This document shows positions 1-64,000 of a DNA stretch of 64,000 bases, in pieces. How positions within the stretch are numbered: the stretch's first letter is position 1; the number at the start of each line of letters is the position of its first letter. This stretch comes from Anaerocolumna sp. MB42-C2 (GTDB lineage Bacteria > Bacillota > Clostridia > Lachnospirales > Lachnospiraceae). The position numbers and the translations under genes are program-made. The stretch lies in NCBI RefSeq assembly GCF_030913705.1, contig NZ_CP133190.1, forward strand, positions 4,117,501-4,181,500, in the 5' to 3' direction. The notes under the pieces were generated by a model that was not told the origin of the DNA, ran no database searches, and saw nothing but the letters and a program-made list of their open reading frames with translations.

Positions 1-945
<945 letters not shown>

Positions 946-1003
946 AAAGGTTGATGGTTAAATAGAGATGGATAGTGTGTAGTTTTGAAGATATAAGAAA
1001 GAA

Positions 1004-1032
1004 GGTTACCAGATATTTGGTAGCCTTTTTTT
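1004..1032 (+). terminator. Rho-independent terminator of the rRNA operon
   Basis: An 8-bp stem (GGTTACCA / TGGTAGCC, with one G-T pair) and a GATATT loop are followed directly by seven T residues. It lies about 60 bp after the 23S 3' end, so the rRNA transcript stops here without a downstream 5S gene. Confidence 0.9.
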
Positions 1033-1642
1033 AGTTTATACAGCAGGATAACTTATATATAAACGGTCTAATTTCAACCATTGTTATTGCATATTGTATG
1101 AGAATTTTTTTACATGAAGTTCAGGTGATCTGTATTATGATGGATAAAGTTATTTATACGAAATTGTTTCAGTGAGAGTTTTAAACCCTTACTAAAATAG
1201 TAACGCAGTAACCTATGAGTTTAGCAAGTAGAAAACCGGATAGGAATATTCAATTTGTCTCTTATGGCGTTAAAAAATACAAGCAATTACTTAAATTATA
1301 TGAGAAACTGATAGTATGGTAATAGAAGTTGTTGATAAGTGTTTAACAATTTCATATTATTTATCTGTATTCTTGTATTTTATTTTTTTTATACTATAAT
1401 CTAAATTAAGTAAAAATATAACAATTAATGGAATGATAATTTATTTAGTTAACTTTTATTAATATTTATAATGCCTAGCATATCTAAAGATTATTTGGAT
1501 TAGCTAGTGGCTTTATATACTATTTTTCAAAGGAGATGAATAAAATATGGCAGTAGATATTTATAATAATAGTAGTTAGTAGAGATTAAATAATTAAAAT
1601 AACAGTGTTTAAATAATAATGTAGAAAAGGGAGTGAATTATA
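1033..1642. other. AT-rich intergenic region without a clear gene
   Basis: No 5S rRNA or tRNA is visible. Two weak possibilities exist. A 35-codon open frame at 1215-1322 (starts MSLASRKPDR) has no good ribosome site and may be a gene scrap. A 10-residue mini-ORF at 1547-1579 (MAVDIYNNSS) has a good site (AAAGGAG at about 1529-1535), so it could be a leader peptide or the stump of a deleted gene. The rest is very AT-rich and probably holds the promoter of the next gene. Confidence 0.5.
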
Positions 1643-2416
1643 ATGAGAAAAAAAGGTTATATAAAGAACTTAGTTATGTTGTTGTTTATTTTTTCATTAT
1701 TAACTGCAACATTTTTTACTAAGACAATTGCCATTGCAGAAAGTAGTGATGATTCGGAGAAATGTATTTCTACTGTAACATATAATAGAATTACAGATTT
1801 AGATGAGCTTATCCGTTTAGCAATTACCCAAGCGAATGAAAAGTCAAATAACAGAAATTCGTTTAATATACGTGACGAAGAAAACATTCAAAATAATGGA
1901 ATATTGGCGACGCAATTAATTAAAGAAAATACTTATTCTGATGGAAGTATAGAAAAAGAATATGTTATTGACAATATGGCATTAGAAAATACTGTTACCG
2001 GTGATGTAATTACTTATGTAGATTCGAGTTTATACAAAAGTCTTTCTCAATATAATGTAGTTGCTGTTCAGACAGTATATTATACATTAAAATATTACGA
2101 AAGCGGTGTTCCGGGACTTTATAATGACATATTGGTTCGGGCTAAAAAAGAACAGTCATATGTAAATTATAGTACAACACCAGTTGCATATATAAAACAT
2201 GGTATAATAGCATCACTTATGGGTTATCCATTTATGGATACTACAGTCACAAACGGAACTCCGGGCAACGGTAAAAAATATACAACAAGTGCAAAAAATA
2301 GTTCTTACTATAAAGATGATAGCACAGGTAATTATTGTACCTCTCTTTATGTAAGAACTGGAGATAATGATTCCTTTGAATTAACAGTAGACCTGTTAGA
2401 AGTACTTGATGGTTGA
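1643..2416 (+). CDS. Exported protein of unknown function
   Basis: The 257-residue product starts behind GGGAG at about 1630. It has a classical Sec signal peptide: RKK, then a hydrophobic stretch (residues about 9-25), and a likely signal peptidase I site after AIA (residue 32). The mature part is rich in Asn, Tyr, Ser and Thr and has no Cys-pair, transmembrane segment or enzyme motif that I recognise. The C-terminal third (about 130-257) has YNVVAVQTVYYTLKYYE followed by a Gly/Asn/Tyr-rich part, which suggests a secreted or surface protein. A lipoprotein gene follows 37 bp later, so the two may be co-transcribed. Function unknown. Confidence 0.75.
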   Translation: MRKKGYIKNLVMLLFIFSLLTATFFTKTIAIAESSDDSEKCISTVTYNRITDLDELIRLAITQANEKSNNRNSFNIRDEENIQNNGILATQLIKENTYSDGSIEKEYVIDNMALENTVTGDVITYVDSSLYKSLSQYNVVAVQTVYYTLKYYESGVPGLYNDILVRAKKEQSYVNYSTTPVAYIKHGIIASLMGYPFMDTTVTNGTPGNGKKYTTSAKNSSYYKDDSTGNYCTSLYVRTGDNDSFELTVDLLEVLDG

Positions 2417-2453
2417 TTATTAATTATAGATTTTAAATATATGAGGCAATAAC

Positions 2454-3140
2454 GTGAAAAAAGCTTTTAAAGTAGTATGCATTTATTTTATATTAATTTG
2501 TCTTACAACTGGCTGCGAAAAAATTGATGACGGAAATTCGTATAAGGCTTATGGATTTCAACCACCGATTGAAAAATTATATTGGGGTATGTCCCTTGAT
2601 GAAATTGAAGAAGTCTTATCCATTCAAGAGGGAGTTGACGGAGTTGTTTACAAGTACGAAAAACCCGTAACAACAATTATATTAGCAGATAAGATTAAAA
2701 AATTCGGTTATGATGCTACCGTTTACCTGGAAGTAAATGACGCAGTAGAAGCTGATTGGTTTCCCTTTAAAACGAGTTATCTTAATTATGTAAAACTCAT
2801 TTATTCAGATATAGATGGGAAAAAGTTAAAGGATAATATGATAAAAGAATTTGATGCTTCTGGTACAGACTGGGTAGACTTATTAAAAAATAATTGTACC
2901 AAATGGGAGAGTAAGGAAAAAATCAGTGACTTGAAACCGGATGTATTAAGTAAACTTAAAGAATACTGGAGTGCCATCGATAAGCACTCGGAAACTGCTG
3001 TATCCTCTATATCTAAAACAGATGATGAGCGGATTAATATCGTATCTTTAACTTTGAACAATTCCGGAGCTGCTTTAGTGTCATATAAAGGAGATACGGC
3101 TGTAATCATTAATAAAGCCTGTTTAAATAGTTCAAGATGA
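2454..3140 (+). CDS. Putative lipoprotein of unknown function
   Basis: The frame starts with GTG 13 bp behind a GAGG site. The N-terminus is a lipoprotein signal: KK, a hydrophobic core, and lipobox LTTGC with the lipidated Cys at residue 21. The mature 208 residues are soluble, mixed alpha/beta in appearance, acidic/lysine-rich, and start with a YGFQPPIEKLYWGMSLDEI segment resembling the start of lipoproteins whose ligand is unknown. It is probably anchored on the outer face of the membrane. It follows the exported protein at 1643 and precedes a terminator. I recognise no family. Confidence 0.75.
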   Translation: MKKAFKVVCIYFILICLTTGCEKIDDGNSYKAYGFQPPIEKLYWGMSLDEIEEVLSIQEGVDGVVYKYEKPVTTIILADKIKKFGYDATVYLEVNDAVEADWFPFKTSYLNYVKLIYSDIDGKKLKDNMIKEFDASGTDWVDLLKNNCTKWESKEKISDLKPDVLSKLKEYWSAIDKHSETAVSSISKTDDERINIVSLTLNNSGAALVSYKGDTAVIINKACLNSSR

Positions 3141-3282
3141 GATACAAAATTTCTAATTCGTTAAAGAATTAAACTAAATGCATTAAAGGGAGAAGAGTGA
3201 TTTATAACATTTATTTAGATAAATTAATTGAGTGAGACATACTTCCAGGGTTATAGCAATATAGCTTTAAGCAGCCCTAATT

Positions 3283-3321
3283 AAAGGATTGAGTGTAATA
3301 AACGAACACTCAATCCTTTTT
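3283..3321 (+). terminator. Rho-independent terminator after the lipoprotein gene
   Basis: AAAGGATTGAGTGT and ACACTCAATCCTTT form a 14-bp perfect stem around a 9-base loop, ending in a T run. It probably ends the 1643-3140 unit. Confidence 0.85.
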
Positions 3322-3467
3322 GATTATTAAGATATAAGGAGCAGAAAAATATTTTACAAACAATATACAAACAATATTGTGCAATATGTTGATACAAATA
3401 TACAAACTATCTTAGAAAAGACTTAGTATGTAAAAATATTTTGTACAAAATATTGTTTGAATGTATA

Positions 3468-3496
3468 TTGACAAACGATTATCGGACGATTATAAT
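3468..3496 (+). promoter_or_regulatory. Consensus sigma-A promoter
   Basis: TTGACA at 3468-3473, a 17-bp spacer and TATAAT at 3491-3496 form a perfect housekeeping promoter. It lies in an AT-rich stretch with inverted AATATTGT-type repeats (3351-3465) that could be regulator sites. It points toward the amino-acid transporter operon starting at 3790. A terminator hairpin begins only about 16 bp downstream. Confidence 0.8.
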
Positions 3497-3511
3497 ATTT
3501 TAATATTAACA

Positions 3512-3541
3512 AAGGTGTTGGGCAAAACCAACACCTTTTTT
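3512..3541 (+). terminator. Terminator hairpin directly behind the 3468 promoter
   Basis: AAGGTGTTGG and CCAACACCTT form a 10-bp stem around GCAAAA, followed by T residues. A transcript from the 3468 promoter would be only about 40 nt unless the hairpin is bypassed. It could be an attenuator for the transporter operon or the end of a tiny RNA. Confidence 0.75.
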
Positions 3542-3789
3542 GATTTTCGCGAAAGCATTTGTTCTAATTCCATCGCGGTCGCGAGCGGCAAGAAGCTGGC
3601 GCAGGTTTCTTCTGGTTACCAAGCACAGTAAGGGAGGCTTATACTGCAGAATAAGTCCTCAAAGGTCACACTAACGCCCTTGTTTTTTGGGCATAGGCCC
3701 TGAAGAATAGCGTCTTTTGCTATTCTTGCAATGGCTCGCATATTCTTGGCGAGACTATTCACAGTATAATTCTTTGAGGAGGTTTTATT
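3542..3789 (+). other. Untranslated leader of the first amino-acid transporter operon
   Basis: This stretch has several hairpins: GCCC/GGGC around 3680, GAATAGC/GCTATTC around 3705-3726, and CTCGC/GCGAG around 3736-3754. It also has a short open frame at 3548-3631 (reading into KKLAQVSSGYQAQ) with no start codon, GC-richer than its surroundings and possibly a gene scrap. AGGAGG lies just before the ATG at 3790. I could not match it to a known riboswitch. Confidence 0.45.
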
Positions 3790-4737
3790 ATGAAACGTAA
3801 AATGATTAGCTTAATGTTATGCTTTACAGTAATGTTTTCACTATTAACAGGATGTGGGTCTAAAACAAATTCTAAGGGTGTTGATGCAACAAATGTATCT
3901 TCAAATGCTGAAACGACTGGTGTGGATACACAAAGCGGAGATACAGGGAATAGCGATACAGGGAGTGGTGATAAGAAAGTTTTAAGAGTCGGCATGGAAT
4001 GTGCATATGCTCCTTTTAACTGGACACAGTCAGAACCCAGTTTACCCAATGGAGATAAAGCAATACCAATATACGGTACCAGTGATTATGCTTACGGTTA
4101 TGATGTCATGGTAGCAAAAAAGCTTGCGGATCAGATGGGTATGGAATTGGAAATACATAAGATAGACTGGTCAAGTATTGTATTAGGAATGAATTCCGGT
4201 GATTATGATGCAATTATAGCAGGCATGGGTTACACGGAAGAAAGAGAACAAAGTGTTGATTTTACGGATCCTTATTATATCAGAAACAATGTTGTAATTG
4301 TAAAAAAAGACGGTCCGTTGACTAATGCCAAGACATTAGCAGACTTTAAGGGAACTTCCTCAACAACCCAGATCGGAACAATATGGGAACAATATGTACC
4401 GCAAATACCGGATGTAAAGCAATTAACCTATTATGAAACGACATCCGAGGTAGTTATGGCTGTTGCAACAGGTACCGCAGACTGTGCGGTTCTGGATGAA
4501 CCTACAGCAATGTCGGCAACGATGTCTAATCCGGACCTTACTTATATTAGATTTGAAGAACCAAATGGTTTTACCGTACCGGAAGGCCAGTCATTAAATG
4601 TATGTATCGCCGTAAAAGAAGGAGACAGTGAATTACAGAAAAAGCTGGATGATGCTTTGGATGCAATTGGTTGGGATGAACATAGCATGAATGCATTAAT
4701 GGATATCGCAGCAACCTTACAACCTTTAAGTAACTAA
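3790..4737 (+). CDS. Amino-acid ABC transporter, substrate-binding lipoprotein
   Basis: The 315-residue protein belongs to the SBP_bac_3 (periplasmic-binding type II) family for polar amino acids. It has a lipoprotein signal with lipobox LLTGC (lipidated Cys22), then a Ser/Thr/Gly/Asp-rich linker (about 23-60). The binding domain starts at VLRVGMECAYAPFNW and contains the family pattern YDVMVAKKLADQMG and DYDAIIAGMGYTEER. It captures substrate outside the membrane for the permease and ATPase encoded next. The ligand cannot be read from sequence. The downstream aminotransferase suggests an amino acid that is then deaminated (inference). Confidence 0.93.
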   Translation: MKRKMISLMLCFTVMFSLLTGCGSKTNSKGVDATNVSSNAETTGVDTQSGDTGNSDTGSGDKKVLRVGMECAYAPFNWTQSEPSLPNGDKAIPIYGTSDYAYGYDVMVAKKLADQMGMELEIHKIDWSSIVLGMNSGDYDAIIAGMGYTEEREQSVDFTDPYYIRNNVVIVKKDGPLTNAKTLADFKGTSSTTQIGTIWEQYVPQIPDVKQLTYYETTSEVVMAVATGTADCAVLDEPTAMSATMSNPDLTYIRFEEPNGFTVPEGQSLNVCIAVKEGDSELQKKLDDALDAIGWDEHSMNALMDIAATLQPLSN

Positions 4738-4765
4738 TTTAGGATAATAAATAATAAAAAAATAT

Positions 4766-4806
4766 GACGCATGGGAGCGTAACAGATCCTATGCGTCTCC
4801 TTTTTT
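4766..4806 (+). terminator. Hairpin with T-run between binding-protein and permease genes
   Basis: GACGCAT and ATGCGTC pair with additional inner pairs, and TCCTTTTTT follows. Being inside the operon, it probably lets extra binding protein be made relative to membrane components, as is common for ABC importers. Confidence 0.75.
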
Positions 4807-4858
4807 ATATAAAATAAACCGCTGGATAAACCGGTGGTCAATGTTAAGGAGAATGAGT

Positions 4859-5599
4859 ATGGAAAAGAGTATTTTTGAATGGATTATATTTTTATTACAG
4901 AAATATGGAATATACTTCTGGAAGGGGACCGTGATAACTTTAGAAACCTCCATACTTGGAACTTTATTTGGGTTTTTATTAGGTTTCCTGCTTGGCATCA
5001 TTCAATCGACACCGGTTCATCCAGAGGATGGCAGGCTCAAAAAAATATATTACAAAGGAATGAAAGCAATCTGCAACATATTTATCCATGTTTTCAGAGG
5101 GACACCCATGATGGTTCAGGCAATGGTTATTTATTACGGATTGAAACAATACGGGGTAGATATATCATCTTTTACTGCGGCTGTACTTGTTATTTTACTT
5201 AATACCGGTGCATATATGGCAGAAACGGTGCGGGGAGGTATTATTTCCATTGATAACGGACAGTTTGAAGGTGGAAAGGCACTTGGAATGTCTCATTTTA
5301 CTATTATGTTTTCTGTTGTTTTACCACAGGCCTTCCGCAATATTATTCCAGAGATGGGTAATCTGTTCATTACAAACTTAAAAATGACTTCCGTACTGAA
5401 TGTTATCGGAATAGCTGAACTTTATTTTGCTACAAAAACAGCTGCGAATACCTATTACCGTTATTTTGAAGCTTTCTTAATTACAGGAGCAATCTACTTC
5501 ATTTTATGTGCGGCATTTACAAAATTATTAAACTTATTGGAAAAGAAGCTGGAAGATAAGAAAGATTATGAATTAGCAACAGAATATTTAACGGACTAG
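4859..5599 (+). CDS. Amino-acid ABC transporter permease
   Basis: This is a HisM/GlnP-type inner-membrane permease with about five membrane segments. The EAA loop that docks the ATPase is visible (GGKALGMSHFTIMFSVVLPQ, about residue 140 onward). FRGTPMMVQ is typical of polar amino-acid permeases. I chose the ATG at 4859 rather than 4841 because AAGGAG at 4845-4850 sits 8 bp before it and would overlap the upstream start. A longer hydrophilic loop (about residues 48-72) is slightly unusual. The ATPase gene follows after 12 bp. Confidence 0.93.
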   Translation: MEKSIFEWIIFLLQKYGIYFWKGTVITLETSILGTLFGFLLGFLLGIIQSTPVHPEDGRLKKIYYKGMKAICNIFIHVFRGTPMMVQAMVIYYGLKQYGVDISSFTAAVLVILLNTGAYMAETVRGGIISIDNGQFEGGKALGMSHFTIMFSVVLPQAFRNIIPEMGNLFITNLKMTSVLNVIGIAELYFATKTAANTYYRYFEAFLITGAIYFILCAAFTKLLNLLEKKLEDKKDYELATEYLTD

Positions 5600-5611
5600 G
5601 AGGAAAAACAT

Positions 5612-6346
5612 ATGACGATTATTAATGTGGAACATTTAAGTAAATCCTTTGGTACCCATGAAGTTTTAAAGGATATAGATTTCAATATAGAAAAAGGAGA
5701 AGTCGTATGTATTATAGGGTCTTCAGGTTCCGGTAAATCGACACTGCTGCGATGTTTGAATCTTCTCGAAAACAAGACCAGCGGAAAAATATTTTATGGA
5801 GATTCTGAAATCGGAGGTTCCCAGAAGAAAATTAACGATTACCGTTCAAAAGTAGGAATGGTGTTTCAGTCATTTAATTTATTCAATAATATGACCGTAC
5901 TAGAGAACTGCATGGCAGGATGCAGAAAAGTTTTAAAAAAAAATAAAGAACAGGCACACGCTATTTCGATAAAATATTTAAAAAAGGTAGGAATGGCGGC
6001 GTATATCAATGCAAAACCTGCCCAGTTATCCGGCGGGCAGAAACAGAGAGTTGCAATCGCCAGGGCATTGACCATGGAGCCGGAGGTACTGCTTTTTGAC
6101 GAACCAACCAGCGCACTGGATCCGGAAATGGTAGGAGAAGTTTTAACCGTAATTAAGGAATTAGCGAAAGATGGGTTAACCATGATTATCGTAACTCATG
6201 AGATGGCATTTGCCAGAGATGTATCTACCAGAACAATATTTATGGATCAGGGTGTAATTGCAGAATGCGACGTACCCGAGAGATTATTTACGGCACCGGC
6301 TAATCCAAGAACGAAAGAGTTCTTAACCCGTTTTATGAATGGGTGA
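5612..6346 (+). CDS. Amino-acid ABC transporter ATP-binding protein
   Basis: The 244-residue cytosolic ATPase energises the 3790/4859 importer. Walker A is GSSGSGKST (about residues 36-44), the signature is LSGGQKQR, Walker B is [11 protein letters not shown], and the switch His is in VTHEM. Length and motifs match GlnQ/HisP-type polar amino-acid ATPases. A strong AGGAGG precedes the ATG. All catalytic motifs are intact. Confidence 0.95.
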
Positions 6347-6376
6347 GAAAGGCTTTTCAGCTAAGGAGTGAACAGA

Positions 6377-6928
6377 TTGGATTATATCAATAAAAATATA
6401 GCAATTAACTTAAAGAAAATGAGAATTGCAAAAAACCTGAGCCTGGAAGGAACAGCCGAACAAACCGGTGTGAGTAAAAGTATGCTGGCACAGATTGAAC
6501 GGGGAGAGGCAAACCCATCCATTGGATGCCTGGGTAAGATTGTAAGCGGACTTAGGGTTGAGCTGTCGGAGCTGATTGAAACACCCAGACAGGAGACCTA
6601 TTATATATCAAAGGATGAAATCGTACCGACCAAAGAAGTAGAGGGGCAATACAGTATTTTTACCTACTTTCCGTATGAAAAGGATAAACCATTTGAGATT
6701 TATGGTATGGATATCTACCGGAATGGCACCTACTACAGCGGATCTCATGGTGAAAATACGGTGGAGTATATCACCGTTGCAACAGGAATTTTAACTCTGA
6801 GGGTACGGGAAAAGAAATATATAATTCGACCGGGTGATGCATTTCGTTTTGATTCAGATATTGAACATTGGTATCGTAATGATGGAGCTGATACGGTTAG
6901 GCTTACCTCGATATTTTGTTTTAAATAA
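6377..6928 (+). CDS. XRE-family regulator with cupin sensor domain
   Basis: The N-terminal residues (about 8-62) form a helix-turn-helix (LSLEGTAEQTGVSKSMLAQIERG). The C-terminal part is a cupin (about 105-180) with EYITVATGILTLRV and PGDAFRFDSDIEHWYRN. This architecture is common next to amino-acid or polyamine transport and catabolism genes, where the cupin binds a small ligand. The start is probably TTG at 6377, because AAGGAG (6363-6368) overlaps the GTG at 6368. It sits inside the operon between transporter and aminotransferase and is the likely regulator. The AT-rich inverted repeats near 3351-3465 are candidate operators (inference). Confidence 0.88.
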   Translation: MDYINKNIAINLKKMRIAKNLSLEGTAEQTGVSKSMLAQIERGEANPSIGCLGKIVSGLRVELSELIETPRQETYYISKDEIVPTKEVEGQYSIFTYFPYEKDKPFEIYGMDIYRNGTYYSGSHGENTVEYITVATGILTLRVREKKYIIRPGDAFRFDSDIEHWYRNDGADTVRLTSIFCFK

Positions 6929-7006
6929 TATAGTATATTAAATTATGATTCAAATTGATTTAATAAAGAAGTAATTATTCAATTAATTAGAAAGAAGGCA
7001 TATGAA

Positions 7007-8221
7007 ATGAAATTAAAAGACACAGGATTAACGAAAGAAGAACTGAAAGCAAAAGCAAAAAAATATATTATCGAGACTTATGAAAGGTTTGACTTTGTGG
7101 CTGAAACCGCAAAAGATATGTATCAATATGATGAAACAGGTACGGGATATCTGGATTTCTATGCGGGAATTGCTGTAAACAGCGCCGGTAACTGCAATGA
7201 AAAAGTGGTTGCTGCTGTGAAAGATCAGGTTGCGGATATTATTCATACTTTTAATTATCCCTATACCATACCGCAGGTATTACTAGCTGAAAAAATCTGC
7301 AATGCGATCCATATGGATAAAATCTTTTTTCAAAATTCCGGAACCGAAGCGAATGAAGCAATGATAAAAATGGCTAGAAAATATGGCGTTGACCTATTTG
7401 GCCCTGAGAAATATCAGATTATAACTGCTAAAATGTCCTTTCATGGAAGAACGTTTGGTTCCATGAGTGCTACGGGACAGCCTATGAATGCCTGCCAGAT
7501 TGGTTTTGGCGATATGACACCTGGTTTTGTCTACGCTGATTTCAATGACTTAAAATCCTTTGAAGATGCGGTAACAGACAATACAATTGCAATTATGGTA
7601 GAACCGGTGCAGGGTGAGGGCGGTGTCATTCCGGCAACGACAGAATTTATGACAGGACTTCGTAAATTATGTGATGAAAAAGGCTTATTGTTACTGCTGG
7701 ATGAGGTACAGACCGGATGGTGCAGAACCGGTGCAGTGATGTCTTTTATGAATTATGGAATCAAACCGGATATAATATCCATGGCAAAGGCGATGGGCGG
7801 AGGAATGCCAATCGGTGCTATTTGCGCGAGAAATGAGGTAGCGAGAGTATTTACACCGGGTTCTCATGGAACGACATATGGCGGACATCCCGTATCCTGT
7901 GCGGCTTCCTTGGCCCAGGTCACGGAACTACTTGATAGGGACCTTGCTGGGAAAGCGAAAAAAATTGGAAATTATTTTATGAATAAATTAAATACCTTGC
8001 CGCATGTAAAAGAAGTCAGAGGACAGGGGCTGTTAGTTGGTGTGGAATTCGATGATCAGATTAAAGGAATTGATGTGAAGCATGGCTGTTTTGACCGGAA
8101 GCTGCTTATTACCTCAATAGGTGCACACACAATCCGTATGGTTCCGCCTTTGATCCTGACAGAGGAAGACTGCGATAAAGCATATGAAATTATTAAGGAA
8201 ACCGTGGAAAGCCTTATATAA
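7007..8221 (+). CDS. Class III PLP aminotransferase (acetylornithine/GABA type)
   Basis: The 404-residue enzyme is a fold-type I, class III transaminase that moves an amino group, typically from an omega-amino group, to 2-oxoglutarate or pyruvate. Visible are NSGTEANEAMIK (PLP phosphate site, about 110), SFHGRTFG, EPVQGEGG (199-206), LLDEVQTGWCRTG and the PLP-binding Lys261 in MAKAMGGGMPIGA. It resembles ArgD most, but no arginine-biosynthesis genes are near. The context (amino-acid importer upstream, alcohol dehydrogenase downstream) fits catabolism producing a semialdehyde. The exact substrate is not known. Confidence 0.92.
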   Translation: MKLKDTGLTKEELKAKAKKYIIETYERFDFVAETAKDMYQYDETGTGYLDFYAGIAVNSAGNCNEKVVAAVKDQVADIIHTFNYPYTIPQVLLAEKICNAIHMDKIFFQNSGTEANEAMIKMARKYGVDLFGPEKYQIITAKMSFHGRTFGSMSATGQPMNACQIGFGDMTPGFVYADFNDLKSFEDAVTDNTIAIMVEPVQGEGGVIPATTEFMTGLRKLCDEKGLLLLLDEVQTGWCRTGAVMSFMNYGIKPDIISMAKAMGGGMPIGAICARNEVARVFTPGSHGTTYGGHPVSCAASLAQVTELLDRDLAGKAKKIGNYFMNKLNTLPHVKEVRGQGLLVGVEFDDQIKGIDVKHGCFDRKLLITSIGAHTIRMVPPLILTEEDCDKAYEIIKETVESLI

Positions 8222-8309
8222 AAAATGGATTTAAGAATTAAAGTCGTCTCAAGATGGTTTCTTTCATTATATTTTATGCCGCTAGGGTCGGCGGAATGAG
8301 AGGTTACAT

Positions 8310-8945
8310 ATGGATAATTACGTAATAACAGTAGCTAGAGGTTTTGGAAGTGGAGGGAAAGAGATTGCTTCCAGATTGGCGGAGGAATTAGGTATTGCCT
8401 GTTACGAAAACAGAATATTAACACTTGCATCACAGCTAAGCGGACTGGATGAGGACTTATTTAACGAAGTTAATGAAAAAATTAGGGGGAAAAAGTTTTC
8501 CGGATTATTAAGAGGGCTGCCAAGGTCCTTGAAACCAAATCCGGTAGATGTAGATTTTGTATCGGATGAAAGACTGTTCGAATTCCAGAAACAGATTATT
8601 TTAAATCTGGCCAGTCAAGAATCCTGCGTAATTGTAGGTAAATGTGCCGATTGGATTCTAAAAGAGCATTCCAATGTAATCAGTATTTATATCGAGGCAC
8701 CCAGGGATTTTTGCGTTCAGAAAGTTATGAGTAAAATGAATGTAAATGAAGAAACAGCACATACATCCATTACGAAAACAGACCAATACAGAGCAGCCTA
8801 TTATGAACATTACACCGGAGGAAATTATTGGACAAATCCGGTTAATTATGATCTTACCTTAAATAGTAAGCGGGTTGGAATCGATAATTGCGTGATACTG
8901 ATTAAAGAATACTTAAAAATTAAGTTCCCTGATTTTTTATGGTAA
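8310..8945 (+). CDS. Cytidylate-kinase-like family protein
   Basis: The 211-residue protein matches the Cytidylate_kin2 type. It starts with VITVARGFGSGGKEIASRLAEELG, a P-loop-like GxGSGGKxI variant, and has the mid-protein CVIVGKCADWIL segment and the DxxRAAYYEHYTGGNYW lid region typical of the family. Such proteins are annotated as kinases, but their substrate is mostly unknown. It lies between the aminotransferase and alcohol dehydrogenase with short gaps, suggesting co-transcription. The upstream gap (8222-8309) has a GCCG/CGGC hairpin before the ribosome site. Confidence 0.85.
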   Translation: MDNYVITVARGFGSGGKEIASRLAEELGIACYENRILTLASQLSGLDEDLFNEVNEKIRGKKFSGLLRGLPRSLKPNPVDVDFVSDERLFEFQKQIILNLASQESCVIVGKCADWILKEHSNVISIYIEAPRDFCVQKVMSKMNVNEETAHTSITKTDQYRAAYYEHYTGGNYWTNPVNYDLTLNSKRVGIDNCVILIKEYLKIKFPDFLW

Positions 8946-9000
8946 CAAAAAAAGCAGTCAGAGGATTGAAAATTGACAAAAGGATGAATGGAGTTGGATT

Positions 9001-10146
9001 ATGTTTGAATTTATGTTTTCAATACCACAGAATATTATTTTTGGTAAGTCAAGCTTAAAAAAATTACCTTCTATATTAGATAATCTGCCATCCGGTAAGA
9101 TAATGATACTATCCGGCAGGAGGTTAGAAGCAATCGGAACAGTCAAAAAAGTAACAGATATATTGGATGAGGCAGGAATAGAGCATGTCGAATTCCTTGA
9201 TATTGAAGCAAATCCTTCCGTTGAAACGGTAAATGCCGCGACAGAAGCTTATTTAAATAATAATACTGCAGGAATTATAGCTTTAGGCGGGGGAAGCCCT
9301 ATGGATGTGGCAAAAGCGGTTGGAGTACTTGCAGTATATGGCGGTGATATAACACAATATGAGGGCGGAGGTAAAGTTCCCGGTAAAATTGCTCCAATTA
9401 TAGCAATTCCCACTACTGCCGGTACTGGAAGTGAGGTTACGGCTTTTTCAGTTATCACGGATAAGTCCAGAAATTATAAATTGACTGTATTCAGTAATGA
9501 GTTGATACCGGCTTATGCGCTGCTGGACCCTGAGTTAATAATGTCTCTTCCTGCCGATGTTGCGGCTGCGACAGGCATAGATGCTCTGGTTCATGGTATA
9601 GAGAGCTACCTGTCAAAAGCAGCTTCTCCTTTTACCGAAGCCATGGCTGAATATGCTATAAAATCGATTGGAAGAAATATACGGCGGTTTGTTGCAGACC
9701 GCAGTGATGAAGAAGCTGCAAGCTCGATGCTGCTTGGAAGTACATTTGCAGGAATAGCTTTTAACTGGGCAAGGCTTGGCGATGTCCACGCAATGGCTCA
9801 TCCGTTAGGAGGTTATTTTGATATTCCTCATGGCATTGCCAATGCAATATTACTGCCGGTTGTTCTTGAGTATAATGCCCTTGCGGATAACGGAAAATAT
9901 GAAGTAATCTACCATTTATTAAAAACCGGGAAAGATAAAATATATCAGGGTACCAATTCACTGGTGGAAGAAGTGAAAAAACTGTTACATGAGCTCCAGA
10001 TACCAGAAAAACTTAGCGCTGTCGGTGTCATGGAGGATAAAATTAAGGATATGGCAAAAGATGCTATGAAAAGCGGTAATATAACCGTAAACCCGAGAAA
10101 AACTGAGATTAAGGATATTGAAATGTTATATAGGAAAGCGCTGTAG
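9001..10146 (+). CDS. Iron-containing alcohol dehydrogenase
   Basis: The 381-residue group III, Fe-ADH protein has an NAD(P) site GGGSPMDVAKAVG (about 97-109). All four metal ligands can be placed: Asp194 and His198 in DALVHGIESY, His263 in VHAMAHPLGG, and His277 in FDIPHG. It probably reduces an aldehyde to an alcohol or the reverse. After the class III aminotransferase this could remove a semialdehyde, as 4-hydroxybutyrate dehydrogenases do (inference). A GGAG site lies 7 bp before the ATG. The gene ends the operon-like run. Confidence 0.93.
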   Translation: MFEFMFSIPQNIIFGKSSLKKLPSILDNLPSGKIMILSGRRLEAIGTVKKVTDILDEAGIEHVEFLDIEANPSVETVNAATEAYLNNNTAGIIALGGGSPMDVAKAVGVLAVYGGDITQYEGGGKVPGKIAPIIAIPTTAGTGSEVTAFSVITDKSRNYKLTVFSNELIPAYALLDPELIMSLPADVAAATGIDALVHGIESYLSKAASPFTEAMAEYAIKSIGRNIRRFVADRSDEEAASSMLLGSTFAGIAFNWARLGDVHAMAHPLGGYFDIPHGIANAILLPVVLEYNALADNGKYEVIYHLLKTGKDKIYQGTNSLVEEVKKLLHELQIPEKLSAVGVMEDKIKDMAKDAMKSGNITVNPRKTEIKDIEMLYRKAL

Positions 10147-10187
10147 TAATATTGCAGTATACGATTTTTAAGTGCAGGAGGTTAAGA

Positions 10188-10228
10188 AGAGCTTGTTTAG
10201 GTGTAAAAACCTGAATCAAGCTTTTTTT
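10188..10228 (+). terminator. Rho-independent terminator of the 3.8-10.1 kb operon
   Basis: AGCTTG and CAAGCT form the base stem with a second AGGT/ACCT stem inside, and seven T residues follow. It lies about 40 bp behind the alcohol dehydrogenase stop. Confidence 0.85.
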
Positions 10229-10263
10229 ATTTACAAGTTCTCTAGTAAATAAAAAGCTCCACC

Positions 10264-10346
10264 GGGCAGGATGCACACCTCGCGGAGTGAAAGTATCCTG
10301 TTACAGGGTCCGCGAGGGCGCGAAAGTGTCAGCATGCTGACACTTT
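10264..10346. repeat. Compound hairpin element between convergent genes
   Basis: The stretch contains CCTCGCGGA paired with TCCGCGAGG (9 bp perfect) enclosing GTGAAAGTATCC and CCTGT/ACAGG. Next to it AAAGTGTCAGCA and TGCTGACACTTT form a 12-bp perfect palindrome. On the minus strand the core reads GATACTTTCACTCCGCGA, close to GATTCTTTCACTCTGCGA in the leader at 45.07 kb. It is GC-richer than its surroundings. It may be a dispersed repeat related to that leader, or a terminator for the minus-strand MutS-like genes. Confidence 0.6.
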
Positions 10347-10425
10347 ATTCTGTTTTAGTTTTAAGTGCTTACGCTAGTAGAATATGTTATATCAATTCTA
10401 TTAGGGGAAAGATTAACCGATAGAA

Positions 10426-11928
10426 TCAATCTAAGATCTCATGATATAAGTCCAGAGCATAACTGGATTTTACCGGTTCGCCGGTATCTATTTCAAAGCT
10501 TCTGCTTCCGTCATTATTTCTTTTAGCACGAAAGAAGATACAGTCTTCTGGTGCTTCTGTATATAGTTTATGGGCATATTCATATAGATGCGTAACAAAG
10601 AGGGTGAAAAGGCCGCAGCTGCGAAACGCTGCAGTGATCTGCTCTGCCAGATAACCGGCGTCATATTCGGTTGTGGTTGAAAAAGTCTCATTCATAAGTA
10701 ACAGACTGTCTTTGTTCATAGTAGGGATTAAATCATGAAGTCTGTGTAATTCCTGCTCCAACAGGCCGGTTTTAAGGTCTCTGTCTTCTTCATCGGGAAA
10801 GTGGGTGAAGATTCCATTGTATATAAAACAGGAAAAAGAAGCAGCTGTTACAAATAAACCGCATTGCGCCATAAGCTGTGCCAGTCCTATACTTCGTAAG
10901 AAAGTGGTCTTACCCCCTTGATTAGCTCCGGTTATAATACATAGGTTTTTCCTGTAAAACGAAACAGAATTTCCTACAACGGGAACTTCTTTTTTTAAGA
11001 TCAATCCGATATCTTTCAAGCTGGAAAATTCATATCCCTTTGTACTAATAAAATCCGGGAAACATACATCCTCTCCCTCCTTTGTTATCTTGTGAAAAAG
11101 ACTTACTGCACCCGCGTAGAAACCAAACATTTCCCGAACTGATTCAAAAAAAGTACGTACCTCATTATTAAAATCACTCAGTGTTTTTAGAATCCACACG
11201 AAACAGGAATTAATAATTTCCTCGCTGTTATTAATTAATGTTTGATTATCAAGCAGTATGACAGCATCTGCTTTGTTAGAATATTTAGGCTTAGTTTTGG
11301 TTGTGTTTTTTTCTGAAGGCGAAATGGTATGCAGTAGTACTTCCCTTAATTTCAGACCAAACCCTGGATGGCCGCCGATTTCTATTTCAGAATGGAATTT
11401 CAAATCCTGTAGTTCATTTAATAATTCATTAGATTTTTGAAGAAAGTCCTTGGAATAGTTTTTTAATGTCATCGTAATAAACTCGTTTAAATGAGAGGAG
11501 GAAAATGAACTTTTGTTATCAGTTATTAAAGTATTAATAAGGCCCAGGTAGCGGAGATTTATGACTGTAATATCACTTTGGGTAATTAGCTTTTTAGAGA
11601 CCGGTATCATATTATCATATCTGGGGTGGGATGATTCACTGGATATGTTTATTTTATTGATTGCTTCTGTGGATAAAAGATAAACAGAATTAAAAAATTG
11701 TTGATAATGTATTGCTTCTTTCAGAATTTCCTGCCGTTTTATAATTTCCTCTTTTCTCACGGAGGGATTTAAAAATAGTTTTCTAAAAAGCATTCTGATA
11801 TAAGGATCCTCCTCTGCAATGGTATCCAGTACCAAGTCTAACTTTAAATCACGGATAAACTTACCTTGGGCAGAGCTGGGGTTGGAAGCAGTAATAGTCT
11901 GATCATAATATAAAAGGTTATTATTCAT
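10426..11928 (-). CDS. MutS-like ATPase (partner 2)
   Basis: The 500-residue protein has a C-terminal MutS domain V and an upstream lever-like helical region. It lacks the N-terminal mismatch-reading domain of true MutS. The P-loop reads TGANQGGKTTFLR (about residue 330-342; MutS has GPNMGGKST). The signature region is GIFTHFPDEEDRDLKTG and Walker B is LLLMNETFSTTTEYDAG, with Asn where MutS has Asp. The switch FVTHLYE is kept. Its start overlaps the stop of the upstream paralogue by 8 bp, so the two are translationally coupled and may form a heterodimer. Not a standard mismatch repair protein; role unknown. Confidence 0.82.
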   Translation of the reverse strand: MNNNLLYYDQTITASNPSSAQGKFIRDLKLDLVLDTIAEEDPYIRMLFRKLFLNPSVRKEEIIKRQEILKEAIHYQQFFNSVYLLSTEAINKINISSESSHPRYDNMIPVSKKLITQSDITVINLRYLGLINTLITDNKSSFSSSHLNEFITMTLKNYSKDFLQKSNELLNELQDLKFHSEIEIGGHPGFGLKLREVLLHTISPSEKNTTKTKPKYSNKADAVILLDNQTLINNSEEIINSCFVWILKTLSDFNNEVRTFFESVREMFGFYAGAVSLFHKITKEGEDVCFPDFISTKGYEFSSLKDIGLILKKEVPVVGNSVSFYRKNLCIITGANQGGKTTFLRSIGLAQLMAQCGLFVTAASFSCFIYNGIFTHFPDEEDRDLKTGLLEQELHRLHDLIPTMNKDSLLLMNETFSTTTEYDAGYLAEQITAAFRSCGLFTLFVTHLYEYAHKLYTEAPEDCIFFRAKRNNDGSRSFEIDTGEPVKSSYALDLYHEILD

Positions 11929-13552
11929 GTACCAGTTCCTCCTTAATCTGTTTATAGGTCAAATGATATCGGTTGGCAATATCAGATGCATAAGCAGTGG
12001 GTTCGGCAGCTTTAGGTATTATCTGGTAGGTTCGTCTGTTTTTTTCATTGTTACCCGTCTTTGTGCCTAAGCTGAGCATTTCCTTACAGGAGGCTGCGAG
12101 GCTGGGAATATGGGTAACGCAGATAATAGAAGAGTTATTTTCGATTAATCTTTGGATTAACAGTTTATTCATATCATATGCATCCAGAGTGGTAGTCGAA
12201 GAAAATAATTCATTCAGAATATAGAGATTATCCTGGTTATTTGCATAGGAAAGCATTTCTTTTATTTGTAACAACTCTTCTTTTAATTTTCCATTACCGG
12301 TCAAAGCGGTTTCTTCCGTTGAAAAGTGAGTGAATATCCCACTAAATAGAGGGAGTCTGGCAAAGTGACCGGGAACCGGTAATCCTATTAACATGAAATA
12401 AGCAATCTGTCCGATACATCGTGCGAAGGTTGTTTTACCGCCCTGGTTGGAACCTGTAATCCAAACACCGGAAAAGATTTCGTCCAATAATATATTGTTT
12501 GATATAATGTCCGAACTTATTTTGGACTTGTAAGCCAGTACAAGGTCATAAAATCCCTGTAGTTCAAGCTTTCGGTTAGTTACAATCTCCGGATAACAGA
12601 AAGTAAACTGTTTGGATTTTAAAGTATAGATGTAAGTATGGCAGGAAATATAAAATTTAAGTTCACGGTATATTCTGACTATCAGCGGGTCAATAAAATC
12701 AGAATGTTTTGTGGTGAACTCGGAACAATCTGTAAAAACCCCCTTTTCTTTTTTATATAAAACATCTGCAATCTTTAGTTCCAAATCCGTTAAGGTGACC
12801 TGCCGGAAAAATATAATATTATTCTGATAATTTTGATTGGGGAAAAATACATTCTTTAATTTCTCACTGAAATCATTATCTTCATTTTTAAAATAAAGCA
12901 ATATTTTATCCGGCAATATGGTTAAATTATAGTGTATAGATTCTATTTTATCTTTTAAAGTAATACTTATATTACTTAAATTAAGAAAAGTATCGCTTAT
13001 GGTATATTCCTTAAGCAGGGTAAGCATGTTATTCAATCCGGCTGAATCAATTTTTTGTGAAGTCTCTATAAGCAAACAGCGGATACTATTATAATACAGA
13101 TTCATGGCATCCAGCCTGTATTTACAGGATTGAAGGGGATGATTAGCTCTTTCGGAATAATCAATAAATTGCTTTACTTGGCTTAGTGAACCATAAAATT
13201 TTAGAATGGATTGATAGATATCAGGTTTCTCCAGATCTCTGAAAATGTCCTGTCGGTAAGTTATTTCTTCTTTCGTCTGTAATAATTCATAAAATGTCTC
13301 TTTTAACATGGTATCGGTATCTTCTAATATTATCTTTTCTATTACCTGATCCAGATTTAAATCTTTAAAAAAAGCAGGAAATCTGCAGGCATCCTTATTT
13401 GGGTCATTTTTTATTTCAACCATTTTACTGCCCACCAGTTCAAAGTTTCGCTGTTTATCTGGTAAGGCCTTAAGTAACCACTGCTTTTTTGCTGTTGTCT
13501 TAATACGGTCTTCACTTAATTTTGTCTCATACAATAAACTAAAATACGCCAT
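11921..13552 (-). CDS. MutS-like ATPase (partner 1)
   Basis: The 543-residue paralogue of the downstream gene has the same layout: long helical N-terminal and lever region, and a C-terminal ABC-type MutS ATPase. It has ITGSNQGGKTTFARC (P-loop, about residue 365-380), GIFTHFSTEETALTGNGKL (signature region) and Walker B LYILNELFSSTTTLDAYD, again with Asn in place of the usual Asp, then VTHIPSLA. AAGGAGGT lies 5 bp before the ATG. The MutS I mismatch domain is missing. A MerR-type regulator is encoded upstream on the same strand, with a set of direct repeats in between. Confidence 0.82.
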   Translation of the reverse strand: MAYFSLLYETKLSEDRIKTTAKKQWLLKALPDKQRNFELVGSKMVEIKNDPNKDACRFPAFFKDLNLDQVIEKIILEDTDTMLKETFYELLQTKEEITYRQDIFRDLEKPDIYQSILKFYGSLSQVKQFIDYSERANHPLQSCKYRLDAMNLYYNSIRCLLIETSQKIDSAGLNNMLTLLKEYTISDTFLNLSNISITLKDKIESIHYNLTILPDKILLYFKNEDNDFSEKLKNVFFPNQNYQNNIIFFRQVTLTDLELKIADVLYKKEKGVFTDCSEFTTKHSDFIDPLIVRIYRELKFYISCHTYIYTLKSKQFTFCYPEIVTNRKLELQGFYDLVLAYKSKISSDIISNNILLDEIFSGVWITGSNQGGKTTFARCIGQIAYFMLIGLPVPGHFARLPLFSGIFTHFSTEETALTGNGKLKEELLQIKEMLSYANNQDNLYILNELFSSTTTLDAYDMNKLLIQRLIENNSSIICVTHIPSLAASCKEMLSLGTKTGNNEKNRRTYQIIPKAAEPTAYASDIANRYHLTYKQIKEELVHE

Positions 13553-13633
13553 AATATTACCTCCTTAAAAGGAGTGTAAACTATGACGCAGGTGTAAAGT
13601 CAATATATAAAATTAAGCAAATAAAATTTTACA

Positions 13634-13706
13634 AAATGAATCATTTAAAATGAATCATTTAAAACGAATCATATAAAAAGGATCATTTAAACGAATCATA
13701 TAAAAT
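13634..13706. repeat. Five short direct repeats upstream of the MutS-like pair
   Basis: The unit [ATG/AC]GAATCATTTAAAA occurs five times in a row, with the variants GAATCATATAAAA and GGATCATTTAAA, at about 12-15 bp spacing. It lies between the MerR gene and the MutS-like pair, in the promoter region of the latter. The spacing and location suggest a regulator array, or slippage of an AT-rich unit. Too short and without spacers to be CRISPR. Confidence 0.7.
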
Positions 13707-13807
13707 TATTTCTACAAACGATATATGTAAAATAATGGTTAATATTTTACTAAATAGAATTTTGAAATAACAATAATTCCTGTTTGCCCATAACGGAGTC
13801 GAACAGG

Positions 13808-14257
13808 TTATAACCATAAAATCTGTGATAAATATTGTTCCAGCTTTTCGTTTTCTAAACAAATCAATTTAGAAAGGCGTAAGGCTTCCTGCTCCTCATT
13901 TGTTTTATTCGAGCTATCACTATTTAAGTTAAGTAAAATGGAGTCTATTATTTCATTATTGAAATTGGTTATATCAATTATTTTTTGATTTTCATTTTTT
14001 CTTTCCAACAATTTCTTTGCAATGATTTCTTTAGAATATCCGCTTAATGTTATTTCTTTTATATCTTTTAAAGGCAAACCGACCTTTTTAAAACTAAGTA
14101 TAGTGTTAAGTTCAAGCATCTGTTCGGTATCATAATAACGATATCCGTTTGTTTCATCTGTTTTAGCGGGGCAAAACAGCCCTATTTTGTCATATAAGTG
14201 CAGTGCTCTGGTTGAGATTCCACTGAATTCGGCAAATTCATGTATTTTTAATAACAT
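13808..14257 (-). CDS. MerR-family transcriptional regulator
   Basis: The 149-residue protein starts with the MerR winged helix (LKIHEFAEFSGISTRALHLYDKIGLFCPAK, split: HTH about residues 3-22, wing GYRYYD about 38-44). A coiled dimer helix (about 75-120) and a short C-terminal tail follow. There is no Cys pattern for metal sensing, so it is more like the BltR/drug-responsive group. It is the nearest regulator for the two downstream MutS-like genes (255 bp gap with direct repeats). The function of the control is not known. Confidence 0.9.
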   Translation of the reverse strand: MLLKIHEFAEFSGISTRALHLYDKIGLFCPAKTDETNGYRYYDTEQMLELNTILSFKKVGLPLKDIKEITLSGYSKEIIAKKLLERKNENQKIIDITNFNNEIIDSILLNLNSDSSNKTNEEQEALRLSKLICLENEKLEQYLSQILWL

Positions 14258-14377
14258 AATAGTGCTCCTTTAAAGATAGTATTAGTTAGTCAATTATACA
14301 AAGCAATACTTTTTATCAGAAGTATGAAAACCAAGTTCTGATAAGTATGTAAATTACTTCTGATAAGTTATATTATA

Positions 14378-14557
14378 TCCGATCCCATTCGTTTTAACAA
14401 GGATATAAAGGTGACGATACAGGCTTTGGGCTGGCGGGAAAACGGCAGATATCTTCCTTTACAGGAGGATATTTCTTCTACTGCATTCTGGTATCAGACC
14501 TTGCCTTCCATAAAATTTCCTGAACTTCCGGATAAAGACTATCTGGAGATTATATAA
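14378..14557 (+). pseudogene. 3' remnant of a GH172/DUF2961 glycoside hydrolase gene
   Basis: An open frame without a start reads SDPIRFNKDIKVTIQALGW, then GRYLPLQEDISSTAFWYQT, then FPELPDKDYLEII and a stop. This is the characteristic C-terminal end of DUF2961 (GH172) enzymes, with the conserved IQALGW, RYLPLQ and AFWYQ pieces. The other roughly 300 residues are missing. Homology begins abruptly at about 14378 next to the MerR promoter region, so an upstream deletion removed the gene body. Confidence 0.75.
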
Positions 14558-14841
14558 CATATCAAAGGAGTTAATTTATATAAACTTAACTCGGATTTGA
14601 CCAGCAACACAGGTTACGATTACATGATCCAGAAATTCTATTATTATACCAACAATATTGACAGAAACTTAAGTGTATGCTACTATAATGTATGCTTATT
14701 ATAAAAACCGTATAATTATTCAGTTAGTTATACAGGAAACAAAGGGTTCGTAGTGTAAATCGTTTCGCCAAGAACATGCGAGACATTGGAAGAATAACAA
14801 AAGACATGCGGGCCATTAAAAAAATAATAATTGAAAGGAAT
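14558..14841. other. Intergenic region with a second short coding scrap
   Basis: In the same frame as the GH172 remnant, an open stretch continues to a stop near 14700 (contains NSDLTSNTGYDYMIQKFYYY, no clear family). TTGACA near 14669 and TATAAT near 14695 are separated by 20 bp, which is long for sigma-A, so promoter activity is uncertain. The rest has no gene. Confidence 0.4.
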
Positions 14842-14922
14842 GCCACAAATTGATTCTTTCACATTATTTATTTGTGGCAATAACACATCTGTAAGCAGAT
14901 GCGTTATGCAATGGGTATTTAA
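14842..14922 (+). promoter_or_regulatory. Conserved structured leader, copy 1
   Basis: Stem P1 is GCCACAAAT (14842-14850) with ATTTGTGGC (14870-14878), enclosing TGATTCTTTCAC. The linker AA leads to stem P2, TAACACATCTG (14881-14891) with CAGATGCGTTA (14896-14906). TGCAATGGGT follows and supplies the ribosome site 6 bp before the ATG at 14923. The same arrangement lies before the genes at 36084 and 44994. Because the ribosome site is part of the element, control of translation is likely. No known riboswitch class was recognised. Confidence 0.7.
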
Positions 14923-15726
14923 ATGAAAAAAATTATCAGGTTACTAGTTATTACAATGCTGATGGTTGTATTTACTGCCGGATGTGCAAAAAATTCAGAA
15001 AAAGATACTTCACTGGACGATATTAAGGCAAAAGGCAAACTTGTTTTAGGGTTGGATGATGCATTTCCGCCGATGGGGTTTAAAGCTGATAATCAGGAAA
15101 TCGTAGGGTTTGATATTGATGTAGCAAGAGAGGTATGCAAACGTATGGGCATTGAACTTATGATTCAGCCAATCAGCTGGGATGCAAAAGAACTGGAACT
15201 CTCTACGAAAAATATTGACTGTATCTGGAATGGTATGACTTATAATGAAGATAGAGCCAAATCAATGACCTTAAGTATTCCTTACATGAAAAATACCCAG
15301 GTAGCCGTAGTTCTGGCAAACAGTGATGTTAATTCCCTTGCTGACCTTGCGGGTAAAGTAGTGGCAATTCAGAACGGTTCAACTGCATCAGATGCAATTG
15401 AAGCCAATGAAGACTTTAAAAAATCCTTAAAGGAATTAGTAAAAGTAGATGACAATGTACAAGCGCTTTTAGATCTTAAGGTTTCCGGTTCCGACGCGGT
15501 TGTTATGGATGAGGTTGTTGCCCGTTATTATACGGAGAAAGAAGAAGGAACTTATAAAATCCTGGATGAAACTTTAGCGGATGAAGATTATGTAGTAGGT
15601 TTTCGAAAAGGTGATAAATCACTGTGTGCCGAAGTGGAGAAATATTTAAAGGAAATGGCAGCAGATGGTACACTGGCTAAAATCAGTGAGACCTGGTTTG
15701 GTAAAGATCTTACTACGGTAGAATAA
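14923..15726 (+). CDS. Amino-acid ABC transporter, substrate-binding lipoprotein (second system)
   Basis: The 267-residue SBP_bac_3 protein has lipobox FTAGC (lipidated Cys21). The mature domain begins LDDIKAKGKLVLGLDDAF and has the family features FDIDVAREVCKRMG, IDCIWNGMTYNEDR and VVMDEVVARYY. It binds a polar amino acid outside the membrane, perhaps cystine, glutamine or similar (not decidable). It has the structured leader in front. Its permease and ATPase follow after a 446-bp gap with a terminator and a new promoter. Confidence 0.93.
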   Translation: MKKIIRLLVITMLMVVFTAGCAKNSEKDTSLDDIKAKGKLVLGLDDAFPPMGFKADNQEIVGFDIDVAREVCKRMGIELMIQPISWDAKELELSTKNIDCIWNGMTYNEDRAKSMTLSIPYMKNTQVAVVLANSDVNSLADLAGKVVAIQNGSTASDAIEANEDFKKSLKELVKVDDNVQALLDLKVSGSDAVVMDEVVARYYTEKEEGTYKILDETLADEDYVVGFRKGDKSLCAEVEKYLKEMAADGTLAKISETWFGKDLTTVE

Positions 15727-15831
15727 TTTAAAAGAAAATGCAAAATGTAAATCTTTTCTAGTTGCGTAGTAATTGATATGAAATAATGTTATCTCTAAAA
15801 AAGTAATATTATAAATTATATAATTATAGTA

Positions 15832-15888
15832 AAGTCTGTTCAATAAAAATACTTTTGTAGAGTATGATTATTGGGCAGATTTTTTTTT
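15832..15888 (+). terminator. Strong terminator after the second binding-protein gene
   Basis: TCTGTTCAATAA pairs with TTATTGGGCAGA (with G-T pairs), an ATACTT/AGTAT stem lies inside, and eight T residues follow. It separates binding-protein transcription from permease and ATPase. Confidence 0.85.
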
Positions 15889-16053
15889 GTGAATGCATTA
15901 TCACAAAAAAACGGAGAATTGCAGCGCCAAAACGCTGCCTCTGCGTTTTGTGTGCATCGCGAAGCTTGTTATTGTTCACGGAACTGCTGCCTTTGCAGGG
16001 GAGTGAACATAACTAATATACTGATAAAGTATTTTATTGTGATAATATATTAC
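15889..16053. other. Intergenic region rich in hairpins
   Basis: Visible hairpins are GCAGCG/CGCTGC near 15921-15937 and TGTTCAC/GTGAACA near 15974-16010 with an inner CTGC/GCAG stem. No gene with a ribosome site is present. It is probably untranslated RNA or a dispersed repeat. Confidence 0.45.
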
Positions 16054-16082
16054 TTCACTAATTCGATAAAGTGTGCTATAAT
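16054..16082 (+). promoter_or_regulatory. Putative sigma-A promoter for permease and ATPase genes
   Basis: TTCACT (16054-16059), a 17-bp spacer and TATAAT (16077-16082). It lies 90 bp before the permease start and behind the terminator at 15832-15888, giving the membrane components their own transcription. Confidence 0.55.
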
Positions 16083-16172
16083 GTAATTTATTCGATGTTA
16101 TTTTGTAACTACTAATAAAAACACGATAATAGCGACGTGCAAAGTATCTGAATTTACATAAGGAGGAATACA

Positions 16173-16823
16173 ATGACTCAAGAGACTCTTCTTGAATTAC
16201 TTAAAATAATGGGGTCTGCATCCCTTGTCACCATAAAAATATTTGTTTTAACGTTAGTATTTGGATTACCTTTAGGATTGGTTGTCTCCTTTGGAAGAAT
16301 GTCCAAACATATCTTTATAAACGGGCCGATACGGTTTTACCTGTTAATTATGAGGGGTACTCCTTTAATACTTCAGTTATTTTTCTTTTTTTATTTTCCT
16401 CATTATGTATTTGGAGATACACTGCCAAGATTTTGGGCTGCCATTTTAGCAATGTCGATTAATTATGCTGCTTATTTTGCGGAGATATATCGATCCGGTA
16501 TTGAATCTATGCCAAGAGGACAGTATGAGGCGGCTACGGTATTAGGGTTCAGTAAAAATCAAACCTTTTTTAAGATAATTTTGCCTCAGGTGATAAAGCG
16601 CATCATGCCTCCTATGGGGAATGAATTTATGACCTTAGTAAAGGATACTGCGTTAGTCAGCGTTATCGGTGTTAGTGAGATATATGAACTGGCCACGGAT
16701 ACTATGTCCAGAGTAGGTTCTCTGATACCGTTAATTATGGCAGGAACTTTTTACCTGATTATGAACAGTGTTGTTTCTAAAGCCTGTTCTGTTACAGAGG
16801 GTAAGATGAGTTACTATCGATAA
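16173..16823 (+). CDS. Amino-acid ABC transporter permease (second system)
   Basis: The 216-residue HisM/GlnP-type permease has about five membrane helices, the motif MRGTPLILQLFFFFY, and the ATPase-docking EAA loop AATVLGFSKNQTFFKIILPQ followed by MPPMGNEFMTLVKDTAL. TAAGGAGG lies 7 bp before the ATG. It is a typical length for the family and more compact than the 4859 permease. The ATPase follows after 15 bp. Confidence 0.94.
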   Translation: MTQETLLELLKIMGSASLVTIKIFVLTLVFGLPLGLVVSFGRMSKHIFINGPIRFYLLIMRGTPLILQLFFFFYFPHYVFGDTLPRFWAAILAMSINYAAYFAEIYRSGIESMPRGQYEAATVLGFSKNQTFFKIILPQVIKRIMPPMGNEFMTLVKDTALVSVIGVSEIYELATDTMSRVGSLIPLIMAGTFYLIMNSVVSKACSVTEGKMSYYR

Positions 16824-16838
16824 TCGGAGGATGTAAAA

Positions 16839-17600
16839 TTGAGTATATTAGAAGTAAAGAATTTAGAAAAAAGTTTTGATAACCTTCAGGTTTTAAAAGA
16901 TATCTCCTTAAAGGTAGAAAACGGTGAGATTATATCCATTATCGGTTCTTCCGGTTCCGGTAAATCTACACTTTTGAGATGTTTAAACCGATTGGAAACC
17001 GTAGACTCGGGCGAAATTATAGTGGATGGGGATGTTATGGTATCTACCGTAAACGGCAAAAGCGTATATGCCGGTGAATCCGTTCTAAAAGATATTCGTA
17101 TGAAAACCGGACTGGTATTTCAGAATTTTAATCTATTTCCTCATTATAATGTATTAAGAAACATTACGGAAGCACCAATCTATGCAGCAGGAATTCCAAA
17201 AGAAGAAGCAGAGAAAACAGCTTACGAATTATTAGATAAATTAGGGCTGCGGGATAAAGCGGAAGCTTATCCTTATCAATTATCAGGCGGTCAGTCACAG
17301 CGTGTATCTATTGCCCGTGCTCTGGCCTTAAAACCTAAAATTTTATTTTTTGACGAACCGACTTCTGCACTGGATCCGGAGCTAACCGGAGAAGTTTTAA
17401 AGGTGATCCGGTCTTTAACCAGTCTAAATATGACAATGATTATAGTTACCCATGAAATGGATTTTGCGAAAGATATTTCAAACCGTATGATTTTTATGGA
17501 TCAGGGTGTGATTGTGGAAGATTCCACACCCGCAGAATTATTTAACTCAAATAATGAGCGTACCAAGGCTTTTTTAGGTAAGTTCCATGAAGCCATATAG
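16839..17600 (+). CDS. Amino-acid ABC transporter ATP-binding protein (second system)
   Basis: The 253-residue ATPase begins with TTG behind GGAGG (8 bp); no ATG fits. Walker A is GSSGSGKST, the signature LSGGQSQR, Walker [12 protein letters not shown], and the His switch VTHEM. It is close to the 5612 ATPase in all motifs. It energises the 14923/16173 importer. All motifs intact. Confidence 0.95.
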
Positions 17601-17689
17601 ATATCAGTCAAAAATTCTTATATTGATTGAAATTAAATGCGGATAATCCGATAAATTTATTTCCTATACTTTTTATTCCTACATTAAAT

Positions 17690-17740
17690 AAGTACATCTG
17701 ACAGATAATAGGTTTTATATTATCTGTCAGATGTACTTTT
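17690..17740. terminator. Long bidirectional terminator hairpin
   Basis: GTACATCTGACAGATAATA pairs perfectly with TATTATCTGTCAGATGTAC (19 bp) around a short loop. It is flanked by A residues on one side and T residues on the other. It lies between the converging ATPase gene and the minus-strand GDPD gene and can end both. Confidence 0.88.
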
Positions 17741-17785
17741 AGGTTTGTCCATTTATGGAAACCATCTTTCAAGCGGTTTCAATAT

Positions 17786-18610
17786 TTATTCTTGAGGAAT
17801 AAAATGATCAAATATAAAGAAATCAAAGCTGTTACGGCTCTCTTCCAATCCCTCCTGGGATTTTATTGTCCAGGCAAAAGTAGGCACTTTATAAAATCGG
17901 CGGCAGAGAATTAAGGATAATGTTTTACGGTGTATATAGTTATAAGATATAAAATCCGGCTTTGTTATAAAATTAAGAAGGAGATTTTGCAGTATAAAAT
18001 ATAAAGTAGCACTGCCCACCTCTTTATCTTTTATTAAATTACTGGCTAACTGCCCTCTCATAATATTAGGACGGTTGCGTTTATACCAAAGTAAAACCAA
18101 AGGGTTAAAAGATTCAATGCAATAACGACCGTTATATTTCTCTAACATTGGTGCAGTAATTTTACACACGGAAGTATCAAATATTTCTACTTTAAATTCT
18201 ACGATCAGAGGAACCTGACCATTCACCATATCAAGTACGGACTGAAAGGAAGGAATCTGTTCTTTTGAATCATACAAAGTTAATTCCTGCAATTCTGCAA
18301 AAGTTAGATCACGGACTTTTTTATTTACACCACACACCCTTTTTAGATTAAAATCATGAAAAACAACTGGGATTTTATCCTTAGAGAGTTGAACATCCAT
18401 TTCTATACCAAAATTATGTTCAACGGCGAGTCTAAAAGCAGCCAGGGAATTTTCAGGTGCGGTTTTGGGATTTTGATGAAGTCCCCTGTGTGCATAATAT
18501 TTTCCCTGCCAGGATTTTAAATCATGACGGTTTGTTATCTTCGGCATAATTGCAAGTAAATATAGAACCAGAATGATTAAGACGAAAGTTAAAATCATAT
18601 ATAACCACAT
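17786..18610 (-). CDS. Glycerophosphodiester phosphodiesterase family protein
   Basis: A single N-terminal membrane segment (about residues 1-24) precedes a GDPD TIM-barrel. The barrel shows AHRGLHQ (catalytic His-Arg), APENSLAAF, GIEMDVQLSKD (metal-binding Glu and Asp), VVFHDFNL (second His) and LIVEFKVE. It probably cleaves glycerophosphodiesters or lipid head groups at the membrane. The start is set at ATG 18610, 4 bp after GGAGGG; the longer TTG start would overlap that site. Confidence 0.9.
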   Translation of the reverse strand: MWLYMILTFVLIILVLYLLAIMPKITNRHDLKSWQGKYYAHRGLHQNPKTAPENSLAAFRLAVEHNFGIEMDVQLSKDKIPVVFHDFNLKRVCGVNKKVRDLTFAELQELTLYDSKEQIPSFQSVLDMVNGQVPLIVEFKVEIFDTSVCKITAPMLEKYNGRYCIESFNPLVLLWYKRNRPNIMRGQLASNLIKDKEVGSATLYFILQNLLLNFITKPDFISYNYIHRKTLSLILCRRFYKVPTFAWTIKSQEGLEESRNSFDFFIFDHFIPQE

Positions 18611-19041
18611 AGTACCCTCCAAGTTGTCAATACTGCCATATGCAGTTTATGCTTACATATTTTGCAAATCATTTATTAAAATGTCCGGTGCACTTGCTTT
18701 TCACAGCACCGCAATCGTTATAAATATTGGTATATATTTAGGATGTTTAACTTCAGGATTTAATATACCTGACATAAAACTGTGCTTTTACCATTATAAC
18801 ATGCACGAGATAAGGTTACAACGTTAAAGGTTATAATTTACATAATATTAACTATAAATTTATGAAATAAAAGCATAAGATTTTTAATCATTAAGCTATT
18901 CATAGCAATATGATATGATATATTTAATCGTTATAATTCTAATATTTCATTTGAATAATTAAATTTACTGTTATTATAAAGAATAATAGTAAATACACAT
19001 CATATATTGTAATTAACTTATTATTAAAAGGATGAAATAAC
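18611..19041. other. Intergenic region between divergent genes
   Basis: Very AT-rich, holding the promoters of the minus-strand GDPD gene and the plus-strand protease gene. An 84-codon plus-strand frame overlapping the GDPD start (18573-18827) has no ribosome site and is probably not a gene. No repeat or RNA gene is visible. Confidence 0.5.
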
Positions 19042-20742
19042 TTGGATCAAAATTGCGGTGATAGGATTATTAGCGAAGATTATGCAGACTTATTGATTGA
19101 ATATCGTAGATTCCCGCAGGAACTATCCAATATTCCTGATAGTTGTTCAAATGTCATTAATGAAAATCATGCTGTCGTATATGCACCAATTAATCTCTTG
19201 CCGGGTAATATAGTCCAGTCCATTGGTTATTTTGTTTTTCCAACTTTGTTTGGTTTAGCTGATACCGGAAGTCTCGAGGCGTCCGGTATAACCAGGTTGT
19301 TAAATATACCAAGTTTTGACTTAAGCGGACAGGGAGTATTAGTTGGATTTATTGATACTGGTATTGATTATACTCATCCCGCATTTATTAATGCAGATGG
19401 GACTACGAAGATCTTGTCAATTTGGGACCAGACAATCCAGACAGGACCATCGCCGAATACCTATTATTACGGAACGGAATATACCAGGGAACAGATTAAT
19501 CTGGCATTAGTCAATGAAGACCCAATATCCATTGTACCCAGTATTGATGAGATTGGTCATGGAACTTCTCTGGCAGGATTAACAGCAGGTAATCCAAGCT
19601 TGCAAAATAATTTTTCCGGTGTTGTTCCCTCATCAGATATTGTTGTTGTAAAATTAAAACAGGCAAAAAAATTTATCAGAAATTATTTTTTGGTTAAGGA
19701 AGATGCCATATGTTTTCAGGAAAATGACATTATGTTCGGGATACGTTATCTAACTGATGCAGCCAGAGAGCTAAACAGACCGATTGCCATATGTATTGGT
19801 CTGGAAACGAATCAGGGATCTCACGACGGGCGAGGTGCACTAAGCAGTTATCTGTCGCTGCTTGGGGATCAGGCAGGTATAGCAATTACCATAGCCGCAG
19901 GTAATGAGGGAAATGCCGGACATCATTTCCGTGGAGTTATTGAAAGCGGGGGGCAGCAGTCTGAGATTCTGGAATTACGGGTAGGTGCAAATAATTCTGG
20001 TTTTTCCATGGAGTTATGGGGGGATTCACCGGGAACTTTCTCCGTGGATATATTATCTCCTACAGGAGAGTACATTCCAAGAATACCTGCCAGGATAGGT
20101 GAAACAAGAGTTATCCGGTTTATTTTTGAAGAAACAGTTGTCAATATTGATTATATCCTTTTAGAACAACAGACAGGAGATCAGCTGATTTTATTGAGGT
20201 TCGTCAGCCCAACGGAGGGAATTTGGCGGTTCCGGGTATATTCAACGGGAGATTTAACATCTACTTTTAATGTATGGCTGCCTATTCAGAGTTTTATGAC
20301 AAGTGAAGCTGTGTTTGTTCAACCGGATCCGGATTACACGGTGACTTCACCCGGTAATGCAGTGATACCAATTATTGTAACAGCATATGACTACACTAAC
20401 AATAGTTTATATCTGAATGCAAGCAGGGGTTATACCAGGATAGATACCATAAATCCTAACCTGGCTGCTCCCGGAGTTAATCTGGTAGTACCTGCACCTG
20501 GCGGCACTTATACGACTGCATCCGGTACTAGTTTAGCGGCAGCTCATACCACCGGCGTAGCCGCAATGCTACTGGAATGGGGTATTACTACCGGTTATTA
20601 TTCCATGTTGGACAGTGTTGAAATTAAAAACCTGCTAATCCGCGGTGCCAGAAGAGATCCGAATAATGTATATCCCAATAAGGAATGGGGTTATGGTATC
20701 TTAGACGTATATAATACTTTTAACAGTTTAAGAGGAGATTAA
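19042..20742 (+). CDS. S8 subtilisin-like peptidase, Csp germination-protease type
   Basis: The 566-residue protein starts with TTG behind AAAAGGA. It lacks a signal peptide, as spore Csp proteases do. The triad is complete: Asp105 (GFIDTGIDYTH), His173 (IGHGTSLAG) and Ser497 (SGTSLAAAH), with the oxyanion Asn in AAGNEGNAGHH. The N-terminal about 90 residues look like the Csp prodomain (PINLLPGNIVQSIGY). A jelly-roll-like insert sits between the catalytic pieces. Csp proteases activate the cortex lytic enzyme SleC at germination, but no sleC is in this window. It may have another spore or cytosolic role. Confidence 0.88.
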   Translation: MDQNCGDRIISEDYADLLIEYRRFPQELSNIPDSCSNVINENHAVVYAPINLLPGNIVQSIGYFVFPTLFGLADTGSLEASGITRLLNIPSFDLSGQGVLVGFIDTGIDYTHPAFINADGTTKILSIWDQTIQTGPSPNTYYYGTEYTREQINLALVNEDPISIVPSIDEIGHGTSLAGLTAGNPSLQNNFSGVVPSSDIVVVKLKQAKKFIRNYFLVKEDAICFQENDIMFGIRYLTDAARELNRPIAICIGLETNQGSHDGRGALSSYLSLLGDQAGIAITIAAGNEGNAGHHFRGVIESGGQQSEILELRVGANNSGFSMELWGDSPGTFSVDILSPTGEYIPRIPARIGETRVIRFIFEETVVNIDYILLEQQTGDQLILLRFVSPTEGIWRFRVYSTGDLTSTFNVWLPIQSFMTSEAVFVQPDPDYTVTSPGNAVIPIIVTAYDYTNNSLYLNASRGYTRIDTINPNLAAPGVNLVVPAPGGTYTTASGTSLAAAHTTGVAAMLLEWGITTGYYSMLDSVEIKNLLIRGARRDPNNVYPNKEWGYGILDVYNTFNSLRGD

Positions 20743-20784
20743 TGCTGCCGTATTATAGGCAGGATGAAATGGGGACAAACAGAT

Positions 20785-21279
20785 TTATCCTGCCTGGTTT
20801 GAATTAACCCAGGAGTTAAGTGTATCATAGATTTCCTTGTAATTTTTCTTCATATTAATCGGCTTAAAATCTTTATTTACAAAGCAATGTTCGGATTCTC
20901 CTGATGTTTTTAAAGTTAGAGAATCCGCATCCAGCACTTTATATTGTATAGTTAGTTTAATTCCGTTAAAAAAAATTACTTTTGGAAGTATTAGCACTTT
21001 CTCATTAAATTTTACTGAGGATCTATATTCACAGGATACTCCAAGCACCGGTATTAAAATACCTTTTGCTTCTAATGTATCATATCCTAGACCAATTTGC
21101 TTAAGAAAATCTATCCTTGATTCTTCAAACCATCGGATATAATTGGAATGATGGATGATTGCCATCTGATCCGTCTCATAATACATAGCTTGTCTTAAAT
21201 AAGGTTTGATAACTTCACCTGTTACTATATTATGTGAAATTGCTTCCTTAAAATTCTTTTCCAATAGTTCATTATTCAT
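20785..21279 (-). CDS. Acyl-CoA thioesterase, 4HBT hotdog family
   Basis: The 4-hydroxybenzoyl-CoA thioesterase-like protein has the active-site pattern YYETDQMAIIHHSNYIRWFEE, split here as ETDQM and HHSNY. A YbgC-type GILIPVLGVSCEY follows. It probably hydrolyses an acyl-CoA in the cytosol. I chose the inner ATG at 21279, with GGGAG about 8 bp upstream. A start at 21384 would add 35 residues that fit no part of the family. Length about 164 residues is near the family norm. Confidence 0.88.
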   Translation of the reverse strand: MNNELLEKNFKEAISHNIVTGEVIKPYLRQAMYYETDQMAIIHHSNYIRWFEESRIDFLKQIGLGYDTLEAKGILIPVLGVSCEYRSSVKFNEKVLILPKVIFFNGIKLTIQYKVLDADSLTLKTSGESEHCFVNKDFKPINMKKNYKEIYDTLNSWVNSNQAG

Positions 21280-21421
21280 AGCACCACTCCCTGATATTGT
21301 TATTTCATATGGAATATAGTAGCATTTACTTAAATTTAATTCAATATAAAGTTCTCGGTATTTATGAAATAGAGAATGTAACACATAATGTAAAAAATCA
21401 CCTATATTTGGGGCGTTGGAA

Positions 21422-21450
21422 TTGAAATAGGTTGCCGTATGTGCTAAGAT
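21422..21450 (+). promoter_or_regulatory. Putative sigma-A promoter for the propeller gene
   Basis: TTGAAA (21422-21427), a 17-bp spacer ending in TGTGC, and TAAGAT (21445-21450). It lies 98 bp before the ATG at 21548. Confidence 0.55.
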
Positions 21451-21547
21451 GAAACAGGATACAAAATAGTTGAGTCAAAAGAAAATGCTATAACGGTTCA
21501 CTTTTGAAAGAATATCAAGTCTTTTACCAGTAAAAAGGAGAGGTATT

Positions 21548-22429
21548 ATGAACGTATTAACCCAAAAACGTCATGAAATTGGAAAAAGAGATGTAATCAG
21601 TGTTTTGGAAACGGTAGATGTGGAAACGGGAAAAAGAATTATTTTGCATGAATTTGACTTCTTAATTGAGGCACCAAACTGGAAGAAAAACGGTATGGAA
21701 TTAATATATAATTCAGAGGGAAGGATCTTTTCGTATGATATAACATCGGATATCAGTACTCTGATAGATTCAGGTGCTTGTGATCGTTGTAATAATGATC
21801 ATGTACTATCACCGGATCACACAAAATTGGCAGTCAGCCATCATACTTATGAAGATGGCATGTCACGAGTTTATGTTCTCCCTGTGGAAGGGGGGGTACC
21901 TGCCTTAATAACACCGATTGCTCCAAGTTATCTTCACGGCTGGTCACCGGATGGCAAGACTCTATCTTATTGTGCAGAGCGCAACGGGGAATATGATATT
22001 TATATTATTCCGGCAGTGGGAGGGGTGGAAACAAGATTAACGGATACCCATGGATTAAATGATGGTCCCGAGTACTCACCTTGCGGAAATTACATCTGGT
22101 TTAATTCTGTAAGAACGGGACTTATGCAGGTATGGAGAATGAATAATGATGGAAGTGGTCAGATACAGATGACTTTTGATGAGAGTAACAGCTGGTTCCC
22201 TCATGTATCACCGGATGGGATGAAAGTAGCATATATAACATACAAAAAAGGTGACGTTGAGGCAGGGGATCATCCGGCTAATAAAAATGTTGAAATTCGC
22301 CTGATGTCCAGTGAGGGTGGTGAATATAAGACCTTAGTCCAGTTATTTGGCGGGCAAGGTACATTAAATGTAAATTCCTGGTCACCTGACAGCAAAAAGC
22401 TGGCATTTGTAAGTTACCGGATGAAGTAA
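21548..22429 (+). CDS. TolB-like WD40/PD40 beta-propeller protein
   Basis: The 293-residue protein has repeated PD40 blades: LSPDHTKLAVS, WSPDGKTLSYCAE, YSPCGNYIWF, VSPDGMKVAYITY and WSPDSKKLAFVSY. There is no signal peptide or membrane segment, so it is cytosolic. Such short propellers are found alone in many Firmicutes and are sometimes called oligogalacturonide-lyase-like or TolB-like without a known role. AAGGAGAGG precedes the ATG. Confidence 0.85.
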   Translation: MNVLTQKRHEIGKRDVISVLETVDVETGKRIILHEFDFLIEAPNWKKNGMELIYNSEGRIFSYDITSDISTLIDSGACDRCNNDHVLSPDHTKLAVSHHTYEDGMSRVYVLPVEGGVPALITPIAPSYLHGWSPDGKTLSYCAERNGEYDIYIIPAVGGVETRLTDTHGLNDGPEYSPCGNYIWFNSVRTGLMQVWRMNNDGSGQIQMTFDESNSWFPHVSPDGMKVAYITYKKGDVEAGDHPANKNVEIRLMSSEGGEYKTLVQLFGGQGTLNVNSWSPDSKKLAFVSYRMK

Positions 22430-22562
22430 TATTTAATAATGATTCTGCTCTATATATCAGGAGTTGATAACCGAAACTTATACAATACGGTACGGATGAA
22501 TTGCCATAAATTTTCAAATAAAAGATAAAATAAAAAAAACTTATCTTTTTTTAAAATTTTAC

Positions 22563-22591
22563 TTGAATTATGGTTTAATTTATATTATAAT
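22563..22591 (+). promoter_or_regulatory. Promoter of tRNA-Gln
   Basis: TTGAAT (22563-22568), a 17-bp spacer and TATAAT (22586-22591), 54 bp before the tRNA. Confidence 0.7.
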
Positions 22592-22644
22592 ATCATTCGT
22601 GGCTGACGAACATCTCGTCCAGAAAACCACTAATTATAATATAA

Positions 22645-22716
22645 TGGGCTATCGCCAAACGGTAAGGCACTGGACTCTGACTCCAGCATCTCAAGGTTCG
22701 AATCCTTGTAGCCCAG
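22645..22716 (+). tRNA. tRNA-Gln (anticodon CTG)
   Basis: The cloverleaf is complete: acceptor TGGGCTA/TAGCCCA, D-arm around CGCCAAACGGTAAG, anticodon stem CTGGA/TCCAG with loop CTCTGAC (anticodon CTG), and T-arm GGTTCGAATCC. The discriminator base is G and CCA is not encoded. Length 72 nt. A single-gene unit with its own promoter and terminator. Confidence 0.95.
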
Positions 22717-22724
22717 TTCTAAGT

Positions 22725-22755
22725 AAAAAATGAGGTCATTAGACCTCATTTTTTT
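22725..22755 (+). terminator. Terminator of tRNA-Gln
   Basis: TGAGGTC and GACCTCA pair around ATTA, with six A residues before and seven T residues after. It follows the tRNA by 9 bp. Confidence 0.9.
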
Positions 22756-23002
22756 GTCCAGTCATAAGAAGTGTTTATAGATATAATTTTAATTCCAGTA
22801 GTGCATCCACAACTAATTTTGAATTCTTTGCAATTTCTAAGATTCATTGGTTTTTGTTCGATTTTCAGATGGAAATAACTTGATTAGTTTTCCTGTAAAG
22901 GTTAAAATAATGCTTGGATGAACAACAATGAACTGTTATTTTATTCTTCATTGAGTAAAAGTAACAATAAATTAGATATGATTATAGCAGAGGTAGGATA
23001 AG

Positions 23003-23944
23003 ATGTTTTATGATATAAGTAATCGTTTTTTAGTAATCGCATTTTTGATAACATATTTTATTACATGTCTTTCATTGACTCTATTTGCCAAATGGCTTCC
23101 CCAGGATAAAGGAAGGGAATATGCTTTTAATGGAACGAAATCGAAAGGAAAATACCGCGGTGCCGGTATAATTATGATAATAATTTTGGTTATAGTATCA
23201 TGCCTTTTATTGCCATTAAAAGCGGAATATATAATATATTATTTATTAATAGGGATATGTATGATATTCGGTTATTTAGACGACAAGGCAGAAAACCCAT
23301 GGGGCGAATATAAAAAAGGTTTATTTGATTTATTATTAGCTATTATTACTAGTTATACTTTTTTAAAATATAATGGCGGATTAAATATATTTATTTTTAG
23401 TAATCTAAACTTTTATATTGTATGGATTATCGCGGCTGTTTTTATATGGTTATCTATAAACGCAATAAACTGCACCGATGGTGTTGATGGATTAAGTGGT
23501 GCATTATCCATCGTTACAATATTATCTCTTGGAGTTATTATATATTTACAGGGACAATCCGGTGATATGATTAAATTCGCAATAATAATGTGTGAAATAA
23601 TTTTTGCTTATTTATGGAAAAACACTTCTCCAAGTACACTATTGATGGGAGATGCCGGTTCACGTGCAATCGGTTTCTTTATTGCACTTCTGACTTTAAA
23701 AACCAATAATCTTATGTTTTATTTAGGTGTAGCGGTAGTATTCATACTTGATGGATTGACAGGTCTGGTCAAAGTGTCTTTTTTACGATTTTTTAAGATA
23801 AAAATATTTCCGAATATTATTTTCCCTTTGCACGATTTCTTCAGGAAAGAAAAAGGCTGGTCGGACAGTCAGATCGTTTTTCGATTTGTAACCTTACAGG
23901 TAATAATTTCATTTATGACTATATTTTTACTTTTTTTTAACTGA
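23003..23944 (+). CDS. MraY/WecA-type glycosyl-1-phosphate transferase
   Basis: The 313-residue integral membrane protein has about ten helices. It carries the family motifs GYLDDKAENP (Asp-Asp Mg site), NAINCTDGVDGLSG (nucleotide site), MGDAGSRAIGFF and PLHDFFRKEKGWSDSQIVFRF near the C-terminus. It moves a sugar-1-phosphate from a UDP-sugar to undecaprenyl phosphate. It is standing alone without division-cluster or polysaccharide genes, so it is probably a second MraY-like copy or a WecA/TagO relative. Substrate not decidable. Confidence 0.88.
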   Translation: MFYDISNRFLVIAFLITYFITCLSLTLFAKWLPQDKGREYAFNGTKSKGKYRGAGIIMIIILVIVSCLLLPLKAEYIIYYLLIGICMIFGYLDDKAENPWGEYKKGLFDLLLAIITSYTFLKYNGGLNIFIFSNLNFYIVWIIAAVFIWLSINAINCTDGVDGLSGALSIVTILSLGVIIYLQGQSGDMIKFAIIMCEIIFAYLWKNTSPSTLLMGDAGSRAIGFFIALLTLKTNNLMFYLGVAVVFILDGLTGLVKVSFLRFFKIKIFPNIIFPLHDFFRKEKGWSDSQIVFRFVTLQVIISFMTIFLLFFN

Positions 23945-24509
23945 ATAAAAACGTCTCGGAGGTTATAGTAATTGATTGATCAAATAAAAATTTTAATCAG
24001 ATAAAATTTTTTGTTTACAGTATAACTTAAGTCAAATTAGATATAATATGTAGTGGATACAAAAAGCAAGTTCTTAAAGCGAAATGTAAATTTCGTAAGA
24101 GTTTGTTTTATGTATACCATTTATAAATATCTTAATTGCAGCTCGAATTTGTTAACCAGAATATAGGAGATGGTATTGATGGAGGCTTTAGGAGACAACG
24201 GATTTACTATTAAATGATTCAGGTTGTAGATGAAAATCAAATAATTCAGGCGAAAAAAAGATGTTTTATGGCAATGGCAGGTTTCATACCTGCCATTGTT
24301 TTTTGTGCGCCCCGAATGGGCGCTAGCTATGAAGTAACAAAGAGAATCCAATAAGGTCATTAGAAGTGGGGACAGCATACTGACACATGATCCTGATTAA
24401 AAATCTTTTGGTATGGAAAATATTTCTTGTTAATGTTATAATCATTTTGGAAAGTTTCAAGTTTTAGTTTGGAAAAACAGGACATATAAAAGCCTGAAAG
24501 GAGTACTCA
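23945..24509. other. Intergenic region, possible small RNA or mini-ORF
   Basis: TATAAT at 24042-24047 with no good -35, a GCGAAAT/ATTTCGT hairpin near 24080, a 12-residue mini-ORF at 24179-24217 (MEALGDNGFTIK) with an AGGAG site 9 bp upstream, and a strong terminator at 24272-24304. Together they could be a short transcribed unit. A GCGCCC/GGGCGC hairpin follows near 24308-24324. The promoter of the histidine kinase gene lies in the last 100 bp. Confidence 0.4.
24272..24304 (+). terminator. Rho-independent terminator in the 24 kb gap
   Basis: CAATGGCAGGT and ACCTGCCATTG form an 11-bp perfect stem around TTCAT, followed by six T residues. It ends an unknown short transcript. Confidence 0.85.
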
Positions 24510-25709
24510 TTGGATTATAGTTCGGAAATAATGGTAAAAAGGCTTATATGGATTTTCATGGTTTGGGCAAGCATAATTATTATATTGCTACATATTTACA
24601 AGCCATGGCATTTGATTTTTATCTCTGGATTGCTCTTATTATCCTTCACTTTACAGGGAATTAATTATCCTCAGTGTCAGCCTTTTTTGTATTATAAGCT
24701 AATTCTTTATATAGAAGTAATCTTAGTATTTTTTTTACAAATGAATGATCTAAGCGGGTATTCCAGAATTTATTATTATGTATTGATTGCAGATGCGACG
24801 ATAACTTATTCCTGCTTAATCGGTGCAGGTATTACGGGAATAAGTATCTTTGCTAATTTTATCAGTTACTATATCAATTCTGACAATCTATATACAAGAA
24901 GCTTTTGGGATATGGTAACGGTAAACTCATCTGTTTTATTATTATTTTTTTCAATCATGTGTCTGGTAAAGTATGAAATCAATCAACGCAGGAAAATCAG
25001 TAAAATGATGTATGATCTGAAAGTTAAATCCAAACTGCTGGAAGATACTAATATCAAATTATGTGATAATGCAAATAATATTGAAGATCTTACCATATTA
25101 AAGGAAAGAAACAGAATAGCCAGGGAAATACATGATACGCTGGGACACACCCTTACCTCGGTTCTAATCGAACTTGAAGCCGGAGAGCGTCTTATGAAAA
25201 TAGACAAGGAATCTGCAGCAGAGAAAATCGGACTAGCAAAGGGGCAGGTCAGAAAGGGATTAAATGATATAAGAGAATCGGTTGGTATACTCAACAAGGG
25301 AAAAGCCGTTGCCGATTTTACAGCCTCTTTAAAACTGCTTCTGGATGAAACTGCCAGGCATGGAGAAATATTTGTCCGATATGAAATTTCAGATATGCCT
25401 CCATTAACAGAATTTCAGGAAAAAGCTCTATTCCGGGCGTTACAGGAAGGTCTGACAAATGGGATAAAGCATGGAAAAAGCAGTGCATTTATCTTTCTGT
25501 TAAATTATGATACGAATAATTTAAGATTTCATTTACAGGATAATGGGACAGGGTGTGATAAAATAGTATTCGGATTTGGCCTGTCGGCTATGGAGTATAG
25601 AATACGGGAAGTAGGAGGTATCCTGGATATTACCTCTTCCTTACAGGAAGGATGTTGTATCAATATAACAATTCCTATCAAAAAAAGGGAGTGTATGGAT
25701 GAAGATTAA
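24510..25709 (+). CDS. Sensor histidine kinase, NarL/DesK-type (HisKA_3)
   Basis: The 399-residue protein starts TTG behind AAAGGAG. About five N-terminal membrane helices (residues 10-150), a short coiled coil, and the dimerisation domain with phospho-His208 in REIHDTLGHTL follow. The ATPase domain has the N-box region EGLTNGIKHGKSS and G-boxes DNGTGCD and GFGLSAMEYR. There is little extracytoplasmic sequence, so it probably senses within the membrane, as BceS- or LiaS-like kinases do. It overlaps the response-regulator gene by 11 bp. Confidence 0.93.
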   Translation: MDYSSEIMVKRLIWIFMVWASIIIILLHIYKPWHLIFISGLLLLSFTLQGINYPQCQPFLYYKLILYIEVILVFFLQMNDLSGYSRIYYYVLIADATITYSCLIGAGITGISIFANFISYYINSDNLYTRSFWDMVTVNSSVLLLFFSIMCLVKYEINQRRKISKMMYDLKVKSKLLEDTNIKLCDNANNIEDLTILKERNRIAREIHDTLGHTLTSVLIELEAGERLMKIDKESAAEKIGLAKGQVRKGLNDIRESVGILNKGKAVADFTASLKLLLDETARHGEIFVRYEISDMPPLTEFQEKALFRALQEGLTNGIKHGKSSAFIFLLNYDTNNLRFHLQDNGTGCDKIVFGFGLSAMEYRIREVGGILDITSSLQEGCCINITIPIKKRECMDED

Positions 25710-26346
25710 AATAGTTATTGCCGATGATCAGGCGTTGGTAAGAGATGGGCTGAAAGCAGTGCTTAACCTGGAGGAAGATATAGAAGTGATCGGTACAGCC
25801 GACAATGGAAGAGAAGCATATGAACTTTCCCGGAGACTTGAACCGGATATTCTGCTTCTTGACGTAAGGATGCCTGAAATGGATGGCGTGGAATGTATGA
25901 GGAACATGAAAAGAATAAATTCAGCTACTAAAGTTATCATGCTGACTACATTTAATGACGAGGAATATATTTTAAATGCCATAGCAGCAGGCGCTAAGGG
26001 TTATCTGCTAAAGGACATGGAAGTTACGGAATTGGTGGAGGCGATTCATGATGCGGCAGGAGAAAAACTGGTTATGCCATCTAAAGTGGTAACAAAACTA
26101 GCAGAGAGTCTGTCAAAAGTTGTGGAAGAAAAAAATAAGCATCTTTCGTCTGAAAAGTTCGGCTTTTCCGACAGGGAAAAGGAAATTGCGAAAATGGTGG
26201 CTCAAGGTTTTAACAACAAGCAGATAGCAGCAGTTCTTTATATATCGGAGGGAACAGTGCGCAATTACATAAGCAGTATATATAATAAAATCGGAATTAG
26301 CGAAAGGACTCAGGCGGTCCTGGTTTTAAGGGACTATTTTATTTAA
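25699..26346 (+). CDS. Response regulator, NarL/LuxR-type
   Basis: The 215-residue protein has a receiver domain (VIADDQALVRDGL, phospho-Asp55 in LLDVRMPEMDG, Lys in LLKDM) and a LuxR helix-turn-helix (DREKEIAKMVAQGFNNKQI, split, and SEGTVRNYISSIYNK). It pairs with the overlapping kinase and probably controls the ABC transporter genes 66 bp downstream. Confidence 0.95.
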   Translation: MKIKIVIADDQALVRDGLKAVLNLEEDIEVIGTADNGREAYELSRRLEPDILLLDVRMPEMDGVECMRNMKRINSATKVIMLTTFNDEEYILNAIAAGAKGYLLKDMEVTELVEAIHDAAGEKLVMPSKVVTKLAESLSKVVEEKNKHLSSEKFGFSDREKEIAKMVAQGFNNKQIAAVLYISEGTVRNYISSIYNKIGISERTQAVLVLRDYFI

Positions 26347-26411
26347 TATTCATGTAAGGCGGAAGTTGCTCTTCAAACATAAATAATAATAATGAATGAA
26401 GGAGAATCCTT

Positions 26412-27554
26412 ATGAAACCTCTTTCCACTGCGGAACATTATTTAAGGAATAAGAGAAAATTTTTATTTATATTTATTCCTGTAGTACTAAGCATAATAAT
26501 CGTTTATGTGATACAAATGCTGATATCTTCGGAATTCAGTCTGGTCGAGAGGACCTATGTAGAACCCCAGAAATATTACTCCAGTATCGCTGCAAAAACA
26601 AAAGTAATTAATCAGGATCTCATAGACAGTATACTAAAGCGGAAAACGGAGTATGAGAAAGTTTTTCCGTGGGTTGCTCACTATACCTATTTTGATGGTA
26701 TAATTGAAAAAAATATAGGCAGTAAGGTATTTACAGTAAAACAGGATGACATGAAGTGGCTGATATCAAAAATGAATTTAAAAATTATAGCTGGACGGCT
26801 GCCCGCCGCCGGTACAAACGAAATTCTTTTGCATAAAACAGTAGCTGATAATAAAAAGCTGAAACTGGGAGACAGCATTGGCAGCAGTGTGAGTAAAACT
26901 GAATCCTTAGAAGGCAAAAAAAATATTGTAGGACTGATAGACGGTAAAAGTATTGTATCTTTTGATTCCCTTGAATATTTTATGGATTTAAACCAGGTAG
27001 ATCAGGATGATTACAGCACAGGAATTATAATAGTTCCCAAAGAAAATAAAAGGAATGATATTGAACACATTTTGGAAGAAACGGATTCCCAGGGGTTGGA
27101 TTTAAGAACGTATGATATCATATCCCGGAGAAATAAAAATGACGGCAGTAATATAACTATTATAATTACTATAATAAATATATCGATTTTAATTATAATT
27201 ACCTTATGCGCAGGTTTTATCAGCTACATAAACATCAATCAAAGACGAAGTGAATTTGGGATATTAAGTGCCATCGGTTATACTTCTCAGGAAATTGTTA
27301 ACCGCCTGATTTCGGAGATATGCCTGGTAAATCTGACTGCATTGGTTCTTGGTACATTATTTTCCATTTCTATCGGTGAGGTTCTTAACCTGTTGATTTT
27401 TACCGGGAAAGGGACCCCATTGATATTGATTGATCCGGATTTCTTGATACAGGCAGCGTGTATACCGCTATTTGTCTGTATTTTTGCTTTGGTTCCTGCA
27501 TGGAATACACTAAGGAATCTGGATCCTGTAGCTGTATTGGAAGGGCTGGTTTAA
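26412..27554 (+). CDS. FtsX/MacB-type ABC transporter permease
   Basis: The 380-residue protein has one N-terminal membrane helix (about 14-33), an extracytoplasmic region (about 35-245), and three C-terminal helices carrying the FtsX signature (RSEFGILSAIGYTSQEIVNR). AAGGAG precedes the ATG. With the following ATPase it forms a MacB/LolCDE-like mechanotransmission transporter, a class often used for peptide efflux or detoxification. The two-component system just upstream supports induction by an envelope stress. Confidence 0.9.
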   Translation: MKPLSTAEHYLRNKRKFLFIFIPVVLSIIIVYVIQMLISSEFSLVERTYVEPQKYYSSIAAKTKVINQDLIDSILKRKTEYEKVFPWVAHYTYFDGIIEKNIGSKVFTVKQDDMKWLISKMNLKIIAGRLPAAGTNEILLHKTVADNKKLKLGDSIGSSVSKTESLEGKKNIVGLIDGKSIVSFDSLEYFMDLNQVDQDDYSTGIIIVPKENKRNDIEHILEETDSQGLDLRTYDIISRRNKNDGSNITIIITIINISILIIITLCAGFISYININQRRSEFGILSAIGYTSQEIVNRLISEICLVNLTALVLGTLFSISIGEVLNLLIFTGKGTPLILIDPDFLIQAACIPLFVCIFALVPAWNTLRNLDPVAVLEGLV

Positions 27555-27557
27555 AAG

Positions 27558-28214
27558 ATGCAAATTACAGGAAGAGAATTGAATCTTATATACGATTTAA
27601 ATAAAGAAGAATGTACGTATGCTTTTAAGAATATTGATATCTGCTTAAATGCCCACGAAACGGTGGGGATTATGGGTCCCTCCGGCTGTGGAAAAAGCTC
27701 CCTGCTGTATGTACTTTCCGGAATGAGAAAACCAACAGGAGGTACCGTATATTATGATGATATGGATATTGATTACTATACGCTGAATGAAAAAGCAAAT
27801 ATACGAAGATCTAAATTTGGACTGATATTCCAGAAGCATTTTCTGATTGAGTATCTATCCGTTTTGGAGAATGTCCTGACATCAATTAATTCACGAAAAA
27901 AAGAAGATATAGAAAAAGCTATGAATATACTGGAAACATTAAAAATCAGCCACCTGGCTGACCGCAGGCCAGGTCAGATTTCCTGCGGACAAAGGCAGAG
28001 GGCAGCCATAGCCAGAGCACTTATGAATAATCCGGAAGTTATATTTGCGGATGAACCCACAGCTTCTCTGGATCATAATAATGCCATGGAGGTAATCCAT
28101 ATACTGGATAAATTCAAGGAAAAAGCTACGATTGTGATAGCAACCCATGACCGGACGATACTTAAAAATACAGACCGGATTATTGAATTATGGGACGGCT
28201 GTGCGGTAAAATAA
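27558..28214 (+). CDS. ABC transporter ATP-binding protein, LolD/MacB-type
   Basis: The 218-residue ATPase begins 3 bp after the permease stop. Walker A is GPSGCGKSS, Q-loop FQKHFL, Walker B VIFADEPTASLD and switch His in ATHDR. The signature reads ISCGQRQR, with Cys in place of the usual first Gly of SGGQ, an uncommon change that could slow ATP hydrolysis. It works with the 26412 permease. Confidence 0.92.
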   Translation: MQITGRELNLIYDLNKEECTYAFKNIDICLNAHETVGIMGPSGCGKSSLLYVLSGMRKPTGGTVYYDDMDIDYYTLNEKANIRRSKFGLIFQKHFLIEYLSVLENVLTSINSRKKEDIEKAMNILETLKISHLADRRPGQISCGQRQRAAIARALMNNPEVIFADEPTASLDHNNAMEVIHILDKFKEKATIVIATHDRTILKNTDRIIELWDGCAVK

Positions 28215-28362
28215 CCGGTATTAACTTTTCATTCACAGTAAATGTCATATGTCAATTGTCATAAATTTTATTACAAAAGATATGATAAGAAACACTGATA
28301 AGGGAAAGAATGTTCTGATATATTTTATTTACCAGATAATTCATACTTTTAGGAGGTTAATT

Positions 28363-29889
28363 ATGCATGAAAATGCGATAAAACATGTGACAGGATTGAT
28401 TTTATTGGTGTGTATGATTTGTTTTAGCAGTGTTTCGGTAACCGCGAAAGAGACGGAAATTAATCCGGATTACAGTAAAATGGATTCCTTTATTGAGAAA
28501 GAGATGAGAACCTGCCGTATTCCCGGATTATCTCTTGGTATCGTAAAAGGAAATGAAATTATTTATAGGAAGGGGTATGGAATAGCAGATCCCACAGGGA
28601 GAAAAGTGATGCCCCAAACACCTTTTAAGATTGCTTCCTTAAGCAAATCTTTTACAGCTATGGCTGTTATGCAGCTGGCTGAGGCACAGAAACTGGATCT
28701 GGATAAACCGGTACAGACCTTTATACCCGGGTTTCATTTATCAGATAAGACAGCAGCATCGGAAATTACGGTCAGGAATCTCCTTAACCATACAAGCGGT
28801 ATCGGATCCGGGGAAGATTATGTCTTTGATACCTTGTGGGACGACAGTGTAACGCTTAATGAGTATATTAACAGGATAAGCCGGATAAAACCCGGCAAAA
28901 AGCTGTTCCAGTACGGTAATATCAGCTATAATATTTTAGGAAAGGTAATTGAAAACGTAACGGGTCTATCCTATGGAGAATATATCAGTGAAAATATATT
29001 CAAACCCCTTGACATGAATCATAGTTATGTTTCACAGGAGCAAGCAAAGGCAGAGGAGATGGCTGTAGGCTATCGTACTTTGTTTGGGATTCCCGTACCG
29101 GTCGAATACCCATACCAAATATACAACCTTCCGGCAGCCGGAATCATATCCAGTTCGGAGGATATCTCAAAATACATAATAGCACTGTTAAACGGAGGAA
29201 ATTATAATCACAGACAAATTCTTTCAGAGAGCGGAGTTACCGGTTTAATGACACCTTCCGTAAAGATTTCAGAATATGTATCCTATGGACTTGGATGGTA
29301 TGTTACCTCAGGGAGTGTTTATCATGGCGGTGAGTTTACTAATTATCAATCTAAAGTCAAACTGCTTCCTGAGGATTCCATTGGAGTTGTTATTATGTAT
29401 AATACCTCCAGTATTGTTTTTACCAGACTTTTTAGAACTGGTTACAGGGATAGGATAGAAAGCGGGATCATCAGTATCCTTTACGGATATGAACCGGATT
29501 CCGTTCAGCCTGGTTCAGGCATATTTGATTTAAACAGATATCCCATGAGTGTAACCTATACAATTTATATTGGGTTATATCTATTTATCGGTATACTGCT
29601 TCTTATATCCGCTATCCGGTTAAAAAATTTTTATCCCGGACTGCAGAAATATAAAAAAAATATTTACATGAAATTAATATATACCATGTTGATTCAAGTG
29701 TTTCTGCCTGTTCTGGCAGTGGTATTATTACCGGTTATTACTGGTATGCCATGGTCGTTTATCGTATTCTACGTACCTGATTTGGGTTATTTTATATTGC
29801 TGAGTGCAGGTATTGATTTATTATTGGGGATAATAAAAGTAATATTATTTACGAAGTATTTTAAGACAGGGAGGGATAAAAATATGTAA
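28363..29889 (+). CDS. Class C beta-lactamase-like serine hydrolase with C-terminal membrane helices
   Basis: The protein has a signal peptide (about 1-28), a beta-lactamase/PBP4-type domain, and about three C-terminal membrane helices (from about residue 385). The nucleophile pattern is ASLSKSFTAM (Ser92-x-x-Lys95), the second motif is YGN (in FQYGNISYNILG) and the third HGG. This layout (PbpX/EstB/FmtA-like) is common next to antimicrobial-peptide transporters; it may act on cell-wall D-Ala esters or peptides. The start at 28363 has AGGAGG in front; the longer frame from 28249 has none. Confidence 0.9.
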   Translation: MHENAIKHVTGLILLVCMICFSSVSVTAKETEINPDYSKMDSFIEKEMRTCRIPGLSLGIVKGNEIIYRKGYGIADPTGRKVMPQTPFKIASLSKSFTAMAVMQLAEAQKLDLDKPVQTFIPGFHLSDKTAASEITVRNLLNHTSGIGSGEDYVFDTLWDDSVTLNEYINRISRIKPGKKLFQYGNISYNILGKVIENVTGLSYGEYISENIFKPLDMNHSYVSQEQAKAEEMAVGYRTLFGIPVPVEYPYQIYNLPAAGIISSSEDISKYIIALLNGGNYNHRQILSESGVTGLMTPSVKISEYVSYGLGWYVTSGSVYHGGEFTNYQSKVKLLPEDSIGVVIMYNTSSIVFTRLFRTGYRDRIESGIISILYGYEPDSVQPGSGIFDLNRYPMSVTYTIYIGLYLFIGILLLISAIRLKNFYPGLQKYKKNIYMKLIYTMLIQVFLPVLAVVLLPVITGMPWSFIVFYVPDLGYFILLSAGIDLLLGIIKVILFTKYFKTGRDKNM

Positions 29890-30001
29890 TAGTGTTTTTA
29901 TTTATTGACATAAGTTAAGGATTTGATAAAATAATTATTTAAAAATATATTATTTGATTATTACTATGACAGATAAATAAATGAGAGAGGTCGAATTTAC
30001 T

Positions 30002-30655
30002 ATGAATGAGATTATGGAATCCATTGACAAAGAAAAACAGGAGAAAATTAAGCGGTATAAGATATTAAACCAATATGTAAAGAAAGGTCAAATCCTGTTT
30101 ACGGGATCTTCTTTGATGGAGCAATTTCCCATATATGAGTTTATTCAGGATTATGACATCAGGGAAACGATATATAACAGGGGTATTGGAGGATTTACCA
30201 CAACTCAGATGCTTCCCTGTCTGGATGTAATGGTCTATGAATTGAAGCCTTCTAAGGTATTTATTAATATCGGCACCAATGATTTAAATGATCTGGATTA
30301 TTCACTGGAAGCATTAATGGGCCGCTGTGAAACTATTGTAAAACAGATCAAAGAACATTTACCGGATTGCAAGATCTATTATATGGCGTATTATCCGATT
30401 AACGGAGAGTATGATTTTGGCAATGAAGATATGAAACAGACCCTCAAAATCAGAACAAACAAAAGAATTAATGAAGCAAATCTTGCTCTGGAGCAGATGG
30501 CTAGGAATAACCATATAAATTTTATTAATATTAACAGAAATCTTTATGATAACAACGGTAATTTAAATCCGGAGTACTCCATTGAGGGGATGCACATGTA
30601 TGCCAACGGATATCATGCCATACTGGAGGATCTGCTGAAATATGTCAGGGAATAA
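30002..30655 (+). CDS. SGNH/GDSL-type hydrolase
   Basis: The protein has the SGNH blocks: LFTGSSLMEQFP (block I, nucleophile in GSS at about 35-37), NRGIGGFTT (Gly block), INIGTNDLND (Asn block), and GMHMYANGY (catalytic His). The GDSL Asp is replaced (GSSL) and the last block has Glu-Gly-Met-His, a known variant of the lipolytic/acetylesterase group. No signal peptide, so it is intracellular. ATG 30002 is preferred to 29981, which has no ribosome site; GAGAGG lies 12 bp upstream. Confidence 0.87.
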   Translation: MNEIMESIDKEKQEKIKRYKILNQYVKKGQILFTGSSLMEQFPIYEFIQDYDIRETIYNRGIGGFTTTQMLPCLDVMVYELKPSKVFINIGTNDLNDLDYSLEALMGRCETIVKQIKEHLPDCKIYYMAYYPINGEYDFGNEDMKQTLKIRTNKRINEANLALEQMARNNHINFININRNLYDNNGNLNPEYSIEGMHMYANGYHAILEDLLKYVRE

Positions 30656-30680
30656 AATGCTGTGAAAAGGAGAAAAAAAC

Positions 30681-31409
30681 TTGTCGGTGAAACGAAATAA
30701 AAACGGTACGATTACAATAAAAGCAGAAGGTGAAGTAACTGTGATTAGCAGAATCGGAGGGACTTTCAGCCCCAAAAGGCATCCGGGGCTGGATATGAAA
30801 TATCAGAATTGGATTGAAGCATGTGCGCATACAATAAAAGCATGTTCCCATACGTTAGAAGAAACGGAGCAGTTTTTCTTGCAGCAGTGTGAAGCGCTGC
30901 CAATGGATAAGGATGACAGACGTATAAAACAGTTTCAATATTCGGTTGTTATGAATGATTTTATAAATAAACCGGAATATAAATCCCCGGAGGGTATCTT
31001 TGCTAAAACAGACGAGGAAATAGAAAAATGGCATAGGGAACACAGTGAAATGCAAAGGGAAATTATGGGGTATTCCCAGGAACATTATGGATTGCATATC
31101 ACTGGTTATTATCTGCCTCATACAGAGCGGAATCTGTCTTCTTACGAAGAAGCAGAAAATGAACTTAAAAAATATAAAAAACATCCAAAGACGAATAAAG
31201 CACATTCATATGAGCAGGATATCTGTGTTTTCTTTGAAAGAACCACCGGGTATATGGAATGTAAGGGAGGAGGAAGAAACCTGTTTGATCAGATCATAGT
31301 TTACAGAGGTGTGGAGGAAGAAGATATCCGGTTGCGTAATAACCGGTTTCTCGGATATATCGCCAGTATGCGTGAGCAGGGTTACCTGCCAGATTTTCGT
31401 TTACAATAA
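30681..31409 (+). CDS. Conserved hypothetical protein
   Basis: The 242-residue soluble protein starts TTG behind AAAAGGAG. It contains many His, Glu and Lys residues. Visible pieces are GTFSPKRHPGLDM near the N-terminus, a helical middle with KWHREHSEMQRE, and CVFFERTTGYMECKGGGRNLFDQ in the C-terminal half. I recognise no family or enzyme motif. It is 25 bp behind the SGNH hydrolase gene and 27 bp before a membrane-protein gene, so it is probably co-transcribed. Confidence 0.7.
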   Translation: MSVKRNKNGTITIKAEGEVTVISRIGGTFSPKRHPGLDMKYQNWIEACAHTIKACSHTLEETEQFFLQQCEALPMDKDDRRIKQFQYSVVMNDFINKPEYKSPEGIFAKTDEEIEKWHREHSEMQREIMGYSQEHYGLHITGYYLPHTERNLSSYEEAENELKKYKKHPKTNKAHSYEQDICVFFERTTGYMECKGGGRNLFDQIIVYRGVEEEDIRLRNNRFLGYIASMREQGYLPDFRLQ

Positions 31410-31436
31410 ACTATAAAAGTCCTGGAGGAGGGTCTT

Positions 31437-31916
31437 ATGAAAGAGCGTATTATAATAAAAAGAACAAAATATGATGTTATAATGAACTGTTTAAGTTACA
31501 TATTGTTAATCGGAATAGTTCTGTATCTGTTTCTGAATTGGAGCCATATTCCCGATAAAATACCGGGACATTATAATGCACTTGGTATGGTCGACAGATG
31601 GGGAAATAAAAATGAATTATGGATATGTCCGATTATTGGAGTTATATTAGTTATTGGTATTACCTTAATAGAAAAATTCCCACAGGCATGGAATGTTGGA
31701 ATTCAGGTTACAGAACAGAATAAAGAAAGAGTATATCGATTATTAAAAAATATGATTGTTACTGAAAAAGGAGTCATAGCTGCTGTATTTGTATTTATAA
31801 CTGTCAAATCGGCATTGGCAGAACCGTTGCCGATTTGGTTTCTTCCGGTATTTTTAATTCTTTTATTTGGTTCAATTGGTATTTCTATCAATAAATTAAT
31901 GAAACTGAGACCATGA
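31437..31916 (+). CDS. DUF1648-domain membrane protein
   Basis: The 159-residue membrane protein has about four helices. The DUF1648 pattern is LNWSHIPDKIPGHYNALGMV (about residues 38-57) followed by DRWGNKNELW. Proteins of this type, related to SdpI immunity proteins, are frequent in Firmicutes; their role is mostly unknown. GGAGG lies before the ATG. Confidence 0.85.
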   Translation: MKERIIIKRTKYDVIMNCLSYILLIGIVLYLFLNWSHIPDKIPGHYNALGMVDRWGNKNELWICPIIGVILVIGITLIEKFPQAWNVGIQVTEQNKERVYRLLKNMIVTEKGVIAAVFVFITVKSALAEPLPIWFLPVFLILLFGSIGISINKLMKLRP

Positions 31917-32024
31917 TTTTGCTTCTAAATCCTTTTACTAACAGGCACATTACACCGTTTCCGTCCATATAATGCTATGAAGAAACGGCATTTAAGCCGG
32001 TAAAAAAAGTTTAAGGACGAAACA

Positions 32025-33131
32025 ATGAGTATCGAAGGTTTTACAACATTAAGTCATGTGCTTGCCTGGTACAGGAATAAGGATTATATCCGGCTGGGTA
32101 TACTTAACGCTCAAAATGCTAACTTTCAAATTGAGGTTATTGCAGAAAATCTCCAGGTACCCTGGGCGGTGGACATAAGTGAAGATGGCAGACTGTTTTT
32201 TACGGAAAGGAACGGCAAACTGCGGGTCATAGAAAATGGGACATTAAATACAGAGCCGGTATATACATTTGGACCTCCTTTTGTCAGTACCGGAGAAGGC
32301 GGGCTGTTGGGGCTTGCTTTGGACAGAGATTTCCTTATAAATGGAGCTATTTATCTTATGTACACCTATGAGGATGGAGGAAAACTCTATAGTCGCGTGG
32401 TCCGTTTGTCAATCGTGAACAATTTAGCCTCCGGAGAAGAAATCATTCTGGACCGGATTCCGGCAGGACAGGTCCATAACGGCGGAAGGTTAAAAATCGG
32501 CCCAGATGGTTACCTGTATATCACCGTCGGAGATGGCGGAGACCGTGATCTTGCACAGGACATGAACAGTCTGGCAGGCAAAATTCTGCGGATCGGAACA
32601 GACGGAAGTATTCCGTCAGACAACCCCTATCCGGATTCGCCGGTTTACGCTCTGGGATTTAGAAATCCTCAGGGTTTGGCATGGAATGACAGGAATATGC
32701 TATATGTCTCGGAGCATGGAGAAACAGCCCATGATGAAATTAATATCATACAGCCGGGCGGTAATTATGGCTGGCCGTTCGTCACCGGCGAGGAAGTAAT
32801 TCAGGGGTATGATATTATAAAACCTGTTATACAAAGCGGAAATGATACCTGGGCTCCGTCAGGAATTGCTTTTGTATCCGCCGGACCGCGAAAGGGTCAA
32901 TTATTTGTGTCAACACTTCGAGGCTCCGTGCTTCTAGCTGTTACTTTGGACGAATCAGGAACACAAGCTGTTCAAGTGGAACGGTTATTACAGGGACGTT
33001 ACGGAAGATTACGGGAAGCCTATCAGGCAAAGGATGGCTCTATGTATCTTACTACCAGCAATACGGACGGCAGGGGTCTTGTAAGTCCAGGGGATGATAA
33101 AATTCTCCGACTGTTACCTGTTATACAATAA
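32025..33131 (+). CDS. PQQ-type glucose/sorbosone dehydrogenase-like protein
   Basis: The 368-residue six-bladed propeller is of the GSDH (glucose/L-sorbosone dehydrogenase) family. It has PWAVDISEDGRLFFTERNG, GEGGLLGLALD, HNGGRLKIGPDGYLYITVGD, ALGFRNPQGLAW and SEHGETAHDEIN. There is no signal peptide and no PQQ synthesis gene nearby, while known relatives are usually exported. An N-terminal extra stretch (about 1-35) does not belong to the propeller. It could bind another ligand. Confidence 0.87.
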   Translation: MSIEGFTTLSHVLAWYRNKDYIRLGILNAQNANFQIEVIAENLQVPWAVDISEDGRLFFTERNGKLRVIENGTLNTEPVYTFGPPFVSTGEGGLLGLALDRDFLINGAIYLMYTYEDGGKLYSRVVRLSIVNNLASGEEIILDRIPAGQVHNGGRLKIGPDGYLYITVGDGGDRDLAQDMNSLAGKILRIGTDGSIPSDNPYPDSPVYALGFRNPQGLAWNDRNMLYVSEHGETAHDEINIIQPGGNYGWPFVTGEEVIQGYDIIKPVIQSGNDTWAPSGIAFVSAGPRKGQLFVSTLRGSVLLAVTLDESGTQAVQVERLLQGRYGRLREAYQAKDGSMYLTTSNTDGRGLVSPGDDKILRLLPVIQ

Positions 33132-33147
33132 TATAAGAAAAGGCCGG

Positions 33148-33342
33148 TTAATGCTGTTGATGTTGTTTTGTCTGCTTTGTCCCGTTTGCCTTCTCCAAGT
33201 AAGCGGGATATGTAAGACGCTGCCCCGCTGCCGTCTGGCTTGTGCCTAATCGACCTACAAAATATATATCGACTACGTTATACAGGGTAGACACCAGCAA
33301 GCCTACCATGGTGGGTAACCCTAATCTCAATAATACTTTTGG
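33148..33342 (-). pseudogene. N-terminal remnant of a MATE efflux transporter gene
   Basis: Reading from 33342 the frame gives PKVLLRLGLPT, then GLLVSTLYNVVDIYFVGRLG, which is the typical first helix of MATE multidrug exporters. After TSQTAA it turns into unrelated residues (PAYLEKANGTKQ), which could be the former C-terminus, and stops. More than 400 residues are missing, consistent with an internal deletion. Confidence 0.7.
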
Positions 33343-33387
33343 GATTCATTTCTCATTAACTGTAAATTAGTATCATTCGTCTGGATA

Positions 33388-33717
33388 GGTAATAATTCCA
33401 TTGGGTTTTATCATTTATTAACTTCGGAGGATAATGCTTTACTTTTTAGAGCTGCTTTACGTAAATGGTTATATTGCTTATTTGAGAATCATGTAAGGCT
33501 GCGCCAGATTAAGAAAAACTTTTACAGTGAGTTTAAAACACTATATTATACTATTCCTGCCGTATCGTCTGTTATAGATAGGCAAAATGAAAGGTTTCGT
33601 CTGACCATTCTTGAGCTTTTGAAAAATAATCAGGATAGTATATCCTGCAAAAATATAGAAGCAGCTTCCGACATCATAATCGAATTTACTTCGGTTTTAG
33701 CGGATAAAAAAAGATAA
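33388..33717 (+). pseudogene. C-terminal remnant of a TetR-family regulator gene
   Basis: An open frame without start or ribosome site reads FYHLLTSEDNALLFRAALRK, then WLYCLFENHV and a typical TetR/AcrR C-terminal helical tail to the stop at 33715. The DNA-binding part is missing. It lies next to the MATE remnant, so the two are likely leftovers of one efflux locus. Confidence 0.6.
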
Positions 33718-33809
33718 AACAGTAGAGGTATTTTGTAAATATAGAATTATACTGCATAGTAATTAGCCCTCTTGGCACAAAACGTATCATATCAAATGTA
33801 TCGGGGGGG

Positions 33810-34358
33810 TTAATCTGTGCTTGTTTCTTTTTTCCTCAAAGGCTGAATGACGGGGGCACTTATTTGTTTGAATACAGAAGTCAGTTCAAGGGCAGTTATT
33901 GGTGTACCCATCAAAAGCCATTTTCTTAAAACCAGATACATCCCACCAGCAAAAAAGCAGTCAATATATTCAATATGTGAATGCATAATAACATTAGTAT
34001 TCATTCGTTTCAATAATTTCTCAAAACGAAACATAATTTGAAAATCCAGGTTGGCTCGAAATAGATTCTGCAAAAAATGACGATATTTTGTAAAAATCAT
34101 ACTTAAGATTTGAAACACTTCATCAAAATCCAACTTCGATATATTGTAGTTATAAAATTCATTTAGAATATCATCCAAATGTTCCAGAAGTACATCTTCT
34201 TTATATCTGTAATTACTATAAAAGGTTTGTCTTGAGACTCCGGCCTTTCTGCATAACTCTGCAATACTTATTTCATCAAATGTTTTATCCTTTAGAAGCA
34301 GTAAAAATGCCTGCTGCAATAAGGATTTAGACTGAATTATCCTGGCATCTTCTTTCAT
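33810..34358 (-). CDS. TetR/AcrR-family transcriptional regulator
   Basis: The protein has an N-terminal TetR helix-turn-helix (ISIAELCRKAGVSRQTFYSN, about residues 28-47) and a C-terminal all-helical ligand domain with the TetR_C_33-like FFAGGMYLVLRKWL. The start is set at ATG 34358, with GAGG 6 bp upstream; the longer start at 34412 has no site. It is divergent from the CruF-like gene, and an inverted repeat lies in the shared promoter region. Confidence 0.9.
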   Translation of the reverse strand: MKEDARIIQSKSLLQQAFLLLLKDKTFDEISIAELCRKAGVSRQTFYSNYRYKEDVLLEHLDDILNEFYNYNISKLDFDEVFQILSMIFTKYRHFLQNLFRANLDFQIMFRFEKLLKRMNTNVIMHSHIEYIDCFFAGGMYLVLRKWLLMGTPITALELTSVFKQISAPVIQPLRKKETSTD

Positions 34359-34461
34359 AGAATTCCTCATTTCCCAACAATATAACTTTACAAAAAACGG
34401 ATATTTGTCCATTAAGCCGGTTTGATTATTGATATGGAATAGATTGTTTCATATAATGAAC

Positions 34462-34511
34462 TTAACTTACAATTGTCCAGTATCTTTATTATACTTAATT
34501 GTTACAGTTAA
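34462..34511 (+). promoter_or_regulatory. Promoter of the CruF-like gene with flanking inverted repeat
   Basis: TTACAA (34467-34472), 17 bp, TATACT (34490-34495). The arms TTAACTTACAATT and AATTGTTACAGTTAA are inverted copies differing by two bases and flank the promoter. They are a candidate TetR operator controlling this gene and the divergent regulator. Confidence 0.5.
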
Positions 34512-34544
34512 ATCAATCTATTAATTTAAGGAGGATTTTATACA

Positions 34545-35384
34545 ATGATAAGAAAACAATATAATAAAATAATTATAATCAGATGGGTAATAATAATTGT
34601 TTTGTTTCTGTTTTGCATTTCAAAGCTATTATTTCCAAATAGTTCTTTTACAGGGTTATATGGTCCGATTGCGGCAATCAGTATATGTATTTTAGCCTGT
34701 CTGCATGGAACAGACAGGTATGGTTTCAAAAATTTAGCTATATTTTTTCTGATAACATGGCTTATCAGTAACTTTTTTGAAGCATTGAGTATCTACATGG
34801 GATTTCCATTTGGTAATTATCATTATACAATGCCTGGTATACGTATATTAGATGTTCCTTTGATTATAATGCCTGCGTACTTTGGAATGGGTTACATGTC
34901 TTGGACTTTATCTAATATTCTGACCGGTCAGAATGGTAAAAAGCTAAAAGGAACGCATATATTTTTGGTACCCTTTGTTGCAACGTTTATTATGGTTATG
35001 TGGGATGTAGTTATGGACCCTGTTATGGCTACAATTAACAAGGAATGGATATGGGAAGACGGAGGTACCTATCTAGGGATTCCTATATCAAATTATTTAG
35101 GATGGTTCTTTGTAGTGTATGTCTTTTTACAGCTGTTTGCAGTTTTCATTGCAAAATTTGATATTAAAGGAAACGATACACAATTTAATAAGGCTTTTTG
35201 GTTGGAAGCAGCTATGTTATATGGAATTCAGGCAATGAATTTTGTTGGATATGCCATAGTAAACACAAATAATATTGAAATCTATCGTTCGACGGGTTTG
35301 ATAAGTATCTTTACAATGATGTTTGTAAGTATCCTGTCAATAATAACAATATTTAATTCAAATCCTAAGGGGGATAAATTATAA
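34545..35384 (+). CDS. CruF/DUF422 carotenoid-biosynthesis-type membrane protein
   Basis: The 279-residue membrane protein has about seven helices. DUF422 (bisanhydrobacterioruberin hydratase/CruF) features are ISNFFEALSIYMGFPFGNYH, PAYFGMGYMSW, FIMVMWDVVMDPV and WIWEDGGTYLGIPISNYLGW. Family members add water to carotenoid ends, but no phytoene synthase or desaturase is near, so another isoprenoid-like lipid may be the substrate. AAGGAGG precedes the ATG. A broken gene overlaps its stop. Confidence 0.85.
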   Translation: MIRKQYNKIIIIRWVIIIVLFLFCISKLLFPNSSFTGLYGPIAAISICILACLHGTDRYGFKNLAIFFLITWLISNFFEALSIYMGFPFGNYHYTMPGIRILDVPLIIMPAYFGMGYMSWTLSNILTGQNGKKLKGTHIFLVPFVATFIMVMWDVVMDPVMATINKEWIWEDGGTYLGIPISNYLGWFFVVYVFLQLFAVFIAKFDIKGNDTQFNKAFWLEAAMLYGIQAMNFVGYAIVNTNNIEIYRSTGLISIFTMMFVSILSIITIFNSNPKGDKL

Positions 35385-35593
35385 TAAAAAGATTAAACAA
35401 ATTAAATGATAATACAATAACATGGAGGAAAAACAGAGAATCTAATTCATTAAGATGGGCGATTATTGTAGTTTTATTTATATTATACGCCTCAATTCTG
35501 TTTTCACCAAACACTCGTGTCTTTGCATGGAATACAGGTGCTCTATGTGACCAGGGCAGCGGCTTCAAAAGTGTGACGGCAGGAGAAGGATAA
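35381..35593 (+). pseudogene. Start-less, truncated membrane-protein gene behind CruF
   Basis: An open frame (KRLNKLNDNTITWRKNRES, then a membrane segment WAIIVVLFILYASILF) runs to 35593. AAGGGGG at 35367-35373 lies 7 bp before ATA at 35381. If this ATA were ATG, the gene would overlap the upstream stop as ATGA, the common coupled arrangement; one G-to-A change thus may have removed the start. The C-terminal end is also missing. Family not recognised. Confidence 0.5.
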
Positions 35594-35858
35594 GCCTTAC
35601 GGATGAAATTGATCCCATGCGTAGCAAGAAGCAGGTTTTAGAAAGATAAGCTGTCAGTTACTTAGATATTACTCTAAGTGCCTGCCGGTTTCTCTCTAGC
35701 ATTATTTCTTCTGTATTGGGCATTAAGAGGGTAAATTGCTTTATTTAGCTCTATGTTTGATTTATTTATTGATAAAAACATAGTTATTTATAAATTTTTT
35801 ATAGAATATTTATAAAAAATTAGCACAAAAAGTTAATCAAAGTTACTTAAAAATAAGC
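35594..35858. other. Intergenic region with a MerR-type dyad
   Basis: ACTTAGATATTACTCTAAGT at 35660-35679 is a near-perfect dyad like that in MerR-type promoters, but without a clear -10 behind it. A short coding scrap (SLTDEIDPMRSKKQVLER) ends near 35650. The rest is AT-rich. Confidence 0.45.
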
Positions 35859-35889
35859 TTGACTAAGATAAAACTCTAAGTGCTATTAT
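35859..35889 (+). promoter_or_regulatory. MerR-type promoter with 19-bp spacer
   Basis: TTGACT (35859-35864) and TATTAT (35884-35889) are 19 bp apart, the over-long spacing used by MerR-family activators. The spacer holds ACTAAGATAAAACTCTAAGT, an imperfect dyad resembling those of AdhR/NmlR-like regulators of aldehyde stress. It precedes the SDR gene. A destroyed MerR gene lies 1.2 kb downstream on the other strand. Confidence 0.6.
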
Positions 35890-36007
35890 CAGAATAAGCA
35901 TCTAGTATCATTACTTCGATGCATTAATTTAATTAGTAAATATTGCTTACAAAGAATAAATTTAAAATTAATAAGGAAGAAACCAAAAAAATATAAAAGG
36001 AAAGGCA

Positions 36008-36083
36008 GCCACAATGTGATTCGTTCACATAGATTAATTGGCAGTATCCCAGCACAGTCTGGGATATATAATGGGTGTAAAAT
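36008..36083 (+). promoter_or_regulatory. Conserved structured leader, copy 2
   Basis: GCCACAAT (36008-36015) pairs with ATTGGC (36037-36042) with a small bulge, enclosing TGATTCGTTCAC. AG links to the second stem TATCCCAG/CTGGGATA (36045-36052, 36059-36066). AATGGGTGT then supplies the ribosome site 8 bp before the ATG at 36084. It aligns with copies at 14842 and 45092. Confidence 0.7.
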
Positions 36084-37004
36084 ATGAAAAGGAATTGGAC
36101 TTCAGCTGATATTCCCTCACAAAAAGGCCGCTCTGTTGTTATTACAGGCACCGGTGGAATCGGTTATGAAACTGCCCTGGAGATGACCCGCGTTGGAGCG
36201 GAAGTTATAATGGCTGGACGGAATAAGGATAAAGGGGAAGAAGCAATAAGAAAAATCAATAAAATAATTCCAGCCGGAACAATACGTTTTGAACAGCTCG
36301 ACCTGGCTGATTTAACATCTATAAAAGCGTTTGGCGAACGGTTAAGGGAACAAGATAAAAGTTTGGATATTCTTATAAATAATGCGGCAGTAATGAATCC
36401 ACCTCAGCGTTTGGTTACAAAAGATGGATTTGAACTGCAATTGGGCACAAATTATCTTGGACATTTTGCTTTAACTGCACAAATGCTGCCTCTTCTGCAG
36501 AAAGGAAATAAGCCGAGAGTGATCACTTTAAGCAGTATAGCGCATCTCTCCGGAGCTATTGATTTCAATAATCTTCAAGCTGAACACAACTATACACCAA
36601 TGGTAAGCTATTCCCAGTCAAAGCTTGCCTGCCTGATGTTTGCATTTGAACTGCAGAGGAGAAGCGATGCTGCGGGCTGGGGAATTACGAGCATGGCGGC
36701 ACATCCTGGTATTTCAAGAACGGATTTGATTCCGAACGGGGCCGGAAAGAATAGTGCAGCGGGAATCGCCCGTCGTTTCTTAGGACCGATTTTATTCCAG
36801 CCGGCATCCCATGGAGCTTGGCCATCTCTTTATGCGGCGACGGCGGAGGAGGTAACAGGCGGCACTTATTACGGTCCATCTATGATGAGAGAAACAAGAG
36901 GGTATCCCGGAATAGCAAAAATTGCACCTCAGGTAAAAGATACCAGGGTTGCTTCAAAACTATGGGAAGAATCTGAAAAACTGACAAAAGTGAAGTTTAT
37001 TTAA
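36084..37004 (+). CDS. Short-chain dehydrogenase/reductase
   Basis: The 306-residue Rossmann-fold oxidoreductase has GTGGIGYETA (NAD(P) site, TGxxxGxG), NNAAVM, catalytic Ser in TLSSIAHLSG and YSQSKLACLMF (Tyr-x-x-x-Lys). It resembles the retinol dehydrogenase/WWOX-like classical SDRs. The MerR-type promoter in front suggests induction by a reactive small molecule (inference). Confidence 0.92.
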   Translation: MKRNWTSADIPSQKGRSVVITGTGGIGYETALEMTRVGAEVIMAGRNKDKGEEAIRKINKIIPAGTIRFEQLDLADLTSIKAFGERLREQDKSLDILINNAAVMNPPQRLVTKDGFELQLGTNYLGHFALTAQMLPLLQKGNKPRVITLSSIAHLSGAIDFNNLQAEHNYTPMVSYSQSKLACLMFAFELQRRSDAAGWGITSMAAHPGISRTDLIPNGAGKNSAAGIARRFLGPILFQPASHGAWPSLYAATAEEVTGGTYYGPSMMRETRGYPGIAKIAPQVKDTRVASKLWEESEKLTKVKFI

Positions 37005-37018
37005 CCGCTTATAATCTA

Positions 37019-37071
37019 ATAAAACAGAACAAAGACCCAGATAACACGCCAGGTCTTTGTTCTGTTTTATT
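37019..37071. terminator. Long bidirectional terminator
   Basis: ATAAAACAGAACAAAGACC pairs perfectly with GGTCTTTGTTCTGTTTTAT around a 14-base loop, with A- and T-rich ends. It ends the SDR gene and also lies behind the minus-strand run starting with the MBL gene. Confidence 0.88.
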
Positions 37072-37123
37072 ATGAATATAAATAATCAAAACCATTTTAA
37101 TAATTAGATTTTCTCATCCTGCT

Positions 37124-37201
37124 TCATAAATAGTTTAGACAGAGCGGTACCATATGAGGTGAAACATTACAAATTTCTGCTACTTCATTTATTGTATACA
37201 T
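37124..37201 (-). pseudogene. N-terminal stump of a MerR-family regulator gene
   Basis: Behind AAGGAG (8 bp) an ATG opens 25 codons: MYTINEVAEICNVSPHMV, then LCLNYL and a stop. The first part is a typical MerR helix-turn-helix start. Everything after the first helix pair is missing. It may have been the regulator of the MerR-type promoter at 35859. Confidence 0.65.
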
Positions 37202-37233
37202 TGATTAAACTCCTTGATTGAGATTTCAGTATT

Positions 37234-37923
37234 TTACTCCAAAATTCCGCCATGATAGCAGATAATTTTATCTGCCGGGTGCGCCAATAATCGTTCCATG
37301 GAAGCTTTTGCTTTCTCCATATCCAAGGTAAACTGTGGATTTGCTATTACCGGAGTCCCATTTTCTAAAGCCATAGCATCTCCCGATAGAATCACATTAA
37401 ATTCCGAAAGATAAAGAGAAATGTGTCCCGGAGTATGGCCGGGGGTTGAAATCACCTGGCATCCTCCGCAAAAGGGCAGCAGCTCTTCGCCGCAAAGTAA
37501 CTGATCAACCGGAACTTGTTCCACTGAGCGCAGAAGCTTGCAGAAGGCTTTACCAAATTCCTGCATATTTTCCGGCAATACTTTCTTAAGCTCTTCGGCC
37601 TGATCAAGACGTAAGGATCTTCTGGCACCGGAGATATATGGTGCCTCTTCCTCAGAGGCCAGGATTTTAACATTAGGATATTTATTCTTATAAGCGGCAG
37701 CAGCGCCTACGTGATCGTGGTCCTGATGTGTAATAATAATGTGTGTCACTGTCTCCGGTAAGATTTGGTTATACAGGAGGGCTTCTTCGATTTTAGGAAG
37801 GGAACCGACATAACCGCAATCCACTAAAACACAATTTGTTTCATCCCATAAAACTACAGGGTAAATCTTATCAGATTTATCACCAAAAGACATATCGATT
37901 TCTAATATAATGTATTTATTCAT
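37234..37923 (-). CDS. MBL-fold metallo-hydrolase
   Basis: The 229-residue enzyme has the metallo-beta-lactamase fold. The metal motif reads THQDHDHVG (residues 65-73), with Asp at the third motif position as in YflN-like proteins, where the classical form is HxHxDH. Further ligands are in TPGHTPGHISLYL, SGDAM and YHGG. It is cytosolic and probably a small thioester or lactone hydrolase. A MerR stump follows after 32 bp. Confidence 0.9.
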   Translation of the reverse strand: MNKYIILEIDMSFGDKSDKIYPVVLWDETNCVLVDCGYVGSLPKIEEALLYNQILPETVTHIIITHQDHDHVGAAAAYKNKYPNVKILASEEEAPYISGARRSLRLDQAEELKKVLPENMQEFGKAFCKLLRSVEQVPVDQLLCGEELLPFCGGCQVISTPGHTPGHISLYLSEFNVILSGDAMALENGTPVIANPQFTLDMEKAKASMERLLAHPADKIICYHGGILE

Positions 37924-37987
37924 AGTTCACCTCTATGCACTGTTTGATAGCAGGAAGCCATAATAATTTCGCGAATACCAAATAAAA

Positions 37988-38890
37988 TTACTTGAAATTT
38001 TCATCAATATATTTAAGATAAGGTTTATGGTTCACTTCACCGCAATGATCAATATACCAAGAATAGGCTTCCACTAAACCTTCTTTCAAGGGTTTTGTTT
38101 CAGGCATCCATTTGTTCTGTTTTGTTACATCAAGTTTGTATTCATAATTATTGAAGCTGAAGTAATTACGTTGATCATGCTCGGCGGTCACATTCATTAA
38201 TTCTGCTTCTTTACCGGCTGCCTGGTAACACATGGTTACCCATTCCCTTACCGTTATGCCGGTTTCATTACCAAGATTAAAGATATGCTCTGAGGGGTGT
38301 TTTTCCAGCAGGATATCAATAAATCTGCATAAATCTTCAATATAAAAAAACTGTAACTGCATACTTCCGTCATTCGGCAGATAAAACGGTCTGTCTTGCC
38401 TGGCACAGTCAAAAACAAATGCTTCACGATAGATATTATTCATTGGTCCATAGATATAAGGAGGCCTTAGAATATATGCCTGAGGAACGCTCTCTAATAA
38501 GAACTGTTCTGCTTCATATTTATTTACTCCATAATCCCCCCAGTAGCGATTTCTTCCGACTTTCTGTTCTTCCGTAAAGGGCTGTCTTAGGGTCTCCGGA
38601 TAAACGGCACTTGAACTTAAAAAAACATAATCTTTTACATCTTTAACAGCATTTAAAAGGCATTTTACATCTTCTTTGGTATAAGCAGTGATATCCAAAA
38701 TAGCGTCAAATTGATAATTAACTAATTGATCACCAAGTTGTAACCGGTCGGCTTTTATTAAGGTCGTTCCTTTGGGTTGTGCATGAAAACCCCGGTTTAG
38801 CACTGAAACGTTATAACCTTTATTTACATAATATTCTGCAATATAACGACTAACAAATACGGTTCCGCCGGTTATCAATATATTTTTCAT
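37988..38890 (-). CDS. NAD-dependent epimerase/dehydratase family protein
   Basis: The extended SDR has an N-terminal Rossmann motif ILITGGTVFVSRYIAE (Gly-Gly-Thr but a changed third Gly) and the catalytic Tyr-Lys in YGVNKYEAEQ. PPYIYGP and NLGNETGITVREW are typical of sugar-nucleotide or mRNA-binding-like epimerases. The start ATG 38890 follows AAAGGTG; the longer frame (21 extra residues) lacks a site. Substrate unknown. Confidence 0.88.
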   Translation of the reverse strand: MKNILITGGTVFVSRYIAEYYVNKGYNVSVLNRGFHAQPKGTTLIKADRLQLGDQLVNYQFDAILDITAYTKEDVKCLLNAVKDVKDYVFLSSSAVYPETLRQPFTEEQKVGRNRYWGDYGVNKYEAEQFLLESVPQAYILRPPYIYGPMNNIYREAFVFDCARQDRPFYLPNDGSMQLQFFYIEDLCRFIDILLEKHPSEHIFNLGNETGITVREWVTMCYQAAGKEAELMNVTAEHDQRNYFSFNNYEYKLDVTKQNKWMPETKPLKEGLVEAYSWYIDHCGEVNHKPYLKYIDENFK

Positions 38891-39016
38891 ATGTGTCACC
38901 TTTCTCAGTTTATAGTTGGTAATACGTTCTGAACAATTCGAATGCTTAATCACATACCGGGATCTTCACTGGGGAATATAAGCGGAAGAGTACAACAGCC
39001 GTAATTATATAGTTAC

Positions 39017-39244
39017 TCAATCTACGATAAATAGCTTAGCACCTTTTTCAGTGTGTGTACGATGAGGATTGATATCTTCGGCAACCTGATCTGCTATATA
39101 TCCAGGTGAATATTCAACAAGACGAACCCTTATATTTCCCAATTCAAAGGTACGCCAGTAGGCCTCTCCGGTTATGCCCGGATGTATGGTCGGTTTCACT
39201 GTATTCCAATCAACTGTGCTGAAAGGGACATCTTTAATCTTCAT
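39017..39244 (-). pseudogene. Cupin-type protein with an internal deletion
   Basis: The 75-residue frame starts behind AGGAG. The beginning (DVPFSTVDWNTVKPTIHPG, then RVRLVEYSPGYIAD) and the end (PHRTHTEKGAKLFIVD) match the two ends of small DHCW-type cupins. About 30-35 residues of the barrel centre (the HW...GELELEDG part) are absent, joined in frame as YIADQVAEDINPHR. It probably cannot form a cupin and is an in-frame deletion remnant. Confidence 0.7.
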
Positions 39245-39328
39245 TTGATTTTCTCCTGCGCCTCTAATAGATAGATTAAGGTCTTGCAAAACTATATAGT
39301 TTATTAATATATAATGACGTATTAAGGA

Positions 39329-40108
39329 TTAAATTGGTTTAAATCTTTTTCTTATCTGATGTTCGTCATCAAGTACAGCTTCTCTGGCCGGTAACCCTGT
39401 AATGGCCACTAATTCATTTTGCGCTCCTATTACTCTTTCTAACCATATTTTTTTATACGGATCAAAGTCCCGGCAGTCTTTTGGTATAGAAATCGGTTTT
39501 CCAAATACGAGACGGTTCCAGGCCCCCTCCACGGCCTGTTCTATAAAAGCCGGTAAAACGGGAATACCAAGTAACTTGGCTAACCAGAAAGCTCCACGCT
39601 CAATATCCTCTATACGATCTTTGTTTATGTCATAAATAGTTCCCTGAGGGAATATTAAAAAATGTTTTGATTTATCACTCTCCGTAAACCACTTTTCAGC
39701 CGTTTTAATTGCTGCGAAAGACCCACCGGTGCTTTTGCGGTCCACTGCAAAAACTTTCTCAAACTCTAATATGGGCTTTAATTCTTTTGGTATGGAAACA
39801 CCATTAAAGCAATCTTCTTTCGCGAAAACAAACAGCTCGGGATAAGTATCTTTGTTTGGATGCATAATCTCATAATAATAACTCATTATGAGAGGAGCAT
39901 CAGAATCAGTTAAATGATTCGTTGCAATAATATAAGAAGCAGCAGTAAAATCCTCCGGTACATGATATGCTTGAAAATTATAGGCTTTTAAAAGCATTTT
40001 TTTTGCTTCAATAATTCTGTTTCTTAATTTATCCGGATCACCCGCAATACTTATTAATTCTTTTATTCCATCCTCATTAAATAATGAACTGGCATTAAAC
40101 AAATGCAT
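39329..40108 (-). CDS. PlsC-type 1-acyl-glycerol-3-phosphate acyltransferase-like protein
   Basis: The 259-residue protein has the acyltransferase blocks ATNHLTDSDAPL (His-x4-Asp), LIFPQGTIYD (FPEGT variant, Gln for Glu) and LGIPVLPAFI. There is no clear membrane anchor. It is longer in the middle than housekeeping PlsC and may act on another acceptor. AGGAG lies 7 bp before the ATG. Confidence 0.85.
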   Translation of the reverse strand: MHLFNASSLFNEDGIKELISIAGDPDKLRNRIIEAKKMLLKAYNFQAYHVPEDFTAASYIIATNHLTDSDAPLIMSYYYEIMHPNKDTYPELFVFAKEDCFNGVSIPKELKPILEFEKVFAVDRKSTGGSFAAIKTAEKWFTESDKSKHFLIFPQGTIYDINKDRIEDIERGAFWLAKLLGIPVLPAFIEQAVEGAWNRLVFGKPISIPKDCRDFDPYKKIWLERVIGAQNELVAITGLPAREAVLDDEHQIRKRFKPI

Positions 40109-40283
40109 AATATTACTCCTGGTTAATTTAATTTAAATTTATTTGAATTAATTTTAACATAAATATATCGGTAATACCAATGGATTCATAAGTTTTTTCT
40201 TGAGGGTGATCAAACTTATTGAGACCAATTTTCTGGAACTGAACCAGGTTAATAAGAAATCAACTATTGAAAAATGCCTGCCT

Positions 40284-40619
40284 CTATTTAGTTTTATATT
40301 TTTCAAATGCTTTTACCGTATCCATGTGAACATCATTAAAAAAAATAATTAACCAAATAATAAATGCAATGATAGCAATGTACTGTGAAAGAATAAAAGA
40401 AAATAAGGCTCCCATCAACATAATAATTGTCCAGATTAACATAGAATTTCTTTGGTCGCTGCTTAGTCTTCTAATATCATATTGTTTCCTTTGTTCCTGT
40501 GTAAGTAAGTTAAATCCGCTAATCAAAACGGCCGCTTTGTCACCCAGTAAGGTAAATAAAATAGTTATAACGGCAAAGATTAGACCTAAAATAAGGCAAG
40601 CATAAAAACCGATATTCAT
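40284..40619 (-). CDS. DUF3784-domain membrane protein
   Basis: The 111-residue protein has three membrane helices (about 5-25, 62-80, 84-100). Between the first two is the DUF3784-type segment LISGFNLLTQEQRKQYDIRR. AAAGGAAG precedes the start. Function unknown. A similar protein is encoded at 52969-53292. Confidence 0.82.
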   Translation of the reverse strand: MNIGFYACLILGLIFAVITILFTLLGDKAAVLISGFNLLTQEQRKQYDIRRLSSDQRNSMLIWTIIMLMGALFSFILSQYIAIIAFIIWLIIFFNDVHMDTVKAFEKYKTK

Positions 40620-40705
40620 ATCACATACTTCCTTTCTAATTATTTATTCTTACAGCCCTCACTGTATTTATGGCAACCACGCCAGGGATTCCACATAGCC
40701 ATAAG

Positions 40706-41173
40706 CTAAAACCTTGACTTCTCATAGTTGTATGGAATGCTGGTTCCAACAACCACATCTTCAATCTTATCAATAATCAGCCAGTCATCCATATTGCCTT
40801 GATGGTCAAAACTAAGGGGCGGGTCGATGGCTTTTATATCGTCAAACTCAACCAGACACAGACATTTTTTAAACCAACGTTCCTTTTGTTTCTCCGTTAA
40901 GTTGAGTTTGGATTGATTATCCACAAGAACATTTGTAATTTCAATATCAGTGAGTTTAACATAGTTTTGAACAGATTTTACTTTTGCATAAGCAGAAATT
41001 TTAGCAGTTCCCTTTTCCATAAAATACAGAGTTTCACTTTCAAATACTCGGCTGTGAGGAATTTTTCGTCCCGCAGCACCTCGTACAACCATCGTTTTTG
41101 TACCATTCATAATTTTATCCAACTCGCGTTCTCCGGTTTTTCCGGTGTTATCACAATAAACTAAATGTACCAT
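40706..41173 (-). CDS. PUA/ASCH-like hypothetical protein
   Basis: The 155-residue soluble protein reads ERELDKIMNGTKTMVVRGAAGRK, split: KIMNGTKTM and VRGAAGRKIP, then GTAKISAYAKVKSV. This is the pattern of PUA-like/ASCH folds that bind RNA or modified nucleotides (LIxGxKTxxxR, then Kxxxxxx). Assignment to that fold is inference. GGAGG precedes the ATG. Confidence 0.7.
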   Translation of the reverse strand: MVHLVYCDNTGKTGERELDKIMNGTKTMVVRGAAGRKIPHSRVFESETLYFMEKGTAKISAYAKVKSVQNYVKLTDIEITNVLVDNQSKLNLTEKQKERWFKKCLCLVEFDDIKAIDPPLSFDHQGNMDDWLIIDKIEDVVVGTSIPYNYEKSRF

Positions 41174-41252
41174 ATAATCTCCTCCTAAACAGGTAAATCT
41201 AACGCCAAGCTTTACCTCTAATTTGTAAGGGCGGATTTACGCTCAGTTTCAA

Positions 41253-41654
41253 TTAGTTAAAACGACTATCTGTCCACCAATTCGGACATAAATCACCAAG
41301 TTTTACTGTTTCTAATGTATCATAATCCATTAACACATCAATGTCCTTGCTGTCTTTATTCAGTTGCATCATAAATTCTCTGCAAGCTCCACAAGGTGGG
41401 CCCACTTTTCCGTCAGGCATAATTGCAAGAACTTTTGTTATCTTACTTTCTCCATTGGTTATCATATTTGCAATAGCGTTTCTCTCAGCGCACATTCCAA
41501 GTGAAGAACTCGTATCAATGCAGACACCGACATAAATATTATTACTAGCAGTTAATATAGCTGCAGCAACTCCGCCTGCATCAATAAACGGTGAAATGGT
41601 TCTTGCATTTTGCACCTGTTTCGCCTTGTTAAACATCTCATTCCATAGGTTCAT
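41253..41654 (-). CDS. cdd: Cytidine deaminase
   Basis: The 133-residue zinc enzyme has CAE (Cys55, Glu57) in GMCAERNAIANM and PPCGACREFM (Cys88, Cys91), giving all zinc ligands and the proton-shuttle Glu. It converts (deoxy)cytidine to (deoxy)uridine in salvage. The N-terminus is of the short tetrameric type. GAGGAA precedes the ATG. It may also belong to blasticidin-S-deaminase-like members, as the early part varies. Confidence 0.9.
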   Translation of the reverse strand: MNLWNEMFNKAKQVQNARTISPFIDAGGVAAAILTASNNIYVGVCIDTSSSLGMCAERNAIANMITNGESKITKVLAIMPDGKVGPPCGACREFMMQLNKDSKDIDVLMDYDTLETVKLGDLCPNWWTDSRFN

Positions 41655-41703
41655 CCTTTTTCCTCCTCAAAAATAATATTAGCAGATAGTTACCCGAGTG
41701 GTA

Positions 41704-42543
41704 TCAGATTTTTCGTTCCATACAGATTGAATCCGGCATATTAGCATACTGTCCATAATTTGGTATCATTTTATAGCCTGCTTTTTGATACATACGATGG
41801 GCGGCCTCTAATGGCTTCCCGGTTTCTAAAATGCACCATCTATACCCTTTGATTTTGGCCTTTGCCTCTAATCGCCGAACCAATTCTGCTCCCAGGCCCA
41901 CTTTTCGTATGGAGGCTTCAACATAGATACGTTTTAATTCCGCATGATCTTCATCATACATTTTAAAAGAACCGCATGCAATAGGCTCACCATTCCGATA
42001 GACCACAATCACATCATGGATACTGTCTCTCTTATTATATTGCTCATACTGACTTCTCTGAAACCTGCCTCCAACGAGTTCATCAAGGGTTTGATCCAGT
42101 CTGCCGCAAAGCATTGCAAAATCCGGATCGTTCCCATCTGTGTCTTTAAACTCCAGTTCCGATAGATTAAGTAACTGACTTTTGGCTTTTTTGCTGAATT
42201 TATGAATAACGGCATCGTATGCTTCATCAATCATTTGGTATAACATGTCCATATCGAAGAAAACATCCAGATTAATAGTATTCCAATAGGGCTGCTGAAC
42301 CGGTGGACAATGATAACCGCGTACGATAATATTCGGATAAAGCTGACGGTACAGATTAGCCTTCTCCGGTTCGCATTTTAATGTTAACTTATAAAATTTT
42401 TCTTCTGCATTGAATTGTGCAAATATTTTGCCCATGACCTTATAACAGATCGGATATTCTCCAAACGGTCTTGCTTCATAGGCGCCTGGATGGTTCAAGC
42501 AGTATTCTTTTATGGCTGAAATTACTTTAGGATTATTCTCCAT
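41704..42543 (-). CDS. MmcQ/YjbR-like domain fused to GNAT acetyltransferase
   Basis: The 279-residue protein has two parts. Residues about 1-115 are an MmcQ/YjbR (double-wing) domain: HPGAYEARPFGEYPICYKVMG, split as EARPFGEYP and YKVMGKIFAQ, then KCEPEKANLYRQ. Residues about 150-279 are a GNAT domain (IACGSFKMYDEDHAELKRIY, then VGLGAELVRRLEAKA, QKAGYK). Both parts occur singly in other genomes, and the fusion suggests related substrates. Confidence 0.88.
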   Translation of the reverse strand: MENNPKVISAIKEYCLNHPGAYEARPFGEYPICYKVMGKIFAQFNAEEKFYKLTLKCEPEKANLYRQLYPNIIVRGYHCPPVQQPYWNTINLDVFFDMDMLYQMIDEAYDAVIHKFSKKAKSQLLNLSELEFKDTDGNDPDFAMLCGRLDQTLDELVGGRFQRSQYEQYNKRDSIHDVIVVYRNGEPIACGSFKMYDEDHAELKRIYVEASIRKVGLGAELVRRLEAKAKIKGYRWCILETGKPLEAAHRMYQKAGYKMIPNYGQYANMPDSICMERKI

Positions 42544-42687
42544 GGTTTTTTCTCCTATGAAAAGTGATATTCGTTATAATGAATGCTTTCATTATGGAAG
42601 AGTTAAGCACAAAAGGAGCTATTTAATGTTACATTAAAGCATAATAGAAAGTCGGTTAAAAATGCAGTATCGCAAAGGACATTATAC

Positions 42688-43686
42688 TTATACTGCGAAG
42701 ATCCATTTATTAAAATCAAGATTCAAAAGTGATTGTATCCGGTCTCGAGCACCGAGGTCTATCTCTGTGAGCCTCTTTGGTTGGTTATCTACAAGCACCA
42801 ATGGATCGATATACCGTTTTTTAGCGGAGATATTAACACTATATTGGTTATCCGGTTTTTCCGCCGAAACTGCAACGGCGGTGAGTTCCGTATAGTTTTT
42901 CCATAGTTTAGACAGTTTTTCATCCCTATTTAGTTTCTTAATAACTTCACTTTCCGTTTGATATAAATCGTCTTCTGCCAGGATGCCATTTGTTATGGCC
43001 AGGCGTATGAGATCCGCTAAATACTGCATTGAAAAGCGGTCTTGGTCCGACACGAAAAAGTGAGAGTTCCGTAAGGATATCTCCGTAAACTTTTTAGCGG
43101 CATCCAGGGAGTGGAAGCAGAGTTCATCCGTCCCATATTCATTGGTTGTAATGGTCAAATCCTTATAGAGACTGCTCAGAGTTACAAGATCTATATTATA
43201 TAAGCAGTAGCCGTTGCCAAAGGTATATTCCAGTCGGTCAGCCGAAAGCATGGGAGTATCATTATCGGCAATTGGATATTGGTGATAGTCACTAATGTCT
43301 TCAAGCTTTATATGGTGCTTTTTCAAAAGATCGGTGATTTCTCTTGAACTTTTAATAAATAAAAGGGTTTTATCTTCTGTTGATTCTTGGGTTAAATGAT
43401 CACCATGCAGAAAATCAATAGTATGTGCAAAGGCTGGTGTTGCTATATCGTGAAATAATCCTGCGATAGCCTGCCGAATGTCGTGAGTGAAATTCCAAAC
43501 GATTTTTGAAACGCCTACACTGTGTATATATCTGGTGTAGGGAGTTATCTCCATCTGGTAAAATGGAAATTTTGTGTATTCACAACCGCAATGCATGCCG
43601 ATATCAGATAATCTCTGCATTTTGGAGGTATTTGCCAGTTGTTTTAATAAAACAGGAATTTCTTCCGTATAGATTGAAGTATACAA
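42688..43686 (-). CDS. HD-domain phosphohydrolase
   Basis: The 332-residue protein has the HD pattern: His55 in RYIHSVGVS, His79-Asp80 in LFHDIATPAFAHTID and a later Asp in SADRLEYTF. It resembles dGTPase/HDIG-type deoxynucleotide phosphohydrolases without being a clear member. It is cytosolic. The substrate may be a nucleotide. No ATG alternative was needed. Confidence 0.87.
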   Translation of the reverse strand: MYTSIYTEEIPVLLKQLANTSKMQRLSDIGMHCGCEYTKFPFYQMEITPYTRYIHSVGVSKIVWNFTHDIRQAIAGLFHDIATPAFAHTIDFLHGDHLTQESTEDKTLLFIKSSREITDLLKKHHIKLEDISDYHQYPIADNDTPMLSADRLEYTFGNGYCLYNIDLVTLSSLYKDLTITTNEYGTDELCFHSLDAAKKFTEISLRNSHFFVSDQDRFSMQYLADLIRLAITNGILAEDDLYQTESEVIKKLNRDEKLSKLWKNYTELTAVAVSAEKPDNQYSVNISAKKRYIDPLVLVDNQPKRLTEIDLGARDRIQSLLNLDFNKWIFAV

Positions 43687-43761
43687 GATTTAAGTCGCTC
43701 CTTCTTAATAGTGTTAAAATAACGGAAATACGTATTTATCTCTATTCGCCATCGTAATAAT

Positions 43762-43989
43762 CTACGTTTTCACTTGTTTATAAAGCTTGTTAATATTCAA
43801 ACCCCATACACCTATCTTCCCGGAATCAGGATAAAAAGCGACGTCAACTAAGTTACAGGTGTCAAAGTCCAAATATACCAGTGTCTCATTCGATGAGCTG
43901 TTTGTCAGTTTATGTTCGCCTTTTTCCTCTGCCGGAAAGTATAACAAATCTCCAGCGGATACAATTCTTTCGTCATTTGGTGTCTTCAA
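43762..43989 (-). pseudogene. C-terminal half of a cupin-domain protein
   Basis: The 75-residue frame starts TTG 7 bp behind AGGAG and reads VSAGDLLYFPAEEKGEHKLT, then NETLVYLDFDTCNLVDVAFYPDSGK, split. This is the second half of a small cupin (PGD...P...H plus the YPDSGK tail). The first barrel half is missing. It may still be translated but is unlikely to fold as a cupin. The 51-residue membrane protein gene lies 20 bp upstream. Confidence 0.65.
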
Positions 43990-44008
43990 TAGTCCACTCC
44001 TGTTAATG

Positions 44009-44164
44009 TTATTTTCTATTATCTGAGAAATCTAAATATAATTTTATAAGTAAAAGAACATTAGTTGAAACCAGAAGAAACCAATTATTTTTCCAGAGTG
44101 CAAAATAAGTAATAACCAAAATACACCATATTGATAGAAAAATAAAGGAAGAATATTTTTTCAA
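44009..44164 (-). CDS. Small two-helix membrane protein (51 residues)
   Basis: A TTG start with GAGGTGA about 7 bp upstream opens 51 codons: MKKYSSFIFLSIWCILVITY, a first helix, then WKNNWFLLVS and a second helix ending LYLDFSDNRK. Positive residues at the N-terminus and between helices fit an inserted membrane protein. It is too short to be listed by common length cut-offs. Family and function unknown. Confidence 0.55.
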   Translation of the reverse strand: MKKYSSFIFLSIWCILVITYFALWKNNWFLLVSTNVLLLIKLYLDFSDNRK

Positions 44165-44241
44165 AACAATCACCTCATATAGTTTTTCGGAAGTTTTCTA
44201 ATTAGCGTTGCTTTACCGATTATACATTTCATAAATGAATC

Positions 44242-44994
44242 TTATAATTTAATTGCTTTGATAACAAACGTTGTATTGATTAATTTAGCCTTGTGCTTTG
44301 AATAGTATTTTAGCGTAAAATCTTGTTCCTTGGCAAGAATATCCTGATCGGTTTCTTCAATCAACTTATCAATTTTAAATCCAGCAGATGCCAGTTCATT
44401 GATATAGGAGGATAATTTCCAGTTTTTTATTTTCATTGCCTGATTGCCTTTTGATAAATCAATCGTTGCTTCCTCCAGATACGACCTGAATATTGTATAT
44501 TTATTGTCCTTAGCTTCGATACACTGCATCAAGGGGTTATCCCAAGAAAATATAAAAACACCGGATTTTTTCAAGTATTTATGAACCAAAGCTATGGATT
44601 GCTTTAAATCGGTAGTCCACCCGAATGCGTAGATCGAATAAACAAAATCAAAGTAATTTTCCGGTATGCCTGGATTATCTTCCATAGGTGATACAAATAG
44701 ATTTGCTTTTATATTATTTTCTGACAGGAGTTTTTTTGCATTTTCTATCTGTTTTGAGGATAAATCCAAACCCCATAACTCATTCACACCTTGTTTAGAG
44801 GTGTATAACAAAGAATGACCGCTGCCGCAGCCAATATCTAAAACTTTTTTGTTCTCTAATAAATCAAATAATTTCAAAGTATCTTCTTTTGGTAAAGTTG
44901 GGCCATAGGTAGGTAGGGAAGTAGAACCAAACCATTCATCTGCTATAAAATCCCAACTCTTTTTATTTTGAACTAATATTTTATTATCTTTCAT
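44242..44994 (-). CDS. SAM-dependent methyltransferase (class I)
   Basis: The 250-residue protein has the SAM site VLDIGCGSGHSLLYTSK, then LWGLDLSSKQIENAKK, MEDNPGIPENYFDFVYSIYAFGW, split, and a C-terminal substrate region. It belongs to the UbiE/Methyltransf_11 group; the methyl acceptor cannot be predicted. The structured leader shared with the genes at 14923 and 36084 lies directly in front. Confidence 0.9.
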   Translation of the reverse strand: MKDNKILVQNKKSWDFIADEWFGSTSLPTYGPTLPKEDTLKLFDLLENKKVLDIGCGSGHSLLYTSKQGVNELWGLDLSSKQIENAKKLLSENNIKANLFVSPMEDNPGIPENYFDFVYSIYAFGWTTDLKQSIALVHKYLKKSGVFIFSWDNPLMQCIEAKDNKYTIFRSYLEEATIDLSKGNQAMKIKNWKLSSYINELASAGFKIDKLIEETDQDILAKEQDFTLKYYSKHKAKLINTTFVIKAIKL

Positions 44995-45092
44995 ATTTCA
45001 CACCTATTGCATATCGCAGGCAGGCCTGCGATACTGCCACAGAATAAAATGCGAAACAAAAGTTTCGCAGAGTGAAAGAATCATACAGTGGC
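44995..45092 (-). promoter_or_regulatory. Conserved structured leader, copy 3
   Basis: Read on the minus strand: GCCAC (45092-45088), TGATTCTTTCAC, a TGCGAAAC/GTTTCGCA hairpin (45069-45050), and closing GTGGC (45040-45036). AG links to the second stem TATCGCAGG/CCTGCGATA (45033-45012). TGCAATAGGTG then precedes the ATG at 44994 at the same spacing as in the other copies. The extra inner hairpin is unique to this copy. Confidence 0.7.
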
Positions 45093-45168
45093 AACCTTTC
45101 CTTTTCAAAATTTTCTGTCACTCCTTCTCCCCGGTATATATTTTTGTAAATGTTAACAATGAAATAAT

Positions 45169-45615
45169 TTATGAATAGAGTATAAATCTTTGACTTGGAT
45201 AACCGAATTCTTCTATTAATTCATCTTCAACAAAACCGAATTTCTTATACAAAACCCGTGGGGCTGTACCCTTAGGGTCGTCTTCTCGAAAAGTGGACAC
45301 CGTTATATTATGGGTTCTATCAAGATGCTTTAAAGCAGTTAAAAGTAACATAGTTGCTATACCTTGCTTTCGGTACTCCGGTAAAACAGCAAGACAGCAT
45401 ATCATATTGTGTTTTTTTGAAAATAACAGCACCCCAACTACTTTCTCAAAGTCTTTTACACAGATTGCTTCTTGTTCTCCCATAAACTTCAATACGGTGC
45501 ATTTGTGATCATTTAAACCATCTATTGTTTCGAGTCCGGGAAAATTAGAATGAACCACATGTACAAGTTGCATCCAGGAATCAATGTCATCATATTTTCC
45601 AAATTCTACAATCAT
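45169..45615 (-). CDS. GNAT-family N-acetyltransferase
   Basis: The 148-residue single-domain protein has the acetyl-CoA site CCLAVLPEYRKQGIATMLL (QxxGIA) and ends with the YKKFGFVEDE motif. Substrate unknown. It is one of four GNAT single genes in this minus-strand array. Confidence 0.88.
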   Translation of the reverse strand: MIVEFGKYDDIDSWMQLVHVVHSNFPGLETIDGLNDHKCTVLKFMGEQEAICVKDFEKVVGVLLFSKKHNMICCLAVLPEYRKQGIATMLLLTALKHLDRTHNITVSTFREDDPKGTAPRVLYKKFGFVEDELIEEFGYPSQRFILYS

Positions 45616-45637
45616 TTGTCACTCCGCAGCTTCTGAT

Positions 45638-46126
45638 TTATTTTTCGATAACTTCTTTTACCAATTGCCAGGCAATACTTCTGTCTCTAAGTCTGGATAA
45701 TGCTTCTGATAATGGAACCCATGCAGCAGAATCTACTTCCTTGGAAAGGGTAAATTCTGCTTTCCTAACGTTTGCCTTATATCCCAACATAAGCATATAT
45801 TTCTTATCATAAAAATAACTGCGTATATATTGTATTTTTGTTACATCGAGTCCAACTTCTTCTTTTATTTCCCGTATTGCAGTTTCTTCAGCATTTTCGC
45901 CAAGCTGTATAATACCTGCAATACATACATAATTTGTCGTTGATACATAGTCTTGTCTTAATAACGCAATTTCATTAAATTCGTTAACTACAGCGCAGAT
46001 AACACCGGTTGAAAACATATCCCATAACGGCACTTGACAGGCCTCACAATAGGGTATCATTCCTTCATCACCAATTTCTCTGCCTATTAATTTATTTCCA
46101 CAGTGCGGACAATATGTAAAATGCAT
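45638..46126 (-). CDS. Nudix hydrolase with N-terminal zinc ribbon
   Basis: The 162-residue protein starts with a four-Cys ribbon (YCPHCGNKL and PYCEACQVP). The Nudix box follows (GENAEETAIREIKEEVGLD, about residues 75-94; Gx5Ex7REUxEExGU). It resembles NudC/NADH-pyrophosphatase-like or ADP-ribose hydrolases. The substrate is not known. The gene follows the GNAT gene at 46140 by 13 bp. Confidence 0.9.
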   Translation of the reverse strand: MHFTYCPHCGNKLIGREIGDEGMIPYCEACQVPLWDMFSTGVICAVVNEFNEIALLRQDYVSTTNYVCIAGIIQLGENAEETAIREIKEEVGLDVTKIQYIRSYFYDKKYMLMLGYKANVRKAEFTLSKEVDSAAWVPLSEALSRLRDRSIAWQLVKEVIEK

Positions 46127-46139
46127 TTTGCTTCTCCTT

Positions 46140-46577
46140 TTATAAATCCAACTTCATTACAATTTCATCGTCTTCAATTTCACCGGTTTCTATAAACCCC
46201 ATGCTTTCGTATAAATGTTTCCCAGCCTCATTACCAGGAACATAATCTAAAAACACATAGTCAAACTTCCCGGTATCTTTGATTAGGTTAAGGGCATACA
46301 TCAAAGCTTTTCTGCCATACCCCATACCCTGTCGATTACTTGCGATCATAAAACGCCATATGCCGCACTCACGTTTTTTTTCATCCCAATCAAGCATCAT
46401 AAACCCTATAATTTCTTCATCGTTATATATTGCATACGGTTTTGCTTCATCTGGATAAAGCCAGGCTTGTGCTAATGAATACACATTTGAGGCTACATAT
46501 TTACTTTGTTCTTCATTTAATTTCATTCCAACAACTGTTTTGAAATTATTTTCATTTACTTCTTTTAAGGATACCAT
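46140..46577 (-). CDS. GNAT-family N-acetyltransferase (spermine/spermidine type)
   Basis: The 145-residue protein has IWRFMIASNRQGMGYGRKAL (acetyl-CoA site) and LDYVPGNEAGKHLYESMGF, which is typical of BltD/PaiA-like polyamine acetyltransferases. It is probably cytosolic. The polyamine assignment is inference. AAAGGAA precedes the ATG. Confidence 0.87.
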   Translation of the reverse strand: MVSLKEVNENNFKTVVGMKLNEEQSKYVASNVYSLAQAWLYPDEAKPYAIYNDEEIIGFMMLDWDEKKRECGIWRFMIASNRQGMGYGRKALMYALNLIKDTGKFDYVFLDYVPGNEAGKHLYESMGFIETGEIEDDEIVMKLDL

Positions 46578-46616
46578 ATTAAATTCCTTTCTTTGGCTTA
46601 TTATATTTCTATTATT

Positions 46617-47021
46617 CTAAATAAATAAGCACCATCTGATACCATATTTATCAATGAAATCTGTCATCAGTGAGCTGTAATCACATGGCGCAAGCGGTAT
46701 TAAAATTTCGGCATCGATTTTTAATACTTCATAAGCTTTTTGTACTTTCTCTTCGTTACCTTCTCCATAATGCAAACAGAACTGCATTACATTGCCTGTA
46801 ACCGTTTCTTCGCCAATAATGGCATATTCTGAATTTCGTTCTGACACAGCTAAAATCTCCCCATCAATATCAAGCTCGGAATGCATAAATGTTCCATCTT
46901 CATTTGGATAACTGCTGATGAGATCAGCGTCAAAAGCCTTTTGATATAGTGCCACCGCCTCATCACTACTTGTAACATATGCCTGCATCATTGATCTTTT
47001 CATAATAACCTCCTGATTCAT
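46617..47021 (-). CDS. VOC/PhnB-like protein
   Basis: The 134-residue protein has the PhnB/glyoxalase-like pattern: AYVTSSDEAVALYQKAFDAD, DGTFMHSELDIDGEIL, FCLHYGEGNEEKVQKAYEVL and ending DKYGIRWCLFI. Members of this fold bind metals or antibiotics; role unknown. AGGAGG precedes the start. Confidence 0.87.
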   Translation of the reverse strand: MNQEVIMKRSMMQAYVTSSDEAVALYQKAFDADLISSYPNEDGTFMHSELDIDGEILAVSERNSEYAIIGEETVTGNVMQFCLHYGEGNEEKVQKAYEVLKIDAEILIPLAPCDYSSLMTDFIDKYGIRWCLFI

Positions 47022-47347
47022 TCAGTTTATTACCTTAAAGTATTAAAAGAATTGTTAAAGCCAGAAATAAAACCATCTAAAAGTTCATTATTTATCATTT
47101 TTGTCACTTCCCATTGGTAATATGTGTATTTTAAATATATCACTATATGGATAATATATCAAATTATATACTAATATATTATCTTTTATTTCATACCTAA
47201 TTTACAGAAACGACAAATTAATTATTGTTTTATAGCAGTTAATTGCAATTTTCGTAACACTATAATGCCTGACGCAATCCACTCAAGATGATAGACCGCG
47301 GCAGGCATTATAGTATTACTGATTTTAATTTGCCTTATTAGTTCAGC
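47022..47347. other. Intergenic region with hairpin
   Basis: CACTATAATGCCTG (47260-47273) pairs with CAGGCATTATAGTATT (47304-47319) with a 30-base loop. It lies behind the collagen-like gene and may be its terminator although no T run is seen. The remainder is AT-rich promoter region of the VOC gene without repeats. Confidence 0.45.
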
Positions 47348-49069
<1,722 letters not shown>

Positions 49070-49288
49070 ATGAGGAAACTGTATGATGAATACTATAATA
49101 AAAGAAATAGGATTACTCTCAAGGAGTTAGAGAAAAATATATTTCTGTGGATTTGTGAAATGGGTAGAAATTATACCAGAGAGCCTTTAGAAAAAATGAT
49201 AACGATTGAATGAAAGACAGGGACTGTTCTTTTTGAAGAAGCAGGTGGTGTATATGAGAAACTGGGTAAGGGAACAGTTTCTCATTAG
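49070..49288 (+). mobile_element. Remnant of an ISLre2/UPF0236-type transposase gene
   Basis: Codons from 49070 read ITLKELEKNIFLWICEMGRN and stop at 49213. In the same frame KTGTVLFEEAGGVYEKLGKG follows to 49288. The two parts resemble the N-terminal ELE...GR and the later VLFEEADGV regions of ISLre2 (UPF0236) transposases. The middle and C-terminal parts are absent. Assignment is from memory of the family and needs a search. Confidence 0.45.
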
Positions 49289-49309
49289 AAGAATATATTT
49301 TATATAGTA

Positions 49310-49827
49310 CTAAATATAACGCCTTACCTGTTTCATATAATTTATATATTCTTGTCCAAATTTCTTTATGCACCATCTCTCTTCGGATAGGATAATCCAA
49401 TGTGCCGATATTTGAAATACGAATAGTATTGCAAGGAACAGCAACGACTGGGTAAGCAGCGAACAGCCTAAAAATAAATAAAATATGCCACATACATCGG
49501 ATTACGAGAAAACTGATAGAGCCCTTTAAGATTAATACCATTCTCTGAAGGTTTTGCAAAATTTAATACAGATACAAGACACAATAAGAGACCTAATCCA
49601 TAAACCATCAAACCGGCATAAAACCAGTATGTGTCAGTTGTAAGATTGAAAAAACACAGAGATATAAAAAGCAGAAGGTTTGAAATCTGATAAAACCAGA
49701 GCGCCACCTTTTCCTTTCCAATCAGCGGAGCAAAGTAAGCCGCACGTTTTAATGCTTCCTTGTCTAATATGCTTAAAAGTCCAAATCTTATAAGGAGAAA
49801 TGGTATTACGGTGAAAAAGGCATTCAT
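49310..49827 (-). pseudogene. Isoprenylcysteine carboxyl methyltransferase-like gene, frameshifted
   Basis: The first 119 codons (from ATG 49827) encode several membrane helices and end in LKGLYQFSRNPMYVAYFIYF then a stop. The next frame, from the same point, continues LGCSLLTQSLLLF, HWIILSEERWCIKKFG, MKQVRRYI and ends at 49310. Together they give a complete ICMT/PEMT-type protein (NPMY, HW...EER...YxxY). The shift lies in a run of five A at 49470-49474 (T on the coding strand); one more base would restore it. Confidence 0.75.
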
Positions 49828-49883
49828 GGTATCCTCGATGTCTTAAAGGGCAGACAATTTAATTAATTTAGTAGTTCAAAGAG

Positions 49884-50309
49884 TTACAACAATCCAAAAT
49901 GGGTACTCTCCATAATTGATTTCATTTGACATAAGCAAAATGGGTGTCCGGCGGGGTCAAACATAACTCTCCAATCATCAGAAAACTGCTTATCTGCCAT
50001 TGTTGCCCCGCAAGTTATTGCATATTGTACTGCTTTTTCTAAATCATTAACGGCGAAGTCCATATGTGCCATTTGCTGTTGAGCTTCCGGTTCTTCCGGC
50101 CATACAGGCGGTTTATATTCAGGATTCTGTTGAAATAAGATACACGGATATGTCCCCTGATTGGTTCCTGGAGCATATACACATGCATATTCTTCATCCA
50201 TAAGCATGATTTCCCATTTGAGCAGTCCCGCATAAAATTTTGCTAATTCATGCGGTTCTTTGCAATCCACTGTAAACGAATACATTTTGATTTTCAATTC
50301 ATCATTCAT
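49884..50309 (-). CDS. VOC-family (glyoxalase-like) protein
   Basis: The 141-residue protein has the VOC fold: FTVDCKEPHELAKFYAGLL, WEIMLMDEEYACVY, HMDFAVNDLEKAVQYA and DDWRVMFDPAGHPFCLCQM. It matches the group of PF18029-like glyoxalase proteins with no known substrate. AGGAGG precedes the start. Confidence 0.88.
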   Translation of the reverse strand: MNDELKIKMYSFTVDCKEPHELAKFYAGLLKWEIMLMDEEYACVYAPGTNQGTYPCILFQQNPEYKPPVWPEEPEAQQQMAHMDFAVNDLEKAVQYAITCGATMADKQFSDDWRVMFDPAGHPFCLCQMKSIMESTHFGLL

Positions 50310-50439
50310 AACACAAATACCTCCTAATTTAAATAGTCTACACTATAATTTCTGATTTGTTCCTGTAACTTGATAATGGGTACTATACGTAATTCACTTT
50401 TTATACTTTTTTGGCGCATTATTTCAGGTAACTATCTAT

Positions 50440-50610
50440 TCATAATGTTTCAGGGTTATTTAAAAGCTTTAACCATTTCCTTTGTCTGTGAGCATAAAAG
50501 CATTTTGCCCAAAGATATACAAAAGGCGTTTTCACGGATTTTAACAGATTGAAGACATTTTCTTCCGTTGTTGGAAATCAGGAAGTTTTTATAACAGTTT
50601 TTCTCTTCAC
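50440..50610 (-). pseudogene. SRPBCC-type gene with internal deletion and early stop
   Basis: AGGAGG precedes GTG at 50610. The frame reads VKRKTVIKTS, a TGA stop, FPTTEENVFNLLKSVKT, then PFVYLWAKCFYAHRQRKWLK and a stop. The first part matches the start and the last part the end of SRPBCC (polyketide-cyclase-like) proteins of about 150-180 residues. More than 100 central residues are gone. It is not functional. Confidence 0.6.
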
Positions 50611-50670
50611 AATTCAGTTACCTCCTTGAAGGCCTAATAAAACTAATAATATTGCTTTGTCTAAATTATT

Positions 50671-51261
50671 CTATTTTAACTTCTTCCGCATGATAAGCCC
50701 TTGTTCCGTTTCTTTTAAGACATAAAATCCCGCCTTTTTATACATCTCAAAGTGACCGCCAAAATTAGACGATTGATAACTTGATTCTTTGTAAGGATAA
50801 ACCTCAACAAAGTCAAATCCGTCTTGGGCCGCATCCTTACACACAGACTCCAACAGCAGCGTAGCAATGCCCTGTCTTTTTTTCTCCGGTGCAATCGTAA
50901 AACAAAATATGGATTTGACTTTTATGTCTTCATTAGCTTCTTCTAAAGGCACATAAAACATAAATCTCTGCCAGCTGGCACATTTCAGGCAATCTGATTT
51001 CGTATTGGCATTACACCAGCCAACCACCGCATCGCCGCTATAAGCAAGATAACCTTGAATGTTATTGCCTTTCACATATTGTAAGGCACATTGTCTTCTT
51101 TTCTCTGCGGTTGAAAGGTCTACGTTCATATAATCCTCGTTACTCCAACACACGCAATAACATTTATGTTCATCCACGTTATCATCGTGTGGGGTAATAT
51201 CAAAAAAATGTACGTAATCCTCTGCAAGCTCCGGTGTCAGTTTACGTATTTCGATAGACAT
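50671..51261 (-). CDS. GNAT-family N-acetyltransferase
   Basis: The 196-residue protein has CFTIAPEKKRQGIATLLLES (acetyl-CoA site) and VEVYPYKESSYQSSNFGGH, then MYKKAGFYVLKE. This is the group that also has DNVDEHKCYCVCW near the N-terminus. Substrate unknown. GAGGGAGG precedes the start. Confidence 0.88.
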   Translation of the reverse strand: MSIEIRKLTPELAEDYVHFFDITPHDDNVDEHKCYCVCWSNEDYMNVDLSTAEKRRQCALQYVKGNNIQGYLAYSGDAVVGWCNANTKSDCLKCASWQRFMFYVPLEEANEDIKVKSIFCFTIAPEKKRQGIATLLLESVCKDAAQDGFDFVEVYPYKESSYQSSNFGGHFEMYKKAGFYVLKETEQGLIMRKKLK

Positions 51262-51303
51262 ATTTTACCTCCCTCATAGATAATTTATAGTTCCCGTTAA
51301 AAC

Positions 51304-51813
51304 TTACAACACATGCCGGATGCTTTTTAAGTTTGATAATGCCATTTCCTCAAAGACTTGTTTAGCAGTAAGACTCAGAAATGCTCTTTTGGGTAGTAAC
51401 GCATATAATCCTGGTGCTTGTATTAAGTAATAGAAATCTGCATTTTCCCAAATTTCAGAGTAAATATTCCATCTTAATTCCGAATCGATTGCTGAAGTTT
51501 TGAATTTAATACTAGCATTCGAGAAGGTCAGATTATATTCCTCATGGTATTTTAATGTTTTCTTAAACTGATATATCGGTAAGTAATAGTATACTGCACC
51601 TCCAACGATTAAACCAAATAATCCAACACCTAAAGCTATCATGCTATACACACTAAATGATGAAAGAAAAAAATATAGCATCGCAAACGATAAATAAAAC
51701 GCAAGGACAATAACACTCGTTTTAGTAATTATTTTGCTTGCAAACAAATATTGTTGATGTGCTTTCACATATTCAGCTTGTGTATATTTGAATTTTAATT
51801 CCACTGTTTCCAT
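51304..51813 (-). CDS. YcxB-like membrane protein
   Basis: The 169-residue protein has two membrane helices (about 35-52, 58-80) and a C-terminal domain with WNIYSEIWENADFYYLIQ and LLPKRAF, the YcxB-like pattern. Function unknown. GGAGA precedes the ATG. Confidence 0.83.
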   Translation of the reverse strand: METVELKFKYTQAEYVKAHQQYLFASKIITKTSVIVLAFYLSFAMLYFFLSSFSVYSMIALGVGLFGLIVGGAVYYYLPIYQFKKTLKYHEEYNLTFSNASIKFKTSAIDSELRWNIYSEIWENADFYYLIQAPGLYALLPKRAFLSLTAKQVFEEMALSNLKSIRHVL

Positions 51814-51837
51814 TAATATCTCCTCTAAATGGTCTTG

Positions 51838-52407
51838 TTAACCGAGTACTTCGAATGTAAAACTACAGGGTTTTTCACCGTTTGTATTAAGTGGTGATGA
51901 ATTGATTTCTTTTAATTTCAGCTTTACTCCCAAAGCGTTTTGATAGTGATATAAAAAGTGGCCTGCACAACAACCGCAGTAGGTAGGCGAAACAGAAAAA
52001 GGTTGTTTTAATTTTTTAATCGATCCACAGGAACAAGTGGTTTTACCCGAATGAACACCATTTTGATAGCCGCCGAAAGTAATCGTAAATGTACCATCAT
52101 CATTCAGATAAGGTGACATCATATATTGAATGCTTGATATCAATGCTAGTTTTTCAGAAAAAGGTTTATCCTTGTGTTTCAGGGCAAACGCCTTACAGTC
52201 CTTGTCACGCTGACCTCCTTTGCAGCAACCTTGCTTTTCCATAATGAAAAGACATTGCTCCTTTGTAAGCAATTGATCCATTTTGTCAATTAGTGAAGTA
52301 ATATTATGGGGATTATTGCAATCTGCTTCAAAATCCATTTGTTCCATAATCCCGCTATTGATTTTCTGCTTTTTCATTGTGTCTCTTATCTTTTTTAAAG
52401 TTGGCAT
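51838..52407 (-). CDS. Cys-rich conserved protein of unknown function
   Basis: The 189-residue soluble protein has about a dozen Cys: EKQGCCKGGQRDKDCKAF, TTCSCGSIK and PTYCGCCAGHFLYHYQ. The spacing suggests one or two metal sites. Similar proteins are found in Clostridia without a known role. GGAGG precedes the ATG. Confidence 0.72.
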   Translation of the reverse strand: MPTLKKIRDTMKKQKINSGIMEQMDFEADCNNPHNITSLIDKMDQLLTKEQCLFIMEKQGCCKGGQRDKDCKAFALKHKDKPFSEKLALISSIQYMMSPYLNDDGTFTITFGGYQNGVHSGKTTCSCGSIKKLKQPFSVSPTYCGCCAGHFLYHYQNALGVKLKLKEINSSPLNTNGEKPCSFTFEVLG

Positions 52408-52543
52408 TTTTATCCCTCCATAAAATTTTTTGCGCTTTTAATTTCTAAATAAAGAAATCCTTGAGGCAAATTCAATAGTATTATCTGAGTATGCAAATGA
52501 TCTATCCTGTCGTTCAGACTTTGATACAATTCATATTACCTTA

Positions 52544-52948
52544 TCATGTCACCATATCGACCATTAGTCTGTTAAACTTTTCTGCCTCCTCAAAGCAGGC
52601 GTTGTGCGCTGATTGCTCAAACCAAATAAGTTCCTTTTTGGGTGCTTTTATTTGTTGAAAAAACTTTTCAGCCACAACGGACGAAACCTGATAGTCATGT
52701 CTTCCAAGGAAAAAATAAATGGGTATTTCGACCTTTTTTACTGCCTGAAACAAATCCGTTTTCAAGAAATCTTCCTGTGAGAGCTTGTTTCTCGCAGGTG
52801 AATTAAGTGACTTAAAAAAGCGGACAATATCACGAATGCGCTAATAAATAGATTTTCCTGGCACCATCTGCATCTTAGCTATACTGTATTTAAAATTATT
52901 TCCCTGCACATCTCTAAAGGAAGGGGTGTGAGCTTTGAATATTGACAT
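52544..52948 (-). pseudogene. Alpha/beta-hydrolase gene with internal deletion and stop
   Basis: GGAGG precedes ATG 52948. The frame reads MSIFKAHTPSFRDVQGNN (start of the hydrolase), then, after about 35 codons, a TAG at 52843-52841, then RIRDIVRFFKSLNSP and a normal C-terminal half (VEIPIYFFLGRHDYQV and FEQSAHNACFEEAEKFN, with the catalytic Asp and His). The oxyanion and nucleophile regions are missing, so it is inactive. Confidence 0.7.
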
Positions 52949-52968
52949 TGGTAATCCTCCAAACCTAA

Positions 52969-53292
52969 TCATTTTTTACTTTCCAATTGATACCTTTTTA
53001 TTAGTAAAAGAACAAACAAAATAATCCAAACTATCCATGCAAATGTACAACCTACTCCGCTTTTAAAGAAATCAATCACTGCTCCTATTACGAATGGAAC
53101 TGCCATAATCATCATCCGTATTCCATAGTTTTTACACATATACATTTCTTCCTCATGAGTTTTCCTGTCTGACCGCATATTATATCCTGTTAGAAACTTT
53201 GATGCTTTTCCATTAGAACGGTAGAAACTCCAGCCCAGTAGGAACATAATGATTGCAATACCAATATCAAGCAAAATTAAAAATAGCGACAT
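52969..53292 (-). CDS. DUF3784-like membrane protein
   Basis: The 107-residue protein has three helices and the FLTGYNMRSDRKTHEEEMYM loop between helix 1 and 2. It resembles the 40284 protein in layout. The start at 53292 has GAGGTGAG 4-5 bp upstream. Function unknown. Confidence 0.75.
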   Translation of the reverse strand: MSLFLILLDIGIAIIMFLLGWSFYRSNGKASKFLTGYNMRSDRKTHEEEMYMCKNYGIRMMIMAVPFVIGAVIDFFKSGVGCTFAWIVWIILFVLLLIKRYQLESKK

Positions 53293-53318
53293 ATTTCTCA
53301 CCTCAATTTCATAGTAAG

Positions 53319-53990
53319 TTATTCAGTTATGTAATTATCAAGGTAATCAAATAACATACGAAAACCTTCTTCATGTATCCAAAAGTTTTTGTCTTTATTT
53401 ATAACAGCTTGTTTAAACTCCTTGTATCCAATAAATTTAACCTCAGAGACTTCATCCTCCTGGAGTATTAAAGAAGCCGGATCTAAATCCATTTTTAGAA
53501 GATAAACATCATAAAATTCATTATCGATAAACTGTCCGTCATTTAAGACTACGATTTCTTTAAACGTATACAGGTATTAGACTTCATCTATTTGGTTTGA
53601 GATATCCAGACCTAATTCTTCAGAAAACTCTCTTATAATCGTTTGTCTGTTATCTTCCTTGCTTTCAATATGTCCTCCCAGAGATACATACCACATGTTA
53701 GGACACGAATCTTTATTAGCGCTCCTCTTTTGCAGCAGTAATTCGTTTTTGGAATTTATGACCCATACTTGAATAACCCGATGGCAAATTCCTTTTTTAT
53801 GCGCTTCCTTTCTTTCAATAATATCACCGGTTTTATTACCCTGCTCATCTAAAACATCAAAATACTCCTCTCTTGCTTGTAAAACATCTACAATTGAAGT
53901 TTTTCCTGAGCTTGTCACTCCATTTAAGAATATAATTCGACCTTTATCCATTTGTATTTTCCCACTTTCTTTTATGTACTGCAAATTCAT
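53319..53990 (-). pseudogene. P-loop/Nudix chimera with a nonsense stop
   Basis: From ATG 53990 (or 53951) the first part reads GRIIFLNGVTSSGKTSIVD, the P-loop of chloramphenicol-phosphotransferase-like kinases. It changes at about residue 40 into a Nudix protein (FDVLDEQGNKTGDI; GHIESKEDNRQTIIREFSEE). A TAA at 53579-53577 stops it at codon 138. The same frame continues YLYTFKEIVVLNDGQFIDNE and ends normally at 53319. It seems to be two genes joined by deletion, and then mutated. Confidence 0.65.
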
Positions 53991-54034
53991 CTTGTGAAAT
54001 TAGTTAATTAATAATATCGGTCAATGTCAGTAAC

Positions 54035-54670
54035 TCACTGTATAATAGAATGACTGTGTATAAAAAATTCTTCCTGACTTGGCTGATATTTTTTCTCCAA
54101 GCTTTCTAAACGCTCATCAAAACGCTCAGCCTCTTGTTCATCTATTTCAAATACAGGACTTTGATAGTAAACCCATTTTCTTCCGTCCAAGACATCTGAT
54201 TTAAGTTCTTTAACCATCATTGCCGCCGGATAGGTACCATTTTCAAGACAGACGTTGTACTTTTTGCAACTCTTAAAGCCATGACTTACATAATTATTCG
54301 GATTCCCAAATATTACAATCACATCATAATCAAGTGCGGCCGCCTGTACAAAGGAATACTCTATTAGTTTTTTTCCATACCCCTTTCTCTGATATTCTGG
54401 CAAAATACAAACCGGACCGAAAGTAAGGATGTCTTTTTCTTCTCCAGACTCATCAATTAGTTTTGTTTTCGTGTACATGATATTCCCGATGATTTGATTA
54501 TCAACTTCGATCACCAGATCCAACTCCGGCAGAAAGTCTTTGTGGGATCGCATAACATGAACTAAATAGTGTTCAATACACCCTGGAATATATAAATTCC
54601 AAAAAGATTTTCTTGTGATTTCTTCTACTTTCTTATAATCTGTTTCTTCCTCATTCCTAATCTTAATCAT
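54035..54670 (-). CDS. GNAT-family N-acetyltransferase (YhbS-like)
   Basis: The 211-residue protein has TFGPVCILPEYQRKGYGKKL (acetyl-CoA site) and IVIFGNPNNYVSHGFKSCKK, as in YhbS. A longer C-terminal helical part (about 160-211) is present. Substrate unknown. AAAAGGAGG precedes the start. Confidence 0.88.
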   Translation of the reverse strand: MIKIRNEEETDYKKVEEITRKSFWNLYIPGCIEHYLVHVMRSHKDFLPELDLVIEVDNQIIGNIMYTKTKLIDESGEEKDILTFGPVCILPEYQRKGYGKKLIEYSFVQAAALDYDVIVIFGNPNNYVSHGFKSCKKYNVCLENGTYPAAMMVKELKSDVLDGRKWVYYQSPVFEIDEQEAERFDERLESLEKKYQPSQEEFFIHSHSIIQ

Positions 54671-54931
54671 TTAGTTTTTTTCAACCTCCTTTTACATAAG
54701 ACCAATTTTATGTACTTTTTATTAGGGTTATCTACTTTTATCTAAGTCATCTTTTTCTGGTATTCTAGGGTTAAAAATATCAATATTACTTTCTTCACTT
54801 ACAAGAAAAATTCTTGTTTCTATGTGAGATTAAAACTAATTGTATTCACACCGCCGATTTGCTAAATGAATTTCCTATCGCGTTGTTTTACTTCGGCTAC
54901 AGGAGCGAACACTCATACTGTACGGATTTAT
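54671..54931. other. Intergenic region
   Basis: AT-rich. Contains the promoter of the 54670 gene. No repeat, RNA or gene was seen. Confidence 0.4.
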
Positions 54932-55057
54932 TTATTTTGCCGTATGATTGAGAAAATCAACTTCATACTGCCACTCACCGTATTTCCTTTCATTGTCAGT
55001 AATAGTACCCTCTGTTAGGGTGATACGCAAAACGATTGAGTTCGGATTGTTTTCCAT
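54932..55057 (-). pseudogene. Short coding remnant overlapping the DUF6273 remnant
   Basis: An ATG opens 41 codons (SIVLRITLTEGTITDNERKY, then GEWQYEVDFLNHTAK) with no ribosome site. It could be the end of an unknown gene fused to the DUF6273 remnant. Not assigned. Confidence 0.35.
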
Positions 55058-55270
55058 ACCGGAATGATTCTTGACTGTTCGGCAACGGTGAATTTGCTAT
55101 AAAACTCACTGTTAAGATATTTTCTTAGTGAGCAGTCAGCCCATGTCACATCACCAGCGTGAATATTATAGGAGAGTTGTTCGATTATGTTTCAGTTATA
55201 ACCAAGGCTGCATTGCCTTGTATATCAAGAATGCGCAAAGATAGCCACCAAATGGTATAACCTCGCCCAT
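55019..55270 (-). pseudogene. DUF6273-domain gene remnant
   Basis: Across two frames the stretch reads IPFGGY, LRILDIQGNAALVITET, a stop and frameshift, then YNIHAGDVTWADCSLRKYLN and SEFYSKFTVAEQSRIIPV, the signature of the DUF6273 repeat of Clostridia surface and lectin-like proteins. The rest of the gene is missing. It is dead. Confidence 0.6.
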
Positions 55271-55773
55271 ATTAAACGTCCTTATTCTCCTCTGCAAATT
55301 CAAATTTATCACTGCATTAATGTAGTAGGAGACACTCATTTACAATTTCTATAAATTTTATTATTCCTCCAGTTCAGTGATTATTATTACCATATTGCCA
55401 ACAACCGCGAAGTTTTTCATACGTATATTCACATGCATGATTGCTATTATATGTAACATATGTTTCTTTAAAATTAATAAAATTATACCATATTATTCCA
55501 TTAAATACAATTTTACCATAGTATTATTATTATTTGCAAATGATTTGCTATAATTGTCCTATTGAAATACTTCTAAGCCATATTCGTTTCAAATACAAAA
55601 GGTAGAAGATTTTAGTATGGATTCCATCTTTGACCAGTATTAAATAATTTGTTTGGGGAGAGTGAAAATGAATGAAAGGAGTTAACAAGAGCTTTAAAAT
55701 CGTAATACCTATTAGCCGGTGCGGTATTAAACAAAGAGCCTGTTGAATAAAAAAATCCATCAGGCTTTTAATA
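55271..55773. other. Intergenic region
   Basis: AT-rich. A 70-codon minus-strand frame near 55548-55760 has no ribosome site or family. GAGCCTG and CAGGCTTTT near 55736-55770 form a terminator-like hairpin behind the DUF2935 gene. Nothing else is visible. Confidence 0.4.
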
Positions 55774-56691
55774 TTAGCATTTAAACATTTTCAATAATCT
55801 TAAATAATGATTTGCTTCACGTAAAGTATGGTCGCCTAATAAAGGTATAATAATGGATCTTACTTTACATTCTAATATGCCTTGTGTTCCCTGAGCCTTA
55901 AAATCACGTAAGGCTTTCGTCGCTTTTAAACTTTCAGCAGTTACTTGAATTGAGGGGGCGGTATTATCCATGGCTTCTTTCGCTTCTTCAATTAATGAGT
56001 CGAATTCATTACCAAAATGATTCGCTTTATTTATTAAATCTTCTTCTGTTGGATCAAGTAATCCACGAATGAATTTTGAGTGTTCCGCCATAATTCGGTT
56101 CCAGAATACTTCGAATTCCAAGGCATTGTTTTCAAAGTCAAGTTCCTCTCCGCTCTGTAAGTTTTGAACCATTTGTAAATAAAGCTTTGCTTCCCGTAAG
56201 ATATGATCGATTAAGAGCGGGTAATTCACGGTAAACATCTTGCATGATAAAACATCGGATAATATCGTACATTTAAATTGTATTAATGCTGTAATTAAAT
56301 CAATCGCTTTTTCGTTTATTTCACAAACTTTCTGCTCTAAAACATCATTACAGGGATAATTTCTACTATCCAAATCCATCTGCTCTTTGGTTATTTCAGT
56401 AGGTATTTTAATTCCTGTAAGATAGGATGTGGCCATTTCAGCATCCAAGGTATATTGTGTAAATACTTCTCCTGATCTCAGTACATCCGGACTGACATTT
56501 CCGTTTGAAATACAAACTACTTCCCATAACAAACGGTCGAATTCTCTGCGGAAAGTATCCGCTTGTTCTGTGAAGTTTTTGTCTCTTGGTGTAAATCCTA
56601 ATTCTAAAAAAAGTGAATGTTCTTTCATTATCCTTCCAAAGAATAAATGTAATTCTAAGGAGTGTCTGACAAAGTTTTGTTTCGGCAACAT
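55774..56691 (-). CDS. DUF2935-domain protein
   Basis: The 305-residue all-helical protein has two copies of the same helical unit. The first is near VRHSLELHLFFGRIMKEHSL (about 8-27), the second near NALEFEVFWNRIMAEHSKFI (about 185-205), each followed by a DPTEEDLINKAN- or TPRDKNFTEQAD-like segment. His and Glu pairs at matching places suggest metal binding (seen by pattern only). It occurs in spore-forming Firmicutes. Function unknown. Confidence 0.83.
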   Translation of the reverse strand: MLPKQNFVRHSLELHLFFGRIMKEHSLFLELGFTPRDKNFTEQADTFRREFDRLLWEVVCISNGNVSPDVLRSGEVFTQYTLDAEMATSYLTGIKIPTEITKEQMDLDSRNYPCNDVLEQKVCEINEKAIDLITALIQFKCTILSDVLSCKMFTVNYPLLIDHILREAKLYLQMVQNLQSGEELDFENNALEFEVFWNRIMAEHSKFIRGLLDPTEEDLINKANHFGNEFDSLIEEAKEAMDNTAPSIQVTAESLKATKALRDFKAQGTQGILECKVRSIIIPLLGDHTLREANHYLRLLKMFKC

Positions 56692-56849
56692 TTTAATTTC
56701 TCCGTATACGGACTTATGTTATTTTATGATTGATATGATTTTATGTGATAATCAATTAGTCCAAATTGTAAAATTTAGTTTTATGCTTTGCAACACTCTG
56801 ATAAAAGTATAATAATCATGATATTTCTTTCTAAAATAACAAAGTTATA

Positions 56850-56878
56850 TTGAGATTTGATCTGTGGAGTGTTAAAAT
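56850..56878 (+). promoter_or_regulatory. Promoter A of a matched pair (AAA ATPase gene)
   Basis: TTGAGA (56850-56855), 17 bp, TAAAAT (56873-56878). The stretch from about 56820 to 56880 is nearly the same as 58740-58798 before the SPFH gene, including ATAACAAAGT upstream and GGAGTGT in the spacer. The -10 lies 76 bp before the ATG. Confidence 0.65.
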
Positions 56879-56953
56879 TATTTCAGGTTACTTGTATCAA
56901 ACTTGTTAAATTGAATAATGATTCTTAGTTCGTATTATATAAGGGAGCAGCAT

Positions 56954-57703
56954 ATGGATAACCTATTTATCAGGGAAATCAAGATTAACTGGAATAAAGT
57001 CGGAGACGATAACTATGTCTATGACATAACATCCATAAGATCAGTTAATACCATAGAACTTAACAGTAATGTCACTTTCTTTGTAGGTGAGAACGGGACA
57101 GGAAAATCAACCTTACTGGAGAGTATTGCAATCGCTTATGGATTTAATCCGGAGGGCGGTAACCGGAACTTTAATTTCTCAACAATGGATACCCATTCGG
57201 AACTGCATCAGGCAATTACACTGGTGAAAGGAACAAAACGGCCCCAGGGAAACTTTTTCTTACGTGCGGAAAGTTTTTATAATGTGGCAAGTAAGATAGA
57301 AGATTACAGGGATGGGGATAATTATGACGATTATTATAGAAGTTATGGCGGTAAATCAATGCATGACCAGTCACATGGGGAAAGTTTTCTGGCCTTGATG
57401 CAGAATCGGTTCAGAGAACAGGGAATCTATATACTGGATGAGCCGGAAGCGGCATTATCGCCCCAACGGCAGTTGTCTCTATTAATGCTGATTCACAATC
57501 TGGCTAAGAAAGGGACACAATTTATTATTGCGAGCCATTCGCCGATTTTGCTTGGAATACCCGGAGCGGTAATTTTTTCTTTTGATGACGGAGGGATAAC
57601 AGAGATTTCTTATGAAGAGACAGAAAGTTATAAGTTAACGGAACTATTTATCAATCACAGGCAACTTGTTTTAAATAACCTGATTGAGGAGAGTGAAAGT
57701 TGA
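56954..57703 (+). CDS. AAA-family ATPase (small ABC/RecF-like)
   Basis: The cytosolic 249-residue ATPase has Walker A FVGENGTGKSTLLESIAIAY, a signature-like SHGESFLALMQNR, Walker B IYILDEPEAALSP and an ASHSPIL switch. It matches the single-domain AAA_21/YbjD-like group often found alone or with defence systems. No nuclease partner is near. ATG 56954 follows AAGGGAG; the longer start has no site. It shares its promoter type with the SPFH cluster. Confidence 0.88.
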   Translation: MDNLFIREIKINWNKVGDDNYVYDITSIRSVNTIELNSNVTFFVGENGTGKSTLLESIAIAYGFNPEGGNRNFNFSTMDTHSELHQAITLVKGTKRPQGNFFLRAESFYNVASKIEDYRDGDNYDDYYRSYGGKSMHDQSHGESFLALMQNRFREQGIYILDEPEAALSPQRQLSLLMLIHNLAKKGTQFIIASHSPILLGIPGAVIFSFDDGGITEISYEETESYKLTELFINHRQLVLNNLIEESES

Positions 57704-57744
57704 AGAGAGTATATAAAAGCGTATGGTATAATTTGAAAGACCTA

Positions 57745-57802
57745 AAAGTCAAAAGTCAGGCAGGCGGTTCCTTTCATAGTTACTAATAGACTCTTGACTT
57801 TC
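57745..57802 (+). terminator. Imperfect terminator after the AAA ATPase gene
   Basis: AAGTCAAAAGTC and GACTCTTGACTT pair with one mismatch around a 30-base loop, followed by a T-rich stretch. Confidence 0.4.
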
Positions 57803-57824
57803 TGATCTTTTATGTAAATGTTAA

Positions 57825-58013
57825 CTATTCTTGTTTATAAACAAAATATCTAATTTCCTGTGGCAAAGAGATTAAATCGTCTTTTACATTGGTTGGGTAA
57901 ACTACCAGATTGTTTAGTTCCTGTAAATCAATCCAGGAAAAAACCAAATCGATTCGTTTGTTACCGTAGTCATTATAAGCAGGAAAAGTACCCTCTAAGG
58001 GGATCTGAGTATC
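57825..58013 (-). pseudogene. C-terminal coding remnant directly after the 58014 stop
   Basis: Directly in frame behind the TAG of the 58014-58613 gene, 62 codons stay open: DTQIPLEGTFPAYNDYGNKR, then IDLVFSWIDLQELN and LPQEIRYFVYKQE, ending at 57825. The codon usage looks like a real protein. It is either the tail of a deleted gene or a part of the upstream protein cut off by a nonsense change. Family unknown. Confidence 0.45.
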
Positions 58014-58613
58014 CTATTCCGACTCATCGTCACTGACAGCGGAAGCTATTACGGAGGACACATCCACGGCATCAGGAGCATCTAAAGTAAGTTCCCCATT
58101 GTCTGCCACTTCATTTGGATCCGGATTTTCTTCGGTACCCTTTTCCTCATCCCACAGGGAAGTATATTGCTTTTTCTCTTTCAGCTCATTCATCATAGCT
58201 GCGTTTTTGGCAGACATATACATTACCATGCTGAATTCCATGAGTTTCTTTTCATCTTCGGCAGGTACTTTTCCACCCCTGGAGATTCTTCTTGCAACTT
58301 CCATAATCTTTGCGGTATCCCGGGCACATTCGGACATAATATCACCTTGTTGTTTCGCTACTTCAGCATTATATAAGCCGGAACGGGTAAGCATGACCTG
58401 TTCCAGGAAATTGCTGTATTCCTCACACTTTTCCGAAACAGCATTATAAGATAGGTCCAGGGTTACAGCTTCATGGGAAAATACCTCTTTTCCGTTCGGA
58501 GTTGTATTGATCTTCTCATCTAGCGCTTTCTTTTTTTTCGCTAAGGACAGTTTCTGATCCCAGAACTCCTCAAAACGTGCAGAATAAATCTGCTTTGCTT
58601 CACCTATTTTCAT
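58014..58613 (-). CDS. Coiled-coil protein of unknown function
   Basis: The 199-residue protein is largely helical: AKKKKALDEKINTTPNGKEV, a Met/Ala-rich middle (AKNAAMMNELKEKKQ), and an acidic tail (VSDDESE). It has no signal or membrane segment. The layout, with a polar coil and an acidic C-terminus, suggests an adaptor or secretion-linked protein. It is divergent from the SPFH cluster with only 345 bp between, so the two may be linked. Family not recognised. Confidence 0.7.
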   Translation of the reverse strand: MKIGEAKQIYSARFEEFWDQKLSLAKKKKALDEKINTTPNGKEVFSHEAVTLDLSYNAVSEKCEEYSNFLEQVMLTRSGLYNAEVAKQQGDIMSECARDTAKIMEVARRISRGGKVPAEDEKKLMEFSMVMYMSAKNAAMMNELKEKKQYTSLWDEEKGTEENPDPNEVADNGELTLDAPDAVDVSSVIASAVSDDESE

Positions 58614-58767
58614 ATAATCACCTCCTCGCAGGAATAATTTATGTATCTTGTCAAAGTTTATATCGTCATAAGCTAAAAAAAATTAAACCTTATCAAATTT
58701 AGTTGCAGTAAAAATGATTTTACCATGATAAAAATGTCATATTTCTACTAAAAGTAACAAAGTGATG

Positions 58768-58796
58768 TTGAGATTTACTCTATGGAGTGTTAAAAT
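58768..58796 (+). promoter_or_regulatory. Promoter B of a matched pair (SPFH cluster)
   Basis: TTGAGA (58768-58773), 17 bp, TAAAAT (58791-58796). It has the same spacer core (GGAGTGT) and the same upstream AGTAACAAAGT-like sequence as the promoter at 56850. The -10 lies 163 bp before the ATG at 58959. Confidence 0.65.
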
Positions 58797-58958
58797 TATA
58801 GCAGGCAACGAATATCATGTTCTTGTTTTGCCTGGTAATAATGAATTATGTCCATTGATAACAGGGGCAAACTTTGAGAAGAAATGGTCTTTCAATCTGT
58901 AGATAGAAGGGAATTCTTACAGATGGAGAATGTGATATGATATGAGGAGGACAAACAG

Positions 58959-60269
58959 ATGGCAATTGTAGAAGTAATTAAATATAACGGTGGTCCGGAT
59001 GTATTTGCCTGGAAATATCCCAGTGAGGAATTAGGAACCTGGACACAATTAATTGTAAATGAAGCCCAGGAGGCTGTTTTGTTTAAGGGTGGTAAGGCGC
59101 TTGATGTATTTGGAAGCGGACGCCATACCCTAGAGACGGCTAATATTCCCTTGTTAAATAAGCTTGTGAATCTTCCGTTTGGAGGGCGCACTCCGTTTAC
59201 CGCTGAAGTATGGTTTATCAATAAAGCATTTTCCCTTGATGTAAAATGGGGAACGGCGTCTCCCATTCAGATTCAGGATCCCAAATACGGCGTTTTTGTA
59301 CCGGTCCGTTCGAATGGAACCTTCGGTGTCCAGATAGAGGAATCAAAGAAATTTCTTATTAAATTAGTCGGAACCTTATCTGTATTTGATAAGACAACTC
59401 TGGTAAAATATTTTCGCGGTTTATATATCACAAAAGTAAAAGATGCCATATCCCAATATGTAGTACATAAACAAATCAGTTTACTGGAAATAAATGCATA
59501 CATAGATGAACTTTCCAACTTTATGAAAGAGCGTATTGCACCTACATTAGATGAGTATGGAATCGGACTTGCTAATTTCTATGTAAATGATTTAAGTATA
59601 CCGGAAGAAGATCCCGCAGTTGCAAAATTAAAAAGTGCATTGGCAAAACGTGCTGAAATGAATATCATCGGTTACAGTTACCAGCAGGAACGTTCTTTTG
59701 ATACTCTGGAGGGAGCAGCCAAAAACCCGGGTTCGATATCCTCCGATTTGATGGGAGCAGGAATAGGGCTTGGTATGGGGGTAGGTATCGGTGGTTCAGT
59801 CGGTAATGCCTTTAGCGGTGTATCCCAGGAAATAAAGGTTGGCAAGGACAACGGGACAACGGTCAAGGAGTGTCCGAAGTGCCATTCGAATCTAAATCCA
59901 TCTCAGAGGTTTTGCGGAACCTGTGGTTATGATACAGAAGCGAAAGATAAGAAAGAAAAGGAAACTGAAATTAAATGCAGCAAATGCGGCAGTATAGTGG
60001 TCGATAATATGAAGTTTTGTCCGGAGTGCGGCAAAAAATATAACCCATGTCCGGAATGTGGTACAGATATGCCGGAGGAGGCTAAATCCTGCCCCGTATG
60101 CGGCTGCGAAAAGCCATTTAACTGCTCTGGCTGCGGCAAATTAATTCCCAAAGGCAGTAAATTCTGTCCGGAATGCGGTCTTAAGCTTATTAAGGCATGC
60201 CCGAAGTGCGGTCTGGCAATTCAGGGTTCACCGAAGTTCTGCCCGGAATGCGGTGAAAAACTGGAATAA
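58959..60269 (+). CDS. SPFH-domain protein with five C-terminal zinc ribbons
   Basis: The 436-residue protein has an SPFH/band-7 domain of the YdjI (virion-core-like) type (about 1-230; LIVNEAQEAVLFKGGKALD, FGSGRHTL). A Gly-rich hinge follows (about 255-285). Then come five zinc ribbons, each of the CxxCG...FCxxCG kind (CPKCHSNL..FCGTC, CSKCG..FCPEC, CPECG..CPVC, CSGCG..FCPEC, CPKCG..FCPEC). There is no membrane helix; SPFH proteins of this kind sit on the membrane as rings or as part of envelope-stress systems with PspA. GAGGAGG precedes the ATG. It heads a gene cluster of membrane zinc-ribbon proteins. Confidence 0.9.
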   Translation: MAIVEVIKYNGGPDVFAWKYPSEELGTWTQLIVNEAQEAVLFKGGKALDVFGSGRHTLETANIPLLNKLVNLPFGGRTPFTAEVWFINKAFSLDVKWGTASPIQIQDPKYGVFVPVRSNGTFGVQIEESKKFLIKLVGTLSVFDKTTLVKYFRGLYITKVKDAISQYVVHKQISLLEINAYIDELSNFMKERIAPTLDEYGIGLANFYVNDLSIPEEDPAVAKLKSALAKRAEMNIIGYSYQQERSFDTLEGAAKNPGSISSDLMGAGIGLGMGVGIGGSVGNAFSGVSQEIKVGKDNGTTVKECPKCHSNLNPSQRFCGTCGYDTEAKDKKEKETEIKCSKCGSIVVDNMKFCPECGKKYNPCPECGTDMPEEAKSCPVCGCEKPFNCSGCGKLIPKGSKFCPECGLKLIKACPKCGLAIQGSPKFCPECGEKLE

Positions 60270-60385
60270 GCTAAAAAATAGGTATGGTGATATATTTAGG
60301 TAATTTTGAACTAAAGTTTTATTTTAATAAATAGAGTCGATGTTTGGTAATAGAGTTGAAGTCAAGGAAAAGGGAGGATTAAAGG

Positions 60386-61084
60386 GTGACAAGAAGAGGA
60401 AAAACGTTATCATTTATTGGAGCTATAAGTATTGCTGTTACTATAGTATTATTCTTTTTACTGACAAGAGAGAGAAGTGCTATGACCTGGGCAGGGTTTT
60501 GCTCAATTGTATTGGCAGAAATCACTATGATAGGCGGGCTGGTAGTACTGGAAGCGATTTCGGCTAACCTTTCACAGATCGTTATCAGCGCGGTTGGAGG
60601 AGGTGCATTGATAGCGATTCCTCTCATTTCTATTGTGGTTTCGCTGTTGTTTATGATATTACAGAGCCATGCTTACAGGGCTTTTGCAGCGATTCAACTT
60701 GTATCCCTGGCTGTATTAATGATTCTGCTTATTATCGCTTATCATGTCTCCTCCAGTGTGAAGTATACCAGTGATAACTTGTTATCTGCTGAAAAAACCA
60801 TAACCAGGATTACAGATAAATTAAAGATTCTTGCAGGAGACAGGAACAATAAAGCTTATGCTGAAAAAATCAAAAGAATTGCGGAGGATATCAGATATAG
60901 TGACGTATCTGTAGCCGCAGCGGCAGATAATGAAATGGAAGTTAAGCTTGAGCAGTTAAAACGCATACTGTTAAGCGAAGATGACCAGAAAGAGGATAAG
61001 GCCAATGCCTTATTGGAGGATATGGCATTGCTTGTAGACAGGTCTAGATTGGAAGTTAAAAACACGAAACAGGGAGGTTTCTAA
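60386..61084 (+). CDS. Membrane protein with C-terminal coiled coil (SPFH cluster)
   Basis: The 232-residue protein starts GTG behind GGGAGG (8 bp). It has about four membrane helices (residues 10-130) then a soluble helical tail (KLKILAGDRNNKAYAEKI, LEQLKRILLSEDDQK) likely to form a coiled coil facing the cytosol. It is 116 bp after the SPFH gene and 2 bp before the next. Family not recognised. Confidence 0.78.
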   Translation: MTRRGKTLSFIGAISIAVTIVLFFLLTRERSAMTWAGFCSIVLAEITMIGGLVVLEAISANLSQIVISAVGGGALIAIPLISIVVSLLFMILQSHAYRAFAAIQLVSLAVLMILLIIAYHVSSSVKYTSDNLLSAEKTITRITDKLKILAGDRNNKAYAEKIKRIAEDIRYSDVSVAAAADNEMEVKLEQLKRILLSEDDQKEDKANALLEDMALLVDRSRLEVKNTKQGGF

Positions 61085-61086
61085 AC

Positions 61087-61650
61087 TTGAAGAATTCAAA
61101 AGCAGCAGTTGTAATATATAGAATATGGGAGACAGTAGAATATCTTCTCGGAGCGATGATTGCAACACTTTTTGGGCTGGTAGCATTAGTAGGTATGTTT
61201 GATCATGAAGAAGACGGTGCTGCAATTATTATTATTATAAGCTGGTTATTTACAGCATTAGGACTCTGGCTTATTCAGCTGGGCAGGAAGAGAAAAATAT
61301 TATTAAAGAATTTCAGAGAGTATGTTACCAGGTTATCACTGGACCCTACGGGTTCAATTGAAAACCTGGCAGCTTCGATAAATACTTCACAGGATGTTGT
61401 GAAAGACAATCTGCAGATAATGATCAATAAAAAGTTTTTTGTTGACGCATATATAGATGAAATTAATAATCGGGTTGTATTTCAGACAGGCGTCAGAGAA
61501 GTGCCACAATATAATGAGTTTGAATCTAACATACAAAACCAGTATGCAGAATATGTAACGGTTACCTGTAAAAGCTGCGGCGGAATCAATAAGGTTTTAA
61601 AAGATAAAGTCGGCGAATGTGAATATTGCGGATCGCCGATTAAGAATTAA
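61087..61650 (+). CDS. Membrane protein with winged-helix-like and zinc-ribbon parts
   Basis: The 187-residue protein begins TTG behind GGGAGG. It has two membrane helices (about 15-70), a helical segment (SLDPTGSIENLAASINTSQD, then NLQIMINKKFFVDAYIDE) resembling a small winged helix, and a C-terminal CKSCGG...CEYCGSPI ribbon. The 61667 and 62098 frames have the same layout and are a paralogue. The C-terminal ribbon is like those of the SPFH protein. Confidence 0.8.
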   Translation: MKNSKAAVVIYRIWETVEYLLGAMIATLFGLVALVGMFDHEEDGAAIIIIISWLFTALGLWLIQLGRKRKILLKNFREYVTRLSLDPTGSIENLAASINTSQDVVKDNLQIMINKKFFVDAYIDEINNRVVFQTGVREVPQYNEFESNIQNQYAEYVTVTCKSCGGINKVLKDKVGECEYCGSPIKN

Positions 61651-61666
61651 TTGCGGAGATAATAGT

Positions 61667-62101
61667 ATGGCGAATATTAAAAAGAAAAGAACATCCGTTA
61701 TAACAATTATATTATGGGACATATTCTTCTTTCCGGTAGGTATTTATTTCATTCATAGAAGGTTAACGGAAGATAAAACAGAAACATTGAAGAATAGCAG
61801 GACTGTTAATGTACTTGGATGGATTCTGGTCGTATTAGGATTAATATATTTATTACTAGGATTTACCGGTGGGCTTGAGTCTGAAAACGGGGAATCTGTT
61901 GTAGGTATGATAGTTATCATGGTTACACTTTTTCTTGGAGGAGGTCTGCTTACCTTGCGCGGTGCCAAGAGAATGAGAATCCTCGGTGAACGGTATAATA
62001 AATATTGCCAGATCATCTATGCAAACCAGACAGACCTCGTAACGATTGCTAATGCAGCAGGGGTATCAGCGAAACTGCACAAAAAGATCTTCGGGATATG
62101 A
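61667..62101 (+). CDS. 5' half of a frameshift-split zinc-ribbon membrane protein
   Basis: The 144-codon frame starts at ATG 61667 with GGAG 8 bp upstream. It has two to three membrane helices and a segment (QTDLVTIANAAGVSA) matching the 61087 protein's SIENLAASINTSQ. After VSA it loses likeness and stops at 62101. The lost continuation lies in the next frame (62098-62331 and upstream), so a one-base deletion near 62068-62073 is likely. A sequencing error or programmed frameshift must be excluded. Confidence 0.65.
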   Translation: MANIKKKRTSVITIILWDIFFFPVGIYFIHRRLTEDKTETLKNSRTVNVLGWILVVLGLIYLLLGFTGGLESENGESVVGMIVIMVTLFLGGGLLTLRGAKRMRILGERYNKYCQIIYANQTDLVTIANAAGVSAKLHKKIFGI

Positions 62102-62331
62102 TTGACAGTGGTTTCTTTCCCGGGGCATACATTGATCTGACCTTACTGGAAATTATATTGCCGGGAAACAGAAGCAAGAGTCAACAGGGTAACATTCAAC
62201 AACCGGCCAATTACAAAGAACCAAGAAGAAAAGTGATAAAATGTCCGAACTGCGGAGCAAATAATGAGGTTGTAGAGGGTATTACCAAAGAATGTGAATA
62301 TTGTGATACACCTATAATCTATGAGGGATAA
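62098..62331 (+). CDS. 3' half of the frameshift-split zinc-ribbon membrane protein
   Basis: The frame (first in-frame Met 62098, but the open region extends upstream with ETAQKDLRD) reads MIDSGFFPGAYIDLTLLEII, matching MINKKFFVDAYIDE of the 61087 protein, and ends with a CPNCGANNEVVEGITKECEY ribbon. It lacks its own ribosome site. Joined with the 61667 frame it gives a full paralogue of about 221 residues. Confidence 0.6.
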   Translation: MIDSGFFPGAYIDLTLLEIILPGNRSKSQQGNIQQPANYKEPRRKVIKCPNCGANNEVVEGITKECEYCDTPIIYEG

Positions 62332-62402
62332 AAGCATTCAGAATTAAAAAACCTACCGGCAGGATGTACATGTCAGGTAATATGTGTAGGATTGGAGTAA
62401 AT

Positions 62403-62807
62403 ATGCAGGGATACAATTGTATCATGGTCTATAACAAAGAGAAAAGCAGGCTGTTATTTTGCAAACGGACGAAGAATCCTTATTTAGGTCTGTATAACCT
62501 GGTGGGCGGTAAGATTGAAGATGGAGAAGATGGTTATAAAGCAGCTTATCGGGAGCTTTATGAAGAAACGGGAATATCGAAACAAGATATTTTGCTGCGG
62601 CATATGATGGATTTTACTTATTATAATCAGGAATGTTATGTAGAAGTATATGCAGGACATTTATGCAAGGAGATGGATTTGAAGGAGGAGGCTCACCCGC
62701 TGTTTTGGCTGGAATTAAGTGAAAACTTCTTCGATGGCAGCAGGTTTGCCGGAGAAGGAAACATTGGACATATGGTGGAGCAGGTGAAAGAATATGGTAT
62801 GGGATGA
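62403..62807 (+). CDS. Nudix hydrolase
   Basis: The protein of about 134 residues has the Nudix box GGKIEDGEDGYKAAYRELYE followed by ETGI, complete with the REUxEExGU catalytic Glu residues. The preceding NPYLGLYNLVGG is typical of MutT/8-oxo-dGTP-like members. I chose ATG 62403 because GGAG lies 5 bp in front; 13 further residues upstream are possible. Substrate unknown. Confidence 0.88.
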   Translation: MQGYNCIMVYNKEKSRLLFCKRTKNPYLGLYNLVGGKIEDGEDGYKAAYRELYEETGISKQDILLRHMMDFTYYNQECYVEVYAGHLCKEMDLKEEAHPLFWLELSENFFDGSRFAGEGNIGHMVEQVKEYGMG

Positions 62808-62953
62808 CAGAAACCTGAATGTATGATTTGCATAACATTACAAAGGTAATAGGATACTAATATAGACAAGCATGTGAAACGGAAGAAAATCACTGTAGCA
62901 TCCTGCCATTGTTGGAATATAATAATATAGCAAATAAGAAAGGACGTGTTCCT

Positions 62954-63523
62954 TTGGCTATTAAAATATTTATAGATCAGGGTCATAATCCCAGTGGATA
63001 CTTCAACAGTGGTGCTGAGGCTAACGGCGTATATGAATCAGAAGTCAATTATCAGGTAGGAATATATTTACAAAACTTATTAAACAATGATCCGAGATTT
63101 GAGGCACGTGTCTCAAGGCCAACTCCGGATACGATTCTGGGCACTAACAATTCTACCAGTTTACAGGAAAGAGTTCGTATGGCAAATGAATGGCCTGCAG
63201 ACTATTTTATCAGCATCCATTGCAATTCTAATCCAAATCCTGATGTGAATGGTACGGAGGTATATATATATCAGACCGGAACCCAGTCAAACTGGCTTGC
63301 AGCTGCGGTGTTAACTGCTGTTACCCAGACTGTTGGAACAAGAAATAACGGAGTACGTGTAAATCCATCCCTGTATGTCTTACGCAGAACAAATATGCCA
63401 TCCATATTAATTGAATTAGCATATGTAACGAATGAATCCGATGCCCAGAAACTTAGGGATGACCAATATCAGTTCGCAAATGGAATTTACTTAGGGATTA
63501 AGCAGTATTTTGGTTTTCAGTAG
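62954..63523 (+). CDS. N-acetylmuramoyl-L-alanine amidase (Amidase_3)
   Basis: The zinc-dependent peptidoglycan amidase of about 189 residues has IFIDQGHNPSG (His11), GVYESEVNYQ (Glu), FISIHCNSN (His) and SILIELAYVTN (catalytic Glu). It has no signal peptide, as in the CwlC/CwlH-type mother-cell lysis amidases of sporulating cells. The start is TTG 62954 with AAAGGACG about 7 bp upstream. It cuts the bond between MurNAc and L-Ala. Confidence 0.92.
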   Translation: MAIKIFIDQGHNPSGYFNSGAEANGVYESEVNYQVGIYLQNLLNNDPRFEARVSRPTPDTILGTNNSTSLQERVRMANEWPADYFISIHCNSNPNPDVNGTEVYIYQTGTQSNWLAAAVLTAVTQTVGTRNNGVRVNPSLYVLRRTNMPSILIELAYVTNESDAQKLRDDQYQFANGIYLGIKQYFGFQ

Positions 63524-63576
63524 TATATAATTAAATAAACAGCAATTCATCAGATAAATAGGTCATGTTTTTTTAG

Positions 63577-63617
63577 CAGGGTGGGAGGTATTATTATATA
63601 TCTCATCCTGTTATTTT
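63577..63617 (+). terminator. Terminator after the amidase gene
   Basis: CAGGGTGGGAG and CTCATCCTG pair (with G-T pairs) around a 14-base loop; TTATTTT follows. Confidence 0.6.
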
Positions 63618-63730
63618 AGGAAAGAAAATGGGTCAGGTTTAGTTTGAATGAAGCTGACAAACCTTATTGACAGAGATGAAAGTCTAATATATTATGAAAG
63701 TATTATTCTAATTTATATGGGGGATTTACA

Positions 63731-64000
63731 TTGGATACGGATGATAATAAATATGACAAAGAATTTCAGGTTATAGTTTTAGCCGGTGAGTTACTTTTAA
63801 GTAACGGTGCCGAAATATTCCGTGTTGAGGATACGATGGACAGAATTGCAAAGGCTTTTGATCTTGCTGATATGGACACCTTTATCATAGCAAATGGTAT
63901 TTTTGTTACTGCTAAAGGAAATGAAAGTAAGCATCAATTTAAAATCAAACATATACCAACAGGAGCTACAAATCTGGAGAAAATCGAATTAGTAAATCAG
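63731..64000 (+). CDS. ThrE-like threonine/serine exporter, N-terminal part (runs off the window)
   Basis: TTG at 63731 with GGGGGA 6 bp upstream opens a frame to the window end (90 codons). It reads VIVLAGELLLSNGAEIFRVE, DTMDRIAKAFDL, TFIIANGIFVTAKG and HIPTGATNLEKIELVN. This matches the cytosolic beginning of DUF1212/ThrE (YjjP-type) proteins. The membrane part lies beyond the window. Confidence 0.85.
   Translation, partial: MDTDDNKYDKEFQVIVLAGELLLSNGAEIFRVEDTMDRIAKAFDLADMDTFIIANGIFVTAKGNESKHQFKIKHIPTGATNLEKIELVNQ

Follow-up and report, generated by a model that had tools for sequence, protein, structure and literature searches.

A Structured RNA Unit Before the Start Codons of Unrelated Genes in Anaerocolumna Is Probably a Mobile Ribosome-Binding Module

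Introduction

Miniature mobile elements, such as MITEs, the BOX and RUP elements and the PATEs of the IS200/IS605 group, are short, non-coding and dispersed in near-identical copies; they also occur in tandem and leave filled and empty sites. The unit described here, three copies of which lie in a window of 64,000 nt (the whole stretch of DNA analysed) of the Anaerocolumna sp. MB42-C2 genome, resembles them in all these respects. Unlike MITEs and PATEs, however, it has no terminal inverted repeats, neither a consistent target duplication nor a partner transposase was found for it in the searches reported below, and it lies in sense and at start codons. Another point of comparison is provided by split or pseudoknotted ribosome-binding sites, including those of T4 gene 38 and the ribosomal-protein leaders, where folded RNA puts a ribosome-binding sequence near the AUG. 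The unit also folds near the AUG, but those leaders are features of single genes, whereas the unit is dispersed and apparently mobile.

The nearest published pattern seen is that of the TAACTGA heptamer repeats preceding start codons in marine Beggiatoaceae (PMC4679880). As presented in the relevant part of that paper, these are direct repeats of seven bases, unlike the unit in length and structure, the latter being a 107-nt pseudoknot with covariation; the same part holds no empty-site evidence, whereas filled and empty sites exist for the unit. No description of the element was found in the open-access literature, to which the search was confined, subscription journals being outside its scope.

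The original prediction could name no riboswitch with this consensus. This agrees with the Rfam search at curated thresholds (the window and 20 further loci) and at a permissive threshold (copy 1), where no family explains the unit. The sole overlap is with Clostridiales-1 RNA (RF01699) at positions 1390-1548 of locus L319 (51.4 bits, cut-off 48), and this RNA has no match in the window, in a stretch with the type B unit described below or in the other 19 loci scanned. The idea that the unit is itself Clostridiales-1 RNA was rejected: the body of the match lies upstream of the unit and adjoins it, and only its last, poorly aligned part overlaps. At this locus, Clostridiales-1 RNA and the unit stand one directly after the other before a single gene, with a T-box further upstream.

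The Three Window Copies and Their Fold

Alignment of the three copies gives the arrangement that had been foreseen, namely common GCCAC, GATTCKTTCAC, GGCA-TA, a hairpin and AATRGGT, at the positions and in the orientations claimed, and each copy ends directly before a start codon (Table 1). A covariance model built from 20 copies, the three window copies among them, recovers all three. According to Pfam, the downstream genes encode a family-3 solute-binding protein, a short-chain dehydrogenase and a methyltransferase, and are unrelated, as had also been claimed.

Table 1. Coordinates of the unit copies and associated sites in the window
Feature	Position	Strand	Remarks
Copy 1, unit	14814-14922	+	before amino-acid-binding protein gene, start 14923; model match 14814-14923
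Copy 1, Y stem	14842-14850/14870-14878	+	
Copy 1, X3′ box GATTCTTTCAC	14852-14862	+	
Copy 1, Z hairpin	14881-14891/14896-14906	+	
Copy 1, 3′ AATGGGT	14910-14916	+	
Reciprocal empty site	16826-16841	+	GGAGG 16826-16830 to start TTG 16839, ABC ATPase gene
Copy 2, unit	35977-36083	+	before short-chain dehydrogenase gene, start 36084; model match 35977-36083
Copy 2, Y stem (reduced)	GCCA 36008-36011/TGGC 36039-36042	+	
Copy 2, X3′ box	36018-36028	+	
Copy 2, Z hairpin	36044-36052/36059-36067	+	stem with compensatory change
Copy 2, AATGGGTG	36070-36077	+	
Copy 3, unit	44995-45123	-	before methyltransferase gene, start 44994; model match 45123-44995
Copy 3, X stem	45123-45113/45080-45070	-	
Copy 3, Y stem	45092-45088/45040-45036	-	
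Copy 3, Z hairpin	about 45034-45011	-	
Presumed original Shine-Dalgarno GGGGAG	45127-45132	-	methyltransferase gene; copy 3 now separates GGGGAG from ATG

The unit is typically about 107-130 nt long. Stem X (about 11 bp) and stem Y (GCCACA/TGTGGC) together form an H-type pseudoknot; hairpin Z comes next and, after it, a short tail, GCAATGGGTGTAA. Two details of the original prediction had to be corrected. The 5′ limit was set too far downstream, since the true start, with GAGTGAAAGAAAA, lies about 30 nt further upstream. TTCAC was considered unpaired, but GATTC[T/G]TTCAC holds TTCTTTCACTC, the 3′ side of X, which is complementary to the strand at the unit start and pairs, with compensatory changes, with an upstream partner of the GAGTGAAAGAA type. 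The misreading arose because the upstream X strand has decayed in copies 1 and 2; the orthologue of copy 1 in A. sedimenticola (G006) is an intact unit, where the strand is retained as GTGTGAAAGAA. Copy 3 possesses an additional hairpin within loop L3, and its Shine-Dalgarno sequence, AATAGGTG, is weak.

The fold was assessed on 92 distinct copies of the own genome, the stronger of at least 127 matches, and stem X was left out of the models used for alignment. The two strands of X pair in 85.3% of cells, and the whole fold in 90.5%, compared with 80.1% after shuffling and 35.6-46.0% in slid controls. Cells with double changes number 280 versus 111.9 ± 9.3 in shuffles, a level reached in none of 500, and the paired substitutions noticed in the stems of three copies hold across the family. 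The mean uninterrupted length of X is 9.11 with its own partner and 7.82 with partners swapped between units; the corresponding values for 25 units from other genera are 8.76 and 7.23, and their X stems are compensated as well, e.g., GGTTAGAAGAA/TTCTTCTAACT.

Such hairpins could also matter as single-stranded DNA. This would be the case if the unit were a miniature transposable element of the PATE or REP kind acting at the DNA level, with no role for the RNA fold; we consider this alternative unlikely, though it deserves serious attention. The excess of G.U over A.C pairs on the sense strand (89 versus 58, excluding the closing column of Z, which is itself mostly G.U) speaks against it. In stem X taken alone the excess is small (45 versus 34), which therefore leaves room for selection on single-stranded DNA.

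Distribution of the Family

In the 6.44-Mb genome a gapped pattern occurs 12 times, against zero for the backward control, and the covariance model, with 150 candidates scored, yields at least 127 matches at E ≤ 1. One continuous 400-kb stretch of this genome contains 13 matches alongside 341 ORFs of 100 aa or more, and 400 kb of A. sedimenticola contains seven units. Matches are present in all 14 other Anaerocolumna genomes, the counts being lower bounds, as 63 candidates per genome were scored; G003 and G004 have at least 2-3 each, and these are weak. With model R3, made from 79 diverse copies, matches at E ≤ 0.01 were found in at least 19 of 397 Lachnospiraceae genomes (nine candidates scored in each), three of Anaerocolumna and 16 of other genera, where about 4 of 397 would be expected by chance, since the E-values apply per genome. 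The matches in the other genera are weaker. Eleven of the 16 other genera reach E < 1e-4. Among 391 genomes from the class, with nine candidates per genome scored, R3 at E ≤ 0.001 gave none beyond the own genome. The phage and plasmid collections searched gave no match; on one viral contig, a unit is present in front of a small gene.

Units were also seen in metagenome-assembled contigs labelled Pelosinus and Herbinix (L103 and L095), from a sample that also gave Anaerocolumna bins. The former contig is likely to be mis-binned, judging by its unit and gene, which are nearly the same as those of L100 from Anaerocolumna bin.60.

Position Before Start Codons and Target Genes

The units lie in sense orientation directly before the starts of unrelated genes. 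A fixed rule was applied, namely a start at -4 to +4 relative to the unit's end, followed by an open frame of 45 codons or more or by one that reaches the end of the available DNA. The units that comply are 87 of 92 in the own genome, 55 of 60 in relatives and 21 of 25 in other genera, compared with 351 of 5000 random places. Among the own copies that do not comply, L047 and L131 are upstream tandem members, L132, before nrdR, has a duplicated end and the start at +16, and L185 and L049 precede ORFs of 32 and 16 codons, L049 having only this ORF. The exceptions of relatives are L124, L089, L102 and the kdpF-like L100 and L103, the last two being nearly one record twice; those of other genera are an upstream tandem member (L310), a unit with the start at -16 (L329) and two without such an ORF (L321 and L324). 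The predicted outcome of a covariance search, many matches directly upstream of start codons with covariation rather than random placement, was obtained. Together with the covariation, this position sustains the view of a selected structured RNA at translation starts.

All 92 own copies thus stand at a start codon, a short ORF or in a tandem. If the unit acted at the DNA level, such siting would reflect a Shine-Dalgarno-like target combined with the loss of harmful insertions; that not one of 92 copies lies elsewhere argues against this, although tandem units do occur, as they do among DNA elements. A contrasting case is a classical inverted-repeat MITE of A. sedimenticola, which is intergenic and has no lock to start codons. 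The terminal inverted repeats of this MITE-like family are GTAATTGCGAAAC...GTTTCGCAATTAC, and 20 upstream regions in 400 kb were noticed to contain it (L240-L259).

NCBIfam confirms nine of ten checked targets, miaA, rbfA, accC, nrdR, dxr, pyrH, mnmE, nusB and ispF; the tenth, an spmA-like gene, has no NCBIfam match and was named by eye. Targets of related function or of a shared regulon, as expected for a riboswitch or leader, were not found among these unrelated genes. Upstream of 49 of the 92 copies, a long open frame on the same strand ends within 150 nt, and many units may therefore sit inside operons.

Other structured units were observed nearby. A type B unit, recognised by eye, comprises a 5′ hairpin, a likely nested pseudoknot in GAAGAA..TTCTTC and a GCCGC..GCGGC hairpin. 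It often lies directly upstream of the unit described here, type A (L005, L006, L015 and L062), and once directly before a gene (L016). An apparent type B unit precedes the orthologue of copy 1 in A. sedimenticola, and the corresponding window stretch, 14720-14813, is degenerate and contains TCGCCAAGAACATGC. In L178 and L186, too, copies are preceded by stretches of this kind, which may represent another subfamily. In L211 (G008), within the 150 nt before the spmA-like start, two tandem copies of a different family of about 75 nt, with a GTTGAAA..TTTCAAC hairpin, a second hairpin and GATGGGAGTTTAA, lie directly before the start codon, with the same siting.

Filled and Empty Sites

The insertion point is the spacer between the Shine-Dalgarno sequence and the start codon, so that the order is GGAGGTAA, unit, A(AT)ATG. 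A. sedimenticola reads GAATGAGAGGTAA-ACATG at the spmA-like gene, against GAATGAGAGGTAA-unit-ACATG in the own genome; at degV, CAGGGGGATAA-AAATGGC faces CAGGGGGATAA-unit-AATGGC; at the site of copy 3, CGGGGAGAA-ATATG faces CGGGGAGAA-unit-ATATG. In the last case, GGGGAGAA stands directly before ATATG in A. sedimenticola, where the methyltransferase gene is broken further on and its start region aligns. The reciprocal case is the ABC ATPase gene close downstream of the gene of copy 1: its GGAGG-to-start spacer is uninterrupted in the window, whereas A. sedimenticola carries a 148-nt unit there. These are the four clean sites, three filled in the own genome and one reciprocal; a permease site (L062) is left uncounted, its upstream DNA being unalignable. 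By the general criterion of filled and empty orthologous sites, found at these four places, the family appears to be mobile.

Elsewhere in the genome, units near-identical to copy 3 precede two other genes, one chemotaxis-receptor-like and one kduD-like. Because of these copies, a recent gain is favoured for copy 3, which appears to be a young copy. The history of the spmA-like site may be different. A unit is present there in G007, broken by another inverted-repeat insertion, and relics were recognised by eye in G011, G012 and G014, only that of G012 being scored, weakly (E 0.046). Precise loss in A. sedimenticola instead of gain is possible at this site, and our confidence in the preferred explanation is lowered by the broken unit and the relics. 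The insertion in G007 (L208:1156-1500) has inverted ends AGGGCGTGTCTGAAAA/TTTTCAGACACGCCCT.

Unit positions are mostly lineage-specific. Only 2 of 60 copies from relatives precede an orthologue of any of the 92 own targets (cinA, 66% identity, and bioY, 91%; weaker matches of 23-43% were judged paralogues), and one of the seven units in 400 kb of A. sedimenticola does so. Positions common to species include those at the binding protein, bioY and cinA, copy 1 being common to the own genome and A. sedimenticola. Among 14 genomes with a readable miaA start region, two have units (the own genome and A. sedimenticola, with a differing loop), one has a relic and 11 have none. The relic, L201 of G009, is a truncated unit whose frame apparently runs on into miaA, which would extend the protein at its N-terminus (the model score is weak, E 0.076).

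A vertically inherited cis-regulatory RNA, a riboswitch or protein-binding leader with a large regulon, would account for the strong covariation, the fixed spacing to the start codon and the positions shared between species. Such a reading, already weakened by the empty sites with intact Shine-Dalgarno sequences, is improbable in view of the unrelated downstream genes, the near-identical copies within one genome and the 58 of 60 relatives' copies that precede genes without an orthologue among the own targets. The original term "translation leader" stands insofar as the starts of translation are where this structured RNA lies. To see in it nothing but a fixed regulatory leader is insufficient, because near-identical copies precede unrelated genes and a related species has empty sites, and the copies seem to form a mobile dispersed family.

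The clean edges of the filled and empty sites would also suit an element acting at the DNA level. The ends of the unit differ from those of MITEs: terminal inverted repeats are absent, the unit beginning with GAGTGAAAG and ending with GGGTGTAA, and X lies within the 5′ half. The flanks at the three empty sites are TAA/TAA, TAA/TAA and GAA/GAA; across 78 copies with good scores, however, TAA is almost constant on the right while the left base at -3 is variable, and no consistent target-site duplication emerges. In IS200/IS605 elements, the right end resembles the target. The unit shares this trait, GGGTGTAA resembling GGAGGTAA, which favours a DNA-level origin. Against it, the IS200/IS605 transposase (PF01797) has no match in the own genome, nor in G006, G010 or G011, where units are numerous; it is above the cut-off in 6 of 15 genomes of the genus. 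An IS200/IS605 (PATE) origin was rejected on the lack of a Y1 transposase match in the own genome. An ORF-bearing copy was sought with R2, a model of the 5′ half, and none was found among the 150 candidates scored, so that neither search yielded a mobilising enzyme. Used as a sequence finder only, R2 added one place (2802794-2802846) absent from the R1 matches.

Ribosome-Binding Sequences

The original prediction placed the ribosome-binding site inside the element, and the unit does bring its own, weak Shine-Dalgarno sequence. In Anaerocolumna a 3′ match of at least 5 nt is present in 26 of 152 units, against 30 of 42 ordinary gene starts of the window; units of other genera sometimes end in a full Shine-Dalgarno sequence, e.g., GCAGGAGGTGTAAAAATG (L316 and L332). 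The 3′ tail resembles the sequence left of the unit and, weak as it is in Anaerocolumna, seems to behave as a replacement Shine-Dalgarno sequence. On the left flank, a Shine-Dalgarno match of at least 5 nt within 16 nt upstream was found in 25 of the 48 best-scoring copies from relatives and in 2 of 48 control stretches. The own copies are hardly above the control (8 versus 5 for the best 30; 13 versus 7 of 61 for the other 62).

The strongest match within the unit is loop L1 (AGAAAGG), where at least 5 nt match the complement of the 16S tail in 149 of 152 units. AGAAAGGA, in the loop between X and Y, is presumably complementary, without mismatch, to the 3′ tail of 16S rRNA; the canonical sequence was used here, the tail not being found in the genome DNA examined. 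This suggests that L1 may serve as a standby or split ribosome-binding site. A helix between L1 and the 3′ tail, which would move the internal Shine-Dalgarno sequence next to the AUG, was rejected: the longest helices are about equal to shuffled ones (5.26 versus 5.08 in other genera and 5.15 versus 5.12 in own copies).

A Shine-Dalgarno sequence often precedes GAGTG, and the GTG of stem X could start a leader peptide (uORF) acting as an attenuator. Translated in this frame, GATTCNTTCAC could give D-S-F-T, the third base being free, and the frame is open to the unit's end in 19 of 73 units, versus 2 and 10 of 92 in the other frames. Yet in 54 of the 73 units where this start is present, the frame meets a stop before the unit ends; moreover, the unit ends are spread over the three frames (28/23/22), and the start is missing from 19 of 92 units. 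A coding leader peptide was rejected on these counts, and we regard it as very improbable.

Discussion

The explanation that we favour, drawn from comparison of sequences, is that all three leaders are probably copies of a single small element that moves and whose product is an RNA structure. It would be a structured ribosome-binding module. The unit would enter the spacer between a gene's Shine-Dalgarno sequence and its start codon. The gene's own Shine-Dalgarno sequence would be moved away and the 3′ end of the unit would take over; the displaced sequence may later fade. Because its 3′ end resembles the sequence upstream of it, the unit would leave a usable start site, and even housekeeping genes could therefore tolerate it. 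Through AGAAAGGA, the folded unit may offer the 30S subunit a standby or split docking site, from which the AUG would then be reached. The conserved fold may be kept for the efficiency of initiation, possibly under a common signal, or for the mobilising machinery.

A bolder version, which we hold only tentatively and are inclined to doubt, is that of a transposable ribosome-binding site that colonises the spacer between the Shine-Dalgarno sequence and the AUG, recruits the 30S subunit via its pseudoknot loop and imposes shared translational control. If this is true, any gene entered would come under that control, at the density of 13 matches per 400 kb and 341 ORFs, and the unit could rewire translation with promoters and proteins unchanged. 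Usual mobile elements break or flank genes, whereas this one would give a gene a new folded start region. The family would also offer about a hundred natural variants of a leader, in some cases with an empty orthologous site as control, for studies of mRNA structure and translation. It also raises the question of which machinery may find Shine-Dalgarno sequences in DNA or mRNA.
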